DNA of 50,353 nt, from assembly GCA_016180645.1 (NCBI GenBank), contig JACPAV010000047.1:1-50353 (forward strand), read 5' to 3'. Positions within the stretch are counted from its first letter, which is position 1. Each line of letters begins with the position of its first letter. Origin of the DNA: Nitrospirota bacterium (GTDB lineage: Bacteria; JACPQY01). Shown here one piece after another: positions 1-50,353 of the stretch. The position numbers were made by a program, and so were the translations under genes. Below the pieces are notes generated by a model. It did not search any database and was not told the origin of the DNA. It saw only the letters and a program-made list of their open reading frames with translations.

Positions 1-1267
1 GGATCTCTTCTTCCGTATTGCCCGGCGGGACATATGAAAAGGGGACGGGCTTGAAAGGCGATTCGGTGAACGTGGAGGTGGAAATGAAGTTCTCGTAGAT
101 GCCCTGGATGAAAAGCCTGCCCTGGCATTTGGCGATCTCATACAGTTCCGTCCCGGGATAGGGAGTGGCGTTATTGTAGCGGACCAAGTCGATCTTCAGA
201 TCGTTGCTGAGTGTGACGCAGTCCATTCTGTCCTTGTGCGTGTCACCCGGCAGGGCGTAGATAAACGTCGCGCTGACGTGATAGCCGATCTTCCTTGCGA
301 TCTGGACGGCGTTGACGCAGTCTTCGACCGTCTCGCGCTTCTTGATGGTCTTCATCATCTCCGGATTGGCGGTCTCCATGCCGAAAAAGACGCTGTGGAA
401 CCCCACGTCAAAGAGGTCCCGCATCAGTTTCTCGTCCGCATTGTCCCCGCGCGCCTGGAAAGTGAAGTTCATCTTTTCATGCAGGCCTTTGGCCCGAATC
501 TCGTTGATCAGTCTGTATATCCGTGGTTTGCTGACCAGGAAATTGTCGTCCAAGAAAGTAACGGACCTCTTGCCGTACTTGGTGTAGAGCTCCTCAAGTT
601 CTTGAACGAGAATGTCCGCAGGCCTGTAACGGTATTTCTTGCCCGTGGTGATCCTGTTGCTGCAAAAAATGCAGTCGTAGGGACATCCCCGCGAGCTCAT
701 GATGAAGCCGAGATCGTATCTTTTGTTCGTGAACAGATGGTAGGGGAAGGGAGGTTCGGCGCTCAGGTCCTTCATGGCCGGGGACATCTTGTTGTGAATG
801 ATCGCACCGTTCTTCTTGTAGGAAAGGCCATCGATGCTCGAAATGTCTGTTCCAGCTTTGACGTGTCTGTAGAATTCAGCAAGCGGGCGTTCCCCTTCAC
901 GCCTAATCACGGCGTCGATATGATCATACGCCAGCACCTCGTCGGGAAGAGCCGTGGGGTGAATGCCGCCGAATACGATCTTTGAATCCGGATAGAGTTG
1001 CCTGAGCTGTTTCGAGAGTATCACCGCGTTCTTCAAGGCGGCTGTCAGCACGCTGAACCCGAATATATATGGCTTTTCCATTGTCTTGACGTGTTCCGCG
1101 ACACGGTCCAGCACATGGTCCTCGACCTGCTCGTCCAGGCATGCGGCCCGGATACCTGCGCGTTCCAAAGCTGAGATCAGAAAACCTACCCCAATGGGTA
1201 CGGATATGGGAAGGAATCGCTGGAAGACTTTGGCCGCGTCTTTGGGAGATGAGTTTATCAGGATCAT
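1..1267 (-). CDS. B12-binding-fold radical SAM protein, C-terminus cut by window edge
   Basis: The minus frame is open from 1267 to the first base, so the C-terminus lies outside the window. The start is forced: ATG at 1267 is the only start codon in the frame after an in-frame stop about 50 nt upstream. Residues 1-130 resemble the cobalamin-binding Rossmann fold that precedes many radical SAM domains, starting MILINSSP and including FGGIHPTALPDEV, but I see no DxHxxG cobalamin-ligand motif. Near residues 190-198 the protein has CPYDCIFCSN, the CxxxCxxC cluster motif of radical SAM enzymes, followed by FLDDNF and FFGMETANPE, typical of the BchE-like group. Substrate unknown. It lies downstream of the cytidylyltransferase on the same strand, so a role in sugar or lipid modification is possible. 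Family is clear; function is inference. Confidence 0.85.
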   Translation of the reverse strand, partial: MILINSSPKDAAKVFQRFLPISVPIGVGFLISALERAGIRAACLDEQVEDHVLDRVAEHVKTMEKPYIFGFSVLTAALKNAVILSKQLRQLYPDSKIVFGGIHPTALPDEVLAYDHIDAVIRREGERPLAEFYRHVKAGTDISSIDGLSYKKNGAIIHNKMSPAMKDLSAEPPFPYHLFTNKRYDLGFIMSSRGCPYDCIFCSNRITTGKKYRYRPADILVQELEELYTKYGKRSVTFLDDNFLVSKPRIYRLINEIRAKGLHEKMNFTFQARGDNADEKLMRDLFDVGFHSVFFGMETANPEMMKTIKKRETVEDCVNAVQIARKIGYHVSATFIYALPGDTHKDRMDCVTLSNDLKIDLVRYNNATPYPGTELYEIAKCQGRLFIQGIYENFISTSTFTESPFKPVPFSYVPPGNTEEEI

Positions 1268-1425
1268 GTCGGGCTTCGTTGGGACGCGAAAACCCCGTAG
1301 AAGCTTACCGCGGCCAGATCACCGAAGGTGCCTACCTTCCGGGTGAACGGCCTTCCCCTGAGTTTTCTCGCGCCCTGACGTCCCTCTCCGAGCGGACCCA
1401 TCCACAGGGGTCCTCGTTTTCCTCA

Positions 1426-2199
1426 TTACGCCCATGTCTTCCAAGGCGCTTGCCCTCGGGCCCAGATGTCATTGAGGAGGAGGTAATCCCGGTGGGTATC
1501 CATCGCCTGAAAAAATCCGCTATGGCGATACGCCGCCAACTGTCCGTCCTCCGCAAGGCGCCTCAGGGGCTCCCGTTCAAGCGCGACGCCGCCGTCAAGA
1601 TAGTCGAAGATCTTCTTCCCGAAGACGAAAAATCCTGCGCTCACCCACCCCTCCAACTGCGGCTTCTCCTGGAAGCGTCTGACACGGTCCTGCTCCCCGA
1701 GCTCAACCACGCCCCAGCGCGAAGGGGGTCGGACGATCGTCACCGTCCCGATCCGGCCGCTCCGCCGATGAAAATCCAACAGGGCCTCCAGATCAAGATC
1801 GGCCAGACCATCTCCGTAGGTCAACATAAATTCATCCTCATCGATGTATTTCTCAATCTTCTTCACCCGCTCCCCTGTTTCCACGGTCGAACCGGTGTCG
1901 GCCAGAGTCACCCGGAAATCCTGTTCATCGTGGGCCCCAAGGAACTGCACGTCTTCCGTATGTCCCAAGCGGATTGAGAAATCGTTGTTCATGGCCTCGT
2001 AGTTGAGGAAGTACTCCTTGATCATGCTGCCCCGGTAGCCCAGGCAAAGAACGAACTCCCGGAACCCCTTGTGGGCGTACAGCTTCATGATGTGCCATAG
2101 GATGGGCCGCCCTCCGATCTCCACAAGGGGTTTGGGCCGGAACTCGGTCTCTTCACGCAAGCGAGTTCCGAGCCCACCGCACAAGATGACAACTTTCAT
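1426..2199 (-). CDS. rfbF: Glucose-1-phosphate cytidylyltransferase
   Basis: This enzyme makes CDP-glucose from CTP and glucose-1-phosphate, the first step towards CDP-linked 3,6-dideoxyhexoses and branched sugars such as yersiniose. The 257-residue length matches the family. The N-terminus MKVVILCGGLGTRLREET is the nucleotide-binding signature, followed by RPKPLVEIGGRPILWHIMK, which is highly specific for RfbF. YGDGLADLDL and the FQEKP motif are also present. The gene is divergent from the GT2 at 2305. The expected partner, CDP-glucose 4,6-dehydratase (rfbG), is not in the window, but a dehydratase of RfbH/ColD type is at 11472. Confidence 0.93.
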   Translation of the reverse strand: MKVVILCGGLGTRLREETEFRPKPLVEIGGRPILWHIMKLYAHKGFREFVLCLGYRGSMIKEYFLNYEAMNNDFSIRLGHTEDVQFLGAHDEQDFRVTLADTGSTVETGERVKKIEKYIDEDEFMLTYGDGLADLDLEALLDFHRRSGRIGTVTIVRPPSRWGVVELGEQDRVRRFQEKPQLEGWVSAGFFVFGKKIFDYLDGGVALEREPLRRLAEDGQLAAYRHSGFFQAMDTHRDYLLLNDIWARGQAPWKTWA

Positions 2200-2261
2200 G
2201 TTTCGTAACCGTTCAGCCTTTCTTTCACATGCAGGCTCTGAAAAGTCAACGCGACGGCCGG

Positions 2262-2290
2262 TTGAAAGTCACACGGGGGGCGCTTACACT
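2262..2290 (+). promoter_or_regulatory. Sigma-70-like promoter for the GT2 gene at 2305
   Basis: TTGAAA at 2262-2267, a 17-nt spacer, and TACACT at 2285-2290. The ATG is 14 nt after the -10 box, so the leader would be only about 8 nt. Prediction by eye; not measured. Confidence 0.5.
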
Positions 2291-2304
2291 GGCCTCGCAA
2301 ACCG

Positions 2305-3459
2305 ATGGGACCCGACACTCCCCTGATTTCGATTGTTACTCCTTCCAAAAACCACGGGCGATTCGTCGAGGAAACAATCCGTTCGGTCTTGGAACAGGAC
2401 TATCCCCACGTCGAGTACATGGTCCTGGACGGCGGCTCGAAGGATGGAACCGTCGATGTCATCCGCCGCTACCAAGACCGATTGGCGTATTGGGTCTCGG
2501 AACCCGATGGAGGGCAAACGGATGCCATCAACAAGGGGTTCGCCCGGGCCAAGGGGGAATTCCTAATGTGGCTGAATTCGGATGACTTCCTCCTTCCCGG
2601 GGCGCTCCGCGCCGTGGCTGAAGGCTTCAGCTCCGATCCGGAGGTCGGAATCATTCACGGCGACGCGATCACGATCGACGAGGATGGGAACCGGAGAGGC
2701 GTCACCCGATCCGGCCCCTTCACGCTCGAAGGACATATCACGGGCAAAGGCCCCTTCATGGTCCAGCCGTCCGCTTTCATGCGCAGGAAGGTCATGGAAT
2801 CGATCGGCCCCCTCGACGCGAGCCTGAGGTACGCCATGGACTATCAGGTCTGGTTGCTCGCCGGCTACCGCTTCAAGTTCCACTATCTCCCAAAGGTGCT
2901 GTCCGTCTACAGGGACCACCCGGGCACCAAGCGGTCCGAAATCAACACCCGCTACCATGAGGAAGGCAAGCTCGTGATGGACCGCTTGTTTGCGCAACGT
3001 GATCTCCCGGATTCGATCCGGCGACTTGCACCGGATGCCTACCGCACGGCCATCTTCTATTTCATCGTGTGGAACGGCGCGAAAGGAACCACAGACTTCT
3101 TGAAAGAGTATTGGTCCAAGGCCTGGGAAGATTCCCTCCTCACGCCTTCGCAGATTGAAGCGCTGGGCGCCTGGACAAGCCTGAACGGATTCCAGCGTTC
3201 GAACCAGGCCGATGCCATCGGCGCCTGTCTGGCTCTCCACCGCGGTTTGGCCGGCCGGTTTCCAGAAGCCGGCATCGCGGACCCGGAAGCGTGGGCTCGG
3301 AAAGGCACAGCCGATTTCCTGCTGGATCTCGCGGCCCAGCAGAGGGACCGCGGCCGGCGGCGCCCGGCCCTGCGGCTTCTTCGGGAAGCCTCACGGCTAC
3401 ACGCGGGGATCCTTCTTCGGCCGCAAACGCTTGGACAGCTCGTGAGATGCCTCATTTGA
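2305..3459 (+). CDS. Family 2 glycosyltransferase
   Basis: This 384-residue GT-A glycosyltransferase transfers a sugar from a nucleotide donor in the cytoplasm. ISIVTPSKNHGRFVEETIRS is the usual GT2 start, YMVLDGGSKDGT is the second strand with the donor-binding Asp, and WLNSDDFL (about residues 89-96) carries the metal-binding DxD-type motif. EPDGGQTDAINKGF is characteristic of WcaA-like GT2 enzymes that use UDP- or GDP-sugars. The C-terminal 130 residues are helical and Arg/Ala-rich with no family I recognise. It is the first gene of the long plus-strand polysaccharide run, divergent from rfbF. Acceptor and donor cannot be read from sequence. Confidence 0.88.
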   Translation: MGPDTPLISIVTPSKNHGRFVEETIRSVLEQDYPHVEYMVLDGGSKDGTVDVIRRYQDRLAYWVSEPDGGQTDAINKGFARAKGEFLMWLNSDDFLLPGALRAVAEGFSSDPEVGIIHGDAITIDEDGNRRGVTRSGPFTLEGHITGKGPFMVQPSAFMRRKVMESIGPLDASLRYAMDYQVWLLAGYRFKFHYLPKVLSVYRDHPGTKRSEINTRYHEEGKLVMDRLFAQRDLPDSIRRLAPDAYRTAIFYFIVWNGAKGTTDFLKEYWSKAWEDSLLTPSQIEALGAWTSLNGFQRSNQADAIGACLALHRGLAGRFPEAGIADPEAWARKGTADFLLDLAAQQRDRGRRRPALRLLREASRLHAGILLRPQTLGQLVRCLI

Positions 3460-3491
3460 ATCGCGAACTGCGGGCAGAGCTTGACTTAGTG

Positions 3492-3586
3492 CGTCTAACA
3501 GAATGCGTAGGGGAGGGTCTTCAGACCCTCCCGACAAGAGGGAGCATCTGAAGATGCTCCCCTACGAATCGGCATTCTGTTAGACG
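3492..3586. repeat. 95-bp element with 15-bp terminal inverted repeats and two internal hairpins
   Basis: The ends are perfect inverted repeats: CGTCTAACAGAATGC at 3492-3506 and its complement at 3572-3586. Inside lie two hairpins with 10-bp arms and 2-nt loops: GGGAGGGTCT at 3511-3520 with its complement at 3523-3532, and GGGAGCATCT at 3540-3549 with its complement at 3552-3561. A 48-nt stretch (3533-3580) is repeated exactly, in inverse orientation, at 28992-29039. There is no room for a transposase, so it behaves like a MITE or REP-type passive element. Confidence 0.85.
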
Positions 3587-3618
3587 GGGGTCGCTGGATC
3601 GAGCCGTGCCTCACGGGA

Positions 3619-4506
3619 TTGCTCGGTAGCCGGCACCCCACACACGTCATCGTCGTAGACAATAACTCGACGGACGGGACGCCGAAGACCATTGCGGAAA
3701 AGTTTCCCCAAGTCGAGTTGCTCGCGCAGCCCGTGAATACCGGCTTCGGAGGCGGGAACAATATCGGATTCGCGCGGGCCTTGGAGTTGGGCGCTCGATA
3801 TGTCTTCGTATTGAACGTCGATACCCAGGTTCCGGCAGACACCATCGGAACGCTCATCCGCTTGGCATCATCGAATGACGATTACGGGATCATCAGCCCG
3901 ATCCATCTCAATTACGAAAGCACCCGTATCGACACGCTTTTCGGATTCTTCCTACATCGCGCGGGTCTGGCGGATTTCTTTTCCGACCTCTACCTTGGGA
4001 GGGCTAGAGACCTCTATCCGATCTCCTTTACGCCCGCCGCAGCTTGGCTCATGACCCGGACCGCCCTCGAGAAGGTGGGCGGTTTTGATCCCCTTTTCCA
4101 CCCCATCTACGGAGAAGACGATGATCTGTGCAATCGGATCATCCATCACGGCTTCAAGATCGGGATCACGCCGCGCGCAACGATAGGCCATTGGCACGGG
4201 AGTCACTCTTCCGAAACCCCCGCCACCCATATGAGCTTTCGAAGAAGCTACCGCTCCTGCTACGGCGAGTGGGTCGCCCATCTCAAGAAGCCGGGGGGAT
4301 CGTTCTTTCTGCACTACCTAAGTTTGCTGAGGGTTTGTATGACCGAATTCGTCTCCGCTGTTCTCTACCTGAACCCACGGAAATTTGCCGTGTCTGCTCT
4401 CACCCTGGGGGTGGTTTCGCTCAGAATGGGAAGAATCTTTCACCATCGCAAAAAGTGCATGACCGAGCCGGGCGTGTGGCTGGATGGGCTTGGGGTCAAG
4501 TCTTGA
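3619..4506 (+). CDS. Family 2 glycosyltransferase, rhamnosyltransferase-like, N-terminus disrupted by a repeat
   Basis: The body is a clear GT2 protein of the WbbL type: HVIVVDNNSTDGTP, NTGFGGGNNIGFARAL, FVLNVDTQV (DxD position), AAAWLMTRTALEKVGGFDP and FHPIYGEDDDLCNRI. The C-terminus has a hydrophobic stretch near residues 232-262. The usual first strand (VSIVILNxN) is missing. The frame opens only at 3511, inside the 95-bp element, and has no ATG or GTG; TTG at 3619 is the first usual start codon and removes about 25 residues. The element contributes in-frame residues reading RIGILLDGGRWIEP, which could partly replace the lost strand if translation started at an unusual codon. It may be a pseudogene. 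The stop codon lies within the next repeat. Confidence 0.7.
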   Translation: MLGSRHPTHVIVVDNNSTDGTPKTIAEKFPQVELLAQPVNTGFGGGNNIGFARALELGARYVFVLNVDTQVPADTIGTLIRLASSNDDYGIISPIHLNYESTRIDTLFGFFLHRAGLADFFSDLYLGRARDLYPISFTPAAAWLMTRTALEKVGGFDPLFHPIYGEDDDLCNRIIHHGFKIGITPRATIGHWHGSHSSETPATHMSFRRSYRSCYGEWVAHLKKPGGSFFLHYLSLLRVCMTEFVSAVLYLNPRKFAVSALTLGVVSLRMGRIFHHRKKCMTEPGVWLDGLGVKS

Positions 4507-4565
4507 ATTGATACGGCTATCGGACGACCGCTCAACCAAGTTGTCTCAAGTCAAGACTTGACCCC
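4492..4565. repeat. Inverted repeat pair, REP/BIME-like
   Basis: GGGGTCAAGTCTTGA at 4492-4506 and its exact complement at 4551-4565, 44 nt apart. The left arm contains the stop codon of the preceding GT2; the right arm ends just before the next gene's start. Its GGGGTCAnGTCTTGA form resembles repeats I associate with REP-associated tyrosine transposases; that link is from memory and no transposase gene is in the window. Confidence 0.75.
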
Positions 4566-4566
4566 T

Positions 4567-5583
4567 ATGCTCCATTTCTGCACCTACTTCGATCACCGGT
4601 ATCTCGCCCGGGCGCTCGCGCTGCATCAATCCCTCAAGAGAGTCTGCCCGCCGTTCCAATTGTGGACCCTCTGCATGGATACGCCCAGTTTCGACCTTCT
4701 CTCGAAATACGCCCCTCCCGAAATACGGCCGATCGCGCTGGACACCCTGGAGCGAAGCCATCCTGAGCTGCTCGAAGTCAAGAAGAGCCGGTCGCCGGTC
4801 GAGTACTATTTCACATGCTCGCCTTTCCTCCCCTATTACATCCTGTCCACCGAGCCGGAGGTGGACCTGCTCACCTACCTGGATGCAGACCTTTTTTTCT
4901 ATTCCGATCCGGCCCCGCTGTTCGAGGAAATGGGGAAAGGCTCCATCGGGATCATCGGCCACCGGTTCCCCCCCCATCTGAAAGGACTTGAAGCCTACGG
5001 AATCTACAACGTCGGCTGGCTCTCGTTCAGGAAGGATGAGCGGGCCCTCGAATGCCTCCGTTGGTGGAGCGCTCGCTGCATGGAGTGGTGCTACGACCGC
5101 CCGGAGCCGAACCGTTTCGCCGACCAGAAATATCTGGACGATTGGCCGAGCCGGTTCGATGGCGTCGTGGTGCTCCAGCACAAGGGGGCCAACGTGGCGC
5201 CATGGAATGTGGGAGGGTCAAACCTCAACATGGACGGTACCGCACCGTTGGTGGACGGCGACCCCCTCCTCTTCTTTCATTTTCACGGTCTGAAGCATCT
5301 CGCGGGCAGAATCTACGATCCACAGTTAGGCCGCTACCACCTCCATCTCAACCATGGACCCCTTCGCGCCCTGTATCGAAACTACATCCGGGCCTTGCAG
5401 GAAGCGGCCCGTCAGGCGCCCCTCGAGGCTCATACCCAAGCCCTCTCGGCCTCCGCACGGGGACAGGCCGATCTCTCGACCGTCAGCGCCGGGTCCGGGG
5501 GCGTCAGCCTCCCCGTGGCTCTGAAAACATTACTCCGACATGCGAAAGGAGTCCTCGCCGGAGATCTGATCCTCGTACGTTAG
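4567..5583 (+). CDS. Glycosyltransferase with a GT8-like nucleotide-diphospho-sugar fold
   Basis: The protein of about 338 residues opens MLHFCTYFDHRYLARALALH, the usual start of this group, so ATG 4567 is preferred over TTG 4558, which lies in the upstream inverted repeat. LLTYLDADLFFYSDPAPLFEE (about residues 100-120) carries the DxD metal-binding motif of GT-A enzymes. GIYNVGWLSFRKDE, NRFADQKYLDDWP and HKGANVAPWN follow, as in GT8-like proteins of LPS and capsule clusters. No membrane segment, so it should act in the cytoplasm on a lipid-linked or nucleotide-linked glycan. The last 60 residues look like a variable tail. Donor and acceptor unknown. Confidence 0.78.
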   Translation: MLHFCTYFDHRYLARALALHQSLKRVCPPFQLWTLCMDTPSFDLLSKYAPPEIRPIALDTLERSHPELLEVKKSRSPVEYYFTCSPFLPYYILSTEPEVDLLTYLDADLFFYSDPAPLFEEMGKGSIGIIGHRFPPHLKGLEAYGIYNVGWLSFRKDERALECLRWWSARCMEWCYDRPEPNRFADQKYLDDWPSRFDGVVVLQHKGANVAPWNVGGSNLNMDGTAPLVDGDPLLFFHFHGLKHLAGRIYDPQLGRYHLHLNHGPLRALYRNYIRALQEAARQAPLEAHTQALSASARGQADLSTVSAGSGGVSLPVALKTLLRHAKGVLAGDLILVR

Positions 5584-5644
5584 TCGAACGCCGCTCCACT
5601 AGAAATCTTACCCCCGCATCTCTATGATGTATATCCCAACGACC

Positions 5645-6583
5645 ATGGCAGGACACGTATTCATCACCGGTGGCGCCGGCTATCTCGGCTCCATCCTCTG
5701 CGAACGCCTGCTCCAGGGGGGATATCGCGTCACCGTGCTGGACAACCTTATGTATGGGCAACACAGCCTCTTCCACTTCTGTGCCCATCCTCAATTCGAT
5801 TTCATCTACGGAGACGTTCGCGACCGGAAAACTCTGGAAAAACTGATCCCCAAGGCCGATGTCCTTATTCCGTTGGCCGCCATCGTGGGCGCGCCGGCGT
5901 GCGACCGCGACCCGCGACTCGCCGCCGACGTCAACCTGGAAGCCGTGCGCACCCTTAACAAGCTCCGAAGCCCTCAGCAGCTCGTCGTCTATCCCACCAC
6001 CAACAGCGGCTACGGCACTCAGTCCGGGGACATCCACTGCACCGAGGAAACACCGCTCGAACCGATCTCGCTCTACGGCCGAACCAAATCCGACGCCGAA
6101 AAGGATCTCCTGAATTCCAAGAACGCCGTCACCTTGCGGCTGGCCACCGTCTTCGGCATGTCCCCCCGTTTTCGGCTCGACCTCCTCGTCAATCATTTCG
6201 TCTACGCCGCGGTCACGGACGGCTACCTCGTCATTTTCGAAAAAGAGTTCAAGCGGAACTACGTTCACATCCGAGATGTGGCGGATTGCTTCGTCTACTG
6301 CATCGAAAACTCTTCGCGCATGACGGGACGCCCCTTCAACGTGGGGTTGGACTCGGCGAATCTTTCCAAGGAGGAATTGGCGCTACGGATCAAACAACAC
6401 GTCCCCAACTTCTACATCCACTTCTCCAATGTGGGCAGCGATCCCGACAAGCGGAATTACATCGTCTCCAACCAACGCTTGCGCGAGGCGGGGTTCGAGG
6501 CCAGGCGGTCGCTCGACGACGGCATCCGCGAACTGATCAAGGGCTATCGGATGATGGGACGCGGTGAATTCAAGAACGTCTAG
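5645..6583 (+). CDS. NAD-dependent sugar epimerase/dehydratase (extended SDR)
   Basis: This 312-residue SDR protein acts on nucleotide sugars at C-4 or nearby. FITGGAGYLGS is the NAD-binding TGxxGxxG motif, YGDVRD follows, and YPTTNSGYG with LYGRTKSDAEK gives the S/T...YxxxK catalytic set. An upstream ATG at 5624 is possible, but MAGHVFITGGAGYLGS at 5645 is the standard start. The order SDR, guanylyltransferase, sugar kinase suggests it modifies the sugar activated by the next two genes, perhaps a GDP-heptose 4,6-dehydratase or epimerase. The exact reaction is not determined by the motifs. Confidence 0.85.
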   Translation: MAGHVFITGGAGYLGSILCERLLQGGYRVTVLDNLMYGQHSLFHFCAHPQFDFIYGDVRDRKTLEKLIPKADVLIPLAAIVGAPACDRDPRLAADVNLEAVRTLNKLRSPQQLVVYPTTNSGYGTQSGDIHCTEETPLEPISLYGRTKSDAEKDLLNSKNAVTLRLATVFGMSPRFRLDLLVNHFVYAAVTDGYLVIFEKEFKRNYVHIRDVADCFVYCIENSSRMTGRPFNVGLDSANLSKEELALRIKQHVPNFYIHFSNVGSDPDKRNYIVSNQRLREAGFEARRSLDDGIRELIKGYRMMGRGEFKNV

Positions 6584-6595
6584 CCGAAACGAGGA

Positions 6596-7420
6596 ATGGA
6601 TCTGACCGCCATGATTCTCGCCGGCGGGCTGGGGAAGCGCCTCCAACCGGTCGTGCCGGACCGGCAGAAAGTATTGGCAGAAGTCGATGGCCGGCCCTTT
6701 CTTGCCGTCCTCCTCGATCAAATCGGCCGCGCCGGAGTCCGCCATGCCGTCCTCTGCACCGGGCATAAGGGCGATCAGGTTCGATCCAGCCTTGGGGATC
6801 GATTCGGCGCCGTCCAGCTTTCCTACTCCCATGAAACCCAACCCCTCGGAACGGCCGGCGCCCTGCGCCATGCGCTCCCTCTTGCCGAGTCCGATCCCAT
6901 CCTGGCCCTCAACGGAGATTCATACTGCCAGGCGGATCTTCAGGATCTGGTCGAATGGCATCAACGGAAACACGCCGACGGCACGCTGGCTTTGGTCCAA
7001 GTCCCGGATGCCGGCAGATTCGGCCTCGTGAGGACCGACGCCCAGGACCGGGTCATCCGCTTCGACGAGAAAGGCGGCCACGAGGGACCGGGCTGGATCA
7101 GTGCCGGAATCTATGTCCTCAGCCGAAAACTGCTCGCCACGATCCCGGAGGGACGGGCCGTCTCCATCGAGACGGAGATGTTTCCTCTGTGGACGAGGGA
7201 GCAACTTTTCGGCTTCCGACTGGAAGGCCGGTTTCTGGACATCGGAACACCGGATTCGTACGCCGTCGCTTCGGAGTTCTTCAGGGACCCATCTTGCACA
7301 GAATCAGCAACCGTTCATCACCCCCCATCCTCCCCTTCCCCCTCAAGGGGGGAAGGGGAAAAAAATACCCCCTCCCCCTGGATGGGAGAGGGCAAGGGTG
7401 GGGGTGGAGACAACCCTTGA
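6596..7420 (+). CDS. hddC: Sugar-1-phosphate guanylyltransferase (HddC-like nucleotidyltransferase)
   Basis: The enzyme should transfer a nucleotidyl group to a sugar-1-phosphate, most likely GMP to D-glycero-alpha-D-manno-heptose-1-phosphate. MDLTAMILAGGLGKRLQP is the nucleotide-binding start, PLGTAGALRHAL and LALNGDSYCQADL carry the base-binding and metal-binding residues, and the end of the domain reads FLDIGTPDSY as in HddC and RmlA-like enzymes. The assignment to heptose rests on the kinase downstream. The final ~35 residues (from about 7313) are encoded by a dispersed GC-rich repeat, so the natural C-terminus is probably near residue 235. The stop overlaps the TTG start of the kinase. 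Confidence 0.8.
   Translation: MDLTAMILAGGLGKRLQPVVPDRQKVLAEVDGRPFLAVLLDQIGRAGVRHAVLCTGHKGDQVRSSLGDRFGAVQLSYSHETQPLGTAGALRHALPLAESDPILALNGDSYCQADLQDLVEWHQRKHADGTLALVQVPDAGRFGLVRTDAQDRVIRFDEKGGHEGPGWISAGIYVLSRKLLATIPEGRAVSIETEMFPLWTREQLFGFRLEGRFLDIGTPDSYAVASEFFRDPSCTESATVHHPPSSPSPSRGEGEKNTPSPWMGEGKGGGGDNP
7313..7407. repeat. Dispersed C/G-tract palindromic repeat
   Basis: Alternating C-rich and G-rich runs form two hairpins: one around CCCCTTCCCCCT facing AGGGGGGAAGGGG (about 7334-7360), and one around CCCTCCCCCTGG facing GGGAGAGGG (about 7368-7391). In frame it reads PSPSRGEG and PSPWMGEGKGGGG, a pattern familiar from dispersed repeats in many bacterial genomes. A related copy is at 44204-44262. 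Confidence 0.75.
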
Positions 7421-8472
7421 TTATCAGCCGCACTCCTTATCGAATCTCGTTCTTCGGGGGAGGAACCGACTATCCCGCGTGGTATCGACAACACGGTGGC
7501 GCCGTCCTCGCCACCACGATCGACAAGTTCTGCTACCTCATGGTCCGCTACTTCCCACCCTTCTTCGAACATCGATACCGTGTCGTCTGGTCCCGCATGG
7601 AAAATACCGCCACGAAGGAGGACATCACGCATCCGGCCGTGCGCGCCATTCTCGATCACCTCCAGATCGATCGCGGCGTGGGAATTCAGCACGACGGCGA
7701 CCTGCCCGCGCGGGGAGGGATGGGTTCCAGCTCGGCCTTCACGGTGGGACTGCTCCACGCGCTGTACGCCCTCAAGGGACAGATCGCCACGAAGCATCAA
7801 CTGGCTCTCGAAAGCATCCACATTGAGCAGGAGGTCCTCAAGGAAACGGTGGGTTCTCAGGACCAAGTGCTCGCCGCGCACGGTGGGTTCAACCACATCT
7901 CTTTCCTGCAAAACGGCGACGTCGTCCTGAAACCGATGACACTGCCCCCCGATCGAATCCAGGAGCTGAACGCCCATCTCATGCTCTTTTATTCCGGGAT
8001 CCGGCGGACCGCGGCCAAGGTGGCGAAAACGTACGTCCAGGACATCGAGGCCAAGGAGAAACAATTGCGGCTGCTCGCCGGCATGGTGGATGAAGCCATC
8101 GGGATCCTGAACGGATCGGGAGAACTGGACGGTTTCGGAAAACTCCTCCATGAAGGCTGGAAGGCCAAGCGAAGCCTCAGCTCCAAGGTGTCCAATTCGG
8201 AAGTGGAGAAGATTTACGAGGCCGCACGGTCGGCGGGCGCCCTCGGCGGCAAATTGACGGGAGCCGGTGGAGGCGGATTCATGCTTCTCTTCGCCGCACC
8301 CCGCACCCATTCGCGTATTCGAGAGGCCCTCAAGGGGCTCATCCACGTGCCGTTCAAATTCGAGTACTCGGGCAGCCAGATCATCTTCTACGACGTGGAG
8401 GTGGACTACTCCGCGGAGGACCGGGCGCGCAACCATCAGTCCATTCGGGCCTTCAAGGAACTGGGGTCCTAG
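7417..8472 (+). CDS. hddA: GHMP sugar kinase, D-glycero-D-manno-heptose 7-phosphate kinase-like
   Basis: The kinase would phosphorylate heptose-7-phosphate at C-1 to give the bisphosphate used by HddC. The 351-residue protein starts MIISRTPYRISFFGGGTDYP from TTG at 7417, overlapping the upstream TGA by three bases. ARGGMGSSSAFTVGLLHAL (about residues 100-118) is the ATP-binding GHMP motif, and GGKLTGAGGGGFMLLF is the third GHMP motif. The combination with HddC points to GDP-heptose. The isomerase (gmhA) and phosphatase (gmhB) of the pathway are not in the window. A dispersed repeat lies directly upstream and may supply the ribosome-binding region. L-fucose kinase-like relatives are the main alternative. 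Confidence 0.83.
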   Translation: MIISRTPYRISFFGGGTDYPAWYRQHGGAVLATTIDKFCYLMVRYFPPFFEHRYRVVWSRMENTATKEDITHPAVRAILDHLQIDRGVGIQHDGDLPARGGMGSSSAFTVGLLHALYALKGQIATKHQLALESIHIEQEVLKETVGSQDQVLAAHGGFNHISFLQNGDVVLKPMTLPPDRIQELNAHLMLFYSGIRRTAAKVAKTYVQDIEAKEKQLRLLAGMVDEAIGILNGSGELDGFGKLLHEGWKAKRSLSSKVSNSEVEKIYEAARSAGALGGKLTGAGGGGFMLLFAAPRTHSRIREALKGLIHVPFKFEYSGSQIIFYDVEVDYSAEDRARNHQSIRAFKELGS

Positions 8473-8498
8473 GCATCATCACCGGTTCGGTAGCGGAC

Positions 8499-9434
8499 AT
8501 GCAGAAGTCATGCAGGATCTTCGTTGCGGGCGGGGAAACGCTGATCGGCGGGGCCATCCTCCGGCGATTGGAACACGAGGGATTCAAGAAGGTCGTTGGC
8601 ACGCCGGGTCAGGCACCCAACGGTCGGGATGCCGCAGGATTGGACCGCTTCCTCGACCGGGAAAAACCCGAATACGTGTTTCTGGCCGCGGGAATTTCCG
8701 GCGGAATCCGCGCCAATCAGGATCGGCCGGCCGATTTCATCCGCGACAACCTTCTCGTCGAATTCAACGTCATCGACGGCGCCTATCGCCACGGCGTGAA
8801 GAATCTCCTCTACCTCGCCAGCTCCTGCTCGTATCCCAAGCACTGCCCCCAGCCGATGAAAGTCGAATCGATCCTCACGGGCCCGCTGGAACCGACCAAT
8901 GAAGCCTACGCCGTGGCCAAGATCGCCGGTCTCGCCATGTGCCGGGCTTACCGCAAGCAGTACGGCGTCCGTTTCATCCCGGCCGTTCCCGCCGACGCCT
9001 TCGGGCCAGGAGACGATTCCGATCCGGAAGGCTCCCACGTGGTTCCGGCGCTCCTGATCAAGATGCACCGGGCCAAAGCGCGCGGAGAGCCCAGCGTGGA
9101 GATCTGGGGTACGGGGAATCCCCGGCGCGAATTCATCTTTGCCGACGACCTTGCCGACGCCTGCATCCACGTCATGAACAGCTACGCGGGTGGAGACCCC
9201 ATCAATCTGGGCGGGGGGACGGAACTCTCCATCCGCGAACTTGCGGAAAGGGTCCGGGACGTTGTAGGTTTCACCGGCCAACTGAGGTACGATACGTCCC
9301 GGCCGGACGGCATGCCCTTCAAGGCGCTGGATTCCACCGTCTTGAAACAATTGGGATGGCAGCCCCGGGTGCCCCTGCGCCGGGCCCTTGAAGAAACGTA
9401 TCAGTGGTTTCTGAAGACCGGCGCGCTCGCATAG
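8499..9434 (+). CDS. GDP-L-fucose/colitose synthase-like SDR
   Basis: The 311-residue protein resembles WcaG (Fcl): a 3,5-epimerase/4-reductase acting on GDP-4-keto-6-deoxy sugars. FVAGGETLIGGAIL is the NADPH-binding motif. AAGISGGIRANQDRPADFI matches the AAxVGGIxAN segment of Fcl, LASSCSYPKHCPQPM carries the catalytic Ser and the following Cys, and AYAVAKIAGLAMC gives YxxxK. GTGNPRREFIFADDLADAC is the Fcl signature in the C-terminal domain. ColC, which makes GDP-colitose after ColD, belongs to the same family, and a ColD-like protein is encoded at 11472. Which of these reactions occurs here is open. Confidence 0.84.
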   Translation: MQKSCRIFVAGGETLIGGAILRRLEHEGFKKVVGTPGQAPNGRDAAGLDRFLDREKPEYVFLAAGISGGIRANQDRPADFIRDNLLVEFNVIDGAYRHGVKNLLYLASSCSYPKHCPQPMKVESILTGPLEPTNEAYAVAKIAGLAMCRAYRKQYGVRFIPAVPADAFGPGDDSDPEGSHVVPALLIKMHRAKARGEPSVEIWGTGNPRREFIFADDLADACIHVMNSYAGGDPINLGGGTELSIRELAERVRDVVGFTGQLRYDTSRPDGMPFKALDSTVLKQLGWQPRVPLRRALEETYQWFLKTGALA

Positions 9435-9472
9435 CGAAGAGTGGCGTGAAATACTGGGTTGCGGTGTAAAGC

Positions 9473-10423
9473 ATGGAAAAACTAGAAGCCAGATTCTACC
9501 GATCGCTGTACCGGATCCGCCGCGTGGAAGAGGAAGTCGCGCGCGTGTATCCGACGGACAAGATCAAGAGCCCCGTTCACCTCTCCATCGGCCAGGAAGC
9601 CGTCTCCGTCGGCGTCTGCGAGGCGCTCCAAAAAGAGGACGTCGTGTTCGGAACCTACCGCGGCCATGCGTTTTATCTGGCCAAGGGCGGCGACCTCCGG
9701 CGGATGGCCGCCGAGTTGTACGGAAAGGCCACGGGCTGCACCAAGGGCAAGGGCGGATCGATGCACCTCGTGGACGTGTCCGTGGGCGTCATGGGCGCCT
9801 CCGCGGTCGTGGCCACCACCATCCCCCAAGCCGTGGGCTACGCGTTCGCCATGAAGGTGCGGAAGGAGAACCGGGTCGTCGTCAGTTTCTTCGGCGATGG
9901 CGCCATCGAGGAGGGCGCCTTTCATGAGAGCGCCAACTTTGCCGCGCTCAGGCAAATTCCCGTGATCTTTATCTGCGAGAACAATCTCTACGCCGTCCAC
10001 ACGCCGATCCGCGACCGCCAACCTCCGGTCCCCATCTACAGACGACTGGAGGGTTACGGAATTCCCGCCGAACGCATTGAGAACAACAACGTCGATAAAC
10101 TTTACGAGCGCGTCAAGGCGGCTGCCGATGAGATGCGCCGCACGCATAGTGGGCCCCGCTTCTTCGAGTGCATGACGTATCGCTGGAAAGAGCATGTCGG
10201 CCCGAATGAGGACTTCCAGGCCGGCTACCGCGGACGGAACGAGGCCGAACCCTGGTTTGAGAACGATCCTGTCAGGAGGATGGGGGAAAAACTGGAGGCC
10301 GGCGTCCGAAAGGAGATTGAACGGAAGGTGGATTCAGAAATCCGAGAAGCATTCGACTTCGCCGAGCAAAGCCCTTTCCCGTCTGACGAGCAATTGTACA
10401 CGGATCTCCTGGCGGGCGCCTGA
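9473..10423 (+). CDS. Thiamine-diphosphate-dependent E1 alpha-subunit-like protein
   Basis: This 316-residue protein has the fold of the alpha subunit of 2-oxo-acid dehydrogenase E1. HLSIGQEAVSVGVCEAL and YRGHAFYLAKG lie in the N-terminal part; SFFGDGAIEEGAFHESANFA followed by CENNLYAVHTP is the ThDP/Mg motif (GDG...NN). In a dehydrogenase complex it would decarboxylate pyruvate or a branched 2-oxo acid. No E2 or E3 gene is nearby and its neighbours are sugar-nucleotide enzymes. PDH-E1-like pairs are used to add a two-carbon ketol unit to 4-keto sugars in some natural-product sugar pathways, and that is the role I infer. The beta subunit begins directly after the stop codon. Confidence 0.88.
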   Translation: MEKLEARFYRSLYRIRRVEEEVARVYPTDKIKSPVHLSIGQEAVSVGVCEALQKEDVVFGTYRGHAFYLAKGGDLRRMAAELYGKATGCTKGKGGSMHLVDVSVGVMGASAVVATTIPQAVGYAFAMKVRKENRVVVSFFGDGAIEEGAFHESANFAALRQIPVIFICENNLYAVHTPIRDRQPPVPIYRRLEGYGIPAERIENNNVDKLYERVKAAADEMRRTHSGPRFFECMTYRWKEHVGPNEDFQAGYRGRNEAEPWFENDPVRRMGEKLEAGVRKEIERKVDSEIREAFDFAEQSPFPSDEQLYTDLLAGA

Positions 10424-10424
10424 A

Positions 10425-11471
10425 ATGGACCGGACGATCACCTACGCCGACGCCCTGCTGGAGGCCACCGATCTTGAAATGACGCGTGACCCTGCCGTCT
10501 TCGTCTTCGGGATCGGCGTCCCGGATTTCAAGGGGCTCTACGGCACCACCCGCGGCCTCCTGCAGAAGTACGGGCCCGACCGCGTCTTCGACACCCCCCT
10601 TTCGGAAGATGGACTCACAGGCATGGCCATAGGGGCAGCCCTCGCCGGCATGAGGCCCATCCACGTCCACATCCGGATGGACTTTGTCATCCTGGCTCTG
10701 AACCAGATCGTCAACGTCGCGGCCAAAAGCCGCTATATGTACGGCGGCACGGTTAAAGTGCCCCTCGTCATCCGCATGATCATCGGGCGGAGTTGGGGCC
10801 AGGGGGCGCAGCACTCGCAGGCCATCCACTCGTTCTTCATGCACTGCCCGGGCCTCAAGGTCGTCGCTCCCAGCACGCCGCACGACGCGAAAGGCTGCCT
10901 GATCGAAAGCATCCGCGATGATAACCCCGTCATGTTCGTCGAACACCGGCTTCTTCACTACCAGAAGGGGCCCGTTCCGGATGGCGTCTACACGGTGCCC
11001 TTCGGAAAGGCGCGCGTACTGACGCAGGGAACGGACATCACCGTGGTCGGCATTTCCTACATGGCGGTCGAATGTCTGCGGGCGCAACGGTCGCTCCAGG
11101 AGGTCGGGATCGGCGCGGAGGTCATCGATCCCATTTCGCTCAGCCCCCTCGACATGGACACGATCGCCGAATCCGTGAAAAAAACCGGGCGGATGCTCGT
11201 CGTCGACACGGCATGGACCGCGTGTGGGGCCAGCGCCGAAATCGCCGCCCGCGTAGTCGAACGCCTGGGCGGATCGCACAAGCTCCAGGTCCAGCGCATG
11301 GGCTATGCGCCCGTCAACTGCCCCACGACGAAGAATCTTGAAAACTTGTTCTACCCGAATGGGCAGACCATCGCCTCGACCGCCTACTCGATGGTCCATG
11401 ACAACAAGAAAACGTGGTCCCCCACTTACGTGGAGGCGCCGGAAATCGTACAATTCAAAGGACCCTTCTAG
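10425..11471 (+). CDS. Thiamine-diphosphate-dependent E1 beta-subunit-like protein
   Basis: The 348-residue partner of the E1-alpha-like protein. ATG at 10425 follows the upstream TGA (10421-10423) with one intervening base. FDTPLSEDGLTGMAIGAAL includes the Glu that activates ThDP in the partner subunit. GTVKVPLVIRMIIGRSWGQGAQHSQ and VVAPSTPHDAKGCL are standard E1-beta segments, and the C-terminal transketolase-type domain begins near LTQGTDITVVG. The last 45 residues, around MGYAPVNCPTTKNLENLFYP, are more like E1-beta proteins of polysaccharide loci than like central-metabolism PDH. The stop is immediately followed by the start of the DegT-fold gene, so the three are very likely co-translated. 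Confidence 0.88.
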   Translation: MDRTITYADALLEATDLEMTRDPAVFVFGIGVPDFKGLYGTTRGLLQKYGPDRVFDTPLSEDGLTGMAIGAALAGMRPIHVHIRMDFVILALNQIVNVAAKSRYMYGGTVKVPLVIRMIIGRSWGQGAQHSQAIHSFFMHCPGLKVVAPSTPHDAKGCLIESIRDDNPVMFVEHRLLHYQKGPVPDGVYTVPFGKARVLTQGTDITVVGISYMAVECLRAQRSLQEVGIGAEVIDPISLSPLDMDTIAESVKKTGRMLVVDTAWTACGASAEIAARVVERLGGSHKLQVQRMGYAPVNCPTTKNLENLFYPNGQTIASTAYSMVHDNKKTWSPTYVEAPEIVQFKGPF

Positions 11472-12644
11472 ATGGTGAAAAAATATCTTCTCGCGGATCA
11501 AACCATTCCCCATGCCGACATCCAGGAACTCATCGCCTGGCTGAACACCCGGCCCTGGCTGAGCCAGGGGCCGCTGGTCAAAGAGTTCGAACGCGAATGG
11601 GCGAAATGGCTTGGGACCAAGCACGCCGTCTACGTCAATTCCGGCTCCTCGGCGAACCTCCTCATGTACTACGCTTTCCTCGTTTCGAAGAAACACAAGA
11701 ACCACCGGGTCATCGTTCCTGCTGTAAGCTGGCCCACCAGCGTCGCTCCGGCCCTCCAGCTCGGCTTCCAGCCCATCATGTGCGATGCGGATGAGGAAGA
11801 CTTCGGGCTGGACATGGACTCACTCGAAAACCTCCTGAAGAAATACCGTCCCACGGCCGTCACCGCCGTCCACGTCCTGGGGGTTCCGAACAAAATGGAC
11901 CGCCTCCTCGCCTTGAAGAAGAAATACGGCTTCGCGCTCCTCGAAGATACCTGCGCGGCCTTCGGATCCCGTTACGACGGCCGCATGGTGGGAACGTTTG
12001 GCGACATGAGCACGTTCTCGCTCTTCTATGGGCACCACCTCTCCACGATTGAAGGCGGCATGGTCTGCACCGATCGGGACGATCTTTACGACATCCTCCT
12101 CCAAATTCGGAGCCACGGCTGGGCCAAAGATCTTTCGCCGGAGACCGAACGGAAGCTGGCCCGCAAGTACAAAGTGATGGAATTCAATCGGCCGTTCACG
12201 TTCTACCTCCCCGGATTCAATGTCCGGTCTACGGACCTGAACGCGAGACTCGGCCTGTGCCAGCTCCGGCGCACGGAGCACGTCATCCAGTGCCGCGTCG
12301 CGAACCACAAGATCTACCAAAGCCGGTTCACGAAAGCGCCCGGATTCCATTGCCAAAAGAACGATCGCGCGGAGATATGCAGCATCTCGTTCGTCGCTCT
12401 GGCGCCCTCGCCGAAGAAACGCGATGAGATCGCCGCGCGCCTCCGGCAGAATCAGATCGAGACGCGGCCCCTCGGCGGCGGCAACATGTCCCGCCAGCCG
12501 TTTTGGAAGGATCGGCTCGGCGCGCTCAAGCTTCCGGTGTCCGATCGGATCGCCGCCACCTGCTTCCAGCTCCCCAATCACCCGCTTCTCGAGCCCGAAG
12601 ACATCCACTTCATCTGCGATACGGTCTTAACCGGGCGACACTAG
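11472..12644 (+). CDS. PLP-dependent sugar 3-dehydratase (ColD/RfbH type; DegT fold, His for Lys)
   Basis: The 390-residue protein has the DegT/DnrJ aminotransferase fold: WLSQGPLVKEFEREWAKWLG, VNSGSSANLLMYYA and LLEDTCAAFGSRYDG. Where aminotransferases have the Schiff-base lysine (FSFYPTKNL in the gene at 16133), this protein has FSLFYGHHLSTIEGGM, with His188 at the lysine position. Replacement of that lysine by histidine is the hallmark of the sugar 3-dehydratases ColD (GDP-4-keto-6-deoxymannose) and RfbH (CDP-4-keto-6-deoxyglucose). The length is close to ColD (388) and shorter than RfbH, and I do not see RfbH's iron-sulfur cysteine pattern. It should remove the C-3 hydroxyl of a 4-keto-6-deoxy nucleotide sugar. 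The neighbouring E1-like pair may use its product. Confidence 0.85.
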   Translation: MVKKYLLADQTIPHADIQELIAWLNTRPWLSQGPLVKEFEREWAKWLGTKHAVYVNSGSSANLLMYYAFLVSKKHKNHRVIVPAVSWPTSVAPALQLGFQPIMCDADEEDFGLDMDSLENLLKKYRPTAVTAVHVLGVPNKMDRLLALKKKYGFALLEDTCAAFGSRYDGRMVGTFGDMSTFSLFYGHHLSTIEGGMVCTDRDDLYDILLQIRSHGWAKDLSPETERKLARKYKVMEFNRPFTFYLPGFNVRSTDLNARLGLCQLRRTEHVIQCRVANHKIYQSRFTKAPGFHCQKNDRAEICSISFVALAPSPKKRDEIAARLRQNQIETRPLGGGNMSRQPFWKDRLGALKLPVSDRIAATCFQLPNHPLLEPEDIHFICDTVLTGRH

Positions 12645-12655
12645 GAAGTCTGCCG

Positions 12656-14161
12656 GTGGCCAAAAAGCCGCAACTCGATCTCCTCCTCATTCATCCGGGA
12701 AACCGGCAGCGAATCTACCAAGTCTTGGGCCGGAAGCTGTCGTCCGTCGAGCCGCCGGTCTGGGCGGGCCTGATGGCCACCTACGTGCGGCGGAAAGGAT
12801 ACAGCGTCTCGCTGATCGATACCGAGGCCGAGGGCCTTTCGCCGGAACAGGCGGCAGGGGCGGTCGCGGACGCCGCTCCCCTTCTCGTGGCCATTGTGGT
12901 GTACGGCCACCAGCCCTCCGCCTCCACGCAAAACATGTCCGAGGCCCTCGATCTGGCCGCGGCGATCAAGCAGAGAACCCCGGAACAGAAACTTCTGCTG
13001 GTCGGCGGTCATGTCGCCGCGCTCCCTGAACAAACACTGAAAGATAGCGCCGCCGATTTCGTTTCGAGCGGTGAAGGCCCGGCCACCCTGTCTTCCCTCC
13101 TGGAGGCGCTCAAATCCGTATCGCCGAACCTCGGCAAAGTTGCCGGCCTCCTTTACCGGGACAACGCTGAATTGCGGTGGGGACCGCCCTCTCCCCTGAT
13201 CCAAGAGCTGGATGCCGAGATGCCGGGAATTGCCTGGGACCTCCTCCCGATGAAGAAGTACCGGGCCCACAACTGGCACGCCCTCGGGCATCCCTCCCGG
13301 CAGCCCTACGCCTCCGTCTATACCACGCTCGGATGCCCCTATCACTGCACGTTCTGCTGCATCCAGGCCCCCTTCAAGAGCGGCGAGAAGTTCCTCGGGT
13401 ACAAGGATTCCACCAATACCTATCGCTATTGGAGCCCCAAGACCGTCGTCGACCAACTGGAACTGTTGGCAAAGGACTACGGTGTGCAACACGTCAAGTT
13501 CGCCGACGAAATGTTTGTTCTCAACAAGAAGCACGTGGAACCGATCTGCGACATGATGATCGAACGCGGCCTCAACCTGAATATCTGGGCCTACGCCCGC
13601 GTGGACACTGTGCGGGATGGGATGGTCGAGAAACTGAAGAAGGCCGGAATCCATTGGCTGGCGTTCGGCATAGAATCGGCCAACGAGCGCGTGCGGGATG
13701 AGGCGCGCAAAGGCTATGATCAGGAAGACATCTTCGAAACCCTCAATAAAGTGTGGGACGCCGGGATTCATGTCATCGGGAACTACATCTTCGGCCTCCC
13801 GGAGGACGATCTGAAGAGCATGCAGGAGACGCTCGACCTGGCGATGGAACTCAATTGCGAATTCGGAAACTTCTACGCCGCCATGGCCTATCCCGGATCC
13901 CAACTCTACAAAACAGCCCTTCAGGAGAAGTGGCCGCTGCCGGAGAAATGGTCGGGGTACTCCCAGCACGCCGAGGACTCACTCCCGCTGCCGACGAAGC
14001 ACCTCTCTGCGTCGGAGGTCCTCCGTTTCCGCGACCACGCGTTCCATGCGTACTTCCAGAATCCAAAGTATCTGGACATGGTGAGCCGCAAATTCGGTTC
14101 GGCGGCCGTCGAACATATTCACTCCATGGCCGCGCACAAACTCGTCCGCAGGTTTGCCTAG
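12656..14161 (+). CDS. B12-binding-fold radical SAM protein
   Basis: The GTG start at 12656 is supported by AGGAAG at 12643-12648, giving 501 residues. The N-terminal 150 residues form a cobalamin-binding-type Rossmann domain (LDLLLIHPGNRQR, LLLVGGHVAALPEQTL), without an obvious DxHxxG. YTTLGCPYHCTFCCIQAPF (about residues 222-240) has the CxxxCxxC cluster motif; FADEMFVLNKKHVEP and WLAFGIESANERVRDEA follow. The end, HAYFQNPKYLDMVSRKFG, is typical of radical SAM proteins found in glycan clusters. Placed straight after the sugar dehydratase, it may methylate or rearrange the sugar; the substrate cannot be read from the sequence. Confidence 0.87.
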   Translation: MAKKPQLDLLLIHPGNRQRIYQVLGRKLSSVEPPVWAGLMATYVRRKGYSVSLIDTEAEGLSPEQAAGAVADAAPLLVAIVVYGHQPSASTQNMSEALDLAAAIKQRTPEQKLLLVGGHVAALPEQTLKDSAADFVSSGEGPATLSSLLEALKSVSPNLGKVAGLLYRDNAELRWGPPSPLIQELDAEMPGIAWDLLPMKKYRAHNWHALGHPSRQPYASVYTTLGCPYHCTFCCIQAPFKSGEKFLGYKDSTNTYRYWSPKTVVDQLELLAKDYGVQHVKFADEMFVLNKKHVEPICDMMIERGLNLNIWAYARVDTVRDGMVEKLKKAGIHWLAFGIESANERVRDEARKGYDQEDIFETLNKVWDAGIHVIGNYIFGLPEDDLKSMQETLDLAMELNCEFGNFYAAMAYPGSQLYKTALQEKWPLPEKWSGYSQHAEDSLPLPTKHLSASEVLRFRDHAFHAYFQNPKYLDMVSRKFGSAAVEHIHSMAAHKLVRRFA

Positions 14162-14167
14162 ATCCAG

Positions 14168-15169
14168 ATGCGGCGCAACGCCGACGTCCCGCTCGTTTCC
14201 ATTGTCCTCTCGTTCCGGAACGAAGAGGATGTCCTTCCCGAACTGGTCTACCGCCTCACGACCGTCCTGGAAGCCCAGCGCGTGGATCACGAACTCATCT
14301 TCGTCAATGACACGTCCACGGATCGCTCCGCGGAAATTCTGAGGGACCGGACCACCACCGATCATCGCATCAAAGTCATCAACATGGCCCGCCGCTGCGG
14401 GGTATCCGAATGCGTCCTGGCGGGCATGACGTATGCCGCCGGTGACGCGGTCGTCTACATGGATGCGGATCTCCAAGATCCTCCCGAGGTCATCCCCAAG
14501 TTGATTGAGGCCTGGCGGGGAGGGGCCGAGGTGGTGAACACCGTGCGCACCATCCGGGAGGGGGAGCCCCGATACAAACTCTTCCTCACGAAAGTCGCCT
14601 ACCGGTTGATTCGCTCCGTTTCCGTGGAGCAGCGCATCGAGAGCGAAACCGGGGACTTCAAACTGATTTCCCGTCGGGTGCGTGACCATCTCCTGTCACT
14701 TAAGGAGCGACATCCCTACCTGCGCGGCCTCATCCCCTGGATTGGATACAAACAGGTTTCGGTGGAGTATGAACGGCTGGCCCGGGCAGGCGGAGTGACC
14801 CATTTCTCCATCTTCCGGTATCTGCTGAGGGACTTGGCCACGCTGAACGGTCCCTCCGGAATGCTCCTGAGGGGCATTACGTCCTTTTCCATCCTTCCGC
14901 TCGTCCTTTTTCTGTTCTTGGGAGCGGCGGTCTGTACCGGCGCGCTTCTGGCCCTCCTTGTTTTGGGGATCGGAGTCCTCATGGGCCACCCTTGGCCCGG
15001 CTCGGCAGGCTTGGCCCTCAGCCTGACCTTTCTCGGCGGCATTCAACTCGTGGGTATCGGAACCCTCGGTCTCTACCTCGGCCGGGTCTACCATGACGTT
15101 CGCGGCCGGCCCGCCTTCATCGTGGAAAGCACGATCAACATCGACAGCAGCGTCGCGCCCTCTCCATGA
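14168..15169 (+). CDS. GT2 polyprenyl-phosphate glycosyltransferase with two membrane helices (first of a tandem pair)
   Basis: This 333-residue protein belongs to the DPM1/ArnC/GtrB-like group that transfers a sugar from a nucleotide donor to undecaprenyl phosphate. LVSIVLSFRNEEDVLPEL and FVNDTSTDRS form the donor site, VVYMDADLQDPPEVI holds the DxD, and GDFKLISRRV with HPYLRGLIPWIGY is the acceptor-side signature. Two membrane helices follow near residues 235-268 and 278-305, as in ArnC and GtrB. It has the same architecture and closely similar motifs as the next gene, with which it overlaps by four bases (ATGA). The donor may be the unusual sugar made by the genes upstream. Confidence 0.9.
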   Translation: MRRNADVPLVSIVLSFRNEEDVLPELVYRLTTVLEAQRVDHELIFVNDTSTDRSAEILRDRTTTDHRIKVINMARRCGVSECVLAGMTYAAGDAVVYMDADLQDPPEVIPKLIEAWRGGAEVVNTVRTIREGEPRYKLFLTKVAYRLIRSVSVEQRIESETGDFKLISRRVRDHLLSLKERHPYLRGLIPWIGYKQVSVEYERLARAGGVTHFSIFRYLLRDLATLNGPSGMLLRGITSFSILPLVLFLFLGAAVCTGALLALLVLGIGVLMGHPWPGSAGLALSLTFLGGIQLVGIGTLGLYLGRVYHDVRGRPAFIVESTINIDSSVAPSP

Positions 15170-16125
15170 GGGACCCATCGCCGTTCTCCCTCTCGGTGGT
15201 CTTCTCATTCCGCAATGAGCAGGCCGTCATCCCTGAGCTGATTCGAAGAGTCGAGGCGGCCCTCGATCCCCTCACGCCCCATTACGAGCTGATCTTCGTG
15301 AACGATGCGTCGACCGACGGCTCCCTGGATCTTCTGGCGGAAAGACACCATGAAGATCCCCACATCAAGGTGATCACCATGTCGCGTCGTTTCGGCGTCT
15401 ACGAGTGTCTCTTCGCCGGCCTCAACCACGCGCGGGGAGACGCGGTCATCATCATGGATGCCGATCTTCAAGACCCGCCGGAGGTCATCCCTGACATGGT
15501 CAAGCGGTGGAGGGAAGGGGCGGACGTCGTCTACACCACCCGGCTCTCCCGCGAGGGCGAGCCGATGGCGAAGATGGCCCTGACGAAACTCGCCTACCGA
15601 ACGCTTCGGTGGGCCTCCACGATCGACCTACCGGTCGATTCGGGTGATTTCAAACTGCTTTCACGCAAGGTCGTCGCCGAATTCGGGAAGCTGGGAGAGA
15701 AAGACCCCTATTTCCGGGGGATGGTGAGCTGGGTGGGATTCAGGCATGCGCAGGTCCACTACCACAGGGAGAAACGCTATGCCGGGAAGACCCAGCGGTC
15801 TCTGTTCGGTGGGGAGCCGATCAAAGTGTTCCTCGCCGCGCTGGCTTCCTTTTCCAATCTCCCGTTGCACCTGCCGCTCATTTCCGGCGGAGTCTTGTTT
15901 CTGGCCGGCTTGATCCATCTGGCCGCCATCGTCCGGCTCGTGATGGTCGGCGGTGATCCCGCGGCCTGGTCCATCATCGTATGCTGCCTCCTGCTCCTCA
16001 CGGGGATTCAGGTCGCCCTTCTGGGCCTCGTCGCCCTCTATGTCGGACGTGTCCTCACTGAAGTCCGCGACCGGCCCCGATACATCATCGAGAGCACGAT
16101 CGGGCTTGACCCTCCGTCTCTCTGA
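15166..16125 (+). CDS. GT2 polyprenyl-phosphate glycosyltransferase with two membrane helices (second of a tandem pair)
   Basis: 319 residues, parallel to the upstream protein: LSVVFSFRNEQAVIPEL, FVNDASTDGS, IIMDADLQDPPEVIPDM, GDFKLLSRKV and DPYFRGMVSWVGF. YAGKTQRSLFGGEPIKVFLA precedes two membrane helices (about 233-258 and 265-292), and the end reads VRDRPRYIIEST, compared with VRGRPAFIVEST upstream. The AGKT-x-R segment is complete here but altered in the upstream copy (AGGVTHFS), so the two probably differ in specificity. ATGA overlap implies translational coupling. Confidence 0.9.
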   Translation: MRDPSPFSLSVVFSFRNEQAVIPELIRRVEAALDPLTPHYELIFVNDASTDGSLDLLAERHHEDPHIKVITMSRRFGVYECLFAGLNHARGDAVIIMDADLQDPPEVIPDMVKRWREGADVVYTTRLSREGEPMAKMALTKLAYRTLRWASTIDLPVDSGDFKLLSRKVVAEFGKLGEKDPYFRGMVSWVGFRHAQVHYHREKRYAGKTQRSLFGGEPIKVFLAALASFSNLPLHLPLISGGVLFLAGLIHLAAIVRLVMVGGDPAAWSIIVCCLLLLTGIQVALLGLVALYVGRVLTEVRDRPRYIIESTIGLDPPSL

Positions 16126-16132
16126 AAATCCC

Positions 16133-17239
16133 TTGAAATCGAAAATCCTCCCCGCCGATCCGCGCGCCTGCTACCTCGCCCACAAGGCGGAAATCGACCG
16201 GGCTCTCCACCGGGTCGTGAACGAGGGGCGGTATATTCTCGGCCCGGAAGTGGAGAGGTTCGAGAACGAATTTGCCGCCTATCTCGGAGCACGCCACGCC
16301 ATCGGCGTCGGAAGCGGTACGGAGGCCCTCCACCTCGCCCTCCGTGCCCTCGAGGTTGGAAGGGGTGATCGCGTCATTACCGTCTCGCACACAGCCGTGG
16401 CCACGGTGGCCGCCATCGAGCTCGCCGGCGCGACACCCCTGCTCGTGGATATCGATCCCCACTCGTACACGATGGACCCGAAGGCCCTCGAGGCCGCGCT
16501 GAAAACAACCCGCGGGGCGAAGGCGGTAGTCCCCGTCCATCTCTACGGCCGGCCCGCGGCGCTCCCGGAAATCCTATCCCTCTCGCGCCAACACGGTTTG
16601 AAGGTCATTGAAGACTGCTCCCAATCCCACGGGGCGGAGATCGAAGGCCGGAGAACCGGAACGTGGGGGGATGCGGCCGTGTTCAGCTTTTATCCGACCA
16701 AGAACCTCGGCGCCCTCGGAGACGCCGGAGCCATCGTCACCAACCAGGGGACCGTGGCCGATCGCGCCCGCCTGCTCCGGGAATACGGCTGGAAAGAACG
16801 CTACGTAAGCTCCATTCAAGGGATGAACAGCCGGCTTGACGAAATCCAAGCCGCCGTGCTCCGGGTCAAACTCGGCCTCCTCGATAGGGAAAATGACCGT
16901 CGGCGGGCCGTCGCCTCCCTGTACCGCCGGCGACTCGAAGGTTCCCAGTTCGGCCTGCCTGAATCCCAGCCGAAGAGCACCCATGTCTTCCACCAGTACG
17001 TCATCCGGACCGACCGGAGGGATGAGCTTCGTGAACGGCTTTCCCGAGAGGGCATCGGCACCCTCGTCCATTATCCGGTGCCCATCCACCTGCAGCCTGC
17101 CTATCGCGACCGCATTGCGATGGGCGGAAACGGGCTCGCCAACACCGAGCAAGCCTGCGGAGACATTCTGAGCCTGCCCATGCATCCACATCTTTCCGAT
17201 GAAGATGCGCACCGCGTCGTCGCCGCTCTCCTCGGCTGA
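16133..17239 (+). CDS. DegT/DnrJ/EryC1-family sugar aminotransferase
   Basis: This 368-residue protein should transfer an amino group to a keto nucleotide sugar. It starts at TTG 16133 (MKSKILPADPRACYLAHK). GVGSGTEALHLALRAL binds the PLP phosphate, VIEDCSQSHGAEI contains the PLP-ring Asp, and VFSFYPTKNLGALGDAG contains the Schiff-base lysine near residue 189. GMNSRLDEIQAAVLRVKL is the family signature, matching amino-hexose enzymes such as FdtB and QdtB. It is a useful internal comparison for the His-substituted homologue at 11472. The following gene is convergent, so this is the last gene of the plus-strand run. Confidence 0.9.
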   Translation: MKSKILPADPRACYLAHKAEIDRALHRVVNEGRYILGPEVERFENEFAAYLGARHAIGVGSGTEALHLALRALEVGRGDRVITVSHTAVATVAAIELAGATPLLVDIDPHSYTMDPKALEAALKTTRGAKAVVPVHLYGRPAALPEILSLSRQHGLKVIEDCSQSHGAEIEGRRTGTWGDAAVFSFYPTKNLGALGDAGAIVTNQGTVADRARLLREYGWKERYVSSIQGMNSRLDEIQAAVLRVKLGLLDRENDRRRAVASLYRRRLEGSQFGLPESQPKSTHVFHQYVIRTDRRDELRERLSREGIGTLVHYPVPIHLQPAYRDRIAMGGNGLANTEQACGDILSLPMHPHLSDEDAHRVVAALLG

Positions 17240-17262
17240 CCCGCGCGGGGCTCCGGCCTACC

Positions 17263-18444
17263 TCAGATCAACGCGCCGTAGGAGGCGACGATTCGATCGC
17301 CGTAGCGATCCCACGTGAACCCGGCCGCCGCTCGCGCCGCTGAACGACCCATGCGTCGCGTTTCATCGGGGTGTGTGGCAAACCAATCGATCTTCTCGGC
17401 GAGGGCATCGGAATCCCGAATCGGGACAACGAACCCTTCCCGGCCTTCGCAGACAACATCCTCACCCCCGCTGTTCGTGGTGGTCAGAAGTGGAAGACCG
17501 CATGACATGGCTTGAAGCTGCACGGCGGCAAACCCCTCGTCCAGAGTGGGCAGGGCGAAGACATCGGCCTGGGACAGGAGACCGGGCAACTCGGCTTGCG
17601 GAACGCGAGGTTTGTAGATGAAATGGTTTCGGTATCGTTCCAGCACGGGACGCATTTCGTCGTAGACGCTCCCAATCAACCACAATTCCGCTGATTTCGG
17701 GCGGATCTTCCTCCACGCCTCCAGGAGATACGGGATCCCCTTCCCGGCCCTCATCAGTCCGGCATAAATCATTCGAAACACGGAATCCGACTTGGGATGA
17801 GATCGGAACCGCGTTGCATCCACTCCGGGAACAACCCGAATGATGGCGTTCGCCGCGAAACCACGCTCCGAAAACGTTCGTTCGGCATAGCTCGAAACCA
17901 CGGACAGATGTTTCGCCGCATCGTATTCCTTCAAGGAGCGCGCAAGAACCTGGGGCGGAAGCTTGTGATCCAACCCCCACTTCGCAAACTCCTCCGTCAG
18001 GAGCGGCCACCGATATCCGTTGTGAGCCGTTCCAGAGTAGAGAACGAAGGGGATGCCCAGTCGGTGCGCCTTCCGCATCGTGAAAAGCGAATGCTCCGCC
18101 CAGCCGACGACCAAGTCGTAGGTGCGGTCGACGAACCGGCTGACCCACAGGTCGAATAGGAAATGGCGGGGGTGATACCAATAGTCGGTGTAGTCCATCC
18201 CCAAGGCTCTCTTCGCCGCACGGGGGAGACGGTCCAGACCCCGTGTGGCCTCCACCCAAGGCATGATACGGACTCGTGACGGCGTGATGGCCTCGGCGTC
18301 CACCCGCCGCACCCACTTCCACAGGATCCCGCTCGCCCGCGAGTAGAACGAGGTCAGGAAAAGCCCAAGGTGCCCACGCCGGTCGAGTTGGCTCGCCAAG
18401 TGGAACGCATGAAACTTGCTGGATGCGGCAAGAAGGATCTTCAT
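17263..18444 (-). CDS. Family 4 glycosyltransferase
   Basis: A 393-residue GT-B protein starting MKILLAASSKFHAFHLASQL. A longer frame is open upstream, but this start overlaps the stop of the preceding gene by four bases, as expected for coupled genes. MIYAGLMRAGKGIPYLLEAW marks the C-terminal donor domain. The usual E-x7-E donor motif reads DEGFAAVQLQAMSCG, with Gln in place of the second Glu; that Glu normally contacts the donor ribose, so activity or donor choice may differ. It is last in the minus-strand set asnB, GT4, GT4, GT4. No membrane segment. Donor and acceptor unknown. Confidence 0.87.
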   Translation of the reverse strand: MKILLAASSKFHAFHLASQLDRRGHLGLFLTSFYSRASGILWKWVRRVDAEAITPSRVRIMPWVEATRGLDRLPRAAKRALGMDYTDYWYHPRHFLFDLWVSRFVDRTYDLVVGWAEHSLFTMRKAHRLGIPFVLYSGTAHNGYRWPLLTEEFAKWGLDHKLPPQVLARSLKEYDAAKHLSVVSSYAERTFSERGFAANAIIRVVPGVDATRFRSHPKSDSVFRMIYAGLMRAGKGIPYLLEAWRKIRPKSAELWLIGSVYDEMRPVLERYRNHFIYKPRVPQAELPGLLSQADVFALPTLDEGFAAVQLQAMSCGLPLLTTTNSGGEDVVCEGREGFVVPIRDSDALAEKIDWFATHPDETRRMGRSAARAAAGFTWDRYGDRIVASYGALI

Positions 18445-19631
18445 GAATGGAAGGCGTGAAGCACGGCCTGAACGAAACCGTCCGCGCTTCGACGATGGTT
18501 CCAAGACCGAATCTTCCCCAGCGAAGCCTTCCCCATCGACCGCCGGAGCTTTGAGTCCCTGAGGAGACGTTTCAGATAGCCCCCCAGCAATTCGACATGA
18601 CCCGCAGGGTAAACGAAACCGTTCGCGCCGGCTTCGACCAGATCCTCGGCGCACGGAACCCGATCGCTGGCAATCACCGGCAGCCCGGCGCACATCGCTT
18701 CATTCACGGCCAGGCCGAAGGTCTCCCCGGGCCCCGAAGGCATGACGAAGACGTCCGCCAACGCATAGAGGCCCGGCATGGCCGATTGATTCTGGAATCC
18801 GGTGAAGACAGCATGGACACGATTGAGGTTCGCCACTCGTCGCCGGAGGTCTTCGCGCAAGGGCCCGTCACCTACAACAAGCAGACTCACATCCAGACCG
18901 CACCGGTCCAACGCCTCCAAGACGTCGCCCGGACGTTTTCGTTCGATGAGTTTTCCCGAAAACATCACCATCGGCCGATCCGGGGGAAGATTCCAACGGC
19001 TCAACGCCGCCGCCCGCTCCCGGCGCCGCCTCGCGGCTTCGCGGATGAAGAAGTCGTTGTCCACGGCATAGGGCGCAAGAAAAATTCGATCGCGCGGGAC
19101 GCCATGAGCCTCGTAAAACCGCCGGCTCGACGTGCCGATGGCGGCGCATGCGCCGGCCCGGGAGCAGAGCGCGCGCAGGAGACGTTCACGAATGCCCCCC
19201 TTGGGCCTTTCATTCGCGGGCAACCACACACTCTCGCCCGCCAACACGACGGGAACTCCGCGCAGGCGGGCGGCGAGAAAGGCCAGCCAATAGGTTGAAA
19301 TCGCATAGCCGTGGATGGCCACCACGTCGAACGATCCGCGGACAATCGGAGGGATGACGCCGGGATTGATCAGCCGCCAGAAAAACGCCCGCGAGGGAAC
19401 AAACGGAAGGGGGGACACGTTCCGTAGGAATTCGTGGTCGTAACCTCCCAGGAGAGGAACATCCCACTTGAACTTCGACCGGAAGTCGGCGTCGAAGCCG
19501 GAAGACGGCCCGAAGTTCTCGCAGTAGAGAACCGTGAGCCGGATCTCCCTGCGCGCGGCCAGTCGACGGAAGAAAGGAGCATGGTATTGGACCGGATGCT
19601 GGACGATGTAGGCGACTCTCAATTGGGCCAT
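18441..19631 (-). CDS. Family 4 glycosyltransferase
   Basis: A 396-residue GT-B protein. The N-terminal half starts LRVAYIVQHPVQYHAPFFRR, as seen in several GT4 enzymes that work early on lipid carriers. The donor domain has MVMFSGKLIERKRPGDVLEA, LLVVGDGPLREDL and the complete E-x7-E motif in GETFGLAVNEAMCAG. It overlaps the upstream GT4 gene by 13 bases and the downstream one by four, so all three are probably one transcript with asnB. Cytoplasmic face of the membrane expected. Specificity unknown. Confidence 0.9.
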   Translation of the reverse strand: MAQLRVAYIVQHPVQYHAPFFRRLAARREIRLTVLYCENFGPSSGFDADFRSKFKWDVPLLGGYDHEFLRNVSPLPFVPSRAFFWRLINPGVIPPIVRGSFDVVAIHGYAISTYWLAFLAARLRGVPVVLAGESVWLPANERPKGGIRERLLRALCSRAGACAAIGTSSRRFYEAHGVPRDRIFLAPYAVDNDFFIREAARRRRERAAALSRWNLPPDRPMVMFSGKLIERKRPGDVLEALDRCGLDVSLLVVGDGPLREDLRRRVANLNRVHAVFTGFQNQSAMPGLYALADVFVMPSGPGETFGLAVNEAMCAGLPVIASDRVPCAEDLVEAGANGFVYPAGHVELLGGYLKRLLRDSKLRRSMGKASLGKIRSWNHRRSADGFVQAVLHAFHS

Positions 19632-20758
19632 AGATACGCGAGATTTTCCTTGACCCTCTCACCGAACACTTCGAAAGAGAAATTCTCCCGGGCGGTTTCA
19701 CGCAGGACGGCCGGATCGGTGAGCGAAGACCCCACTCGCTTGTCCAGGATCGATTCAATCGCTGCCGCAATTTCGGGCGGTGACAGGGGGTTGACGAGAA
19801 GCCCCAATCTCCCATCCAGCAGGGCATCACGAGATCCATCCCCATTCCCGGCAATGACCGGTTTCCCGCAGGCGAGGGCTTCGAGGTAGACGATGCCGAA
19901 CCCTTCGAACCGGCTCGGCATCACGAAGACGTCGCAGGCCCGGTAGTACCCGACGCACTCATCGGGCCCGGCCGGACCCGCAAACACGACCCGGTCCCGA
20001 ACGCCGTCCTCCTGCGCCGCTCGCTCGAGTCTCGCGCGATCATCGCCCTCGCCGACGATGACGTAGCGCAGGTCGGTGAATTTCGGCGCGAGGATCTTCA
20101 CGGCATGTATGACCTCGGCATGTCCTTTGTATCGTTCGGTGGACGCCAATCGCCCAACCGTCAACAGGACTCTCTTTCCGCTGAGATGGAGGCGCTCAAG
20201 AAGTTCGGGAGGCGCCGGCCCCGGCGTGAAAGTGTTGAAATCCGCAGGACGAGGCAGGACGCGGATCTTCGAGGCGTCAACCGGCTGGATGGATAGGATC
20301 AAATCCTTCGTAAACCGGCTGGCCGCATGGATCATGCGCGCCCGTCGGATCCCGCGGGACAAGATCCCGCGCGGGGCAAGGGCCAGCTCCCAGGCGTGCG
20401 TCTCAAGGATAAACGGAAGCCGCAACCCGTAATGCAGAGTGAGGGCGACCGGCAGGAAGTTGACATGGCCGCACCACACCGCATCCGGTCGGTGGAACAC
20501 CGCCTGCCCCAGCGCCAGCGTCGCCCATCGGACTTTGGACAGTCCGGAGGGGCGAGGGCCGCCCGCCCTGATCCGGATTCGACCCTGCGAGGCGGGGGGT
20601 GTCAGGAGAGCCGTGATTCCGGGTGAACCCCGGAGCAACAGAACCTCCGCATCGAGAACGACCGGCGATGCGCAGACGGCTTTCAGAAGATGGCGCGAGT
20701 AGCCCTGGATCCCGCCGGAACCTTCCGAGATTTCCCCAAAAAGAAAAAGAATTCTCAC
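19619..20758 (-). CDS. Family 4 glycosyltransferase
   Basis: A 379-residue GT-B protein starting MRILFLFGEISEGSGGIQGY, the usual sugar-acceptor-domain start with a Gly-rich loop. The donor domain shows LLTVGRLASTERYKGHAEV, VIVGEGDDRARLE and EGFGIVYLEALACGKPVIAG, an intact E-x7-E donor motif. The start lies three bases after the stop of asnB, so it is co-translated with it. It resembles mannosyl- or rhamnosyl-transferases of O-antigen clusters, but the donor cannot be assigned. Confidence 0.91.
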   Translation of the reverse strand: MRILFLFGEISEGSGGIQGYSRHLLKAVCASPVVLDAEVLLLRGSPGITALLTPPASQGRIRIRAGGPRPSGLSKVRWATLALGQAVFHRPDAVWCGHVNFLPVALTLHYGLRLPFILETHAWELALAPRGILSRGIRRARMIHAASRFTKDLILSIQPVDASKIRVLPRPADFNTFTPGPAPPELLERLHLSGKRVLLTVGRLASTERYKGHAEVIHAVKILAPKFTDLRYVIVGEGDDRARLERAAQEDGVRDRVVFAGPAGPDECVGYYRACDVFVMPSRFEGFGIVYLEALACGKPVIAGNGDGSRDALLDGRLGLLVNPLSPPEIAAAIESILDKRVGSSLTDPAVLRETARENFSFEVFGERVKENLAYLWPN

Positions 20759-20761
20759 GCT

Positions 20762-22609
20762 TCAAAGGGTGGCTGCAGTCCGGTCCACCCAGAGCCGCAG
20801 GATCACCATGGCCCATACCCGCGCCCACGGTTCCCGGTCTTGGAGAAATCGGCGCCAAAGGCCGGATAAGGCCTCCTGATTCAGCCACGTCAGGCCCGGA
20901 TGTGGTGAAAGCAGGATTTCTTCAATTCGCTTCTGCCATGGGCCTTTCATCCAGACGGCGATGGGAAAGAAGAATCCCCTCTTCGGTCGACGCGTGATGG
21001 ACGCCGGTATCTTCCCTTCCAGCGCATCCAGGAGAAGCTTCTTGGGAGGCGCGAGCGATTTCCATCCTTCGGGCAGACCCAGCATCCACTCCACGAGGAG
21101 ATGGTCCAGAAACGGGCAACGGACCTCGAGGGAATGCGCCATGCTCATCAGATCGGTGTCCCGCAGAAGTTGGTTCAGCATGTAGCCTCGGAGTTCCAGC
21201 CACGAGATGGCGTCCATGAGGGATGCCCCTTCGATTTCGGCCGGCGTCGGGATCGAGTCCTGCGTATCCGGGGCGGATGGGAAAAGATTCCTTACGGCCT
21301 CCGGAGGGAAGAGCCCGCGCACGGCCTCGTAGGCTCGATGAACCATCGGCTGTCCGTCCAGAAGGATCTCCGCCTTGCGGTACGAGGCCGGCACGATGGG
21401 AAGACGCAGAAGAAACCTTCCCAGACGCTCTCCCCCAGGAAAGGCATGGGCGAATCTCGATCCCTTCAGCAATCGAGGCACCATTCTGAAGGATGGATAG
21501 CCGCCGAATAGCTCGTCCGATCCCAGTCCGGAGAGCGCCACCTTCACTCCGCCCTCCCTCGCCACCTTCGAGATAAAGTAGGTGTTCACGCCGTCGATGG
21601 TGGGCTGGTCCATGGCGCCAACGATCCGGGGGATTTCGTCCCACACTTCGTCGGCGCTGAACGTTCGCGACGTGTGCTCCGTGCCGAACGCCTCCGCCGT
21701 GCGCCGGGCCGCGCTGCTTTCGTCAAATCCCTTTTCCGAGAACCCCGCGGTAAAGGTGCGAATCGTCGGGCAACCGGCCATCCGGAGCAAAGCTACAATC
21801 GCCGTGGAATCGATTCCTCCGCTGAGGAAAACTCCCACGGGAACATCGCTGACCAATCGAAGCCGGGTGGACTCAACGAGGAGCGAACGCAGCCGATCCA
21901 GGGCTTCCCGGTAGGACATGGGATCAATGGCGCGGAGCGAGTTAGGCCAATAGGAACCGGACTCCGTCTTGCCGCCCCTCCAGCGCATCCAGGAAGAGGC
22001 CTGGAGAAGTCGGGCTCCTTTCCAGATCGTTCTCCCCTCGTAAACCGAGCCGAATCGGAGAAAACTGAGGAGCGCCTCCGGATCGAGGCATCGCTCGACC
22101 ACCCCCCCCCGGACGAGTGCCTTGAGTTCGGATGCAAAGGCGAGTGATTTTCCGTTGGAGGCGGTGTACAGCGGTTTCTTTCCCAGACGGTCGCGCGCTA
22201 GAAATAGCTCGTGATTTCTCTCACTCCACACACCCAGCGCGAACATGCCCCGAAGTTCGTCCAAACTGCGGACCCCCCTTCGGGATAGACCGGCAAGCAC
22301 GGTCTCCGTATCCGTCTTGGAACGGAACTCCACCCCGGAGGCTTCCAAGTTCCGGCGCAAGGCTTGGAAGTTGTAGACTTCGCCGTTGTAAGTGCCCTGC
22401 TGTCGTCCTTCGGGAGCTTCCATGGGTTGGCGGCCCGCGGCCGAGAGGTCGATGATCGAAAGCCGCCGATGCGCCAGCGCCGCGCGTTTGTCCGCCGAAA
22501 TGTAGAATCCCTCGTCGTCGGGCCCGCGATGACGCAGAGTTCCTTGCATGGCCTTCACGGCTTCCGGGTCAACCGGAGCCGTCGAAACGAGTCCCGCAAT
22601 ACCGCACAT
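20762..22609 (-). CDS. asnB: Glutamine-dependent asparagine synthase-like amidotransferase
   Basis: 615 residues, the usual size of class B asparagine synthases. MCGIAGLVS gives the catalytic Cys2 of the glutaminase domain, RHRGPDDEGF and TYNGEVYNF follow, and the synthase domain has VPVGVFLSGGIDSTAIVALL, the ATP-binding SGGxDS loop. It forms Asn from Asp in the general case. In surface-polysaccharide loci AsnB homologues often amidate uronic acids or other sugar carboxylates, and its position ahead of three glycosyltransferase genes suggests such a role. First gene of its minus-strand unit. Confidence 0.9.
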   Translation of the reverse strand: MCGIAGLVSTAPVDPEAVKAMQGTLRHRGPDDEGFYISADKRAALAHRRLSIIDLSAAGRQPMEAPEGRQQGTYNGEVYNFQALRRNLEASGVEFRSKTDTETVLAGLSRRGVRSLDELRGMFALGVWSERNHELFLARDRLGKKPLYTASNGKSLAFASELKALVRGGVVERCLDPEALLSFLRFGSVYEGRTIWKGARLLQASSWMRWRGGKTESGSYWPNSLRAIDPMSYREALDRLRSLLVESTRLRLVSDVPVGVFLSGGIDSTAIVALLRMAGCPTIRTFTAGFSEKGFDESSAARRTAEAFGTEHTSRTFSADEVWDEIPRIVGAMDQPTIDGVNTYFISKVAREGGVKVALSGLGSDELFGGYPSFRMVPRLLKGSRFAHAFPGGERLGRFLLRLPIVPASYRKAEILLDGQPMVHRAYEAVRGLFPPEAVRNLFPSAPDTQDSIPTPAEIEGASLMDAISWLELRGYMLNQLLRDTDLMSMAHSLEVRCPFLDHLLVEWMLGLPEGWKSLAPPKKLLLDALEGKIPASITRRPKRGFFFPIAVWMKGPWQKRIEEILLSPHPGLTWLNQEALSGLWRRFLQDREPWARVWAMVILRLWVDRTAATL

Positions 22610-22621
22610 CGAGTTGGGGCT

Positions 22622-22650
22622 ACGGTATCAATCTCTCCGAAGGGCAACAA
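22622..22650 (-). promoter_or_regulatory. Possible promoter for the asnB unit
   Basis: On the minus strand, TTGTTG at 22650-22645, a 17-nt spacer and TACCGT at 22627-22622. The ATG of asnB follows 12 nt later. Match to consensus is only moderate. Confidence 0.35.
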
Positions 22651-22719
22651 GCGCCCTTGGAGGGAATCAGCTTTGAACCGGGGTTTCCGCCGTCGAGCGC
22701 AGGCTTCGGATTGTCGCGG

Positions 22720-23994
22720 TCAGGCGGAGGCAGTTGTTTTCTTCCTGAGGATCTGGAAAGCCAAGATGCCGAAGGCCGACAGCCCAAATGCGAAGAGGTT
22801 TGCGCGAGTGATGTTCTTTCGCAGGTCGGGCCCCACTTGAGCGCCCGGAAGGGGCGCCGGATCGATCACGATCACCCCCGGCACGATATCCGCGGCCGCC
22901 AGCACACGCGTCTCTTCCAGCTTGCGGCCGATCGCCTGGTAGCTGTCGGAAAGGACTTCGTACTGAAGTTTGATCATCCCCAATTGCCGCTCTACCCGTG
23001 TGATTTCCGATTCGAGTTGGCGCATCTTGGCGGCGGTCTGCACGCGGTTCTCAATGAGTTCCTTTCGCTTGGCGCTGAGACCGCTCAACGTCTCCTCCAG
23101 CTTGATCTTCGATCCCAAAGCGCCCAGGTAGGTCTCATTGATCTCCCGGTCTCCCGATCCGCCTCCGGACGAACCGGACGGCCGCACGGCGGGTCCCTGT
23201 CCTCCTACCTGGGTCGGAAAGGCCGACAGATTTCCTCTTATGCTCTCCAGCCTGCCACTGGTTTCGGCGATATCGTGCCCGAGCTTGCTCAGCTCCCTGG
23301 CGGTGCCTTCGAGAATGATTTTAGTCTCTTCGAAATCGGACTTTCGGGTCGCCACGCTGAACTTCTTCTCGATGGCATCCAACCGGCCGGCGGTCTCGTC
23401 CATCTTGGCCGTCACCGTCGCAAGTGCGGCCTCCAAAGATTCCTGCATGGTTGCATAGCGACTGGCCTTGATCTCGCGGGATGTATTGACAAGGGCCTGC
23501 CCCATGAAGTTGGCCATCTTCTGCGCGAGAACCGGGTCCGGGGAGCTGGCGGTCACGTAGAACAGACGGTCCCCTCCCCCCTTGCTGAACCGGATCATCG
23601 ACTTCAGACTGTCCGCCGAGTAGTTATAGGGCGGCTGATCGAGTTGGAGGCCCTTCACGATTTCCATCATCACCCGGTTGCTTGTGGCGAGCTCCCGGTA
23701 GAGATCGGCGCTCAGGGAAAGACCCCCCGGCCCCCCCCTGCTCATGCCGCCGCCCGAGCCTTTGCCTGACGCACTCTCCCCCCCCGACATGGACTCGGAC
23801 TCCATGATGACCAACGAACACGTGGCTTCGTAATACCTGGGTATCCGCTTTGTTCGCACGACGGTCACCGCCGTCGCCCCCGCCATCACCAGCACGAAAA
23901 TCCACTTGGCCCGCCAAAGAATCATGAGGTAGTCGAAGAATTTGAAATCCACTTCGGACAGTTCCTCCTTGCGAGGGGTTCGGGGTTCAACCAT
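22720..23994 (-). CDS. Wzz-like polysaccharide chain-length/export protein
   Basis: The preferred start is ATG at 23994, seven bases after GGAGG on the minus strand; an in-frame ATG at 24012 lacks this site. The protein of about 424 residues has a membrane helix near residues 30-47 (WIFVLVMAGATAVTVV), a long periplasmic coiled-coil region rich in Glu, Lys and Arg, and a second helix near 395-415 (LFAFGLSAFGILAFQIL). This is the Wzz/polysaccharide co-polymerase plan. Two Gly/Ser-rich loops occur, around residues 70-95 and 275-290. There is no C-terminal BY-kinase domain. It should set polymer length in the inner membrane. A second, shorter Wzz-like gene lies at 28008. Confidence 0.82.
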   Translation of the reverse strand: MVEPRTPRKEELSEVDFKFFDYLMILWRAKWIFVLVMAGATAVTVVRTKRIPRYYEATCSLVIMESESMSGGESASGKGSGGGMSRGGPGGLSLSADLYRELATSNRVMMEIVKGLQLDQPPYNYSADSLKSMIRFSKGGGDRLFYVTASSPDPVLAQKMANFMGQALVNTSREIKASRYATMQESLEAALATVTAKMDETAGRLDAIEKKFSVATRKSDFEETKIILEGTARELSKLGHDIAETSGRLESIRGNLSAFPTQVGGQGPAVRPSGSSGGGSGDREINETYLGALGSKIKLEETLSGLSAKRKELIENRVQTAAKMRQLESEITRVERQLGMIKLQYEVLSDSYQAIGRKLEETRVLAAADIVPGVIVIDPAPLPGAQVGPDLRKNITRANLFAFGLSAFGILAFQILRKKTTASA

Positions 23995-24096
23995 GACGCC
24001 TCCATATCCCACAAAACCGTTCCCTGTTCAAGGCCTCCGTCCGGCCCTATCGACCATGCTCCCACCTTCCGGGAGAGCTCCGTTGGGCGCCATGTT

Positions 24097-24105
24097 TGGT
24101 ATAAT
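24097..24105 (+). promoter_or_regulatory. Extended -10 promoter element upstream of the GT4 gene
   Basis: TGGTATAAT fits TGnTATAAT exactly. I find no good -35 box at the right spacing, which extended -10 promoters can do without. If active, transcription would start near 24112, leaving a leader of about 150 nt before GTG 24263, or almost none before ATG 24116. Confidence 0.55.
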
Positions 24106-24262
24106 GCGCGCGAACATGTCCGCATCTTCCCCCGCATCATCCCCAAAGAATCCGGAGGCGATACCGGCCTCTCGTGGCAACCCCCGTAGTCCGGAAGACG
24201 TCCGATCCGACAAGTCGTCAATCGGGTCCGCAACCACCCTGATCGATTCGAAGGAGCCCAGG

Positions 24263-25483
24263 GTGGCACTTGTACACGACTGGCTCACCGGTATGCGCGG
24301 GGGAGAGAAGGTCCTCGAGGTGTTGTGCGAATTGTATCCACGCGCAGACCTTTTCACATTGGTTCACGTGAAAGGCTCGGTATCCAAGGTGATCGAAGAG
24401 AGGCGGATCGAAACGTCGTTCGTCCAACGGTTCCCCCGAGTGGCCCAGTATTACCGCCACTGCCTGCCTCTTTTCCCCACCGCCGTCGAACGGTTCAATT
24501 TGAACGGGTATGATCTGGTCATCAGCAACAGTCATTGCGTGGCCAAAGGAATCATCCCCGCACCGGGTGCATGCCATGTTTCCTTCGTCCTTACCCCAAT
24601 GAGATACGTCTGGGACGCCTACGAGCACTATTTCGGCGCCGGGAAGGCTGGCCGTACCCGGAGCGCCAAGGATGGCAGCGGAGGGTGCGGCGCCGGGTCC
24701 GGCGGGCTGGCCGCCTATGTCATGCCCTTCGTCGCCAACTACCTGAGGATGTGGGACGTGGCCTCGACCGCGCGTGTGGATCATCTGATCGGTATCTCCG
24801 GGCACGTGGCCCTTAGGATACGGAGGTACTACGGACGGCATGCGGAGGTGATCCACCCGCCCGTGGATCTCTCCCGTTTCGGCGTTTCGACCAAATCCGA
24901 CGGGTATTATCTCGCCCTCGGCGCCTTCGCCCCCTACAAACGGGTCGACCTGGCGATCGAAGCGTTCAATCGCATGGGGCGCCGCCTGATTGTGGCGGGG
25001 GGGGGGCAGGACGAACGCAGGCTCAGAAAACTGTCCGGTCCCACCATCCGGCTGGTACCGCAACCCGACGACCGGGAAGTCGTGGATCTCCTTCGCGGTT
25101 GTGAAGCGCTGGTTTTTCCAGGCGAGGAGGACTACGGAATCGTCCCGCTCGAAGCGATGGCTTGTGGGAAGCCGGTCTTGGCCTATGCAAAAGGGGGAAT
25201 CCTCGAAACGACGCGTCCACTCGATGGGCCGGGGTCCGCAGGCCCCCCGACGGCCGTACACTTTCAAGAACAGACGGTCGAATCCCTGGTCGACGCTCTC
25301 GCGCTGTTCGAAACGAGGAGGGAGGCCTTCGATCCCCTACAGATCCGTCGTCATGCGGAATCTTTCTCCCGCGACGCTTTCAAGATAACGCTCGGCCGGC
25401 GTCTGAAGGAGCTGTATTCGCAGCATGTCGAAGCGCTTCGGGCGCACGGGCAGGGCCCACACCCTGCCGCCATCCAAGTCTGA
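24263..25483 (+). CDS. Family 4 glycosyltransferase
   Basis: I place the start at GTG 24263, which has AAGGAG six bases upstream and gives the family-typical beginning MALVHDWLTGMRGGEKVLE. The frame is open further upstream; ATG at 24116, directly after an extended -10 box, would add 49 Ser/Pro-rich residues and cannot be excluded. The 406-residue protein has the GT-B donor domain with ALGAFAPYKRVDLAIEAF and EDYGIVPLEAMACGKPVLAY, an intact E-x7-E motif. This subgroup, with RYVWDAYEHYF in the middle, is often annotated as a WbaZ-like mannosyltransferase. The next gene follows after nine bases. Confidence 0.86.
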   Translation: MALVHDWLTGMRGGEKVLEVLCELYPRADLFTLVHVKGSVSKVIEERRIETSFVQRFPRVAQYYRHCLPLFPTAVERFNLNGYDLVISNSHCVAKGIIPAPGACHVSFVLTPMRYVWDAYEHYFGAGKAGRTRSAKDGSGGCGAGSGGLAAYVMPFVANYLRMWDVASTARVDHLIGISGHVALRIRRYYGRHAEVIHPPVDLSRFGVSTKSDGYYLALGAFAPYKRVDLAIEAFNRMGRRLIVAGGGQDERRLRKLSGPTIRLVPQPDDREVVDLLRGCEALVFPGEEDYGIVPLEAMACGKPVLAYAKGGILETTRPLDGPGSAGPPTAVHFQEQTVESLVDALALFETRREAFDPLQIRRHAESFSRDAFKITLGRRLKELYSQHVEALRAHGQGPHPAAIQV

Positions 25484-25492
25484 CCACGGGCC

Positions 25493-26578
25493 TTGCAGAC
25501 CCTTGTTGTCAAGATCGGCGCCATAGGGGATATCCTCATGTCCACTCCTGCCCTGCGCGCTTTGAAGAAGTCGGATCCCGGAGGTCGATTGACCGTCATG
25601 GTGGGGCGATCCAGCCGAGTGGCGCTGGAACGGAACCCGGCCGTGGATGAGCTGTGGGAAATCGACGATCGGATCCTCTATCGGGGTGGTCGGACCGATC
25701 GCCTGGCCCTCACCCTCCGTCTCACCCTGGAAATCCGCAGGAGGAAGTTCGACCGGGTGTTCGTGCTCCACCGGGACTGGAGATTCAATCTCCTCGCACT
25801 CCTGGGCGGCATTCACAGGAGGTATGGGTTCGATCGGGGCGGGGAAGGATTGTTCCTCACCGGGCGGTTCCGGCCTACGGACGGCGCGCACCATGTTCGG
25901 CAGTACTTGGGCGTCCTGGAGACGGCAGGCGTGCCGTCCGACGGAATCCACATGGACTATCATCCAGGCACGCCTGATCGGGCGGAGGATCTCCTGACCA
26001 GGAATGGAGTTCCACCGGGAAGAGAGCTTGTCGGGATCGCGCCCGGCGGGGCCCGAAACATTCGCGAAATCATGGACACCCGCCGCTGGCCCGTTGAGTT
26101 CTATGGAAGGCTCGTAGACTTGATCGTCGAGCGATCGGATTCGGAAGTTCTGGTTTTCGGCGCGGAGAGCGACCGGTTCCTTGCGGGAACGTTTGAAGGG
26201 AAGCCGCCCAGAGTCCACCGCCTGTTCGGAAAGACTGATCTTCCCCAACTGGCCACGATGATGAAACAGTGCAGAGTAGTGGTGGCGAACGACAGCGGTC
26301 CCATGCACCTCGCGGCAGCCGTGGAGGTCCCGGTCGTTTCGTTATTCGGACCGACCGATCCCAGGGAGAAGTTTCCCCTGAACGACGGCAGCATCCACCT
26401 GTGGAAGCCCGAAGGGCTCGCCTGTTGCCCCTGCTATCGGGACGGGAGATTCCCCGCCTGTCCGATTGACGTGGCGTGCCTGCGCCGGATCACACCCGAG
26501 GAGGTGTGGGAGAAGGTGAGAGGCTTCCTTCTCGCGCCGGGGAACCGGCAGGAGGGCGGGCGCCGTCTTCCGGTCTGA
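25493..26578 (+). CDS. Family 9 glycosyltransferase (heptosyltransferase-like)
   Basis: The 361-residue protein begins at TTG 25493 with LVVKIGAIGDILMSTPALRAL, the standard start of WaaF/WaaC-type ADP-heptose transferases. GIAPGGARN and VVANDSGPMHLAAAVEVPVVSLFGP are the donor-site signatures of GT9. Near the C-terminus LACCPCYRDGRFPACPIDVACL is a cysteine-rich stretch seen in some GT9 proteins. A heptosyltransferase fits the hddA/hddC genes at 6.6-8.5 kb, but those would supply a GDP-heptose while classical GT9 enzymes use ADP-heptose, so the donor is uncertain. Confidence 0.87.
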   Translation: MQTLVVKIGAIGDILMSTPALRALKKSDPGGRLTVMVGRSSRVALERNPAVDELWEIDDRILYRGGRTDRLALTLRLTLEIRRRKFDRVFVLHRDWRFNLLALLGGIHRRYGFDRGGEGLFLTGRFRPTDGAHHVRQYLGVLETAGVPSDGIHMDYHPGTPDRAEDLLTRNGVPPGRELVGIAPGGARNIREIMDTRRWPVEFYGRLVDLIVERSDSEVLVFGAESDRFLAGTFEGKPPRVHRLFGKTDLPQLATMMKQCRVVVANDSGPMHLAAAVEVPVVSLFGPTDPREKFPLNDGSIHLWKPEGLACCPCYRDGRFPACPIDVACLRRITPEEVWEKVRGFLLAPGNRQEGGRRLPV

Positions 26579-26620
26579 GACCCGGCACGTGCCTCATCAT
26601 GCGGCCCTCCTTGGCCGCGG

Positions 26621-28030
26621 TCAGCGGATGCAGGTGCCGCCCCCGTCCCGGTCGCGGCACAGCGCAACCGACACACCGATCAGAAACCACGTATCCAGCC
26701 TGTAAAGGGTTTGGGCGAATTGGTACATGACGAAAAACGTCATGAACAATGCCAGACGATATCCGCGAATCAGGTCGGCAAGGCCCTCATCACGCGCGCG
26801 TCGCGCCGCATCACCCATCTTGAGGAACAGGAAAAGAAGGAAAAGGAGAAAGAAGCCGGTGCCGATGATCCCCGTCTCGGATAGCGTCTCAATCCACATG
26901 TTCGCGGGCACCAGTCGGTGCCACTCTTTTTCACGATTCCCCTCGCCGATGTTCTTCGCCCACAGTTCTCCGGCCAGATAGCCGCCATAGTTCCCAATCC
27001 CCACGCCGAAAAACGGATTCTCCCTGATGATCCGGGCCCCTTCCCTTACGGTTTGAAGGCGAGGCGCGGAAGAATACGGTTCCGTCGGATCGAAGGCGGC
27101 GGATCCCAACCGGAGAAGCGCATTCTGGAACCTCTCCGGAAACGTCGCGGTGCCGGCGGCCACCGCGGCCGCCAGGAGCAGCAGGACACCCCACCGCTTG
27201 AAAGCCAGGAGCGGGGATCGGACCCACACGAACATGACGAGGAGGCACAGGGCCAGCCACCCGGAACGGGAGGTGGATAGAAAGGTCGTGAGGGTGAGAA
27301 ATCCGAGCAACAGGGGAACGGTCCAGCGACCAAACGGGGAGCGACCCTTGACCCAGAGGTACGCCAGGATGGAGAGGGCTTGGATGCTGAAGAAGGCGTA
27401 GTATTGCGGTTCGTAGTGGAAAGCGTTGAGCCGCGGCCACCCTCCAAATTTCTGCGCGAGGAAAGGCAGCTCGATTCCCCCGGCCGTGTAGGCCACAACC
27501 TGAGCGAGGCCGTAGACCGCGGCCATGACTTGGGAGGCCAGGAACACCTTCGTGATCCAATAGACGCGTCCCGGGGTTCGAACGAACGTGAAGACCCCCG
27601 GCAGAATGACCAGCAGGTCGAAGCAAAACCAGCCAAGATAGCCGACGCTCTTCTTGAGGTTGAAAGTGGAGATGAGACTCAACGTGAGGACAGCTCCAAA
27701 TGCCAGCAAAGGGGCGAACAGATCTGGCTCCGGCAGCCGGTAGGCATCTCCCCTGCGAGCCAACCGATTCAGGATGAGTCGCGAAGCGAGAACCAATCCG
27801 GCGATGTGTGAGAGCCGCACCGTAAACCCACCCACGTCCCGCGTCAGGAATTGATCCAAGGGCAACCCCAATACGAACAGGGCCATGGCCGTGAACTCGG
27901 AGGCAAGGAGCCACCCGAGCACGGCAAGGACGGGCAGAAAAAGCGTTACAAACGGGTAGAACACCCCCGCAACGGTTCCAAGGACGATGGTAACGGCGGT
28001 CCGACGCCTACGGCCGGGGGATGGAGCCAA
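26621..28030 (-). CDS. O-antigen ligase/polymerase-like membrane protein
   Basis: A 469-residue polytopic protein, TTG start at 28030. I count about ten to twelve hydrophobic helices, with the large periplasmic loop near residues 290-370 that is typical of the Wzy_C/WaaL family, including ENPFFGVGIGNYG, a common motif of that loop. It would join finished glycan to its acceptor or polymerise repeat units on the periplasmic side. It overlaps the Wzz-like gene (28008) by 23 bases, so length control and ligation/polymerisation are translationally linked. It converges on the GT9 gene. Confidence 0.82.
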   Translation of the reverse strand: MAPSPGRRRRTAVTIVLGTVAGVFYPFVTLFLPVLAVLGWLLASEFTAMALFVLGLPLDQFLTRDVGGFTVRLSHIAGLVLASRLILNRLARRGDAYRLPEPDLFAPLLAFGAVLTLSLISTFNLKKSVGYLGWFCFDLLVILPGVFTFVRTPGRVYWITKVFLASQVMAAVYGLAQVVAYTAGGIELPFLAQKFGGWPRLNAFHYEPQYYAFFSIQALSILAYLWVKGRSPFGRWTVPLLLGFLTLTTFLSTSRSGWLALCLLVMFVWVRSPLLAFKRWGVLLLLAAAVAAGTATFPERFQNALLRLGSAAFDPTEPYSSAPRLQTVREGARIIRENPFFGVGIGNYGGYLAGELWAKNIGEGNREKEWHRLVPANMWIETLSETGIIGTGFFLLFLLFLFLKMGDAARRARDEGLADLIRGYRLALFMTFFVMYQFAQTLYRLDTWFLIGVSVALCRDRDGGGTCIR

Positions 28031-28871
28031 CTCGAACGGCTTCCCTGACGAAAATGTAAGCGAGATAGAGGAAGAGCCCCGCCACCAGCCCCATCCCGGC
28101 GTTGAGCCGAAGATCGGGTTTGATGGGTTTTTCAGGCCGGTAGGGAGGGCTCACGATTTGAGACCGGCGGCTCATGAATTCGGAATTCTCCAGCTGCACT
28201 TGGCGGAATTTCTCGCGCAGTTTTGACACCAAGGATTGCCTGCTTTCCATGTCGACGTTGAGGGCCACCATCGCGGAGTCGGTTTTTCCGGATCTGCGGT
28301 ATTCCGCCAAGGTTCGCTTGAGATCGGCCAGTTCACTCTCGGCCGAGGTGATCTGTCCGGCGAAATCGGACTCCCAGTTCTTGCGGATCGCGAGAACATC
28401 GCGATACTCGTTGTTGTGCCGCTCGATGGTCCGTTCCGCAATGGCTTCAGCGAGGCGGAGGGATTCTTCCGGAGTCGGGCCTCGGACGCCAACGGTGAAT
28501 ACGGCCATCCTTTCGAGATCCGAATGCTCCGGACGGATGGGACGAATGCGTTTCTTCAAGGTATTGACGTCGCCCTTCAATTTCAGATCGGTAGCTATTC
28601 CTTTCAGAAAAGCCGGACTCGTAATAATTTCTGCCAGTTCCGGAGCCGATTCAGAGAGGATGGCGCGGTTGTAGGACCCCCCCTGACTGCCCTCGAACCA
28701 AACGCGACCGAGACGCAGAGTAAAGTGCGTCTCGTAGGTCTTGGGCAGTACCCAGGACAATGCCAGTGCGACTCCACACGCAATGACCCCGCAAAGGATA
28801 AGCCTTACTTTTTCCCCGGAGAGGGCATGAAGGTAGCCGGATAAATCGAATGATTCCTTCTCAGCGTTCAT
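28008..28871 (-). CDS. Second Wzz-like chain-length protein
   Basis: The start is taken at ATG 28871, giving MNAEKESFDLSGYLHALSG and about 287 residues; in-frame ATGs at 28919 and 28937 would only add a poorly conserved lead. A membrane helix lies near residues 23-43 (LILCGVIACGVALALSWVL), followed by ITSPAFLKGIATDLKLKGD, a long coiled coil, a PYRPEKPIKPDLRLNAGMG segment (the Pro-rich PxxP region before the second helix of Wzz proteins) and a helix near 258-275. Role: polymer length control in the inner membrane. Partner of the ligase-like gene that overlaps its end. Confidence 0.8.
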   Translation of the reverse strand: MNAEKESFDLSGYLHALSGEKVRLILCGVIACGVALALSWVLPKTYETHFTLRLGRVWFEGSQGGSYNRAILSESAPELAEIITSPAFLKGIATDLKLKGDVNTLKKRIRPIRPEHSDLERMAVFTVGVRGPTPEESLRLAEAIAERTIERHNNEYRDVLAIRKNWESDFAGQITSAESELADLKRTLAEYRRSGKTDSAMVALNVDMESRQSLVSKLREKFRQVQLENSEFMSRRSQIVSPPYRPEKPIKPDLRLNAGMGLVAGLFLYLAYIFVREAVRVGSIPRP

Positions 28872-28991
28872 CTTCGTTGGTGCATGGCCGGCATCAAATG
28901 GCGGCAGGAGTATAGCCATGACCCCGCGGAGTCGCAACTTGTTTTAGTCGGCGAAGGCCCGTGTCCGGAGGGGTCCGACCCAGAGCCTCTG

Positions 28992-29076
28992 ACAGAATGC
29001 CGATTCGTAGGGGAGCATCTTCAGATGCTCCCTCTTGTCCTTGCCTCCTCGTAGGGGAGCACCTACAGGTGCTCCC
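28992..29076. repeat. Two-hairpin dispersed element, second copy
   Basis: 28992-29039 is identical (inverse orientation) to 3533-3580. Hairpin one has GGGAGCATCT at 29011-29020 with its complement at 29023-29032. Hairpin two has GGGAGCACCT at 29055-29064 with its complement at 29067-29076. Both are preceded by CGTAG and followed by TCTTG. It fills most of the gap between the Wzz-like gene and the SH3 gene. Confidence 0.85.
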
Positions 29077-29109
29077 TCTTGCCCCCGGATGCAGGGGGTG
29101 GCCGGGAAC

Positions 29110-29138
29110 TTGATTGATTCCTTGCGCTCCGATACGAT
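29110..29138 (+). promoter_or_regulatory. Probable promoter for the SH3-domain gene
   Basis: TTGATT at 29110-29115, 17-nt spacer, TACGAT at 29133-29138. The ATG is at 29155, so the leader would be about 10 nt. It starts about 30 nt after the repeat element. Confidence 0.45.
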
Positions 29139-29154
29139 CTCGACGGGGCGACAA

Positions 29155-30444
29155 ATGGAAGGTCTAAAGAGGGCTCTCTTCGTTGCAACTCTCGTTTTCT
29201 GGGCCGGCGAGGTCTGCGCCGAGCAGGGAGTCATCACCGCGCGAAGCGTGAATGTGCGCAGCTCACCCGCCATCGAGGCTTCAAACGTCATCGGACGTCT
29301 GATCGCCGGCCAAACGATCGAGGTTCTGGAACACCGGGAGGGCTGGCTCCAAGTTCGTAAGGAATCCCTCGTCGGCTGGGTGCGCCAGGAATATGTCGGA
29401 GCACACGCCCCCACAGTTTCTCCATCCCCGCTTCCGCAAAGCACTCCGGCCGCTGAACTGGAGCCCTCCCCGGGCCCAGCCGGATTGCCACCCGAACGGG
29501 CCACCGATCTGCCGGACGTTCTCCAGAGCCGCGGCGTAGTCCTCCGCCCGCGGGTAAACGTCCGAAGCCGCCCGGTCCTCGATCCGTCCTCCGTCAAATT
29601 CACTCTCGTCCAGGGGCAGCGGATCGAAGTCCTCAAGGTCCAAGACTACTGGTACAACATCCACACTCCGGACGGACGTGAAGGCTGGGTCATCGCGCCG
29701 ATGGTCTCGCTGGGCGTAGGCTTGATCCGGCCCGAAACCTATCTCGGAGGTGCGCAGGCCCTGGTGGAGGCCGGCTGCCGGCGTGTGGGGACACAACTTG
29801 AAATCCCCTCGAAAGCCGCGGTCCTGGAAGGAGCGCAGCTCCTCGAAAAATGGGTGGAAGTTTATCCCGATTCCTCACACACGGGCCGGGCCTATTATTA
29901 CCTCGGACTTGCGCGCGCCGCGCTCGCCAAGCTTCACAATGTCCACCGGGACGAGGATGCAAAAACATACGTGGACACACACCCCGCCCTTTTTCGCACC
30001 CTGCCGAACAAGGGACAAACCCTATACGATGGAAGCGATTTCGAATCCGTGCTCCGGAGCTTCCCGCAAAGCAGTGTGGCGCCCGCCGCCCTGCTCGAAC
30101 GGGCCATCGTTCGCCGACAGCAGGTCTGCTCTTCCGCCGATCGCTGCAACTTCACCGCGACCTTGGAAGTCTTCCGGGATGTCTTCGACGGACGGGCCAC
30201 GGTCAAGGGAAAGGAAACCGGCGTCGAAATCCTCCTCGAGGACCTGCGTGAAACCGCCGGGATCCGGACGAACGAGCGACCGGTACTGAAAAAATCCGTC
30301 GACTCCTTTCTGGGCATCGTCACCGGAATGACTCATCTTGAACTTCGAAAGGAGGCCCTCCGGAAAATCGCCTCCGCCTACCAGGCCCTGAATTATCCCG
30401 AAGACGCCAAGCGGACGCTCCGGCTCATCGGACCCTCTTCGTAG
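29155..30444 (+). CDS. Exported protein with two SH3-type domains and a helical-repeat C-terminus
   Basis: The 429-residue protein has a signal peptide (residues 1-22, ending VCA before EQG). Two bacterial SH3 (SH3_3) domains follow: residues 25-80, with ARSVNVRSSPAIEASNVIG and VGWVRQEYV, and residues 123-182, with RPRVNVRSRPVLDPSSV and GREGWVIAPMV. A Pro/Ser-rich linker separates them. The rest, 190-429, is helical with a TPR-like pattern (LLEKWVEVYPDSSHTGRAYYYLGLARAAL). SH3_3 domains usually bind peptidoglycan or peptides in the envelope, so a cell-wall-bound scaffold is likely. A longer frame upstream runs into the repeat element and is not used. Confidence 0.82.
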   Translation: MEGLKRALFVATLVFWAGEVCAEQGVITARSVNVRSSPAIEASNVIGRLIAGQTIEVLEHREGWLQVRKESLVGWVRQEYVGAHAPTVSPSPLPQSTPAAELEPSPGPAGLPPERATDLPDVLQSRGVVLRPRVNVRSRPVLDPSSVKFTLVQGQRIEVLKVQDYWYNIHTPDGREGWVIAPMVSLGVGLIRPETYLGGAQALVEAGCRRVGTQLEIPSKAAVLEGAQLLEKWVEVYPDSSHTGRAYYYLGLARAALAKLHNVHRDEDAKTYVDTHPALFRTLPNKGQTLYDGSDFESVLRSFPQSSVAPAALLERAIVRRQQVCSSADRCNFTATLEVFRDVFDGRATVKGKETGVEILLEDLRETAGIRTNERPVLKKSVDSFLGIVTGMTHLELRKEALRKIASAYQALNYPEDAKRTLRLIGPSS

Positions 30445-30470
30445 GCGGGATTTAATCCCCACAGGCCGCA

Positions 30471-30498
30471 TTGACACAGCGCGTCGAGCGGCTATAAT
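30471..30498 (+). promoter_or_regulatory. Consensus promoter for yebC
   Basis: TTGACA at 30471-30476, 16-nt spacer, TATAAT at 30493-30498: both hexamers are perfect. The ATG is 8 nt after the -10 box, so the mRNA should begin at or next to the start codon. Confidence 0.8.
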
Positions 30499-30506
30499 CC
30501 AAGCCG

Positions 30507-31253
30507 ATGTCCGGTCATAATAAGTGGAGCAAAGTTAAGCACAAAAAGGGCAAGGCAGACGCCCAGAAGGGCAAAATCTATACCAAGCTCATCCGCGAAA
30601 TCATGGTGGCCGCCCGGAACGGCATACCCGATCCCGAAATGAACGCCTCGCTCCGTCTCGCCATCACCAAGGCGCGCGAAGCGAACATGCCGAACGACAA
30701 CGTCGAACGGGCCATTTTGAAAGCCACGGGTGGCGACGAAGGTTTCGCACTGGAAGAGGCCGTATTCGAGGGATATGGTCCGGGAGGCGTGGCTGTTCTG
30801 GTCCATGTGGTCACGGACAACCGAAAACGCGCCGTGGCCGACCTCCGAAATCTGTTTACCAAGCTCGGCGGAAATCTGGGCGAATCGGGATGCGTCTCTT
30901 GGGTCTTCGATAAGAAGGCGGTCTTCACCTTCGACCGGAGTGCAGTGGACCCTGAGAAACTCCTGGACATGGCCCTTGACGCCGGTGCGGATGACGTGAA
31001 AGAGGATGGGAACGACGTCACCGTTACATCCCCACCGAACGAATTCGAAAAATTGCGCAAACTCTTCGAGGAAAAGAACCTGAAACCGACGATCGCTCAG
31101 ATTTCCATGATCCCCAAGAACACCGTTCCGCTCGCGGGCATGGAGGCGGAGAAGTTCGTCAAGTTCATGTCCACGCTTGAAGAGCACGACGACGTCCAGA
31201 ACGTCTACGCGAATTTCGACATCCCCGACGAGATCCTCGAAAAAGCGGCCTGA
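30507..31253 (+). CDS. yebC: YebC/PmpR family protein (DNA-binding regulator / translation factor family)
   Basis: 248 residues, the normal length. SGHNKWSKVKHKKGKADAQK is the invariant start of the family, and PNDNVERAILKATGG, YGPGGVAVLVHVVTDNRKR and LGESGCVSWVFDKK are conserved blocks. Members have been described as transcriptional regulators and, more recently, as factors that relieve ribosome stalling at prolines. The gene precedes ruvC and ruvA, a very common order. The promoter lies so close that the message is probably leaderless. Confidence 0.96.
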   Translation: MSGHNKWSKVKHKKGKADAQKGKIYTKLIREIMVAARNGIPDPEMNASLRLAITKAREANMPNDNVERAILKATGGDEGFALEEAVFEGYGPGGVAVLVHVVTDNRKRAVADLRNLFTKLGGNLGESGCVSWVFDKKAVFTFDRSAVDPEKLLDMALDAGADDVKEDGNDVTVTSPPNEFEKLRKLFEEKNLKPTIAQISMIPKNTVPLAGMEAEKFVKFMSTLEEHDDVQNVYANFDIPDEILEKAA

Positions 31254-31272
31254 CGCGCTTCTTCCGCTCATG

Positions 31273-31332
31273 CTTCGACGGCGCTCAGCACGAGCGGAAG
31301 AAGGCCGCTCACCCTGAGCTTGTCGAAGGGTG
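31273..31332. repeat. Dispersed palindromic element between yebC and ruvC
   Basis: CTTCGAC (31273-31279) pairs with GTCGAAG (31322-31328) and GCTCAG (31282-31287) with CTGAGC (31314-31319). The right end reads CACCCTGAGCTTGTCGAAGG and then GTG, a sequence type scattered through many bacterial genomes. Its last bases form a GTG in frame with ruvC. Confidence 0.8.
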
Positions 31333-31347
31333 CTGGCGGCACTCTCC

Positions 31348-31860
31348 GTGCGCAGTCCAATAATTTCTCCCGTTCTGGGTGTCGACCCCGGCAGCCTGAC
31401 CACCGGATATGCGTTTGTGGTGGAAACCGGCCGCCGCCTCGTTGTGCGCGACTTTGGCGAGATTTCCCCGCCGGCCAAGGCCCCGCTCCCGCGCCGTCTC
31501 CTGGCCATTCACGATGCCCTCGAATCGAAAATCCTCGCCCATCGGCCGGAATGCCTCTCCCTCGAAGCCCTCTTCGTCGCAAAGGGCCTCCAGAGCATGA
31601 TGAAACTGGTCTACGCCAAGGGCGTTGTTCTGCTCCTCGCCGCGCGGCATAATCTGGACGTGTTCGAATACCCTGCCCTGACCGTGAAGAAATCCGTGGT
31701 GGGCTACGGCCAGGCCGAGAAACGACAGGTCCAGTTCATGGTCCGGCAACTCCTGAGTCTGGCGGATCTGCCGCGACCCGATGAGGCCGACGCGATGGCT
31801 CTAGCCCTGTGCCATCTTCAAGCCCGGAAAGCCAGGCTCCTCGCCGGTTCAACTCCATGA
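31348..31860 (+). CDS. ruvC: Holliday junction endonuclease RuvC
   Basis: RuvC cuts Holliday junctions bound by RuvAB. The acidic catalytic residues are visible: GVDPG (Asp near residue 13), LSLEALF (Glu) and RPDEADAMALALCH (the Asp pair). SMMKLVYAKGVVLLLAARH matches the family's central helix, and VKKSVVGYGQAEKRQVQFMV the later part. I take GTG 31348; GTG 31330 is formed by the end of the upstream palindromic element and would add six residues. The stop overlaps the ruvA start (ATGA). Confidence 0.92.
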   Translation: MRSPIISPVLGVDPGSLTTGYAFVVETGRRLVVRDFGEISPPAKAPLPRRLLAIHDALESKILAHRPECLSLEALFVAKGLQSMMKLVYAKGVVLLLAARHNLDVFEYPALTVKKSVVGYGQAEKRQVQFMVRQLLSLADLPRPDEADAMALALCHLQARKARLLAGSTP

Positions 31861-32447
31861 TCGGATTTCTCCGCGGAAAGATCGCCGAAAAAACACCCGA
31901 TCGGATCATTCTCGACGTCGGCGGCGTGGGGTACGAAATTGCCGTTCCCGTCACCACGTATTCGAAGCTTCCCGGGCCGGGCGCGGAGGCCCAGCTCCAC
32001 GTCCACACGCATGTGCGCGAAGACGCCCTCCAACTGTTCGGCTTCCAATCCCGCGAGGAGTTGAACCTCTTCCGCCTCCTCATCAACACCCCTGAGATCG
32101 GGCCCAGACTGGCGGTCAATATCCTTTCCGTTCTCGGTCCGCAGGGATTCGTGCGGGCCGTGGCGGCGAAGGATCAGACCTCTCTGCGCCGAGTGCCGGG
32201 CCTGGGCCCCAAGAAGGCCGAAAAACTCCTCGTCGAACTGAAGGACAAGGTGGACGGCATGGCCGCGGGCCTCCCCGAAGCCTCCGGACCGCCGAGCGTA
32301 CGCGAGGACCTGCTTTCCGCTCTCAAGAATTTGGGCTATAAAGCGGAGGAGGTGAGTCCGGTGATTTACGAAGTCATGAAAAAATCGCCCAGCGCTCCCG
32401 TGGAGGAGCTCCTCCGGGAAGCCTTGCGGCATCTCTATCGGAGGTAG
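31857..32447 (+). CDS. ruvA: Holliday junction DNA-binding protein RuvA
   Basis: 196 residues. MIGFLRGKIAEKTPDRIILD and VGGVGYEIAVP form the N-terminal OB domain, VREDALQLFGFQSREELNLF follows, and PEIGPRLAVNILSVLG and VPGLGPKKAEKLLVELKDK are the two helix-hairpin-helix motifs. The C-terminal RuvB-binding three-helix domain is present (REDLLSALKNLGYKAEEV). ruvB is not found downstream; the next gene is an atpC-like gene. ATGA overlap with ruvC means coupled translation. Confidence 0.96.
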   Translation: MIGFLRGKIAEKTPDRIILDVGGVGYEIAVPVTTYSKLPGPGAEAQLHVHTHVREDALQLFGFQSREELNLFRLLINTPEIGPRLAVNILSVLGPQGFVRAVAAKDQTSLRRVPGLGPKKAEKLLVELKDKVDGMAAGLPEASGPPSVREDLLSALKNLGYKAEEVSPVIYEVMKKSPSAPVEELLREALRHLYRR

Positions 32448-32449
32448 GC

Positions 32450-32707
32450 ATGGCTGAAACTCTCAAGTGCAGGATCGTGGCAACCCATGGAACGGTGTTT
32501 GAAGGGGAAGTCAGGAGCGTTCGCGCGCCGGCCCACGAGGGGGACGTCTGCATCCTGAAAGATCACATCGCCTTTGTCACGCCTCTCCGGAAGGGAACGG
32601 TCACCTTGGACACCGCCGGAGAGCCCAAGGCCTTCAACCTGGATCACGGCGTGCTCGAGGTCCTGAACAACCAGGTCACCATCATCGCCCAGGGCCTCGC
32701 GGCGTAG
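32450..32707 (+). CDS. atpC: ATP synthase epsilon-subunit-like protein, N-terminal domain only
   Basis: The 85-residue protein matches the beta-sandwich domain of F1 epsilon: LKCRIVATHGTVFEGEVRSV, APAHEGDVCILKDHIAF and DHGVLEVLNNQVTIIAQ. The C-terminal two-helix domain that inhibits ATPase activity is absent; short forms are known in some lineages. No other ATP synthase gene is in the window, and the gene sits two bases after ruvA and ahead of tat genes. It could be the genome's true epsilon subunit displaced from its operon, or a second copy. Confidence 0.82.
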   Translation: MAETLKCRIVATHGTVFEGEVRSVRAPAHEGDVCILKDHIAFVTPLRKGTVTLDTAGEPKAFNLDHGVLEVLNNQVTIIAQGLAA

Positions 32708-32761
32708 GAAAGACATGGAACGTCCCCTCGCCGTCCCATGAGCCAAGCGGAGGGAGCGTAG

Positions 32762-33067
32762 ATGTTTGGCATCGGGTTTTCCGAGCTCGTCGTCATTTTC
32801 ATCGTAGCCCTTCTCGTGTTCGGTCCCAAACGCCTGCCCGAGGTGGCCCGGAAACTTTCAAGAGGTTTGAAAGACCTCCGGGAGGCGGCGGATGACGCGC
32901 GGTCAACCATCCTCTCGGGCATGGACGACACAAAGACCCCATGGCGAATCGGCTCGTCGGCCCCGGACGCGGGCCTCACGCAAAGCCAGGCAAAACCCGC
33001 GGGCGCAGGGAGCGAGGACACTTCCGCCAAACCGAAGTCCCCCCCCCCCGCGACCCCCAAAGCGTAG
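32762..33067 (+). CDS. Twin-arginine translocase TatA/TatB-family protein
   Basis: 101 residues. MFGIGFSELVVIFIVALLVF is the short N-terminal membrane helix, followed by the GPKRLPEVARKLSRGLKDLR hinge and amphipathic helix. The FGIGFSEL and GPKRLPE forms are closer to TatB than to TatA. The rest is a Pro/Lys-rich cytoplasmic tail. With TatC just downstream it forms the receptor or pore of the Tat pathway for folded proteins. A separate TatA may lie elsewhere, or this protein may do both jobs. Confidence 0.9.
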   Translation: MFGIGFSELVVIFIVALLVFGPKRLPEVARKLSRGLKDLREAADDARSTILSGMDDTKTPWRIGSSAPDAGLTQSQAKPAGAGSEDTSAKPKSPPPATPKA

Positions 33068-33124
33068 CTCACTCCCATCGGCATCCGGTTCTTCTCCCGG
33101 GGCGAATCCTCGACCGACAAGTCG

Positions 33125-33838
33125 ATGTCGTTCCTCGACCACCTCGGGGAGCTGCGGCGCCGCCTGATCATCAGCCTCGTGGCCGTGGGCGTGGCCATGT
33201 TCGCCTCCTTCACTTTTTCGCAACAACTCTTCGACTGGCTGGCCCAACCGCTGTACAAGGCCCTTCCCCAAGCGAAAGTCGGAATCATCTTCACGGGCGT
33301 GGGCGAAGCTCTGAACACCTACGTGTGGATCTCCGTGGCCGCCGGGATCGTTCTCGTCAGCCCCATCCTGTTCTGGCAGTTCTGGGCGTTCGTCGCCCCC
33401 GGTCTCCACCGAAAAGAGAAGAAGACCCTTTTCGCGATTGCCATCGCGTCGTCAGGACTCCTTCTCGCGGGTGTGGCCTTCGCCTACTATGTGGCGTTGC
33501 CGCTCGTCCTCCGATTTTTTCTGTCGTTTGCCACCCCGCAACTCCTGGCCGCGCCGCGCATGGGCGAGTATTTGTCGTTCGTGGCGTGGTTCGCCCTGAT
33601 ATTCGGCCTTACGTTCCAAACGCCGCTGATCATGGCCCTACTGGCTTGGATCGGAATCCTCTCCCCAAAGACGCTTACGGGGAATCGCTCCTACGCCATC
33701 GTCGGGATTTTTGTTCTCGCCGCCATCGTCACGCCGCCCGATGTGGTCAGCATGATGCTGGTCGCCATACCGTTGCTCGTACTCTTTGAAATGGGAATTG
33801 TTGCGGCAAAGATGCTGTACAAGGACCACAATACCTAG
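33125..33838 (+). CDS. tatC: Sec-independent protein translocase TatC
   Basis: 237 residues with six membrane helices. SFLDHLGELRRRLIISL is the cytoplasmic N-terminal signature that binds the twin-arginine signal; AGIVLVSPILFWQFWAFVAPGL and the KEKK loop, then YYVALPLVLRFFLSF and TFQTPLIMALLAW, are typical TatC segments. ATG at 33125 gives the expected N-terminus. The gene ends the plus-strand block; after it comes a gene-free, AT-richer stretch. Confidence 0.95.
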   Translation: MSFLDHLGELRRRLIISLVAVGVAMFASFTFSQQLFDWLAQPLYKALPQAKVGIIFTGVGEALNTYVWISVAAGIVLVSPILFWQFWAFVAPGLHRKEKKTLFAIAIASSGLLLAGVAFAYYVALPLVLRFFLSFATPQLLAAPRMGEYLSFVAWFALIFGLTFQTPLIMALLAWIGILSPKTLTGNRSYAIVGIFVLAAIVTPPDVVSMMLVAIPLLVLFEMGIVAAKMLYKDHNT

Positions 33839-33916
33839 TAGTCACGCTCTACATATGGTAGTAAGGTCTTGAAATCATTTAGCAATTACAAACAAATACA
33901 TTTCTTTACAAAAGAC

Positions 33917-33944
33917 TTGACAATGTAATCCCCACCGCTATAAT
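33917..33944 (+). promoter_or_regulatory. Consensus sigma-70 promoter with no downstream protein gene
   Basis: TTGACA at 33917-33922, 16-nt spacer, TATAAT at 33939-33944. Both boxes are perfect matches. The only gene within reach downstream, folK, is on the other strand, so the promoter should drive an RNA. Confidence 0.8.
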
Positions 33945-33950
33945 GTCCAC

Positions 33951-34153
33951 TTAGGAGTTAGAAGTGGAGGAACAGGGGATTTTCAAGGGGTTTTTCAGGG
34001 CCGTTCAGGTTCCTTCGCTCCCGTCTACTCTTTCTTTCCGCCATTCGGCAATTAATCACACTCCCTAGTACCACGGGGTGGGGCTGCCCCTCCCTCCTGC
34101 TCAGGATTCTCAGCCCTCCGTCCTGCAGGAGGCCCCGCCCCTGTTTTCTTTTT
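33951..34153 (+). ncRNA. Candidate small RNA of about 200 nt
   Basis: The gap 33839-34195 (357 bases) contains no credible protein gene. It holds a perfect promoter (33917-33944), a 7-bp stem at the predicted 5' end (TCCACTT at 33946-33952 with AAGTGGA at 33962-33968) and a strong plus-strand terminator (34075-34153). Together they outline a transcript from about 33951 to 34153. I do not recognise it as 6S RNA, tmRNA, RNase P or SRP RNA. Ends are predicted, and no expression or conservation data are available here. Confidence 0.5.
34075..34153 (+). terminator. Intrinsic terminator
   Basis: GGGGTGGGG (34075-34083) pairs with CCCCGCCCC (34133-34141, one G-U pair) and CCTCCTGC (34093-34100) with GCAGGAGG (34125-34132); a T-rich run, TGTTTTCTTTTT, follows at 34142-34153. 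The T run is on the plus strand, so it serves the small RNA and perhaps the tatC transcript rather than folK. Confidence 0.7.
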
Positions 34154-34195
34154 CCGGGAAAAGAAGGGTCTGCCGGGCGATTTCGAGGCGAAAAT

Positions 34196-34666
34196 CTACA
34201 GTTCTTGGAGGAATTCGGCGTACGGACGTCCGGTGACCGGGTCCCTGAGCCGCGGAGCGAGGGCGTAGAGCGGCTCCAGAACGAACCGCCGGCCCCGCAT
34301 GCGCGGGTGGGGGATCTCCAGTCCTGGTTGACTCAAAGTCATACCCGCGTACCACAACAAATCCAGATCGAGAAGGCGGGCCGGAGAGAGCGGTTCCGTA
34401 CGAACCGATGGCCGGATTCTCCCGAACAGTTTTTCAATATTCATCAGGCCGGCCATCAGACTCATCGGAGGCTGAAAGGTCTGGATCTCCGCCACGCCGT
34501 TCAGGAACGGCCCACCCTCGGCCTCTACGGGCGCGGTCTCAATCGTGGGGCTGCGCCGAACAAGCCGCGTCCCCGGAAACCGGTTCAGCTCCTTGCACGC
34601 CCGATCCAGCGTGGCTTCCCGGTCGCCCTGGTTCGATCCAAGGCCGATGAAGGCGGTTGCCAGCAC
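34196..34666 (-). CDS. folK: 2-amino-4-hydroxy-6-hydroxymethyldihydropteridine pyrophosphokinase
   Basis: FolK transfers pyrophosphate from ATP to the pterin alcohol in folate synthesis. At 156 residues it has the normal single-domain length. FIGLGSNQGDREATL is the start motif, PVEAEGGPFLNGVAEI lines the pterin site, and LLDLDLLWYAG and PHPRMRGRRFVLEPL carry the metal-binding Asp pair and the ATP-binding arginines. It is last in the minus-strand set after the dap genes, separated from dapL by a short palindromic repeat. Confidence 0.93.
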   Translation of the reverse strand: MLATAFIGLGSNQGDREATLDRACKELNRFPGTRLVRRSPTIETAPVEAEGGPFLNGVAEIQTFQPPMSLMAGLMNIEKLFGRIRPSVRTEPLSPARLLDLDLLWYAGMTLSQPGLEIPHPRMRGRRFVLEPLYALAPRLRDPVTGRPYAEFLQEL

Positions 34667-34683
34667 GACCGCTAGATCTCAAA

Positions 34684-34705
34684 TTTCAAACTTGAAATCT
34701 CAAAT
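34684..34705. repeat. Degenerate copy of the TTTCAAATTTGAAAT palindrome
   Basis: 21 of 22 bases match 42099-42120. It lies between folK and dapL, and the stop codon of dapL (34700-34702) is inside it. Confidence 0.7.
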
Positions 34706-35932
34706 TCTGCGGAGGCGATCCATGGCTTCACGCAAGCGCCTCGCATCCTGCGTAATCGTCACCCGGAAGTAGCCTTCCCCATACCGGCCAAAACCGACTC
34801 CCGGCGTCACGACCACCCCCGTCTTCTCCAGAACCCGGCCGGCGAAATCCATCGACCTTTCGCCCTTGGGAACATGCGCCCACACGTAGAACGTCCCATC
34901 GGTCGGGCAAAACTCGATCCCCGCGGCGCGCAACCCTTCTTGAACCACCCGCAGGCGGTCTGCGTATACTCCGGCCATCGATCGCACGTGCTCCGGCGCC
35001 ACCCTGAGCGCCTCGATGCCCGCCTCCTGAACCGCCTGAAAGATCCCGGAGTCGATGTTCGTTTTCACCTTGCCCAGCGCCCCCACCAACTCGGGGTTCC
35101 CCACGGCAAAGCCGATCCGCCATCCGGTCATGTTGCAGGTCTTCGACAGAGAGTGGAATTCGATGCCGACCTCCCTCGCCCCTTTGGCTTGGAGGAAGCT
35201 GACCGGTCGGGACGAGCCCGAGAAGGAGACTTCCGTGTAGGCAGCATCATGACACACGATCACGTTTCGCTTTCGGGCCCAGCGGGCTACATTCTCTAAG
35301 AATTCCAGAGAGGCGCCGGCGCCGGTGGGATTGTTCGGGTAGTTGAGAAAGAGGAGGCGGCAGCGCGCGGGCAGGGTTCGGTCCAGGGCTTTCAAATCGG
35401 GCAGGAATCGGTTCTTCTCCAGAAGGGGAACGAGGATCGGCTTCCCACCCGCAAAGAGGATGGATGTCCGGTAGACGGGGTAGCCCGGGTCGGGCACGAG
35501 GCCCGCATCGCCCGGATTGATGAACGCCAGAGGCGCGTGCGCGATGCCCTCCTTGGATCCGATGAGCGAAACGACCTCCTCCTCGGGATCGAGCGTCACG
35601 CTGAATCGTTCGGCGTACCAGTCGGCGGCAGCCTGCCGGAAAGATGGAAGCCCTTTGTAACTAGGGTAGCGGTGATTCTCAGGTTTTCTCGCCCCCCGGA
35701 TCAGGGCGGCGATCACCGATTCCGGCGTCGGCAGGTCCGGATCGCCCACGCCTAGGTCGATGACGTCGATCCCGCGCTCACTCACCGCCCGCTTCCGCCG
35801 ATCCAGCTCCGCAAACAGATAGGGCGGCAATTCAAGAATCCGTCTCGCGACCCTCGAAACGGGAAGGCCGACTTGCGCCTTCTGTCTTGCACCTTGCGCC
35901 CTGCGTCCTGCGCCCTGCGTCCTCTTCTTCAT
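34700..35932 (-). CDS. dapL: LL-diaminopimelate aminotransferase
   Basis: DapL converts tetrahydrodipicolinate to LL-diaminopimelate in one step, replacing the acylated route. The core starts at ILELPPYLFAELDRRKR and has DLGVGDPDLPTP, NYPNNPTGA, and FHSLSKTCNMTGWRIGF with the PLP lysine. The adjacent dapB, dapA and dapF, with no dapD/C/E in view, support the assignment. The first 20 residues, including QGAGRRAQGARQKAQ, come from a tandem 7-bp repeat; no start codon exists between the repeat and the core, so ATG 35932, overlapping dapB by four bases, must be used. 410 residues in all. Confidence 0.92.
   Translation of the reverse strand: MKKRTQGAGRRAQGARQKAQVGLPVSRVARRILELPPYLFAELDRRKRAVSERGIDVIDLGVGDPDLPTPESVIAALIRGARKPENHRYPSYKGLPSFRQAAADWYAERFSVTLDPEEEVVSLIGSKEGIAHAPLAFINPGDAGLVPDPGYPVYRTSILFAGGKPILVPLLEKNRFLPDLKALDRTLPARCRLLFLNYPNNPTGAGASLEFLENVARWARKRNVIVCHDAAYTEVSFSGSSRPVSFLQAKGAREVGIEFHSLSKTCNMTGWRIGFAVGNPELVGALGKVKTNIDSGIFQAVQEAGIEALRVAPEHVRSMAGVYADRLRVVQEGLRAAGIEFCPTDGTFYVWAHVPKGERSMDFAGRVLEKTGVVVTPGVGFGRYGEGYFRVTITQDARRLREAMDRLRRI
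35886..35923. repeat. Tandem 7-bp repeat in the dapL 5' end
   Basis: Five units of consensus CYTGCRY on the plus strand: CTTGCAC, CTTGCGC, CCTGCGT, CCTGCGC, CCTGCGT, with a partial sixth. It is translated on the minus strand as the Gln/Ala/Arg-rich N-terminus of DapL. Confidence 0.85.
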
Positions 35933-36732
35933 TTCAACCCCAACACGTCGGCCATTTCATAGAGGCCCGGTTTCCTCGCGGCCATCCACTCCGCCGCCCG
36001 CAAGGCGCCGTGCGCAAAAACGTCACGCGAATGGGCCCGGTGCGTGATCTCGATGCTTTCGCCGGGACCGGAGAATAGGACCGTATGATCGCCCACCACA
36101 TCGCCTGCCCGGAGCGATTGAACGCCGATTTCGCCTTCGCGGCGCGCTCCGATCTGACCGTGACGTTCAAAACGCGCAACCTTTTCGAAAGCCACACCCC
36201 GCGACTCGGCGATGGCTTCCCCCAGTCTCAAGGCGGTCCCGCTCGGAGCATCCACTTTGTGTCGATGATGGGTTTCCACGATCTCCGCGTCATACCCTGC
36301 CAGCCGTATCGCCGCATCGGCCGCAAGCTTGAACATGACGTTCACGCCCGCACTCATGTTCGGGGCGAGGAGAATGGGGATCGCCCGCGCGTAGGTTTGA
36401 AGTTCTCGCCGCTGCGGCCCATCGATCCCCGTCGTCCCGATGACGATGGGCGTCTTTCGGGTCCGACACAGCCGTGCGTGGTTCACCGCCGAATCCGGCC
36501 GGGTGAAATCGACGACGACGGCCGCCGGACCAAGAACGGACCCGAGGTCGGCCGACAGCGCAAGGCCCGTGGTCGGGACACCGGCGAGGGCGCCGATGTC
36601 CTTGCCGGCGTCCGGGTGTCCCTTGCGCTCGACGGCACCGACGACTCGAAAGCGCTTGGGGTCCTGGAGCGCCAAGGCAAGAATTCGCCGCCCCATTTTC
36701 CCTGCGGCGCCGCACACGATAAGTCGGATCAT
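35929..36732 (-). CDS. dapB: 4-hydroxy-tetrahydrodipicolinate reductase
   Basis: DapB reduces the DapA product with NAD(P)H. The 267-residue protein has GAAGKMGRRIL at its nucleotide-binding start, VVVDFTRPDSAVNH, GTTGIDGPQ, and ETHHRHKVDAPSGTAL, the catalytic His/Lys segment that defines the family. The C-terminus EWMAARKPGLYEMADVLGL is standard. It overlaps dapL by four bases and follows dapA after 24 bases, forming the order dapF-dapA-dapB-dapL-folK. Confidence 0.96.
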   Translation of the reverse strand: MIRLIVCGAAGKMGRRILALALQDPKRFRVVGAVERKGHPDAGKDIGALAGVPTTGLALSADLGSVLGPAAVVVDFTRPDSAVNHARLCRTRKTPIVIGTTGIDGPQRRELQTYARAIPILLAPNMSAGVNVMFKLAADAAIRLAGYDAEIVETHHRHKVDAPSGTALRLGEAIAESRGVAFEKVARFERHGQIGARREGEIGVQSLRAGDVVGDHTVLFSGPGESIEITHRAHSRDVFAHGALRAAEWMAARKPGLYEMADVLGLK

Positions 36733-36756
36733 GGAATGCCGGGAACCCCGCGAAAA

Positions 36757-37680
36757 TCAGCCGCTCTTGGCGCGACCCCTGCGAAGGATCTTCAGATCCT
36801 CCATCACCCGTCGCAACCGCTCGCGGCGCGCGGCGGACATCGGTGTCATCGGCAGACGAAGCTCGGGGGGAATAAGACCCATCATAGCAAGCGCCGCTTT
36901 TCCTCCGATGGGATTGGTCTCGGCAAACAGGGCATCGCACAGCGGAGCCAGCCGGTAGTGGGCGTGCCGGGCCACTTCGATCTGGCCCGTGTGCACGTTC
37001 CGGCACATGGCGGACACTTCGTCCGGCACAATGTTGCTCAGAACCGATATCGTCCCCACCGCCCCGAGGCAAAAGAGCGGGAAATTGATGGGATCTTCGC
37101 CCGAAAGCACGATGAAATCCTGCCCACACAACGCAAGAATGTCCGACGTCTGCTTGATGTTTCCCGAGGCCTCTTTGATCCCGATGACGTTTTTGTTCTC
37201 CGCAATCCGCGCCACGGTTTCGGGAAGCATGTTCAGACCGGTCCGGCCCGGAATGTTGTACAGAATGATCGGAATGGAAACCGCTTCGCAGAGCGCCTTG
37301 TAGTGCCGCACGAGCCCTTCCTGGGTCGGCTTGTTGTAGTAGGGCGTGACGACGAGCGCCGCATCCGCCTTGACGCGCTCGGCAAACTTGGTCAGCCGGA
37401 TGGCTTCGTGCGTGGAGTTGGCTCCGGTCCCCGCGATGATGGGAACACGGCCGGCGTTGATTTCGATGGCCAGCTCCACGATGTGCTCATGCTCCTCGTA
37501 CGTTAGCGTGGCGGACTCACCGGTGGTTCCCGCCGGAACGAATCCATCGATTCCTTTCCCGATCTGGAATTCCAGAAGATTGCGGAAGGCCTTGCGGTCG
37601 ATCTTCCCGCCCGAAAACGGCGTCACAAGGGCGCTGAGCGCGCCGCGAATACGTTGCCCCGAATGTCTCACCGCAGTCAT
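36757..37680 (-). CDS. dapA: 4-hydroxy-tetrahydrodipicolinate synthase
   Basis: DapA condenses pyruvate with aspartate semialdehyde. The start is ATG 37680 (MTAVRHSGQRIRGALSALVT), four bases after the dapF stop, giving 307 residues; the frame's upstream extension is read-through of dapF sequence. VPAGTTGESATLTYEEH binds pyruvate, YNIPGRTGLNM contains the catalytic Tyr, and VIGIKEASGNI the Schiff-base lysine. Typical class I aldolase fold. Confidence 0.96.
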   Translation of the reverse strand: MTAVRHSGQRIRGALSALVTPFSGGKIDRKAFRNLLEFQIGKGIDGFVPAGTTGESATLTYEEHEHIVELAIEINAGRVPIIAGTGANSTHEAIRLTKFAERVKADAALVVTPYYNKPTQEGLVRHYKALCEAVSIPIILYNIPGRTGLNMLPETVARIAENKNVIGIKEASGNIKQTSDILALCGQDFIVLSGEDPINFPLFCLGAVGTISVLSNIVPDEVSAMCRNVHTGQIEVARHAHYRLAPLCDALFAETNPIGGKAALAMMGLIPPELRLPMTPMSAARRERLRRVMEDLKILRRGRAKSG

Positions 37681-37684
37681 GTCC

Positions 37685-38581
37685 TCATACTTCGATCCGG
37701 CGTGATGCCGATCGCACTCTCGACCTTTTCGGCGGGCAGGACGCCCGCGATAGCGGGGAGAGTGGGATTCGACCGGCAAAAACCTCCTCCGCCGGCCCCG
37801 TCATGTATACCCGATTCGATCGTGCATCCCACCGCACCCTCAAGGTTCCACCGGGGAGAACGATTTCGCAATCCCTGGACGTCTTGCCATTCAACACGCC
37901 GGCCACCACCGTGGCGCACGCGCCGGTACCGCAAGACAGCGTTCGTCCGGCACCCCGTTCCCAAACACCCACCTGGAGCCGGTTCGGCCGCTTCACGTCG
38001 ACAAATTCCACGTTTGTCCGCTTCGGGAAAAACGGATGGCGTTCAAGCAAAGGTCCGTACTGCTCGACGAGATCGACGCCATTGGATTTCCCGAAGATTA
38101 CGCAGTGGGGGTTCCCCATCGATACGCAGGTGACGCGGAATTCGCGGTCCTCCACCTTGAGCGGCCGGTTCACCACGCGACCCCGCGCCCGCGTGGGGAT
38201 TCTCTCCCCGTCCAATACGGGTTCGCCCATTTCCACCTCCACGAGACTGCCCGCGCGTTGCAAACGAGCGATCCCGGCGCCCGTTTCGACCGAGAGCACC
38301 TTCTTCTTCGACAGTCCCCGCGTCCACACATACCGGGCAAGGCACCGAATACCGTTGCCGCACTGCTCCACTTCGCTGCCGTCAGCGTTGAAAATGCGCA
38401 TGCGGAAATCCGCCTTGGAGGATCGCTCCAAGAGAAGCATCTGATCCGCCCCGACACCGAACCGGCGGTCGCACAATTCCCCCGCTAGTTTGGAAAGATG
38501 GGGGAGTTTGTGCTCACGGGCGTCGAAGAAGACGAAATCGTTTCCCGTCCCCTGCATTTTCAGGAAATCAAGCGTGCCCAT
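37685..38581 (-). CDS. dapF: Diaminopimelate epimerase
   Basis: DapF converts LL- to meso-diaminopimelate for lysine and peptidoglycan. Both catalytic cysteines are present: EQCGNGIRCLAR and LSCGTGACATVV. LDFLKMQGTGNDFVFFDAR is the family start, and DFRMRIFNADGSE precedes the first cysteine. At 298 residues it is slightly longer than usual, because of a basic tail (about residues 270-298) of unclear value. First gene of the dap-folK minus-strand unit, divergent from uppS. Confidence 0.95.
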   Translation of the reverse strand: MGTLDFLKMQGTGNDFVFFDAREHKLPHLSKLAGELCDRRFGVGADQMLLLERSSKADFRMRIFNADGSEVEQCGNGIRCLARYVWTRGLSKKKVLSVETGAGIARLQRAGSLVEVEMGEPVLDGERIPTRARGRVVNRPLKVEDREFRVTCVSMGNPHCVIFGKSNGVDLVEQYGPLLERHPFFPKRTNVEFVDVKRPNRLQVGVWERGAGRTLSCGTGACATVVAGVLNGKTSRDCEIVLPGGTLRVRWDARSNRVYMTGPAEEVFAGRIPLSPLSRASCPPKRSRVRSASRRIEV

Positions 38582-38613
38582 GATCCTTTACGATTAGCGC
38601 CGGGGACCCGAAA

Positions 38614-38643
38614 TTGCAAGAGGACCACCCTTTACTCTATAAT
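38614..38643 (+). promoter_or_regulatory. Promoter for uppS
   Basis: TTGCAA at 38614-38619, 18-nt spacer, TATAAT at 38638-38643. The ATG is only six bases after the -10 box, pointing to a leaderless message. Confidence 0.7.
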
Positions 38644-38649
38644 CGATCG

Positions 38650-39372
38650 ATGCCCCGGAAATCGCTGCCACGGCATGTGGCTATTATTATGGACGGAAAC
38701 GGTCGGTGGGCACAGTCCCGGAAACTCGACCGCGTGGAAGGTCATCGGGAGGGGGCTCGATCCGTACGGGCGATTGTTGAAACCGCCCGAAGGCTTGGCG
38801 TGCGATATCTGACCCTCTACGCCTTCTCCACCGAGAACTGGGGAAGGCCGACGGCCGAGGTGCGGTCTTTGATGGAATTGTTGGGAGAATATCTGGAAGA
38901 CGAATTGAAAGAGATGATGGATCAGCAGATCCGGTTGCGGGCGATTGGAAGCCTGGATCAACTGCCGGGCCCGACGCGGGAGAAGTTGGAAAAGACGATG
39001 CGCGCGACCCGAAGGAATCGAAGAATGGATCTGATTCTCGCCCTCAGCTACGGCGGGCGACAGGAAATCCTGGATGCCGTCAACTCGGCGGTCCGCGCGC
39101 GCAACGGCAACGCCGGGAAAAGTTCCATCACCGAGGCCGGCCTCCGGCGCCACTTCTACGCGCCGGACGTTCCGGATCCGGACCTCGTCATCCGCACCAG
39201 CGGCGAGCTTCGCCTCTCGAACTTCCTGCTCTGGCAATCCGCCTATTCGGAGCTCTATGTAACCGAGACCTTGTGGCCGGACTTCCGGGAAAAAGAATTC
39301 AAGGGCGCCCTGCGGGCCTACGAGAAACGCGAACGCCGATTCGGGTTGACGCGCGAACAGGTAACAGCGTGA
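38650..39372 (+). CDS. uppS: Undecaprenyl diphosphate synthase (cis-prenyltransferase)
   Basis: UppS makes C55-PP, the lipid carrier for peptidoglycan and for the surface glycans encoded around it. 240 residues. HVAIIMDGNGRWAQ holds the catalytic Asp and the DGNGRW motif, TLYAFSTENWGRP and ALSYGGRQEILDA follow, and RTSGELRLSNFLLWQSAYSE is the C-terminal signature. The start is taken at ATG 38650; an earlier TTG at 38614 lies within the promoter. dxr overlaps its stop (GTGA). Confidence 0.95.
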   Translation: MPRKSLPRHVAIIMDGNGRWAQSRKLDRVEGHREGARSVRAIVETARRLGVRYLTLYAFSTENWGRPTAEVRSLMELLGEYLEDELKEMMDQQIRLRAIGSLDQLPGPTREKLEKTMRATRRNRRMDLILALSYGGRQEILDAVNSAVRARNGNAGKSSITEAGLRRHFYAPDVPDPDLVIRTSGELRLSNFLLWQSAYSELYVTETLWPDFREKEFKGALRAYEKRERRFGLTREQVTA

Positions 39373-40526
39373 AAAAAGCTGCCATCCTCGGTTCGACCGG
39401 CTCGATCGGAACCCAGACGCTCGACGTCATCCGCGGCCACCCTGATCGATTCGACGTGGTCGGCCTCTCGGCCGCCGGATCGAGCCCGGAGAAGCTCGCC
39501 GCGCAAGTTCGCGAATTCCATCCGGGCATCGTCGCGGTCCCATCCCCGGCCGCGGAGAAAGAATTGCGGAAGCATCTCAAGGGGTTCGCCTGTCGCATCG
39601 ATTCGGGGAAGGGTAGCTTGGATCGGCTGGCCGGCTCGGCCGAAGCGGACGTCGTCGTTTCCGCCATCTCCGGATCGAGCGGTCTTCCGCCCACTCTCGC
39701 GGCCGTCAAGGCCGGGAAAACGGTTCTCTTGGCCAACAAGGAAAGCATCGTCATGGGAGGAGAGCTCTTCATGCGACTGGCGCGCGAATCCGGCGCAAGA
39801 ATTATTCCGATTGACAGCGAACACAACGCCATCTTTCAGTGCATCGATGGGAAGCCCTCCTCCCAGGTTCTCAGCCTCACGATTACGGCTTCCGGCGGGC
39901 CCTTTCTCCGGACTTCGCTGAAGAGCCTTTCACGGGTTACGCCCACGAAGGCGCTGAAGCACCCCGTCTGGCGGATGGGTCGAAAAATCAGCATTGATTC
40001 CGCCACGCTGATGAACAAGGCGCTGGAGCTGGTGGAGACCCGCTGGCTTTTCGATGTGGCGGCGGACCGGCTGCGCGTTCTGGTGCATCCCCAGAGCATT
40101 GTTCATGCCGTGGTGGAGTGCGTGGACACCGCCGCGTTCGCTCTGATGGCCCTTCCAGACATGAAAGTGCCCATCGCCTATGCCCTCGCGTGGCCGGACC
40201 GATTGCCGATGACGCTCCCGCGGTTGGACCTCGCGCGGCTGGAGTCCCTCACGTTCTTCGAACCCGACCCCAAGCGCTTCCCCTCGATTCCGCTGGCCTA
40301 TGAAGTCCTCCGCGCGGGGAACGGCTCGCAGGTGGTGATGAACGCGGCAAACGAAGTCGCCGTTCACGCGTTCCTCGATCGCAAAATCCCGTTCCCGGCG
40401 ATCACGCGCACCGTCTCGGGCACGCTGGACAAAGTCACGGGAAGCCGGATTGAAAATGTAAGCGACATTTTTGAAGTGGACCGCCGCGCGCGCGAGACGG
40501 CCCAAGGGATGTGCCATGCTCATTAG
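39369..40526 (+). CDS. dxr: 1-deoxy-D-xylulose 5-phosphate reductoisomerase
   Basis: Dxr (IspC) catalyses the second step of the non-mevalonate isoprenoid pathway, making the precursors for UppS. GTG start at 39369 overlaps the uppS stop. 385 residues. KKAAILGSTGSIGTQTLDVI binds NADPH, VLLANKESIVMGGELF and IPIDSEHNAIFQC carry the metal-binding Asp and Glu, and ASGGPFL, SIDSATLMNKALELVE and HPQSIVHAVVE complete the signature. cdsA, often found between uppS and dxr, is missing. Overlaps rseP by 11 bases. Confidence 0.96.
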   Translation: MKKAAILGSTGSIGTQTLDVIRGHPDRFDVVGLSAAGSSPEKLAAQVREFHPGIVAVPSPAAEKELRKHLKGFACRIDSGKGSLDRLAGSAEADVVVSAISGSSGLPPTLAAVKAGKTVLLANKESIVMGGELFMRLARESGARIIPIDSEHNAIFQCIDGKPSSQVLSLTITASGGPFLRTSLKSLSRVTPTKALKHPVWRMGRKISIDSATLMNKALELVETRWLFDVAADRLRVLVHPQSIVHAVVECVDTAAFALMALPDMKVPIAYALAWPDRLPMTLPRLDLARLESLTFFEPDPKRFPSIPLAYEVLRAGNGSQVVMNAANEVAVHAFLDRKIPFPAITRTVSGTLDKVTGSRIENVSDIFEVDRRARETAQGMCHAH

Positions 40527-42081
40527 CATTATCGGAGCGATTCTCCTCCTCGGACTCGTCATCTTCGGACATGAATTGTCCCATTTCCTGGTGGCCAAAC
40601 TCTTCCGGGTGAAAGTCCTGAAGTTTTCCATCGGGTTTGGTCCTTCACTCTGGCGGAAGCAGATCGGGGAAACGGAGTACCAGGTCGCGGCCCTCCCTCT
40701 GGGCGGGTTCGTCAAGATGCAGGGCGAAACCGCGGAAGAGAAGGACCAGGACCCCCGGAGCTACCTGAACAAACCGATTTTCCAACGGGCCATGATCGTC
40801 GTGGCGGGGCCGGTGGGGAACCTCATTCTCCCTGTCGTAGCCCTCAGCTTCATGTATATGGTCGGCGTTTCCGAAGTTACTCCTCGAATCCAGCGCGTGG
40901 AGCCGATGACCTTCGCGGCCAAGAAGGGCCTCCGCGCGGGCGACGTCATTCGCCACGTGGATGGCCAGCCCGTGCGCACGTGGACGGAGGTCGAGGAAAA
41001 GGTCCCGGAGAAAGGACACGTCACGCTTGTCGTTGAGCGGAGCGGGCAACGGGTCGGCTACCCCATCCCGGTGGATGAGTTCAAGCACCTCAGCCCGTAT
41101 CCCTACGAACCGCTCCTGGCGGTGCGACGTGGATCTCCGGCGGAGAGCGTAGGGTTTCGGAACAGCGACCGGGCGGCCAAGGTCGGCTCAACCGAAGTGA
41201 AGACATGGGAGGAATTTGCCGCCGCTCTCCACGGCACAACCTACCCCTTGGTCGTCACGGTGGATCGTGAGGGGAAGACGGTGGAGGTTCAACTGAAGAC
41301 CGCCCAGGAGATGGCCGGCATCGAACAACCGGAGCTCTACATAGCCCAAGTCATGCCCGGTTCGCCTGCCGAGAAGGCCGGAATCAAGCCCTACGACAAG
41401 ATCATCGAGTTCGGAAAGGTCCCTGTCTATCGGTGGAGCCAACTCGTGGAGTACATTCAGAAAAGTGAGGGCAAGAAGATCAGCCTGACTCTCCTCCGCG
41501 GCGGGGAAGAGCTCCAGATTCCCGTGGACGTCGCCTCGGCGAGGATCGAGGAACCGACGGGCGACGCCAAGACCGTGGGGCGCATCGGGATTCAGCCGCT
41601 GATCTCTCTCGCCGCGCCGGAAACCGCGGTCATCCGATCGGGACCGTTCAAGAGCCTTGTGCTCGGCGCCCGGAAGACGGCCGAGATTACGATTCTGCAC
41701 GTGAAGGTGATGGCCAATCTCATCCGGGGAAAAGTATCCATGAAAAACATCGGCGGTCCGATCCTGATCATCAAGGCCGCCTCGTCCTCCGCACGGGAAG
41801 GCCTCAAGCCGTATCTCATGATGCTTTCGTTTATCAGCGTCGGTCTCGCCATCATCAATTTGTTCCCCATTCCTCTCCTGGACGGCGGACAGATGCTCCT
41901 CCTCAGCATCGAGGCCATCCGGCGCCGGCCGCTCAGCCTGCGGGCGCTCGAGATCGTGCAGCACGCGGGATTGGTACTTCTTCTCAGCATGATGGTCTTC
42001 GCGTTCTACAACGATGTCATGCGGGATCGGGACACGCTCACGGCTTTCTTCCGCCGGTTTCTCGACTTCTTCAAAGGGTGA
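40516..42081 (+). CDS. rseP: Site-2 intramembrane metalloprotease, RseP family
   Basis: A membrane zinc protease that cuts transmembrane segments, typically of anti-sigma factors. 521 residues, about 70 more than E. coli RseP. GHELSHFLVAKLF is the HExxH zinc site in the first helix, FPIPLLDGGQ the second metal-binding motif. Between them I see three PDZ-like domains rather than two: about residues 115-185, 195-265 (degenerate, SPAESVGFRNSDRAA) and 272-345 (PGSPAEKAGIKPYDKIIEF). The last helix is near 480-500. No sigma or anti-sigma gene is nearby. Confidence 0.94.
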   Translation: MLISIIGAILLLGLVIFGHELSHFLVAKLFRVKVLKFSIGFGPSLWRKQIGETEYQVAALPLGGFVKMQGETAEEKDQDPRSYLNKPIFQRAMIVVAGPVGNLILPVVALSFMYMVGVSEVTPRIQRVEPMTFAAKKGLRAGDVIRHVDGQPVRTWTEVEEKVPEKGHVTLVVERSGQRVGYPIPVDEFKHLSPYPYEPLLAVRRGSPAESVGFRNSDRAAKVGSTEVKTWEEFAAALHGTTYPLVVTVDREGKTVEVQLKTAQEMAGIEQPELYIAQVMPGSPAEKAGIKPYDKIIEFGKVPVYRWSQLVEYIQKSEGKKISLTLLRGGEELQIPVDVASARIEEPTGDAKTVGRIGIQPLISLAAPETAVIRSGPFKSLVLGARKTAEITILHVKVMANLIRGKVSMKNIGGPILIIKAASSSAREGLKPYLMMLSFISVGLAIINLFPIPLLDGGQMLLLSIEAIRRRPLSLRALEIVQHAGLVLLLSMMVFAFYNDVMRDRDTLTAFFRRFLDFFKG

Positions 42082-42094
42082 TTCCTACGCCTCT

Positions 42095-42120
42095 GAGATT
42101 TCAAATTTGAAATCTCAAAT
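42095..42120. repeat. Perfect 22-bp palindrome between rseP and the methyltransferase
   Basis: 42095-42116 is its own complement (arms GAGATTTCAAA), followed by AAAT. A near-identical copy lies at 34684-34705. It ends five bases before the next start codon. Confidence 0.85.
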
Positions 42121-42124
42121 CTCC

Positions 42125-43033
42125 ATGGGGGAGGGGAGGTGTTTCATCTGTGGCGGTGTGAGTCGGATCTTTTGGAAGGGCGATGAAGCTGCCCTCCATG
42201 ATTGTCGGTCCTGCCGGCTCCTGTATATCTGGCCAAGACCCCCCGGACTTTCAGGCCTGATGCCTGGAGGCTCCCTCCGATCCCGTAGCGGGGCCGCCTG
42301 TAGCAGAGCCTTTAGGCTCTGCCGCTCCGGCGGGCTCCGCGAAGCTCATTCTTTGGACACGTCAAAGTATGTTAGGGACGGCCATCTCCACGTGGCCAAG
42401 TCGGGAGTCTATGGCCGGATTCTGGATCGCATACAAGTTCACAAACGCGGCGGGAGCCTTCTCGATGTCGGCAGTCACGTCGGAGGTTTTCTTTTGTTGG
42501 CCCGCGAGCGCGGATTCAAAGTGACGGGGGTCGAGCCGAGCCTGCCCACCGCTCGCCTGGCCCGCCGGTACGGACGGTTCAAGATCTGGAGCACCACGTT
42601 CGATCGCGCACCCGTCAAAAGCGGCTCCGTGGACGTCCTCACCCTGTTGGACGTGATCGAACATCTCGACGACCCGATTGGCGCGCTGAACCGTGCGGGC
42701 CGGCTCCTGAGAAAACACGGGATCCTTGCCATCAAGACCCCTTCCCTTGCCTACACCCGCCTCAAGCTGGCGATTCTCGACCCCCTTCGTCGGAATGTAC
42801 CCCGCTGGCTCTATCTCGAACCCGGAGGTCACCTACAGTATTTTTCTCCTCGTGCACTTCAAAAGATGCTGAACCGGGCAGGCTTCGAAGTAATGGGTGT
42901 AGAGAGCCTCCCGTATGAGCCGGCAGTCGACGGACGATGGAGATCCCGGGTTCTCAATGCCCTTGCGCGCCCCGGGCACGGCCGCCCTTCTCCGCTGGCA
43001 AGGGACATGCTGTGCCTGGCCGTCAGGCCATGA
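42125..43033 (+). CDS. SAM-dependent methyltransferase with N-terminal zinc-ribbon, carrying a repeat insertion
   Basis: 302 residues. The first 31 hold two CxxC pairs (CFIC at 6-9, CRSC at 27-30), a zinc-ribbon common in sugar-linked methyltransferases. The class I methyltransferase domain follows: GGSLLDVGSHVGGFLLLARE (motif I, SAM binding), VTGVEPS, VDVLTLLDVIEHLDDP and KHGILAIKTPS. The linker, about residues 39-74, is encoded by a palindromic repeat region (42240-42345) and reads as Arg/Ser/Gly-rich low-complexity sequence in frame, replacing the usual tyrosine-rich segment. The gene stays open but may be impaired. The stop overlaps the next start (ATGA). Likely substrate: a sugar of the glycan. 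Confidence 0.75.
   Translation: MGEGRCFICGGVSRIFWKGDEAALHDCRSCRLLYIWPRPPGLSGLMPGGSLRSRSGAACSRAFRLCRSGGLREAHSLDTSKYVRDGHLHVAKSGVYGRILDRIQVHKRGGSLLDVGSHVGGFLLLARERGFKVTGVEPSLPTARLARRYGRFKIWSTTFDRAPVKSGSVDVLTLLDVIEHLDDPIGALNRAGRLLRKHGILAIKTPSLAYTRLKLAILDPLRRNVPRWLYLEPGGHLQYFSPRALQKMLNRAGFEVMGVESLPYEPAVDGRWRSRVLNALARPGHGRPSPLARDMLCLAVRP
42300..42322. repeat. Hairpin inside the methyltransferase gene, same plan as the GTAG-stem family
   Basis: GTAG, then GCAGAGCCT at 42303-42311, a TT loop, and AGGCTCTGC at 42314-42322. It has the same layout as the hairpins at 3511, 3540, 29011 and 29055 but a different arm sequence. It sits within a longer GC-rich repetitive stretch, about 42240-42345. Confidence 0.65.
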
Positions 43034-44190
43034 TGGATATTCTTTTCGTCACGGGAGTCTACCCTCCGCGGATCGGCGGGCCGTCCATCCAAACCCATCG
43101 GCTGGCCCGGCTTTGCCGTCAACGGGGGTGGAACGCCCGCGTGCTGACCTTTGCAGAACGGTCTGCGAAACGGTCGGAGGATGGCATCGAGATCACGACC
43201 ATTCGTGACCCAGGCATCGGCCCGGCCGCGAAGTATGCGGCCTCGGCCGCGGCGCTGGGCCGGATGGTCCGCGAACGCAAGCCGGATTTGTTGGTCCATC
43301 AGACAGGAGTGGACTACCTCACGTTTGTAACCGGGCTGGTGGGCCGGCGCTACCGCGTACCCGTGTTTGTGAAACATGCGGGCGACCTGGCTTGGGAAAG
43401 ATTGACCCGATTCAGCATCAGCGCAGCAACGGGAAAAAAGCCCCTGCACAATTCAGGGTTCCCCGCCCGCGCGTTGATTGCAGTGGAACGGCTGGCCCTC
43501 TCCTTGTGCAGGAAAGTTTGGTCGCTGAGCAACGACCAAACCCGGTTCCTCGAAACCGTCCTCAAGCTCCCTCCAGGGAAGATCTTCACCCACCGGAACC
43601 TGGCGGTGATTCCCGAGATCCCGTCGCACAAACCACATGCCGGCAAGCACCTCCGTCTGCTCACGGTCTCGAGACTCATCCAACGCAAGAATCTGGACGC
43701 CCTGATTCGCGCCGTTCCGCTTCTTCAGGACTCCGGCGTGTCGCTCGATATCGTGGGCGGCGGGTACACAGAAATTGAGATCAAACTTCAGGGCCTGATT
43801 CGGGAGCTGAACCTCGCCGATCGCGTTCGCCTCGCGGGAGAAACCTCTCCCCTCAGGATGGCCGGGCACTATCGAACGGCCGATGTATTCGTCCTCCCCT
43901 CGATCTACGAACATTTCCCCCTCGCGGCCGCCGAGGCCATGGCGTACGGATTGCCGGTGGTCGCGGCTCGCGTCTGGGGAATCGAGGAAGCGGTGCAGGA
44001 GAGCCGGACGGGCCTCCTCGTCGATCAGCCCACTCCGGAGGCCCTGGCAGGCTGCATCAATGACCTCATCCGGCGCCCCAAGCTCGTCTCTCGAATGGGG
44101 CTGGCGGCCGCCGAGCGGGCCAAATGGTTCGACATTCACCGGTACGGCTCGGAGATCCTGGATGAGTATTCAAAGACCGCCCGCCAATGA
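43030..44190 (+). CDS. Family 4 glycosyltransferase
   Basis: 386 residues, GT-B fold. MDILFVTGVYPPRIGGPSIQ is the acceptor-domain start with the Gly-rich loop; ATG 43030 overlaps the methyltransferase stop, and a second ATG follows directly at 43033. LLTVSRLIQRKNLDALIRAV opens the donor domain and YEHFPLAAAEAMAYGLPVVA carries an intact E-x7-E motif. Basic residues around AATGKKPLHN suggest membrane contact. It starts a plus-strand set of two GT4s and one GT2. Specificity unknown. Confidence 0.89.
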   Translation: MMDILFVTGVYPPRIGGPSIQTHRLARLCRQRGWNARVLTFAERSAKRSEDGIEITTIRDPGIGPAAKYAASAAALGRMVRERKPDLLVHQTGVDYLTFVTGLVGRRYRVPVFVKHAGDLAWERLTRFSISAATGKKPLHNSGFPARALIAVERLALSLCRKVWSLSNDQTRFLETVLKLPPGKIFTHRNLAVIPEIPSHKPHAGKHLRLLTVSRLIQRKNLDALIRAVPLLQDSGVSLDIVGGGYTEIEIKLQGLIRELNLADRVRLAGETSPLRMAGHYRTADVFVLPSIYEHFPLAAAEAMAYGLPVVAARVWGIEEAVQESRTGLLVDQPTPEALAGCINDLIRRPKLVSRMGLAAAERAKWFDIHRYGSEILDEYSKTARQ

Positions 44191-44203
44191 AAGAGGGGCC
44201 ATC

Positions 44204-44262
44204 CCCGAGAAGTCACCCCCTCCCTTCCCCTCCCCCCTCGAGGGCGAGGGTGTGGGCGGGGA
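44204..44262. repeat. Dispersed C/G-tract repeat, second copy
   Basis: C-rich run (CACCCCCTCCCTTCCCCTCC) followed by CTCGAG and a G-rich run. Read in frame it gives SPPPFPSPLEGEG, like the repeat at 7313-7407. It fills the gap between two GT4 genes. Confidence 0.75.
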
Positions 44263-44299
44263 GGCGCTTTGGATGGATGTGTTCGGGAAAGGATCCAAA

Positions 44300-45454
44300 A
44301 TGCGGGTTCTAATGATCAGCCGAGATGCGCGACTCGCCGAGCGAGGAGATTTGAATGACGTCCAATTGCGACACATTGCCTATGCGAGCCGCGTCGATCG
44401 CATGGACATTCTTGTGGGGGCATCCGGTGCGCGCACACCTTCATTCGCTTTGGATGCCAAAGTGAGCGTCCATCCCGTGGTCCCCGGATCGCCGCTGGCC
44501 TTTCCGGCCGCCGCCCTCGCACGCTGGAGGGCCGTGAGCGGAAAACTTCGACCCGATGTAATCACCGCGCAGGACCCCTTTGTGGCGGGATGGGCCGGCC
44601 TCGCACTTGCAAAATGGCTCCATGTTCCTCTCAACGTCCAGGTCCACTCCGATCAATTGGACAACCCGTATTATCTGCGTGAGGCGGCCCTCAACCGGGT
44701 CCAGAATCGTCTCGCGAAAACGGTGCTGAAGCGTGCCCAAACCATCCGGGTGGTCAACCGCCGCACGATGGAGCAATGCCGGGCGTTGGGCATGCCCGAC
44801 AGGCGCTGCCTCTACATTCCGCTTGTATTCGGGCTTGAGCCGTTCTTCGCGGCGCGCGCAGGGGGCAGCGCAAGGAAGAGCCTTCTGGGGAGATTGTCGA
44901 AGACCTGCGGGCTCATTCTGTTTGCCGGACGGTTGAGCTGGGAAAAAGGGTGGGACGTTTTTCTCGAATCGATGAGAGAACTTTCAAAAGAAAAGACGGC
45001 CGTCAAAGCGGTCTTTGTGGGGAGTGGACCGGACGCTCCGAAAGCCGCGCGGCTTGCAAGTCGATGGGGTCTCGAAGATTCGGTTCAATTCCTCGGCTGG
45101 AGGCCCTACGGAAAACTCCCAGGCTACTACGCGGCGGCCGATGTCTGCGTGGTGCCGTCTTGGCACGAAGGGTTCGGGCGATCGACACTCGAAGCCCAGG
45201 CCGCCGGGCGCGCGGTGATTGCGACGGCCACCGCCGGGACGGCGGATCTCATTCGCGCAGGACGTACGGGCATCGTTATCCCCGTGGGAGATGCCTCGGC
45301 CTTGAGCGGCGCCATCCGAGAACTTCTTGCCGATGCCGATGGGCGCGCCCGCGTTGGCGAACTCGCCCGGAAAGAGGCGCGGGAGCGATGGTCAGACTAC
45401 GATCTGCCGGGGGAACTCGCCGCCATGTTTGAAAAGACCGCAGCGATGCGATAG
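44300..45454 (+). CDS. Family 4 glycosyltransferase
   Basis: 384 residues from ATG 44300, with AAAGGA six bases upstream; the frame is open further back only through the dispersed repeat. MRVLMISRDARLAERGD and ITAQDPFVAGWAGLALAKWL are in the acceptor domain. LILFAGRLSWEKGWDVFLES, AVFVGSGPDAPKA and HEGFGRSTLEAQAAGRAVIA (intact E-x7-E) define the donor domain. Related to glycosyltransferases of exopolysaccharide loci. Precedes a GT2 gene by nine bases. Confidence 0.89.
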   Translation: MRVLMISRDARLAERGDLNDVQLRHIAYASRVDRMDILVGASGARTPSFALDAKVSVHPVVPGSPLAFPAAALARWRAVSGKLRPDVITAQDPFVAGWAGLALAKWLHVPLNVQVHSDQLDNPYYLREAALNRVQNRLAKTVLKRAQTIRVVNRRTMEQCRALGMPDRRCLYIPLVFGLEPFFAARAGGSARKSLLGRLSKTCGLILFAGRLSWEKGWDVFLESMRELSKEKTAVKAVFVGSGPDAPKAARLASRWGLEDSVQFLGWRPYGKLPGYYAAADVCVVPSWHEGFGRSTLEAQAAGRAVIATATAGTADLIRAGRTGIVIPVGDASALSGAIRELLADADGRARVGELARKEARERWSDYDLPGELAAMFEKTAAMR

Positions 45455-45463
45455 AAGCGCCGG

Positions 45464-46177
45464 ATGTCCACTCTCGATTCCCCCAAGCTCACGATCATCG
45501 TACCCGTCTACAACGAAGAGAACACCGTGGATGCGCTCCTTGAGAAACTCGCCTTGGTGGAGCTCGGATTCCCGCGGGAGGTTCTCGTCGTGGATGATGC
45601 TTCCACCGACTCCACCCCGATGAAGCTTGCGCCTTGGTCATCCAAGAATACCCTCCCGGTCCGGGTACTGCGACACGCTAAAAATCGAGGAAAAGGCGCC
45701 GCCGTTCGAACTGCCATTGCGGAATCCAAAGGCCACATCGTCATCATTCTAGACGCCGATCTCGAATACGACCCGGCCGAGATCCCGAAGCTCATCGCAC
45801 CGATCCTCGACGGCAAGGCCGATGTTGTCTACGGCAATCGCTTTCACGGCGGCCCGCAGCGCGTCGTCTATTTCTGGCACTACCTGGGTAACCGGCTGCT
45901 CACGTTCCTGGCGGACGTCCTCACCAACACGAATCTCCGGGACATGGAGACGGGATACAAAGCGTTCAGGGGCGAACTCCTGCGCGGTCTTAGACTCCGT
46001 TCCGACACATTTGCCTTCGAGCCGGAAGTCACGATGAAAGTGGCCAAGCGGCGTTGCCGGATGTACGAAATCCCGATTTCCTACTACGGCCGGACGTACG
46101 CGGAAGGAAAGAAAATCACCTGGAAGGACGGCGTCATCCACCTCCTCTGCATGGTCTGGTTCCGCTTTTTCGACTGA
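45464..46177 (+). CDS. Family 2 glycosyltransferase (DPM1-like, no membrane helices)
   Basis: 237 residues, close to the length of bare dolichol/polyprenyl-phosphate mannosyl- or glucosyl-transferases. LTIIVPVYNEENTVDALLEK, VVDDASTDST, HAKNRGKGAAVRTAI and IILDADLEYDPAEIPKL (DxD) form the active site; GNRFHGG and YKAFRGELL are also family marks. Unlike the tandem pair at 14168 and 15166 it lacks C-terminal helices. It could load a sugar onto polyprenyl phosphate for the membrane transferase encoded at 48326. Confidence 0.9.
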   Translation: MSTLDSPKLTIIVPVYNEENTVDALLEKLALVELGFPREVLVVDDASTDSTPMKLAPWSSKNTLPVRVLRHAKNRGKGAAVRTAIAESKGHIVIILDADLEYDPAEIPKLIAPILDGKADVVYGNRFHGGPQRVVYFWHYLGNRLLTFLADVLTNTNLRDMETGYKAFRGELLRGLRLRSDTFAFEPEVTMKVAKRRCRMYEIPISYYGRTYAEGKKITWKDGVIHLLCMVWFRFFD

Positions 46178-46185
46178 AAAGAGAA

Positions 46186-46734
46186 CTACTTCGCGAAAAT
46201 ATCTGAGTGGTTGACTGACAAGGAAGGAAATACCGACGAATTCGCCGTGCCGGTTGTAAAGCTTCCCTTGAGATTGTAACCGGCATTCTCCCACACCAAC
46301 ACTTCAATCGACCGCGCCTCCGGGTCAACGATCCAGTACTCCTTGACGCCGTACTTGAAGTAGAGCTTTTTTTTCGCAACCCTGTCCCTCTCAGAGTGTT
46401 CCGGCGAAATGATCTCCACAACGATGTCCGGGGCCCCGCGAACATACTTCTCTTGAATAATCTTCACTCTATTCTTTTCAACGGCTAGGACATCAGGCTG
46501 GACGACGTCTTCATCGGAGAGGTAGACATCGATGGGGGAGAAGAAGACCACGCCTTGCCCTGTTTTCTCCACCTGATCAACGAAGCTCATGGCGATCTTC
46601 TTCGCTATGTGCTGGTGCTTGGTTGTTGGTGCTGGTGTCATGTGTAATCCCCCGTCGATAATCTCGTACCGCTTGCCCTCCGGAAGCGAGCAGTAATCCT
46701 CATAGTTGAACCGGACCTGCGCCATCACGCTCAT
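46186..46734 (-). CDS. Uma2-family (DUF820) restriction-endonuclease-fold protein
   Basis: 182 residues. FNYEDYCSLPEGKRYEIIDG is the usual start, KHQHIAKKIAMSFVDQV the second helix, and VVQPDVLAVEK with IVVEIISPEHSERDRVAKKK the PD-(D/E)xK-type core. YFKYGVKEYWIVDPEARSIE is diagnostic of Uma2 proteins. These are abundant in cyanobacteria, Deinococcus, Chloroflexi and various candidate phyla; their function is unclear, though nuclease activity is predicted. Single gene, convergent with the upstream GT2. Confidence 0.9.
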   Translation of the reverse strand: MSVMAQVRFNYEDYCSLPEGKRYEIIDGGLHMTPAPTTKHQHIAKKIAMSFVDQVEKTGQGVVFFSPIDVYLSDEDVVQPDVLAVEKNRVKIIQEKYVRGAPDIVVEIISPEHSERDRVAKKKLYFKYGVKEYWIVDPEARSIEVLVWENAGYNLKGSFTTGTANSSVFPSLSVNHSDIFAK

Positions 46735-46839
46735 CGCACTCTCATCATACCCCCCAGCAACGGGTTTTCAAGGTTTCGACCCGTACACAAGAAGCCGCCA
46801 TGTCGGATTAGGGCCCCAAGCGGGATGTTTCGTGAAGCC

Positions 46840-46848
46840 TGTGATAAT
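46840..46848 (+). promoter_or_regulatory. Extended -10 box for the nucleotidyltransferase cassette
   Basis: TG at 46840-46841, one base, then GATAAT at 46843-46848. GTG 46857 is eight bases after the box, so the transcript would be leaderless. Confidence 0.5.
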
Positions 46849-46856
46849 CTTTGAGC

Positions 46857-47372
46857 GTGGCCGAGGGAGATCTCCTTCGCATTTTCGGCGCACTGGAACG
46901 GGCGCGGGTCCGATATCTTGTGGTCGGAGGGGTAGCGGTTGTCCTGCACGGACACCCTCGCTTCACGGCAGACTTGGATCTCTTCATCGACCTTGAACCC
47001 GGAAACGTGCGCCCGGCCCTCCATGCGCTTGCCGGCCTGGGCTTCCGTCCCCGCTTACCCGTGTCAGCCGACGAGTTTGCCGACCCGGGTAAACGGCGTC
47101 AGTGGATCGCGGAGAAGTCGTTGCGGGTTTTCTCGCTCTGGAGTCCTGACATGCCGGTCACGGAGGTCGATCTTTTCGTGGAGGAACCATTCCCGTTCGA
47201 CGCAGCGTATTCGCGGGGCGTGCCCGTGAAGATTGGGAAAGTTGCACTGAAAGTGATGGGTTTGGAGGATCTGATCACCCTCAAACGCGAAGCCGGAAGG
47301 CCGCAGGATCTTGCGGATCTCGACGCTTTGGAAGAGATTTTCAGGCTTCGGAGGAATGCACCCGATGACTGA
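46857..47372 (+). CDS. MNT-like nucleotidyltransferase (DUF6036/AbiEii-type fold)
   Basis: 171 residues from GTG 46857 (TTG 46851 would add two). RYLVVGGVAVVLHGHPRFTADLDLFID has the GG...DxD pattern of minimal nucleotidyltransferases, with a third acidic residue in VTEVDLFVEE. KVALKVMGLEDLITLKREAGR is typical of the family's end. Such proteins often pair with a small partner in toxin-antitoxin-like units; here the next gene overlaps by eight bases. Which partner is toxic, if any, cannot be told from sequence. Confidence 0.8.
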   Translation: MAEGDLLRIFGALERARVRYLVVGGVAVVLHGHPRFTADLDLFIDLEPGNVRPALHALAGLGFRPRLPVSADEFADPGKRRQWIAEKSLRVFSLWSPDMPVTEVDLFVEEPFPFDAAYSRGVPVKIGKVALKVMGLEDLITLKREAGRPQDLADLDALEEIFRLRRNAPDD

Positions 47373-47550
47373 GCGCGAACGGGACGACGGCTGGACCCGT
47401 CATCGACGCGAACAGCAGGAAGCCTGGCTCAGGCTCACATACGAGCAGAGGCTGGAATGGTTGGAAGACGCCAAACGCTTCTGCACGCTCGCCATCCGGG
47501 CGGCCGCTCCTCGCACAAAGCTGAGGGTCAGGAACGACCCCAGGTCCTGA
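47365..47550 (+). CDS. Small conserved-looking partner protein of the nucleotidyltransferase
   Basis: 61 residues: TERERDDGWTRHRREQQEAW, then LRLTYEQRLEWLEDAKRF, an amphipathic helical pattern that I have seen in short proteins beside nucleotidyltransferase-like genes. Highly charged, no membrane segment. ATG 47365 overlaps the upstream gene by eight bases; an in-frame ATG at 47356 is possible. Its 3' end overlaps the convergent GT2 by 23 bases. Function unknown; an antitoxin or toxin role is inference. Confidence 0.65.
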   Translation: MTERERDDGWTRHRREQQEAWLRLTYEQRLEWLEDAKRFCTLAIRAAAPRTKLRVRNDPRS

Positions 47551-48307
47551 AGCGGCGGAAGGCTTCGATGGGGGAGAATCCAAAGCGGAGATCGAAAAGC
47601 ATTTCGAGGAAATGCATCATGACTTTGGGCGACAGCTTGCTGTGCCCTTGCGTCCGGCCGCGAAAAACGAAGGGAACTTCCTCTACCCGCCTGGGTTTGG
47701 CGCGCGACACGATCTCCAATAGAATTTTGTAGCCTTTCGGCCGGAGCCGATCCTTCACGCGTTCGAAGATCTCCCGCCGGAGGACGAAGTACCCGCTCAT
47801 TGGGTCCATCAGCTTCACGGAAATCACCGCCCTGGCGAGGGCGGTAGCCACGTTGGAGGTCAACCGACGGTGAAACGGCCAATCGTCGGCGCCGCCCCCG
47901 GGTACTCGCCGTGAACCCATCACCACGTCGGCGCCCGCTTCGATCCGTTCGATCATCTCCGGGAGGATCTTTGGGTCGTGAGACAAATCCGCGTCCATCA
48001 CACCAAGGATGTTTCCCCGGGCGTGCCGGAACCCTTCCACCACCGCGCCGCTGAGGCCGCGCTCCGACCGGCGCCGGATCACCCGGATCCGCGCATCCTT
48101 CTTGGCGTAGTCCTCGGCCAGTCGCCAGGTTTCGTCCGGTGAGTCATCATCTACGACGATGATCTCGATGCCGGCCGACCCCATGATCCCGAAAATCTCG
48201 GCCAGGAGCACCTCCAAATTCGCAGCCTCGTTGTAGGTCGGGATTGCAAGCGAAAGAAGGGCCTGTCGGCGAACTGACGGCCCTTTGGAGGAGAAGCTGG
48301 GTACCAC
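47528..48307 (-). CDS. Family 2 polyprenyl-phosphate mannosyltransferase-like protein
   Basis: 259 residues from GTG 48307. LSLAIPTYNEAANLEVLLAE, IIVVDDDSPDETW, RRRSERGLSGAVVEGF and GVMDADLSHDPKILPEM are close to bacterial polyprenol-phosphate-mannose synthases (DPM1-like). MDPMSGYFVLRREIF and PKGYKILLEIV are also diagnostic. It follows the membrane transferase gene by 18 bases on the same strand, a sensible pair: this enzyme would charge the lipid phosphate and the membrane enzyme would use it. Confidence 0.92.
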   Translation of the reverse strand: MVPSFSSKGPSVRRQALLSLAIPTYNEAANLEVLLAEIFGIMGSAGIEIIVVDDDSPDETWRLAEDYAKKDARIRVIRRRSERGLSGAVVEGFRHARGNILGVMDADLSHDPKILPEMIERIEAGADVVMGSRRVPGGGADDWPFHRRLTSNVATALARAVISVKLMDPMSGYFVLRREIFERVKDRLRPKGYKILLEIVSRAKPRRVEEVPFVFRGRTQGHSKLSPKVMMHFLEMLFDLRFGFSPIEAFRRFRTWGRS

Positions 48308-48325
48308 GCTCCGGGTGGCGCTCGC

Positions 48326-50200
48326 CTACTTCACACTTCTCATCACGGCTTCCCAAAGTCGATGGTCCTGAGTCTGCGCAAAAACGTGAACCATTCCATC
48401 GGGTGCCACCACCGCCGAGGGCGCCGATCCGAGTGGTTCGGCTAGAACTTCTCCGTTCGAATGCCATGCGCCCTGAGAATCGCGGTGGCCGTGCCACAAG
48501 CGGCCGCTCGTCCCCAAGGCGACCACGTGGATCAATCCGTCCGGTCCAATGAATCCCGTCGGGCGCGACGTGAGTACGTCCTCAAGCACCTCCCCTACCC
48601 AGTGCCAATTGTTCCGACCATCTCTGAATGCGTGCCATAGCCTGCCGTTTGGACTCCTCGCCAAGACCTGTGTCGAGCCATCGGGGTGGAGAAATCCGCT
48701 CGCGGCCGACGAGAGAAGGATGCTTCTCCCGAGGGGGACATCACTCCAATTCGATGTCGCGTCCCTGAACACCTCCCTCAACAGGCCTTCGCCGGGGGAG
48801 AGTCCTGGCCGTTCATCCTTGGCAAGAAGGAAAGCGTGCAAGAGACCGTCGTTCGTCGCGTAGCCCGAGACTCCTGCTGTCAAGAGCCCCTGCGGGCTCA
48901 TGACCTCGCCCCTGCTGTCCCATCGGAACTGGGCATCGCGATAGGCATGCCAGAGCTTGAAATTCGGGCTGACCGCGAGAAACTGTACGTATCCATCCGA
49001 TTGCAGGAAGCCGACCGGGTCAAAGTACAAGCGTTCGTCCAAGATCTCTCCATTGGAGTGCCAGGCCATGCCCGGCTGATGAAAGGCATGCCACGGCTTG
49101 CCGTTTGGGCCGAGCGCGATCACCTGCATGTAACCATCCTTCCAGAGGAAGGCGGAAGGTGCCGAGGTAAGCGGATCGGACAACACCGCCCCGTACCCCA
49201 CCCATTGAAACGGCCCCGACGTACGGGGTGGAAGTTTGTTCGATCGGAGCGCAAAGACGGCGTTGGCCCCGTCGCGCTCCATCATAGGAAAACGAATCAG
49301 CTCCTGCCCGGGAGCCGAATTTCGGAGAATACGCTCGAGATCCTCAGGGCGCGAGGCGCTGATAACGGCGTAAAGATTCCTTCGTGCTCGTGCCAGGAAG
49401 CTCGACGGCGGGTCAGGGAAGTCCTCCCATATCTTCCAACCGCGGCGGTCCGCATAGTAGAAAAGCTCGGGGTGCCCCCACACAGAGAGCCAGATGATGA
49501 GGTCGTCAGGCTCCGTATTGCGCTTGGTCATTTCGACCAGGCGCCGAAAATCAGTCGGGTCACCGCGCTCGTAGTAGCCCCGAATCTGGGGCCTGCTTTG
49601 TCGCCACACAAATACCCAGATCGCGACCGCTCCCCCACGGAGAATCAGGCGACTCCAAGTACGCCGCCGCGACCAGAGTACGTCCGTACCCGCTCCCATC
49701 CAAATGCTGCAGAGGGGAATGAAAGGTATCCGGTAGTAGTCGTGACCGAGCAGACCCTCCGAAATGGTGAATGCGAAAAGGACGACTCCAACGGTCCACC
49801 CGACCAGGGCCGCCGCATTGGCGCGCGTCAGTTTCAACCATCCAAGAAAGAGGAGAGTGCCGGACGCAGGAACCATCACGTAGTGGAATAGGATATGCTT
49901 CCAAAAGTACGCAAAATCATCGCCAAGCCAAACCCGGCTGCCTCCCCACTTGTCCTCTCCCGGGCCAAAATCCCAAAACGGCGTAAAAGCGATGGGGAAA
50001 TCATAGCAGTGGAGCCACCAGAGAACGGTCGGACCGACTGAGAGGGCTGCACATATCCACACAATCGGAAACCGCCAAAATCTCCCACCCAGACGCTGGA
50101 GCACAAGACACGCGACGGGGATACCCAGATAGAGATTCGTTGGTTTCAAAAGGACGGCCAAGGAGACACCACACGATCCAAGCAGGGCGGAACTCCGCAA
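48326..50200 (-). CDS. GT39-like membrane glycosyltransferase fused to a six-repeat beta-propeller-like domain; 5' end damaged or missing
   Basis: From the TTG at 50200 the frame gives 624 residues, and it stays open to 50263. Residues 1-180 hold about six membrane helices, with LKPTNLYLGIP and a GHDYYRIPFIPLCSIWMG segment as in GT39/ArnT-like C-terminal halves that use polyprenyl-phosphate sugars. The N-terminal catalytic part with its acidic motif is absent. Residues about 330-624 contain six repeats of 46-57 residues with the pattern GxLWHAxRD...W...GEVL...PSAF..PDG, resembling tectonin/PLL-type lectin propellers. The domain would face the periplasm. An in-frame TGA at 50264 blocks extension, so either the gene is 5'-truncated or the sequence has an error. 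Confidence 0.75.
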   Translation of the reverse strand: MRSSALLGSCGVSLAVLLKPTNLYLGIPVACLVLQRLGGRFWRFPIVWICAALSVGPTVLWWLHCYDFPIAFTPFWDFGPGEDKWGGSRVWLGDDFAYFWKHILFHYVMVPASGTLLFLGWLKLTRANAAALVGWTVGVVLFAFTISEGLLGHDYYRIPFIPLCSIWMGAGTDVLWSRRRTWSRLILRGGAVAIWVFVWRQSRPQIRGYYERGDPTDFRRLVEMTKRNTEPDDLIIWLSVWGHPELFYYADRRGWKIWEDFPDPPSSFLARARRNLYAVISASRPEDLERILRNSAPGQELIRFPMMERDGANAVFALRSNKLPPRTSGPFQWVGYGAVLSDPLTSAPSAFLWKDGYMQVIALGPNGKPWHAFHQPGMAWHSNGEILDERLYFDPVGFLQSDGYVQFLAVSPNFKLWHAYRDAQFRWDSRGEVMSPQGLLTAGVSGYATNDGLLHAFLLAKDERPGLSPGEGLLREVFRDATSNWSDVPLGRSILLSSAASGFLHPDGSTQVLARSPNGRLWHAFRDGRNNWHWVGEVLEDVLTSRPTGFIGPDGLIHVVALGTSGRLWHGHRDSQGAWHSNGEVLAEPLGSAPSAVVAPDGMVHVFAQTQDHRLWEAVMRSVK

Positions 50201-50263
50201 TCCATCGTCGGACCACTTCGACCAGTATTGGAGGCCGAGAAGGCTGAACAGGATTGTGCGGCC

Positions 50264-50353
50264 TCACAGCCTTTGTCCCAGTTGGCTCTTGAAAAAGGGT
50301 AACAGTTTCGGTCCCTCGATTTTGAGAAGCCCGCGGTTGATGAGGGCACAGGT
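50264..50353 (-). pseudogene. Open-frame fragment at the window edge, possibly the lost 5' part of the GT39-like gene or the end of another gene
   Basis: On the minus strand the last 90 bases read in one open frame (ALINRGLLKIEGPKLLPFFK and on) to a TGA at 50264-50266. It is in the same frame as the GT39-like gene and separated from it only by this stop. I do not recognise the residues as GT39. It could be the end of an unrelated gene. Confidence 0.3.

Follow-up and report, generated by a model that had tools for sequence, protein, structure and literature searches.

GTAG-tagged REPs (repetitive extragenic palindromes), their dimers with different stems and their clustering at genes for RAYTs (REP-associated tyrosine transposases) have already been published (PMC3733652, PMC2817692, PMC3116915). 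In the families described by Di Nocera et al. 2013 (PMC3733652), a GTAG head precedes a short stem, mostly of 6-9 bp and up to 13, with a loop of 2-3 nt in many families. Subfamilies with alternative complementary stem residues were reported there, as were dimers of different stems, some of them inside longer palindromes. The REPs that flank RAYT genes in inverted orientation in Haemophilus and Thioalkalivibrio (Nunvar et al. 2010, PMC2817692) follow the plan GTAG-stem-CT-2 nt-AG-stem, for example GTAGGTCGGCCTTCAGGCCGAC, and in Pseudomonas fluorescens two inverted REPs make up one folding unit, the REPIN, which is extragenic, clustered at RAYT genes and found in tandem arrays (Bertels and Rainey 2011, PMC3116915). 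In vitro, single-stranded GTAG hairpins are bound by TnpA-REP proteins, which also cleave them; cleavage by the E. coli TnpA-REP requires GTAG, and with the REPtrons that have perfect palindromes, stem mismatches reduce cleavage (PMC8266576).

The hairpins analysed here resemble all of these systems, and are a well-known kind of bacterial repeat, met in one more genome. They are set apart from the families of PMC3733652 by the genome and, probably, by their stem set (GGGAGCATCT/GGGAGGGTCT and so on), from the Haemophilus and Thioalkalivibrio REPs by another arm sequence and by more stem types around one RAYT, and from the P. fluorescens REPINs by pairs whose stems usually differ and by a palindromic frame around many units. 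We conclude with high confidence that they are non-autonomous GTAG-tagged REPs, mostly arranged in inverted pairs (REPINs/BIMEs) and dispersed by the genome's own RAYT, an HUH/Y1 single-strand transposase.

The window (the whole stretch of 50,353 nucleotides that was analysed) contains the following elements.

3489..3584, no strand assigned: framed REPIN, outer arms GTGCGTCTAACAGAATG ... CATTCTGTTAGA enclosing two inverted REPs
3507..3532, plus strand: REP, GTAG at 3507-3510, arms at 3511-3532, stem type GGGAGGGTCT-TC-AGACCCTCCC, perfect pairing
3540..3565, minus strand: REP, stem type GGGAGCATCT-GA-AGATGCTCCC at 3540-3561, then CTAC at 3562-3565, perfect pairing
28983..29084, plus strand: framed unit, truncated, in which the left frame arm GAGCCTCTGACAGAATG precedes two REPs of direct orientation
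29007..29032, plus strand: REP, GTAG at 29007-29010, stem type GGGAGCATCT-TC-AGATGCTCCC at 29011-29032, perfect pairing
29051..29076, plus strand: REP, GTAG at 29051-29054, stem type GGGAGCACCT-AC-AGGTGCTCCC at 29055-29076, perfect pairing
42300..42321, plus strand: GTAG hairpin belonging to a third REP family, which is small, GTAG then 8 bp CAGAGCCT-TT-AGGCTCTG, perfect pairing

An earlier note had placed five hairpins of the window on one shared plan. All five indeed pair perfectly; a single family of five was rejected, as four belong together and the one at 42303 is separate (GTAGC[A/G]GAGCCT). The pattern of the latter family is GTAGC[A/G]GAGCCT-TT/TC-AGGCTC, and the stem at 42300, which has an M50 protease gene on one side and the methyltransferase domain of the following ORF on the other, measures 9 bp when the last G of GTAG is counted in. 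The REP at 3540, whose GTAG is a minus-strand one, is the inverted partner of that at 3511, and the whole framed unit folds into a single long hairpin (-38.2 kcal/mol, z -11.5, DNA parameters) between two glycosyltransferase genes. In the stretch 3489-3660, the open frame of the downstream glycosyltransferase gene, whose N-terminal part is missing, starts within the REPIN without a start codon. The unit at 28983-29084 corresponds to the left portion of longer units with three REPs at L185 and L188, and is flanked by a minus-strand gene and a plus-strand SH3-domain gene. TCTTG, previously taken for a conserved flank of the hairpins, is not a universal flank; for the most part it links the two REPs within a pair. 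The window also contains a 74-bp inverted repeat (4492-4565) with ends GGGGTCAAGTCTTGA; since these ends also flank, inverted, two larger Y1 transposase genes of the same genome (L031, L032), this repeat is probably the miniature remnant of a Y1 transposase element flanked by TIRs (TIRYT-like).

The GTAG hairpin pattern was matched 252 times (128 + 124) genome-wide, i.e. about 250 copies in 4.7 Mb, against none for the reversed pattern used as a control; the exact pattern GTAGGGAGCATCT, one G short, gave no matches. Only 3 of the 60 genomes searched hold the hairpin pattern: the genome itself, one of the same family, and G010. With CGTAGG as anchor we found 160 stems of 10 bp, and with scrambled anchor hexamers none. 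The REPs are extragenic, as just 10 of 133 lie in ORFs of at least 250 aa, though such ORFs span 78% of the bases. Pairs are mostly inverted and fixed in spacing, with 61 bp from CGTAG to CTACG in most of them, and 47 of 60 framed units are of equal length. We also observed tandem arrays of 132- and 176-bp units, each made of a REPIN plus ACCAACATAAACCTTTCAAAAAATGGCAAAAGTCGAGCTNAG (L137 37-494; ends of contigs C3, C11, C13, C19 and C46). Several contigs start in such units, where the assembly therefore probably broke. Other repeats are nested or adjacent: GGCCATG...CATGGCC palindromic inserts are present within REP hairpins (L174, L053, L054), and some framed units adjoin a further palindrome resembling CTATCGAGGCTNAGCCTCGATAG (L069, L067, L138).

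We analysed the pairing of the stems in a collection that is not biased towards structure, selecting each CGTAGGGG[A/C]G on its left side alone. Among the 183 distinct contexts obtained in this way, 148 are perfect 10-bp stems with a 2-nt loop, 22 deviate from full pairing at one or two positions (unpaired or G-T), and 13 are not hairpins. The upper 6 bp are paired in 153 contexts, as compared with 46 (maximum 65) after permutation. The genome has eight perfect stem types, six in the GGGA series (GGGTC, GCATC, GCACC, GGACC, GCAGC and GGGCC) and two in the GGGC series (GGATC and GGGTC). They differ in both arms at once, which bears out the earlier observation that differences in one arm are matched in the other. 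A covariation test on an alignment of 38 distinct hairpins, of which other genomes contributed five, gave the same result: 54 both-side changes were counted versus 18.4 in shuffles (a number reached in 0 of 500 shuffles) and at most 7 in slid controls, and 6 of the 10 stem pairs have changed on both sides. The fraction of paired cells was 97.1% (83.8% in shuffles, 38-56% in slid controls), a value biased towards structure because this alignment omitted distinct non-hairpin 27-mers; the left-anchored count and its permutation are free of this bias. The variation is concentrated in the middle of the stem, while the three G-C pairs at its start and the CT..AG tip are nearly constant. In one copy GGGTCT is combined with AGGCCC, a G-T intermediate that links two stem types.

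The earlier note argued that random drift would break the pairing, so that the folded form seems either selected or copied as a unit. The stem types do differ in a compensatory manner; single copies, however, drift, with 22 of the 170 hairpins carrying unpaired or G-T positions. Both readings hold; the uncompensated changes of individual copies fit decay after insertion, as expected.

The genome has seven matches to Y1_Tnp. One of these genes (G000:C5:35023-35490) encodes a RAYT of 156 aa by the NCBIfam model NF047646 (100.5 bits, cut-off 80), its closest solved structure by sequence is TnpA-REP (4er8), and its PDHxH (HUH) motif and catalytic tyrosine, Y125, are invariant across relatives. It lies among 12 clustered REPs of these stem types, and is very probably the protein, sought since the hairpins were first noticed, that recognises them. 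In the region L035 the RAYT gene (1411-1881, minus strand) has REPs of the same family on both sides, at 1168-1355 and 1913-2291, i.e. a REPtron arrangement. A second RAYT (L036; 88 bits with NF047646) sits among its own family of 8-bp hairpins, GTAGC-CGCAGGCT. Related RAYTs from one Desulfobacterales genome (L088), one Stahlbacteria genome (L089) and G010 (L152) are also flanked by GTAG hairpins, with different, self-matching arms. The G010 protein is the best match to the RAYT outside its own genome, and its gene runs directly into a REP whose GTAG gives an in-frame TAG. The closest relative genome, G001, which has 10 hairpin copies, speaks against dispersal by the RAYT: the best RAYT match there (37% identity) has hairpins of the other, 8-bp family at its flanks. 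These copies may thus be relics, or their RAYT may lie in a missing part of G001.

Hairpins as short as these could in principle arise by chance in GC-rich DNA, and their length is all that speaks for such an origin. In a 0.80-Mb sample made up of the window and 40 genome stretches, picked at copy-rich places, we found 241 stems that pair perfectly over at least 8 bp around a 2-nt loop, versus 18 in a Markov-1 control. GTAG/CTAC was present on 209 of these 241 hairpins, which had been gathered regardless of GTAG, and on 1 in the control. These numbers refute a chance origin, to which we assign practically no probability. The same association counts against hairpins that act mainly as RNA (terminators, mRNA 3′ ends or processing sites), with covariation reflecting selection on transcripts, as GTAG is outside the stem. 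The location outside long ORFs and the strong folding (calculated with DNA parameters) would fit a role in RNA, and GTAG REPs elsewhere were suggested to act as RNA too (PMC3733652). However, an Rfam search of the window gave no match, the stems are not followed by a T run, and the REP cluster surrounds a transposase gene. In addition, the pair at 29007 is at no 3′ end, because it lies upstream of the plus-strand SH3-domain gene and has the minus-strand gene on its other side. We therefore regard a mainly RNA function as very improbable.

If the RAYT acted on nothing but the REPIN, the many copies that have spread inside the longer palindromic frame would be left unexplained. CAGAATGCCGATTCG, which adjoins a REP at about 80 places, is part of the outer arms GAGCCTCTAACAGAATG / GTGCGTCTAACAGAATG around the pair; the genome has about 118 frame arm ends, and conservation of the frame ends about 14 bases out. 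The mobile unit might be a MITE of about 105 bp that has GAGCCTCTAACAGAATG/GTGCGTCTAACAGAATG as terminal repeats, makes TNA target duplications and depends on a DDE transposase for its movement, with the REP pair as mere cargo. Besides the number of frame ends, this would account for the REPs of the second family carried by a few frames (L171, L174), and for the triplets beside the frame ends, which match each other in 11 of 35 units (against an expected 4.6; P 0.0008), precisely at the frame end, and are a weak sign of a 3-bp target duplication. However, the other 24 units have no matching triplets despite near-identical interiors, and a search of the genome by PF01609 found no DDE_Tnp_1 transposase gene for the frame. 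None of the frames that were read lacked REP-like cargo, while REPs are also found frameless, including those around the RAYT, and there is a precedent for REP dimers within long palindromes in GTAG-15 and CGTC-1 (PMC3733652). A MITE as the mobile unit is, therefore, unlikely; we are equally doubtful of two independent routes of spread for one hairpin family, with the REPINs as cargo in a palindromic MITE of a different (DDE) transposase.

The hairpins are very probably spread by a single-strand-cutting RAYT that reads the GTAG tag and the folded stem. Judging from TnpA-REP biochemistry, the RAYT would bind GTAG and the hairpin on single-stranded DNA, cut beside the hairpin and paste copies elsewhere. 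Only foldable copies would then be copied again; stem bases would therefore be free to change provided that both arms change together, with GTAG, the first three G-C pairs and the CT-NN-AG tip remaining nearly fixed. A copy, once inserted, would drift freely. The earlier proposal that it is the hairpin, folded as a single strand, that is recognised is supported by this biochemistry, single-stranded DNA being its likely form because this is what TnpA-REP proteins bind and cleave in vitro (PMC8266576).

Apart from the question of recognition, our results confirm known REP biology in one more genome. For that question, this genome is a clean natural set in which to ask what a RAYT reads. Several interchangeable stems with a common GTAG, GGG base and CT-NN-AG tip surround one RAYT, and related RAYTs in three other genomes have kept GTAG with different arms; together, these narrow recognition to the tag, the fold and a few base pairs.
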